From Rhodospirillaceae bacterium UBA6608 (GTDB lineage: Bacteria; Pseudomonadota; Alphaproteobacteria; Rhodospirillales_A; Casp-alpha2), in assembly GCA_002433335.1 (NCBI GenBank), contig DJHY01000073.1, forward strand, positions 1 through 8,489: DNA of 8,489 nucleotides, in the 5' to 3' direction. Position numbers and translations under genes: made by a program. The notes below the pieces were generated by a model. That model did no database searches. It was not told where the DNA came from and saw nothing but the letters and a program-made list of their open reading frames with translations. The first letter of the stretch is position 1; each line of letters opens with the position of its first letter. Positions 1-8,489 of the stretch are shown piece after piece.

Positions 1-1263
1 TTCCTCGATATAGCCCATGCCGCCGTGGACCTGGACGCCGATGTCGGCCACTTCGAAGGCCGTGTCGGTGGAATAAGCCTTGGCGATCGGGGTCATCAGG
101 TCGATGAACGCCTGCGCCCGGGCGCGGGCATCGGCATCGGCGTGATGCTTCGCCGTGTCAGAGGCTGCGGCAACGCGATAGGCGATGGCGCGGATGGCCT
201 CGGTCTGGCTGCGCATCGCCAGCAACATGCGGCGCACGTCGGGGTGGTGGATGATGGTCACCGGGTCGGGCCCGCCGTCCAGGGCGCGGCTCTGGACCCG
301 TTCCTTGGCGAAATCGCGGGCCTGCTGGTAGGCGCGCTCGGCGATGCCGACGCCCTCCATGCCGACGGCCAGCCGCGCCGCGTTCATCATGATGAACATG
401 TATTCGATGCCGCGGTTTTCCTCGCCGATCAGGAAGGCCTTGGCCCCGCTGTCGTCGCCGAACGACATCACGGCGGTCGGGCTGGCGTGCATGCCCATCT
501 TGTGTTCCAGCGAGACGCAGCGCAGGTCGTTGCGTTCACCCGGGTTGCCGTTTTCGTCGGGCAGGAACTTGGGCACCACGAACAGGGACAGGCCCTTGAT
601 GCCGTCGGGGCCGTTGGGCGAGCGGGCGAGAACCATATGGATGATGTTCTCGGCCATGTCGTGCTCGCCATGGCTGATGAAGATCTTCTGCCCCCGGACC
701 AGATAGTGATCGCCGGATTTCTCGGCCTTGGTGCGAATGCGGGCCAGGTCCGATCCCGCCTGCGGCTCGGTCAGGTTCATGGTCCCGGTCCATTGGCCGG
801 TGACCAGCTTTTCCAGGTATTGGGCGTTGATCTCGTCCGAGCCGTGGGACAGCAGCAGCTCGATCGCGCTTTGCGTCAGCATGGGGCAGAGCGCGAACGA
901 CAGGTTGGCCGCGTGCCAAATTTCCGAAACGGCCGTCGCCACGGTCATCGGCAGATTTTGTCCGCCCCATTCCTCCGGCGCCCAGATGCCGTTCCAGCCG
1001 GCCTCGGCGAATTGCTGATAGGCCTCGGGGAAACCTTTCGGCGTGCGCACGATGCCGTTCTCCAGCGCGCAGCCTTCCTGGTCGCCGGTATGGTTCAGCG
1101 GGGCCAGAACGTCGCTGCCGAATTTGCCGGCTTCTTCCAAAATCGCCTCGACCAGATCGGGCGTCGCCTCGCCGAATCCGGGCAGGGCGTTGATGTCCTC
1201 CATACCGGCGATTTCGGTCAGGGTGAAACGCATATCGTCGAGGGGCGCGCGAAACTCGGCCAT
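1..1263 (-). CDS. acyl-CoA dehydrogenase, DmdC-like long form (3' end outside window)
   Basis: FAD-dependent alpha,beta-dehydrogenation of an acyl-CoA thioester in the cytoplasm. The visible 421 residues begin MAEFRAPLDDMRFTLTEI, which is characteristic of the ~590-residue acyl-CoA dehydrogenases that include 3-methylmercaptopropionyl-CoA dehydrogenase (DmdC). The N-terminal helical domain spans roughly residues 35-155. The FAD/substrate motif TMNLTEPQAGSDL is at 161-173 and the middle beta domain runs to about 275. The C-terminal helical domain includes the arginine-rich 'RVQSRALDG' at 322-330 and ends in 'VHGGMGYIEE' at 412-421. The usual 'IYEGT' catalytic glutamate should lie about 17 residues past the edge, so catalytic competence cannot be judged. 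The start is set by an AGGAG (complement of 1271-1275) five bases beyond the family-typical N-terminus. The substrate is unknown: many paralogues act on fatty or branched acyl-CoAs, so dmdC is not assigned. Confidence 0.93.
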   Translation of the reverse strand, partial: MAEFRAPLDDMRFTLTEIAGMEDINALPGFGEATPDLVEAILEEAGKFGSDVLAPLNHTGDQEGCALENGIVRTPKGFPEAYQQFAEAGWNGIWAPEEWGGQNLPMTVATAVSEIWHAANLSFALCPMLTQSAIELLLSHGSDEINAQYLEKLVTGQWTGTMNLTEPQAGSDLARIRTKAEKSGDHYLVRGQKIFISHGEHDMAENIIHMVLARSPNGPDGIKGLSLFVVPKFLPDENGNPGERNDLRCVSLEHKMGMHASPTAVMSFGDDSGAKAFLIGEENRGIEYMFIMMNAARLAVGMEGVGIAERAYQQARDFAKERVQSRALDGGPDPVTIIHHPDVRRMLLAMRSQTEAIRAIAYRVAAASDTAKHHADADARARAQAFIDLMTPIAKAYSTDTAFEVADIGVQVHGGMGYIEE

Positions 1264-1310
1264 GGCAAAACTCCTATGTTTCCCCTGGTTTTAGGCAAGG
1301 ATTCAGGCGC

Positions 1311-1332
1311 TGACAACGGTGCCGTTACGTCA
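1311..1332. promoter_or_regulatory. imperfect dyad in divergent intergenic region
   Basis: The 145-base space between the divergent acyl-CoA dehydrogenase and amidohydrolase genes contains AACGG-TG-CCGTT (1315-1326). It is flanked by TGAC at 1311-1314 and GTCA at 1329-1332, with a two-base offset on one side. A divergent promoter region is a typical place for a local repressor site, but no regulator gene is in the window and no matching promoter boxes stand out. A TAATAT at 1370-1375 could be a -10 for the plus-strand gene, but it lacks a -35 at proper spacing. Operator function is inference. Confidence 0.25.
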
Positions 1333-1408
1333 AGTCGGGGGTTGCCGTGGCGTCACCTTTAGCGCCATGTAATATGGCTCAAGATATGAACACAGGAGAC
1401 GTCCCGCC

Positions 1409-2878
1409 ATGCCCGCCTATGACTTGATGATTACCGGTGCCTCCGTCATCGACGGAACCGGTGGTCCCGCCCGGAACGTCGATGTCGCCGTGACCGGCGA
1501 CCGCATCGCCGCCGTGGGCGACTTGGTGAAAACCGGGGCTACGGCGAAACAGGTCGTCGATGGCGCCGGGCTGGCCCTGGCCCCCGGGTTCATCGACGTC
1601 CATACCCATGACGACCGCTTGGTCCTGACCCAGCCCAGCGTTGCGCCCAAGACCAGCCAGGGCGTGACCACGGTGGTCACCGGCAACTGCGGCGTGTCGC
1701 TGGCGCCGTTCGTACCGGGCACCCGCGCGGGTGAAGCCGACCCGCCAGGGCCGATGGCGCTGCTCGGCAGCTGGGACGATTATCGCTTTCCGACCCTGGC
1801 AGATTATTACGAGGAACTGGAGAGCAGCCCGCCCGCGATCAACGTGGCGGCGCTGGTCGGGCATTCGACCCTGCGGGCCGGGGTGATGCTGGACGGGTTC
1901 GAGCGCCCCGCGACCACGGCCGAGATCGACGCCATGGCGCGGGTCTTGGAACAAAGCCTGAAGGACGGTGCCGTCGGCCTGTCGACCGGGCTGGCCTATC
2001 CGACGGCGATCCATGCCCCGACCGACGAGATTGTCGAACTGGCGGCCTGCCTCAAGGACTTCGGCGCGCTTTACACCACCCATATGCGCAACGAAGGCCA
2101 TGACCTGATCGAGTCCGTGGACGAAACCATCGATATCGCCAAGCGGTCGGGCGCGGCGACGGTGATCTCGCACCATAAATGCGTCGGGCGTCAGAACTGG
2201 GGTAAGAGCAAGCAAAGCCTGGCTCGGATCAAGGAAGCCCAGGCGACCATGAAGTTCGATTTCGATCTTTACCCCTACACCGCGACCTCGACCATTCTGT
2301 TGAAAGATTTCCTGGGCACATCCGAGAAAACGGTGCTGACCTCGTCCGCGACCCATCCGGAGCTGGTCGGGCGTGAGTTCTTCAGTATCGTCGACGAATG
2401 GGGCTGTTCGGTGGACGAGGCCATCGCGCGCCTGTCGCCGGCGGGGGCGATCTATTTCCGCATGGATGAAGATGAAGTCCGCCGGATCATGGCCTTCCCC
2501 GGCGCGATGATCGCGTCCGACGGATTGCCGATCGACGAAGGGCGGCCCCATCCGCGCCTGTGGGGGACGTTCCCCCGCGTCCTGGGCCACTATTGCCGGG
2601 ACGAAGGTGTGTTGACCTTGGAAGAAGCCGTCCACCGCATGTCCGGAAAACCGGCCCAGGTATTCGGTCTGGCCGATCGGGGCGAAATTCGTGAAGGGGC
2701 CTATGCCGACCTCGTGTTGTTCAATCCGAAAACGGTGATCGACCGCGCGACGTTCGATGCCCCGGAAACGCCCGCGGGCGGGATTGAACAGGTCTTCGTC
2801 AACGGTCAATTAGTGTGGAGCGAGATGGCCTGGACCGGCGCCCGACCGGGCAGACGGGTTGGCCGTGCTGCCGCCTGA
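1409..2878 (+). CDS. N-acyl-D-amino-acid deacylase (D-aminoacylase) family amidohydrolase
   Basis: Predicted zinc amidohydrolase that removes the acyl group from N-acyl-D-amino acids, releasing a D-amino acid and a carboxylate. At 489 residues it has the normal family length. The N-terminal beta-sandwich strand 'MITGASVIDGTGG' leads into 'GFIDVHTHDD', with metal ligands H65 and H67. Further residues align with those described for Alcaligenes D-aminoacylase: C94 in 'GNCGVS', H225 in 'YTTHMRNE', H255 in 'ISHHK' and the catalytic D371 in 'IASDGLP'. The C-terminus closes the second sandwich ('GEIREGAYADLVLFNP', 'VFVNGQLV'). An AGGAG at 1394-1398 sits ten bases before the ATG. The gene stands alone on its strand and ends before a hairpin terminator. 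Substrate side-chain preference (D-Glu, D-Asp or neutral) cannot be read from the sequence, and related enzymes act on other cyclic amides. The family call is secure; the exact substrate is not. Confidence 0.92.
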   Translation: MPAYDLMITGASVIDGTGGPARNVDVAVTGDRIAAVGDLVKTGATAKQVVDGAGLALAPGFIDVHTHDDRLVLTQPSVAPKTSQGVTTVVTGNCGVSLAPFVPGTRAGEADPPGPMALLGSWDDYRFPTLADYYEELESSPPAINVAALVGHSTLRAGVMLDGFERPATTAEIDAMARVLEQSLKDGAVGLSTGLAYPTAIHAPTDEIVELAACLKDFGALYTTHMRNEGHDLIESVDETIDIAKRSGAATVISHHKCVGRQNWGKSKQSLARIKEAQATMKFDFDLYPYTATSTILLKDFLGTSEKTVLTSSATHPELVGREFFSIVDEWGCSVDEAIARLSPAGAIYFRMDEDEVRRIMAFPGAMIASDGLPIDEGRPHPRLWGTFPRVLGHYCRDEGVLTLEEAVHRMSGKPAQVFGLADRGEIREGAYADLVLFNPKTVIDRATFDAPETPAGGIEQVFVNGQLVWSEMAWTGARPGRRVGRAAA

Positions 2879-2897
2879 TTTCCTTATTTATTGCATG

Positions 2898-2934
2898 AAA
2901 AAACCCCGTAAACCTTCTGTGTTCACGGGGTTTT
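2898..2934. terminator. bidirectional intrinsic terminator between convergent genes
   Basis: AAAACCCCGT (2900-2909) pairs perfectly with ACGGGGTTTT (2925-2934). The stem continues, after one A/C mismatch, with AAC/GTT (2911-2913 with 2921-2923) around a seven-base loop. Read on the plus strand the stem ends in four T's, for the amidohydrolase. Read on the minus strand it ends in six T's (complement of 2898-2903), but it lies past the stop of the EF-hand gene (2959) and so can also end that transcript. Only 80 bases separate the two stop codons and this hairpin is the only structure there. Confidence 0.88.
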
Positions 2935-2958
2935 CTCTGGATCGCAGACGGGATCAGG

Positions 2959-3723
2959 TTACGTCGGGGGGGATGACGAACCTGCGTCTTGCAGGGAGAT
3001 CAGATAGTCCATGGTCGCGGTGCGCAGGGATTGAAAACCCGCGACCGTTTCGTCTTCGCTGAGAAGTCCGTCGCCGTCCTGATCGAACGACTGGAACAGG
3101 GTTGCGATCGGATCGCTGGGCTCGGTCGACGAGGTTTCATCGCTGTCGTCCGAAGTTCCGAACAGGGCGTCCATCAGAATGGACAGGGGATCGTCCTCGT
3201 CGTCCTCACTGATGCCGGCCATACCGCCGCCGCCCGGCGGAGGACCCGGAGGCGGACCGTCCGGACCCTTGGCGGCCAAGCCGCTGGTGAATTCGTCTTC
3301 GGTCAATAGACCGTCACCATCGGTGTCCAATTGGGCGAACAGCTCTTCCTGATTGTCGGGGGCGTCTTCGGGGGCGCCGGCCGCGAATTCTTCAAGCGTG
3401 AGTGCGCCGTCACCGTCTTGATCGACGGATTGGAACATCTCGGCCAAGTGCTGCAGCATATCGCCGGCGAGGCCGCTCGGCGGCGGTGGCGGGCGATGAT
3501 TGCCGGATGAGAATTCCTCTTCGGACAGAGAGCCGTCACCGTTGGTGTCCATCGACGAGAACAGCTCTTCGAGATTCCCAGGCGCGTCGTCCGGAGCACC
3601 GGCGACGAATTCGTCCAGGGTAAGCTGTCCGTCCCCGTCGGTGTCGGTCTTGGCGTATCTGTCCTTGAGAGCCTGCATAAGGCCGGTTTGAGCACCGGCG
3701 TAGCTATCGATTGCAGAAACCAT
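2959..3723 (-). CDS. five-EF-hand calcium-binding protein
   Basis: Predicted Ca2+-binding protein of 254 residues with five canonical 12-residue EF-hand loops (D-x-D/N-x-D-G-x-L-x-x-x-E). They are at D27-E38, D59-E70, D101-E112, D133-E144 and D214-E225. Each has a D, N or D at ligand positions 1, 3 and 5 and a terminal E at 12, so all five look competent. Loops 1-2 and 3-4 are spaced 32 residues apart and are copies of one another at an offset of 74. Pairs are joined by proline/glycine linkers (77-82 and 155-167), and a very acidic stretch (172-195) precedes the lone fifth hand. The N-terminus (MVSAIDSYAGAQTG) shows no signal peptide or TM segment, so it is cytoplasmic or exported by a non-Sec route. 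The RBS is AGGAAG about nine bases upstream. It is the last gene of the ECF sigma cluster but has its own 139-base leader with a sigma-operon-like promoter block. Its function (buffer, sensor or effector) is unknown. Confidence 0.9.
   Translation of the reverse strand: MVSAIDSYAGAQTGLMQALKDRYAKTDTDGDGQLTLDEFVAGAPDDAPGNLEELFSSMDTNGDGSLSEEEFSSGNHRPPPPPSGLAGDMLQHLAEMFQSVDQDGDGALTLEEFAAGAPEDAPDNQEELFAQLDTDGDGLLTEDEFTSGLAAKGPDGPPPGPPPGGGGMAGISEDDEDDPLSILMDALFGTSDDSDETSSTEPSDPIATLFQSFDQDGDGLLSEDETVAGFQSLRTATMDYLISLQDAGSSSPPT
3280..3651 (-). repeat. internal duplication of an EF-hand pair (protein level)
   Basis: Residues 25-74 and 99-148 of the EF-hand protein align without gaps, with 33 of 50 identical by my count. 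The match covers both loops and the connecting 'AGAPxDAPxNxEELF' segment. The fifth EF-hand (residues 214-225) is not part of the duplicated unit. This points to an ancestral two-hand module that was duplicated in tandem. Confidence 0.8.
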
Positions 3724-3819
3724 TTTTCCAACTTCCTACTCGTACAGGGTTCCGTACGCAGTTTTCCCGGCCTGCGAACCTCAGGGAGCCGATTTCATGT
3801 CGTCCGGCTTTCCCTATTA

Positions 3820-3846
3820 AACGGCTGGGGGCGGGGTTCCTGTCGC
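3820..3846 (-). promoter_or_regulatory. putative ECF sigma-dependent promoter of the EF-hand gene
   Basis: On the minus strand, GCGACAGGAAC (complement of 3836-3846), then 12 bases, then CGTT (complement of 3820-3823). The same 11 bases, the same 12-base spacer length and the same CGTT lie upstream of the ECF sigma gene at 5423-5449. GGAAC and CGTT are typical -35 and -10 elements of ECF promoters. The distance from GCGACA to CGTT is 17 bases, while GGAAC to CGTT is only 12, so which block serves as the -35 is uncertain. The implied start of transcription leaves a leader of roughly 90 bases. The site begins 17 bases past the stop of the sensor gene. Confidence 0.6.
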
Positions 3847-3862
3847 GGGAAGTTGGATTTTT

Positions 3863-4360
3863 TTAAAGCCGGGGCGGGGGCGGACCTCCGGGAGGCCCCC
3901 CAGGCGGACCAGGCGGCAGGGCGCGGCGGAAGAAATCGATGCGCTGCTGACGGTCGGGGATCGCCAAGGCGATGTCCCGCATCATGTTTCCCAGGGCGGC
4001 GCTGATCCGCGTATGGCGTTGGGCCATGCGGGCGAATATTTCGTCCAGATGCGCGGCGTCGATCTGCGCCGCGGTCAGGGCATTTTCAACCTCTCTGAAC
4101 GAGCCCATACCGTCGCGCATGTTGGCGTCGATTTCCGGTTCACGTTGATCGATGATCGCCCGCACCTTGTCGCGCACCGCCGGGGGAAGCCGATCAGCCG
4201 CATCGTACATATGGCGCCCCGGCGACGGCGGCGGCGGGTGGTGAAAGAACGGTCCGGACAGAATGACCCCCGCCGCGAACCCGTTGGCGATCAGCGACAG
4301 GACGAACCCGATCTGGATCAGGCGGTTCAATTTGGTCGAATTCGCGAACGGCTTAGTCAT
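3863..4360 (-). CDS. CnrX/ZraP-like periplasmic metal-sensor family protein
   Basis: Membrane-anchored protein of 165 residues resembling the 'periplasmic heavy metal sensor' (Metal_resist) family. The cytoplasmic N-terminus is short. One TM segment follows at about 14-36 (LIQIGFVLSLIANGFAAGVI), then a long alpha-helical periplasmic domain (53-147). Just after the membrane are H40, H41 and H50 around a proline run. H104, H116, M126, M127 and the acidic E74/E76 lie in the helices; by analogy with CnrX these could bind a metal, but the match of ligands is my inference. The end is an unusual PG-rich tail (149-163). The ATG lies inside the end of the anti-sigma gene (8-base overlap, ATGACTAA), so translation is coupled. 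In CnrYXH-type systems the sensor controls the anti-sigma protein. The real signal here could be a metal, misfolded protein or another envelope stress. Confidence 0.72.
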   Translation of the reverse strand: MTKPFANSTKLNRLIQIGFVLSLIANGFAAGVILSGPFFHHPPPPSPGRHMYDAADRLPPAVRDKVRAIIDQREPEIDANMRDGMGSFREVENALTAAQIDAAHLDEIFARMAQRHTRISAALGNMMRDIALAIPDRQQRIDFFRRALPPGPPGGPPGGPPPPRL

Positions 4361-4784
4361 GACGGTGGTTTCCCGCAGGATTCAGGGCGTAGCTGGGCCC
4401 CAGGGAAAGCAAATTGTATTCCGAATGCTGATGAACGGCCCGGGTCATTTTCGCACCCGAAGTAAAGCCCAGCCCGAGGACCAGCGCCAACACCGACAAC
4501 AACAGGGCGGGGCGGCGCAGGAACAGGATCAACACCGGCGCGGCCGCCGGCGGCATGGCGGCCGAAATCTCGGCGATCCGCTGCATCGTCCGCGCCCGCA
4601 GCCCGTCGGATGGTGTTGGCCAGGAAACGGTATTCAGCCCGTTGTCGATCCGGCAAGCCTCCGAATATTCCGGCAGGGCGCGGACGGCGGCTTGCTGGTC
4701 GTCGGACAGATGTTCCGGCCAGCGCCGGAAATCTCCTCCGTAAAGGGCCAGCTGTTCTTTCCAGCGCCTTTCATTCGGTTCCAT
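4353..4784 (-). CDS. short single-TM anti-sigma-factor-like protein
   Basis: A 143-residue protein encoded between an ECF sigma factor and a periplasmic sensor, the place of CnrY-type anti-sigma factors. The N-terminus (1-75) is soluble and charged and holds 'LALYGGDFRRWPEHLSD' (12-28). This is the YGxDxxRWP motif common in alphaproteobacterial ECF-associated anti-sigma-like proteins. One TM helix follows at about 93-109 (ALLLSVLALVLGLGFTS). The C-terminal ~33 residues would be periplasmic and contain H118, H120, H140 and H142, close to the exit of the sensor's histidines. No zinc-binding anti-sigma (ZAS) HxxxCxxC motif is present. The start overlaps the sigma stop by 14 bases, and an AAAGGG lies about seven bases upstream. 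The role is inferred from context and topology rather than from a strong family match. Confidence 0.68.
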   Translation of the reverse strand: MEPNERRWKEQLALYGGDFRRWPEHLSDDQQAAVRALPEYSEACRIDNGLNTVSWPTPSDGLRARTMQRIAEISAAMPPAAAPVLILFLRRPALLLSVLALVLGLGFTSGAKMTRAVHQHSEYNLLSLGPSYALNPAGNHRHD

Positions 4785-5370
4785 CGAAATACCCTTTCAG
4801 TTCGTCGTCTTCTGTCAGTCTTTCGCGAAGGGTTCTCCGCGCGCGGGCGAGCAGGGAGTCGAATGCCGGGCCTTTCAGGCCCACGACCTTTGCTGCTTCG
4901 GTGTTCTGAAGTTCCATGAAATAGACCAGCATGATGGCTTCCCGTTGCCGGTCGGGCAGGGCGAACAGCGCATCGCGAACCGACGCCTGTTTGCGTTTCC
5001 GGTCAATCGACTGTTCCGAATGGAGGAACGCGGTCGGGGCGGTTTCGACAACGGACTGAAGGTGCATGTTCTTATGCTTTTCCAAGTCGTTGTTACGTTT
5101 ACGAATCTGGTCCAGACACAGGTTTCGGGCAACCGTCAGAAGCCAAGTCTTGATGGTTGCTTCGGGCCGCCAAGTCGGTGCGTTCTGCCACAGCCGCACG
5201 AATGTCTCTTGGGTCACGTCCTCGGCGATCTGGTGATCGGTGACCAGGGAATAGGACAGCTTGAACACGTCGCCGACGCGGCGGTCGAACAGCGCCTGGA
5301 ACGCCGGTTGGTCCCGCTCCGCGATCCGTCCAACCAGGGCATTATCGTCTAGGTCGTCCGGAAAGGTCAT
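4771..5370 (-). CDS. RNA polymerase ECF-type sigma-70 factor
   Basis: A 199-residue group 4 sigma factor with only regions 2 and 4. Region 2 covers about 24-92, with the core-binding and -10-reading segment 'TDHQIAEDVTQETFVRLW' (44-61) and 'TWLLTVARNLCLDQIRKR' (75-92). A variable linker follows (93-128). Region 4 (about 131-184) begins 'RDALFALPDRQREAIML' and ends in the recognition helix 'FDSLLARARRTLRERL'. There is no additional C-terminal domain. The ATG is at the expected place before 'DDNALVGRIAERDQPAFQALFDR', but I see no clear Shine-Dalgarno within 15 bases, suggesting weak or regulated translation. It is first in an operon with overlapping anti-sigma and sensor genes. The promoter block at 5423-5449, repeated before the EF-hand gene, suggests that it activates its own transcription. 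Confidence 0.93.
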   Translation of the reverse strand: MTFPDDLDDNALVGRIAERDQPAFQALFDRRVGDVFKLSYSLVTDHQIAEDVTQETFVRLWQNAPTWRPEATIKTWLLTVARNLCLDQIRKRNNDLEKHKNMHLQSVVETAPTAFLHSEQSIDRKRKQASVRDALFALPDRQREAIMLVYFMELQNTEAAKVVGLKGPAFDSLLARARRTLRERLTEDDELKGYFDGTE

Positions 5371-5422
5371 CGGGCGGCGCGGGGTCCGTTTCGGTCAGAA
5401 CAAGGCGTCAATCGATCAATAT

Positions 5423-5449
5423 AACGTTCGAGCAGCGCGTTCCTGTCGC
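5423..5449 (-). promoter_or_regulatory. putative autoregulated promoter of the ECF sigma operon
   Basis: On the minus strand, GCGACAGGAAC (complement of 5439-5449), 12 bases, CGTT (complement of 5423-5426). This block lies about 50 bases before the sigma start codon, inside a 122-base non-coding stretch. It matches the block upstream of the EF-hand gene (3820-3846) in sequence and spacing, while the spacer bases themselves differ. That is what is expected of a promoter recognised by one sigma factor. ECF operons are commonly autoregulated. No start of transcription is known. Confidence 0.6.
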
Positions 5450-5492
5450 GTGATCCGAAATTTTCGATGTTTTTTGTGGGGGACGGCGGCGT

Positions 5493-5732
5493 TCAGGCCG
5501 CCGCCGCCGAGATGTCTTCGGTGGCAATCCGCTCGTTGCGGTCTTCGTCCCGGTCCTTGGCCTTGCCCCACAGGTATTCGTGGATGGAGTAGGCGACCGT
5601 TTGAACCATCGGTTCGATGATCCCGACGCCCAAGGCGATGTGCCAGTCGCGGGTCAGCGCGAAGGCGACCGCCACGGCCACCGTCAGGTGCATCATGGAG
5701 TAGGTCCCCGTTTTGATCAGTTTGCGCGACAT
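5493..5732 (-). CDS. DUF2061 family small membrane protein
   Basis: A 79-residue protein matching the small DUF2061 membrane family. It begins 'RKLIKTGTYSMMHLTVAV', with a first hydrophobic segment at about 14-27 and a second at about 31-48 ('HIALGVGIIEPMVQTVAY'). The family-style 'IHEYLWGKAK' at 50-59 is related to the usual HERxW. The charged tail ends in a run of alanines. Its function is unknown. A strong AAAGGAG (complement of 5739-5745) fixes the ATG. It is transcribed as a single gene: a terminator precedes it and a sigma70-like promoter with an overlapping palindrome lies upstream. The sigma operon follows after 122 bases, and there is no clear intrinsic terminator between them. Confidence 0.85.
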   Translation of the reverse strand: MSRKLIKTGTYSMMHLTVAVAVAFALTRDWHIALGVGIIEPMVQTVAYSIHEYLWGKAKDRDEDRNERIATEDISAAAA

Positions 5733-5788
5733 GGCTGGCTCCTTTCTCGCTCCAGGACGGTCTGTTTTTGTCGTCCTTGGATGAGATG

Positions 5789-5817
5789 AATATACCGCTA
5801 TTGCGAATTATTCGCAA
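5789..5817 (-). promoter_or_regulatory. sigma70-type promoter of the DUF2061 gene
   Basis: On the minus strand, TTGCGA (complement of 5812-5817) is followed after 17 bases by TATATT (complement of 5789-5794). These match the TTGACA/TATAAT consensus at 4 of 6 and 5 of 6 positions with ideal spacing. The -10 lies about 57 bases before the start codon. The -35 and half of the spacer fall inside the palindrome at 5800-5818. Confidence 0.6.
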
Positions 5818-5818
5818 T
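5800..5818. promoter_or_regulatory. perfect 9-1-9 palindrome, Fur-box-like operator
   Basis: ATTGCGAAT-T-ATTCGCAAT is a perfect 19-bp inverted repeat with a single central base. The size, the 9-1-9 layout and the central AATnATT correspond to the classical Fur box (GATAATGATAATCATTATC), and boxes with GCGAAT arms are known in other proteobacteria. It covers the -35 of the DUF2061 promoter, a position suited to repression. A second core, GAATTATTC, occurs 26 bases further upstream (5831-5839). The regulator could equally be another Fur-family member or an unrelated dimer; no regulator gene is in the window. Confidence 0.55.
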
Positions 5819-5888
5819 TAAAACAAACATGAATTATTCCGATCCGGGTGATTGGCAAAAGCGTTTAATCCCGACGAGGCCCTAAACG

Positions 5889-5918
5889 AAAAAAGGCGGG
5901 GATCACCCCCCGCCTTTT
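5889..5918 (-). terminator. intrinsic terminator of the AsmA-like gene
   Basis: An 11-bp perfect stem, AAAAGGCGGGG (5891-5901) with CCCCGCCTTTT (5908-5918), surrounds a six-base loop. In the minus direction it ends in six T's (complement of 5889-5894). It lies 24 bases past the stop codon of the AsmA-like gene and before the DUF2061 promoter, so it separates the two transcription units. The stem would also terminate plus-strand transcripts, but no plus-strand gene is here. Confidence 0.9.
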
Positions 5919-5941
5919 CCGTAACCATTTGTTTAGAAGGC

Positions 5942-6772
5942 TTATTTTCCGAACAGGCCTTTGATCGACTCGCCCGCACCTTCCAGGGCTTTACCGGCCC
6001 CTTCGGTCACGCCCTTGGCCGCGTCGCCGGCACCTTCCGTGGCGCCCTTAACGGCGTCGGTCGCGCCCTTAACGGCGCCTTCCATCATCTTAGCAGCATT
6101 GCCGATCAGCTTTTCCGGGTTAATGGACATCACGCCCGCGGTCAGCTTGTCGATGACGGCCTTGGCGATGTCGGCGGGGCTGGAGCCGCCGGAATCCTTA
6201 CCGATGTCCGTCAGGGTGATGTTCGGCAGCGAAGCTTCCAGGGGATTGTCACCCAGAACGCCGGCCTTCAACTTAACCTTGCCGCCGGTGATGGTCAGGC
6301 GCTCGATGATCAGCTTCTGCTCTTCGCCGCCGCTTTCTTCCTTCTTGGCTTCGCCGCCGGAGCCCGCGAACTTCTTGGCATAGGCATCGACATTGGCCTT
6401 GATGGCGTCGACGTTGGACGTGCTGTCGCCCTTTTCATAGGTCACGATCGGGCCCGTGATGGCGATCGATTTGATGACCACCGGGTTTTGGCCGACCGTT
6501 TCCTTGTCGATCTGCAGGGAAATCTCGCCCAGCTCGAATGCGCTCGGGGTTTTGAAACCTTTGGGGTTGCCGACGATCAGGCCCTTCATGGCCCCGGTGC
6601 CTTGGAACAGGTCGAGGTCGACCTTGTTCAGCATCACTTCGGCCTGGGTGGCGTCGCTACCGATGCTTTCCACGGCGGTTTTGATGATGTCCCCGGCGAA
6701 CATGAACAGATAGATGCCGACGCCGACGATCACGATGATGACCGCGCCAAGGGCGATGACGATTTTCTTCAT
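5942..6772 (-). CDS. AsmA-like membrane-anchored protein with LEA-like Ala/Gly tail
   Basis: A 276-residue protein that resembles short AsmA/DUF748-type envelope proteins; its precise function is unknown. An N-terminal signal anchor (MKKIVIALGAVIIVIVGVGI, 1-20, hydrophobic to about 26) is followed by 'VDLDLFQGTGAMKGLIVGNPKGF' (51-73). The conserved 'GxGxxxxLxVGNPxGF' theme of this family lies within that stretch. Beta-strand-rich segments follow ('AFELGEISLQIDKE', 'VVIKSIAITGPIVTYE'), then a charged linker (138-152) and a second 'IIERLTITGGKVKLKAG' segment. Residues 234-271 are low-complexity, with an 11-residue periodicity (VKGATEGAGDA, AKGVTEGAGKA). The frame stays open 37 codons further upstream, but the ATG at 6772 is preferred. 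It has AAAGGAA seven bases ahead and starts a typical signal anchor, whereas the extension is arginine-rich. It is a single-gene unit with a strong terminator. Confidence 0.8.
   Translation of the reverse strand: MKKIVIALGAVIIVIVGVGIYLFMFAGDIIKTAVESIGSDATQAEVMLNKVDLDLFQGTGAMKGLIVGNPKGFKTPSAFELGEISLQIDKETVGQNPVVIKSIAITGPIVTYEKGDSTSNVDAIKANVDAYAKKFAGSGGEAKKEESGGEEQKLIIERLTITGGKVKLKAGVLGDNPLEASLPNITLTDIGKDSGGSSPADIAKAVIDKLTAGVMSINPEKLIGNAAKMMEGAVKGATDAVKGATEGAGDAAKGVTEGAGKALEGAGESIKGLFGK
6042..6077 (-). repeat. 15-bp direct repeat in the coding sequence of the Ala/Gly tail
   Basis: GCGCCCTTAACGGCG occurs at 6042-6056 and again at 6063-6077, an offset of 21 bases (seven codons). It encodes the repeated VKGAT segments of the C-terminal tail of the AsmA-like protein. 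The near-identity at DNA level, including third codon positions, suggests recent local duplication or slippage. Confidence 0.7.
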
Positions 6773-6780
6773 AACGAGAC

Positions 6781-6787
6781 TTCCTTT
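6781..6787 (-). promoter_or_regulatory. ribosome binding site deciding the AsmA-like start
   Basis: AAAGGAA on the minus strand, with eight bases between it and the ATG at 6772. It supports the internal start over the in-frame ATG 111 bases upstream (6883), which has no comparable site and would remove the N-terminal position of the signal anchor. Confidence 0.75.
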
Positions 6788-6819
6788 GACAATACCAAGG
6801 TGGAAACGCACCCGCTGAA

Positions 6820-6845
6820 GCCGCATTGGAATAATCCGATGCGGC
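6820..6845. repeat. imperfect inverted repeat / leader hairpin upstream of AsmA-like gene
   Basis: GCCGCATTGGA (6820-6830) and TCCGATGCGGC (6835-6845) form 11-base arms with one mismatch around the four-base loop ATAA. It lies 47 bases before the start codon, so it may be an RNA hairpin in the 5' leader or a DNA operator. There is no adjoining T-run, so it is not a standard terminator. Confidence 0.5.
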
Positions 6846-6873
6846 GGTGTGTATTCTAGGCGCAAGCGAGGCG

Positions 6874-6899
6874 GACGGTCCAAATATTAGGAGACCGTC
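6874..6899. repeat. 7-bp inverted repeat with 12-base AT-rich spacer
   Basis: GACGGTC (6874-6880) and GACCGTC (6893-6899) flank an AT-rich centre (AAATATTA). It lies about 100 bases upstream of the AsmA-like gene, in its probable promoter region. A TAGAAT (complement of 6853-6858) downstream on the minus strand could be a -10, in which case the repeat would cover the -35 zone. Operator function is inferred from position only. Confidence 0.35.
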
Positions 6900-6934
6900 A
6901 GAAGGGAAACATACCCCGTTGATATTCCGTTTCC

Positions 6935-6948
6935 GTGACGCAAGTCAC
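6935..6948. promoter_or_regulatory. GTGA-N6-TCAC palindrome, CRP/FNR-family-like site
   Basis: GTGAC-GCAA-GTCAC is a perfect 5-4-5 inverted repeat, equivalent to GTGA-N6-TCAC, the core of the CRP recognition sequence, with a further A on the right side (TCACA). It lies between the stop of the D-aldolase and the start of the AsmA-like gene, about 163 bases ahead of the latter. A CRP/FNR-type protein is the natural candidate, but a short palindrome of this size can arise by chance. Confidence 0.35.
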
Positions 6949-6986
6949 AGGTGATTGAATAAAAACGAAAATTCGGCTTACACCGA

Positions 6987-8111
6987 TCAGGTCAGCGCGC
7001 CGCGCGCGGTCACCGGCCACAGGGCTTCGACCCGGCCGTTACGAACCCCGACATACCAGTCGTAAAGGTTGACCGTCGGATCGCAATGCCCGGGGATCAA
7101 TTTGACTTTGTCCCCCAGTTTCAGGGCCTGGCGGGCCTGGCTCAAATCCAGGCGTCCATGTTCGTCGGACGGTTTGGAATAGGTGACCTCTTCCAAATCC
7201 TGCACGACGGGAAAGCCTTGATCGTTGCCCAGGGCCTTGTGCCCGGCGTCGACCACGCAGAAATCCTCGCGCGTCTTGGACATCACGGTGGCCAGGACGA
7301 ACAGGGAATTTTCAAAGGTCGTGAACGGTTTGCCGTCTGCCATGCGGTTCTGGCCGTAATCGACATCCATGAACACATAGGACCCGCATTGCAGTTCGTT
7401 CCAGACTTTGGCGGCGGTATGGAATTCGTAGGTCCCGGTTCCGGCCCCGCCCACGGTCTCGCATTCGATCCCAGCTTCGGACAGCAGGTCGACGGTCTTG
7501 CGGGTCATCGCCTGGGCGGCATTGATCGCCATTTTCCGTTCGGCGAAATCACGGATGTGTTGGGCGGCCCCCTGATAGGCCTGCAACCCGGCGAAGCGCA
7601 GGTTGCGTGCCCGGTCGATTTCCTTGGCCAGGGCCACGGCGTCTTCGCCCGGGTCGATGCCGCAGCGACCCGCGCCGACGTCGATCTCGACCAATACGTC
7701 CATGACCACGCCGACTTGCCCCGCGGCGGCGTTAAGGTCCGCGACGTTGCCGGCGTCGTCGGCGCAAACCGCGATCTTGGCATGGCGGGCCAGGGCCGAC
7801 AGGCGGTTCAGCTTATGACGCCCGACCACTTCATTGGCGATAAGCACGTTGTTGACCCCGGCCTGGACCAGGGCCTCGGCCTCGGAAACTTTTTGGCAGC
7901 AAACGCCGACCGCACCCTTTTCCATCTGCAGGCGCGAGATATGTGCCGATTTGTGCGTCTTCGAATGGGGGCGCAGGCGTACGCCCGCGTCTTTGGCGAA
8001 GGTTGCCATTTTCTCCAAATTGCGTTCGAAGGCGTCCAGATCGATCAACAGCGCCGGGGTATCCACGTCCTCGGCGGCATCGCCGATACGCGCGGGGGCG
8101 GTTTGGGGCAT
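6987..8111 (-). CDS. PLP-dependent D-threonine / 3-hydroxy-D-aspartate aldolase family enzyme
   Basis: A fold-type III PLP enzyme of 374 residues in the alanine-racemase-like D-threonine aldolase / D-serine dehydratase group. Family members cleave D-3-hydroxy-amino acids to glycine and an aldehyde (glyoxylate for BhcC), or dehydrate D-serine. The probable PLP lysine is K51 in 'RPHSKTHKS'. The barrel continues with 'VGVCCQKVSEAEAL', 'VEIDVGAGRCGI', 'LQAYQGAAQH', 'TVGGAGTGTY' and 'NELQCGSYVFMD'. The C-terminal beta domain carries 'PGHCDPTVNLYDWYVG'. The H342-x-D344 pair matches the divalent-metal site of aldolases, rather than the H-x-C of zinc D-serine dehydratases. Overall wording resembles Paracoccus 3-hydroxyaspartate aldolase (BhcC). 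Start: AAGGAGGA seven bases before MPQTAP. A longer frame to 8192 lacks family similarity. No other genes of the beta-hydroxyaspartate cycle are visible, so the substrate is open. Confidence 0.9.
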   Translation of the reverse strand: MPQTAPARIGDAAEDVDTPALLIDLDAFERNLEKMATFAKDAGVRLRPHSKTHKSAHISRLQMEKGAVGVCCQKVSEAEALVQAGVNNVLIANEVVGRHKLNRLSALARHAKIAVCADDAGNVADLNAAAGQVGVVMDVLVEIDVGAGRCGIDPGEDAVALAKEIDRARNLRFAGLQAYQGAAQHIRDFAERKMAINAAQAMTRKTVDLLSEAGIECETVGGAGTGTYEFHTAAKVWNELQCGSYVFMDVDYGQNRMADGKPFTTFENSLFVLATVMSKTREDFCVVDAGHKALGNDQGFPVVQDLEEVTYSKPSDEHGRLDLSQARQALKLGDKVKLIPGHCDPTVNLYDWYVGVRNGRVEALWPVTARGALT

Positions 8112-8118
8112 GAAATTC

Positions 8119-8126
8119 TCCTCCTT
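8119..8126 (-). promoter_or_regulatory. ribosome binding site deciding the D-aldolase start
   Basis: AAGGAGGA on the minus strand, seven bases before the ATG at 8111, is nearly a full anti-16S match. It fixes the start at MPQTAPARIG and excludes the 27-residue upstream extension of the frame. Confidence 0.85.
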
Positions 8127-8155
8127 GGTCGGAACGCGGTGCGTTCGGATCGAAT

Positions 8156-8184
8156 TTGATACCGCCGGACGGGCCGCCGGGCAA
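8156..8184 (-). promoter_or_regulatory. possible sigma70-type promoter of the D-aldolase gene
   Basis: On the minus strand, TTGCCC (complement of 8179-8184), 17 bases, TATCAA (complement of 8156-8161). Each hexamer matches the consensus at four of six positions with ideal spacing. The predicted leader is about 38 bases. The alternative is read-through from the chromate transporter gene, whose stop is only 96 bases upstream and which shows no obvious terminator. Confidence 0.4.
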
Positions 8185-8207
8185 CGCCCCAATTGATTCG
8201 GTACAAG

Positions 8208-8489
8208 TTAGACCAACCCGAGCGCTCCGAGCGCCGCCCCGGCGGCGACCAGGGCGGGAATCGGCACCCGTCCGGTCATCAGCAAGGCCAGTGCGCCGAC
8301 GGCCACCGCGGTTGCGGCCCAATCGACGCCGCCGTCCTGCGGTAGCAGCACGGCTTCGCCCAGGAAAACGGCCAGGTTGAAGATCACGCCGACGACGGCG
8401 GTCGTGATGCCGGACAGGGCCCGCCGGGCATGTTCGTTGGATTGCAAGGCATCGACATAAGGTGCGCCCGCGATGATGAACAGGAACGA
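8208..8489 (-). CDS. chrA: ChrA-type chromate transporter, C-terminal part (5' end outside window)
   Basis: The last 93 residues of an inner-membrane transporter of the CHR family, which exports chromate (and possibly sulfate) in resistance systems. The visible part reads 'FLFIIAGAPYVDALQSNE', then 'RALSGITTAVVGVIFNLAVF', a hallmark of the end of CHR domains (AxxAPYxExL and ITAAVVGVIxNLA). After it come two more hydrophobic segments ('WAATAVAVGALALLM' and 'IPALVAAGAALGALGLV'), and it ends TAA at 8208-8210. The frame stays open to the window edge without a proper start, so this is a partial gene and not a 79-residue protein. Whether it is a one- or two-domain CHR protein cannot be seen. Many CHR proteins do not confer chromate resistance, so the physiological substrate is uncertain. 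Confidence 0.85.
   Translation of the reverse strand, partial: SFLFIIAGAPYVDALQSNEHARRALSGITTAVVGVIFNLAVFLGEAVLLPQDGGVDWAATAVAVGALALLMTGRVPIPALVAAGAALGALGLV

Follow-up and report, generated by a model that had tools for sequence, protein, structure and literature searches.

Introduction

The EF-hand gene cabp of Caulobacter vibrioides adjoins the gene for the ECF sigma factor SigV. According to those parts of a 2026 report that were available, cabp lies upstream of sigV, encodes a product with a Sec signal, has a promoter separate from that of sigV and is activated by SigV (PMC13171946). The cabp start was mapped there by 5′ RACE and assigned a −35 box GGAAA, a 13-nt spacer and a −10 box CGTTCA; in the presence of EGTA, the cabp promoter was low in a sigV deletion and rose to ~3-fold the wild-type peak upon sigV overexpression (PMC13171946). 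The same sections describe SigT dependence as well, give the sigV promoter other boxes, located inside cabp, and leave the membrane link of this calcium circuit open (PMC13171946). A second comparable layout is the nickel/cobalt system CnrYXH–CnrCBAT of Cupriavidus metallidurans. As described in the available portion of the source, this system combines an ECF sigma factor, CnrH, with a membrane-bound anti-sigma complex, CnrYX, and uses two promoters of the one sigma factor, cnrYp for the regulatory genes and cnrCp for the output genes, which specify metal efflux (PMC9045368).

We analyzed an 8,489-nt stretch of DNA from Rhodospirillaceae bacterium UBA6608 (contig DJHY01000073.1; hereafter the window), in which an ECF sigma gene and an EF-hand gene also lie together under what appear to be separate promoters, with activation of the EF-hand gene by the sigma factor as a prediction. 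The window differs from the cabp–sigV locus, as far as the latter is described in the parts available (PMC13171946), in that its EF-hand gene lies downstream of the sigma gene and of two further genes, for a candidate anti-sigma factor and a Metal_resist protein, that its EF-hand protein has no signal peptide visible by eye and that its operon holds candidates for the membrane link. Of the publications found in a literature search for this module, only the Caulobacter report was judged relevant on the parts seen. The main text of the S. meliloti ECF sigma paper has no EF-hand, DUF1800 or DUF1501 (PMC6180224), PMC8103513 has neither EF-hand nor DUF1800, and in PMC10880074 neither CGAC nor CGTT was found, nor was either of the two genus names looked for.

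Materials and methods

The protein search brought together the window sigma factor and 21 relatives of 41–60% identity, down to 157 bits, with lower scores continuing from 130 bits. The alignment of these 22 sigma factors was used for a profile scan of genome contigs, which gave 78 loci. Forty-four loci are labelled Mesorhizobium, and the rest are labelled Rhizobium, Agrobacterium, Novosphingobium, Sphingomonas, Caulobacteraceae, Alsobacter, one Myxococcales and, for locus L001, Gammaproteobacteria; because of the 44 Mesorhizobium loci, counts out of 78 overstate independence. The sigma tree had 104 rows and left out L070, whose match was too short, and L075–L078; the motif label was assigned manually to the window and to L001, whose spacing is one base longer. 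Output genes were recognized by short motifs, with the families checked on L002 and L005. The 30 Caulobacteraceae loci examined came from matches in 79 genomes and were fetched by the motif, so that motif presence in them is by construction; some of the matches look like coding sequence.

Results

The sigma gene (4771–5370, minus strand) encodes a 199-aa protein that has regions 2 and 4 only and exceeds the cut-offs of PF04542 (65.2 versus 24 bits), PF08281 (34.3 versus 25.7) and TIGR02937 (91.3 versus 42.9), as expected of an ECF (sigma-70 group 4) factor. Its best NCBIfam match is NF004113 (PRK05602), a sigma family that includes the Mesorhizobium sigma factor and has a cut-off of 208, but the window sigma factor lies outside this family at 170.5 bits; L001 scores 142.0 and L005 scores 283.2. 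In the sigma tree, where long branches are flagged, the window sigma factor pairs at 100/99 with that of L001 (43% identity over residues 7–193) and with no other. No close relative at clade-level score was found in the 385 genomes of a class draw (best match, 169.6 bits), and a search of four orders (43, 135, 5 and 82 genomes; cut-offs 1e-44 to 1e-50) recovered only the genome of L001 (241.7 bits) and one other, G928 (157.8 bits). Plasmid records gave 754 matches, all below 60% identity, 40% being the best among the matches listed. Upstream of the sigma operon, a DUF2061 small membrane protein gene lies on the same strand (5493–5732).

A second gene (4353–4784, minus strand) overlaps the end of the sigma gene; its 143-aa product contains a YG....RWP motif and a single long hydrophobic helix. 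The protein matched no Pfam family, and its structural model, which is helical and of low confidence (pLDDT 71, pTM 0.34), matched no PDB fold at E ≤ 0.001. The RWP protein is present in 9/9 loci aligned, with the YG....RWP motif invariant, and UniRef gives at least one of the 120 homologs listed the name 'Transmembrane anti-sigma fact...'. We regard the 143-aa protein as a likely candidate for a membrane anti-sigma factor. The third gene (3863–4360, minus strand) encodes a Metal_resist protein (PF13801, 57.6 bits versus a cut-off of 29.2) with an N-terminal hydrophobic segment, likely a periplasmic sensor. PF13801 recurs at the same place in L001, L002, L005 and L062, which share with the window the order of sigma, RWP membrane protein and PF13801 protein, and PF13801-like proteins were seen in 7/7 loci aligned.

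The EF-hand gene (2959–3723, minus strand) encodes a 254-aa protein with five EF-hand stretches (PF00036, 102.1 bits). Inspection of its N-terminus, MVSAIDSYAGAQTGLMQALKDRYAK, by eye revealed no hydrophobic stretch or signal peptide and no earlier in-frame ATG, GTG or TTG; the EF-hand proteins of Mesorhizobium differ from it with respect to the signal peptide. With NCBIfam NF041410 (XopAW family), the protein reaches 117.8 bits, just under the cut-off of 120, which probably reflects shared EF-hand repeats.

The minus strand contains two exact copies of the block GCGACAGGAAC-N12-CGTT, one at 5423–5449, ahead of the sigma gene, and one at 3820–3846, ahead of the EF-hand gene. A preliminary description of the window had reported both, the former ~50 bases before the sigma start, and had seen the block nowhere else; the distance to the sigma ATG (5370) is 52 nt, and the whole 8,489-nt window holds no other site with up to two mismatches. 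Dinucleotide shuffles (n = 200) gave a mean of 0.04 block matches, and none had two copies. The EF-hand copy begins 16 nt past the stop of the Metal_resist gene, and 96 nt separate its end from the EF-hand ATG (3723). Eleven consecutive bases, AAC included, are common to both copies, and AAC is not kept by relatives. The 12-base spacers are unlike, as had also been described (CCCGCCCCCAGC in the EF-hand copy and GCGCTGCTCGAA in the sigma copy), and so are the flanks. Read as promoters, the sigma copy would consist of a −35 box GCGACAGG (5442–5449), 15 nt and CGTT (5423–5426; reading CGTTATA), and the EF-hand copy would consist of GCGACAGG (3839–3846), 15 nt and CGTT (3820–3823; reading CGTTTAA).

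A matrix from 13 genus-level representatives, scanned over the window, ranked the EF-hand copy third (5.5 versus a mean shuffle maximum of 5.4) and did not place the sigma copy in the top six. The two blocks do not stand out with this consensus matrix, a result that we count against the promoter reading. From the stop of the Metal_resist gene to the start of the EF-hand gene, the terminator scan listed nothing on the minus strand, and read-through from the sigma operon into the EF-hand gene is thus possible. On the plus strand, a terminator-like stem at 3837–3851 (TTCCTGTCGCGGGAA then GTTGGATTTT) overlaps the EF-hand copy; given four terminator-like sites in the region versus 3.6 expected, it may be there by chance.

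The boxes and their spacing recur upstream of related sigma genes. We looked for CGAC-N18-CGTT, which has the letters and the spacing of the window, in the 1200 nt ahead of each sigma match; 68/78 loci carry it in the sense orientation and 2/78 in the antisense orientation, and first-order Markov sequences gave 1–4 of 78. Other CGAC–CGTT spacings from 10 to 23 occur in 0–5 loci each, except for N22 with 23 loci, 22 of which are CGACCGAC overlaps. GGAAC-N12-CGTT, by contrast, occurs in none of the 78 loci over the same 1200 nt. The two counts together identify the −35 box as (G)CGACRG(R), located 15–16 nt before CGTT. Block conservation in related clusters, which had been proposed as a check, thus did not refute the promoter reading, with L001 as the one locus that stands for close orthologs.

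In most loci other than L001, the leader of the sigma gene, or that of an EF-hand gene directly before it, reads CGACGGA-N15-CGTTNAA, and the CGTTNAA ending is found in 67/78 loci. This ending is present in the EF-hand copy of the window and absent from the sigma copy and from L001, which carries GCGACAGG-N16-CGTTTAG ahead of its sigma gene. The −35 box of the window has A for G and G for A relative to the consensus of its relatives (GCGACAGG versus GCGACGGA), a variant shared only with L001 among the loci compared. CGAC-N18-CGTT is missing from ten loci, namely L001 (where the spacing is longer by one base), L060, L061, L070 (CGCCGGAAC variant), L072, L073, L075, L076 (truncated by the end of the contig), L077 and L078; CGCCGG variants occur in L092 and L070.

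The second place is conserved as well. A second copy follows the sigma, membrane-protein and Metal_resist genes in 62/78 loci, and 61/78 have both copies. The spacing of the second copy is N18 in 26 loci and N19 in 37, with both in L076, and the copy starts at +1377 to +1556 from the start of the sigma match, or at +1172 in L076, where the match begins late (residue 131). The window has the same double arrangement, CGAC-N18/19-CGTT before the sigma operon and behind the Metal_resist gene, with −35 letters that differ from the consensus. The stretch of L001 that was read contains a single promoter copy and lacks an EF-hand gene.

What lies behind the second copy varies. The first recognized gene in the 62 loci encodes a GCG_CRPN small protein in 40 and a DUF1800 protein in 22, and DUF1800 is found within 1.5 kb of the second copy in 53; in the window, this output slot is occupied by the EF-hand gene. 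An EF-hand motif is located within 900 nt upstream of the sigma gene in 50/78 loci; most Mesorhizobium loci, Novosphingobium and the Myxococcales locus have their EF-hand gene before the sigma gene, under the first copy. In Rhizobium and others, DUF1800 and DUF1501 genes are found behind the second copy (L002 6492–9280 and equivalents).

Separate draws indicate how far the motif extends. In the class draw (385 genomes around a Caulobacteraceae genome), the 30 best sigma matches had the motif upstream in 15 cases, an EF-hand gene upstream in 18 and both in 10; 8 of the 15 loci without the motif have an EF-hand gene upstream. Together with the 10/78 loci that lack the exact spacing, these 15 suggest that specificity has changed within the wider family. 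GCGACGGA-N15-CGTTCAA occurs in 79/299 Caulobacteraceae genomes and the reversed pattern in 2. Among the 30 Caulobacteraceae motif loci, 10 have the sigma gene, 9 of them with an EF-hand gene between motif and sigma. L156, L159 and L160, from three Caulobacteraceae genomes, share an AT-flanked, near-identical motif, GCGACGGAAAGAGGGTCTAATRGCGTTCAAGCAACAG, and no such sigma gene was recognized in the stretches fetched.

A scan of 12 genomes with CGACRGR-N15/16-CGTTNAA, a pattern that misses the site of L001 owing to its CGTTTAG ending, gave 30 matches versus 9 for the reversed control, and 17 of the 30 are at the sigma loci. The genomes of M. ciceri, A. vitis and Alsobacter have two matches each, both of them the local copies at the sigma locus. 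The 13 matches outside the loci are close to the control number of 9, and the regulon therefore looks local at this stringency.

Discussion

The two blocks of the window are, on the comparison of related loci, most likely two local promoters of one ECF sigma factor, which very probably turns on both itself and its EF-hand neighbor. The view of the preliminary description, that the sigma factor transcribes its own operon and separately the EF-hand gene, is thereby supported, with promoters at the same two places in related loci and an EF-hand gene as a recurrent partner; recognition of the blocks by the window sigma factor itself is judged from sequence. RNA polymerase with this sigma factor would read (G)CGACRG(R) as the −35 box and CGTT, or CGTTNAA in the relatives, as the −10 box, 15–16 nt apart. 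The first copy would drive the sigma factor, the candidate membrane anti-sigma factor and the Metal_resist protein, resulting in autoregulation, and the second copy, just behind the Metal_resist gene, would drive the output gene, here that of the five-EF-hand protein. A presumed envelope signal would free the sigma factor from the anti-sigma factor, and both units would rise together.

CnrX, which we take to be a member of PF13801, is a counterpart of the Metal_resist protein of the window (57.6 bits). Given two promoters of one sigma factor and a PF13801 partner, the layout would work like CnrYXH with cnrYp and cnrCp, as these are described in the available part of the source (PMC9045368). 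The systems differ in output, a metal efflux system in the case of Cnr (PMC9045368, same portion) and an EF-hand protein in the window. Moreover, no metal efflux genes were found among the window genes run against Pfam, CnrH is a distant match to the window sigma factor (42.6 bits, below SigW at 58) and the window membrane protein lacks any Pfam family; for these reasons, membership in the CnrYXH system is not claimed. The ECF modules of Mesorhizobium, Rhizobium, Agrobacterium, Novosphingobium, Sphingomonas and others have the same three-gene core in the loci inspected and the same promoter at both places, but their outputs are GCG_CRPN or DUF1800/DUF1501 proteins, their −35 box is GCGACGGA rather than GCGACAGG and the spacing of their second copy is often one base longer. 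The logic of the window is ordinary, in a new variant.

Could the blocks belong to another sigma factor, such as the alphaproteobacterial general stress sigma factor EcfG, which would then feed the operon? CGTT is also the core of the EcfG −10 box, and EcfG promoters have the form GGAAC-N16/17-CGTT. The activity of the Caulobacter sigV promoter rose upon sigT overexpression, and both promoters are called SigT-dependent in the parts of the report available (PMC13171946). However, GGAAC lies 12 nt from CGTT in the blocks, which departs from that form, and the near-control number of motif matches outside the sigma loci (13 versus 9 in 12 genomes) is unlike a general stress regulon. We consider this origin improbable.

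A further alternative keeps the sigma factor and changes the register, with GGAAC as the −35 box of a non-standard ECF promoter, only 12 nt from CGTT, as the preliminary description had preferred. GGAAC is the textbook core of an ECF −35 box and is present in both window copies. The Caulobacter authors likewise selected GGAAA with a 13-nt spacer, according to the sections available (PMC13171946). Against this register, GGAAC-N12-CGTT is absent from all 78 loci, whereas CGAC-N18-CGTT is present in 68; GGAAA-N13-CGTT, the Caulobacter register, occurs in 1/78 and GGAA-N14-CGTT in 13/78, low counts that arise because most relatives read CGACGGAT. L001 reads GCGACAGGGTG in its −35 region, without GGAAC. 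With AAC not conserved, the GGAAC register is very unlikely, and the unusual geometry deduced from it falls away. GCGACA-N17-CGTT, named in the same description as the other possibility, is on the counts in related leaders the right register, the conserved box being CGACRG(R), and its spacing is ordinary.

An operator, bound by an activator or repressor, could likewise consist of two boxes at a constant distance, and the blocks would then not be promoters. This is slightly less probable still than the GGAAC register, since the orientation is fixed towards the gene, the spacing is promoter-like, 67/78 relatives carry the CGTTNAA extension and the Caulobacter start was mapped behind boxes of the same spacing, according to the available text (PMC13171946). 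Chance, or a recent leader duplication without function, can practically be dismissed: the 11 shared consecutive bases, including the AAC that relatives do not keep, could reflect local copying that placed the second copy, but spacers and flanks differ, none of 200 shuffles had two copies and both places are occupied in 61/78 loci. Conservation speaks against pure chance, and an origin by duplication is compatible with function.

The published Caulobacter boxes can be read anew. The published 5′ primer for cabp ends GCGCGACGGA, with GCGACGGA as its final part (PMC13171946, available portion). If the last GGA of the primer is the start of GGAAA, the cabp promoter would read CGAC-N18-CGTTCA, which is the geometry of the window and, in our own reading, fits the published boxes and primer (PMC13171946, same portion). 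Among 390 Caulobacteraceae genomes, the primer sequence had one match, with one mismatch, in an unrelated coding gene.

We tentatively propose, at somewhat less than even confidence, that the window belongs to a widespread ECF system with a nearly private promoter, in which a fixed core of sigma factor, RWP anti-sigma factor and Metal_resist sensor is followed by a second promoter copy and an output gene that can be exchanged. With an EF-hand gene as part of it in several lineages, the system would couple periplasmic cation status in a general way to a calcium-binding effector, and the published Caulobacter −35 box would lie ~4 bases too far downstream. The RWP membrane protein and the Metal_resist protein would be candidates for the membrane link left open in the available parts of the Caulobacter calcium circuit paper (PMC13171946). 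The comparison of related loci, which corrected a register chosen by eye, defines a promoter that is short and can be tested; the ECF family to which it is assigned is widespread among the sampled genomes and little studied in the literature searched. Because the motif is local and nearly private, the regulon may be read from sequence. In 26/78 loci, a further motif copy, CGACGG...CGTTTCACGGAGGTAGGGATG, is located near the far end on the opposite strand; the three inspected, on the minus strand at L009 10380, L006 10395 and L010 10376, are all from Mesorhizobium.
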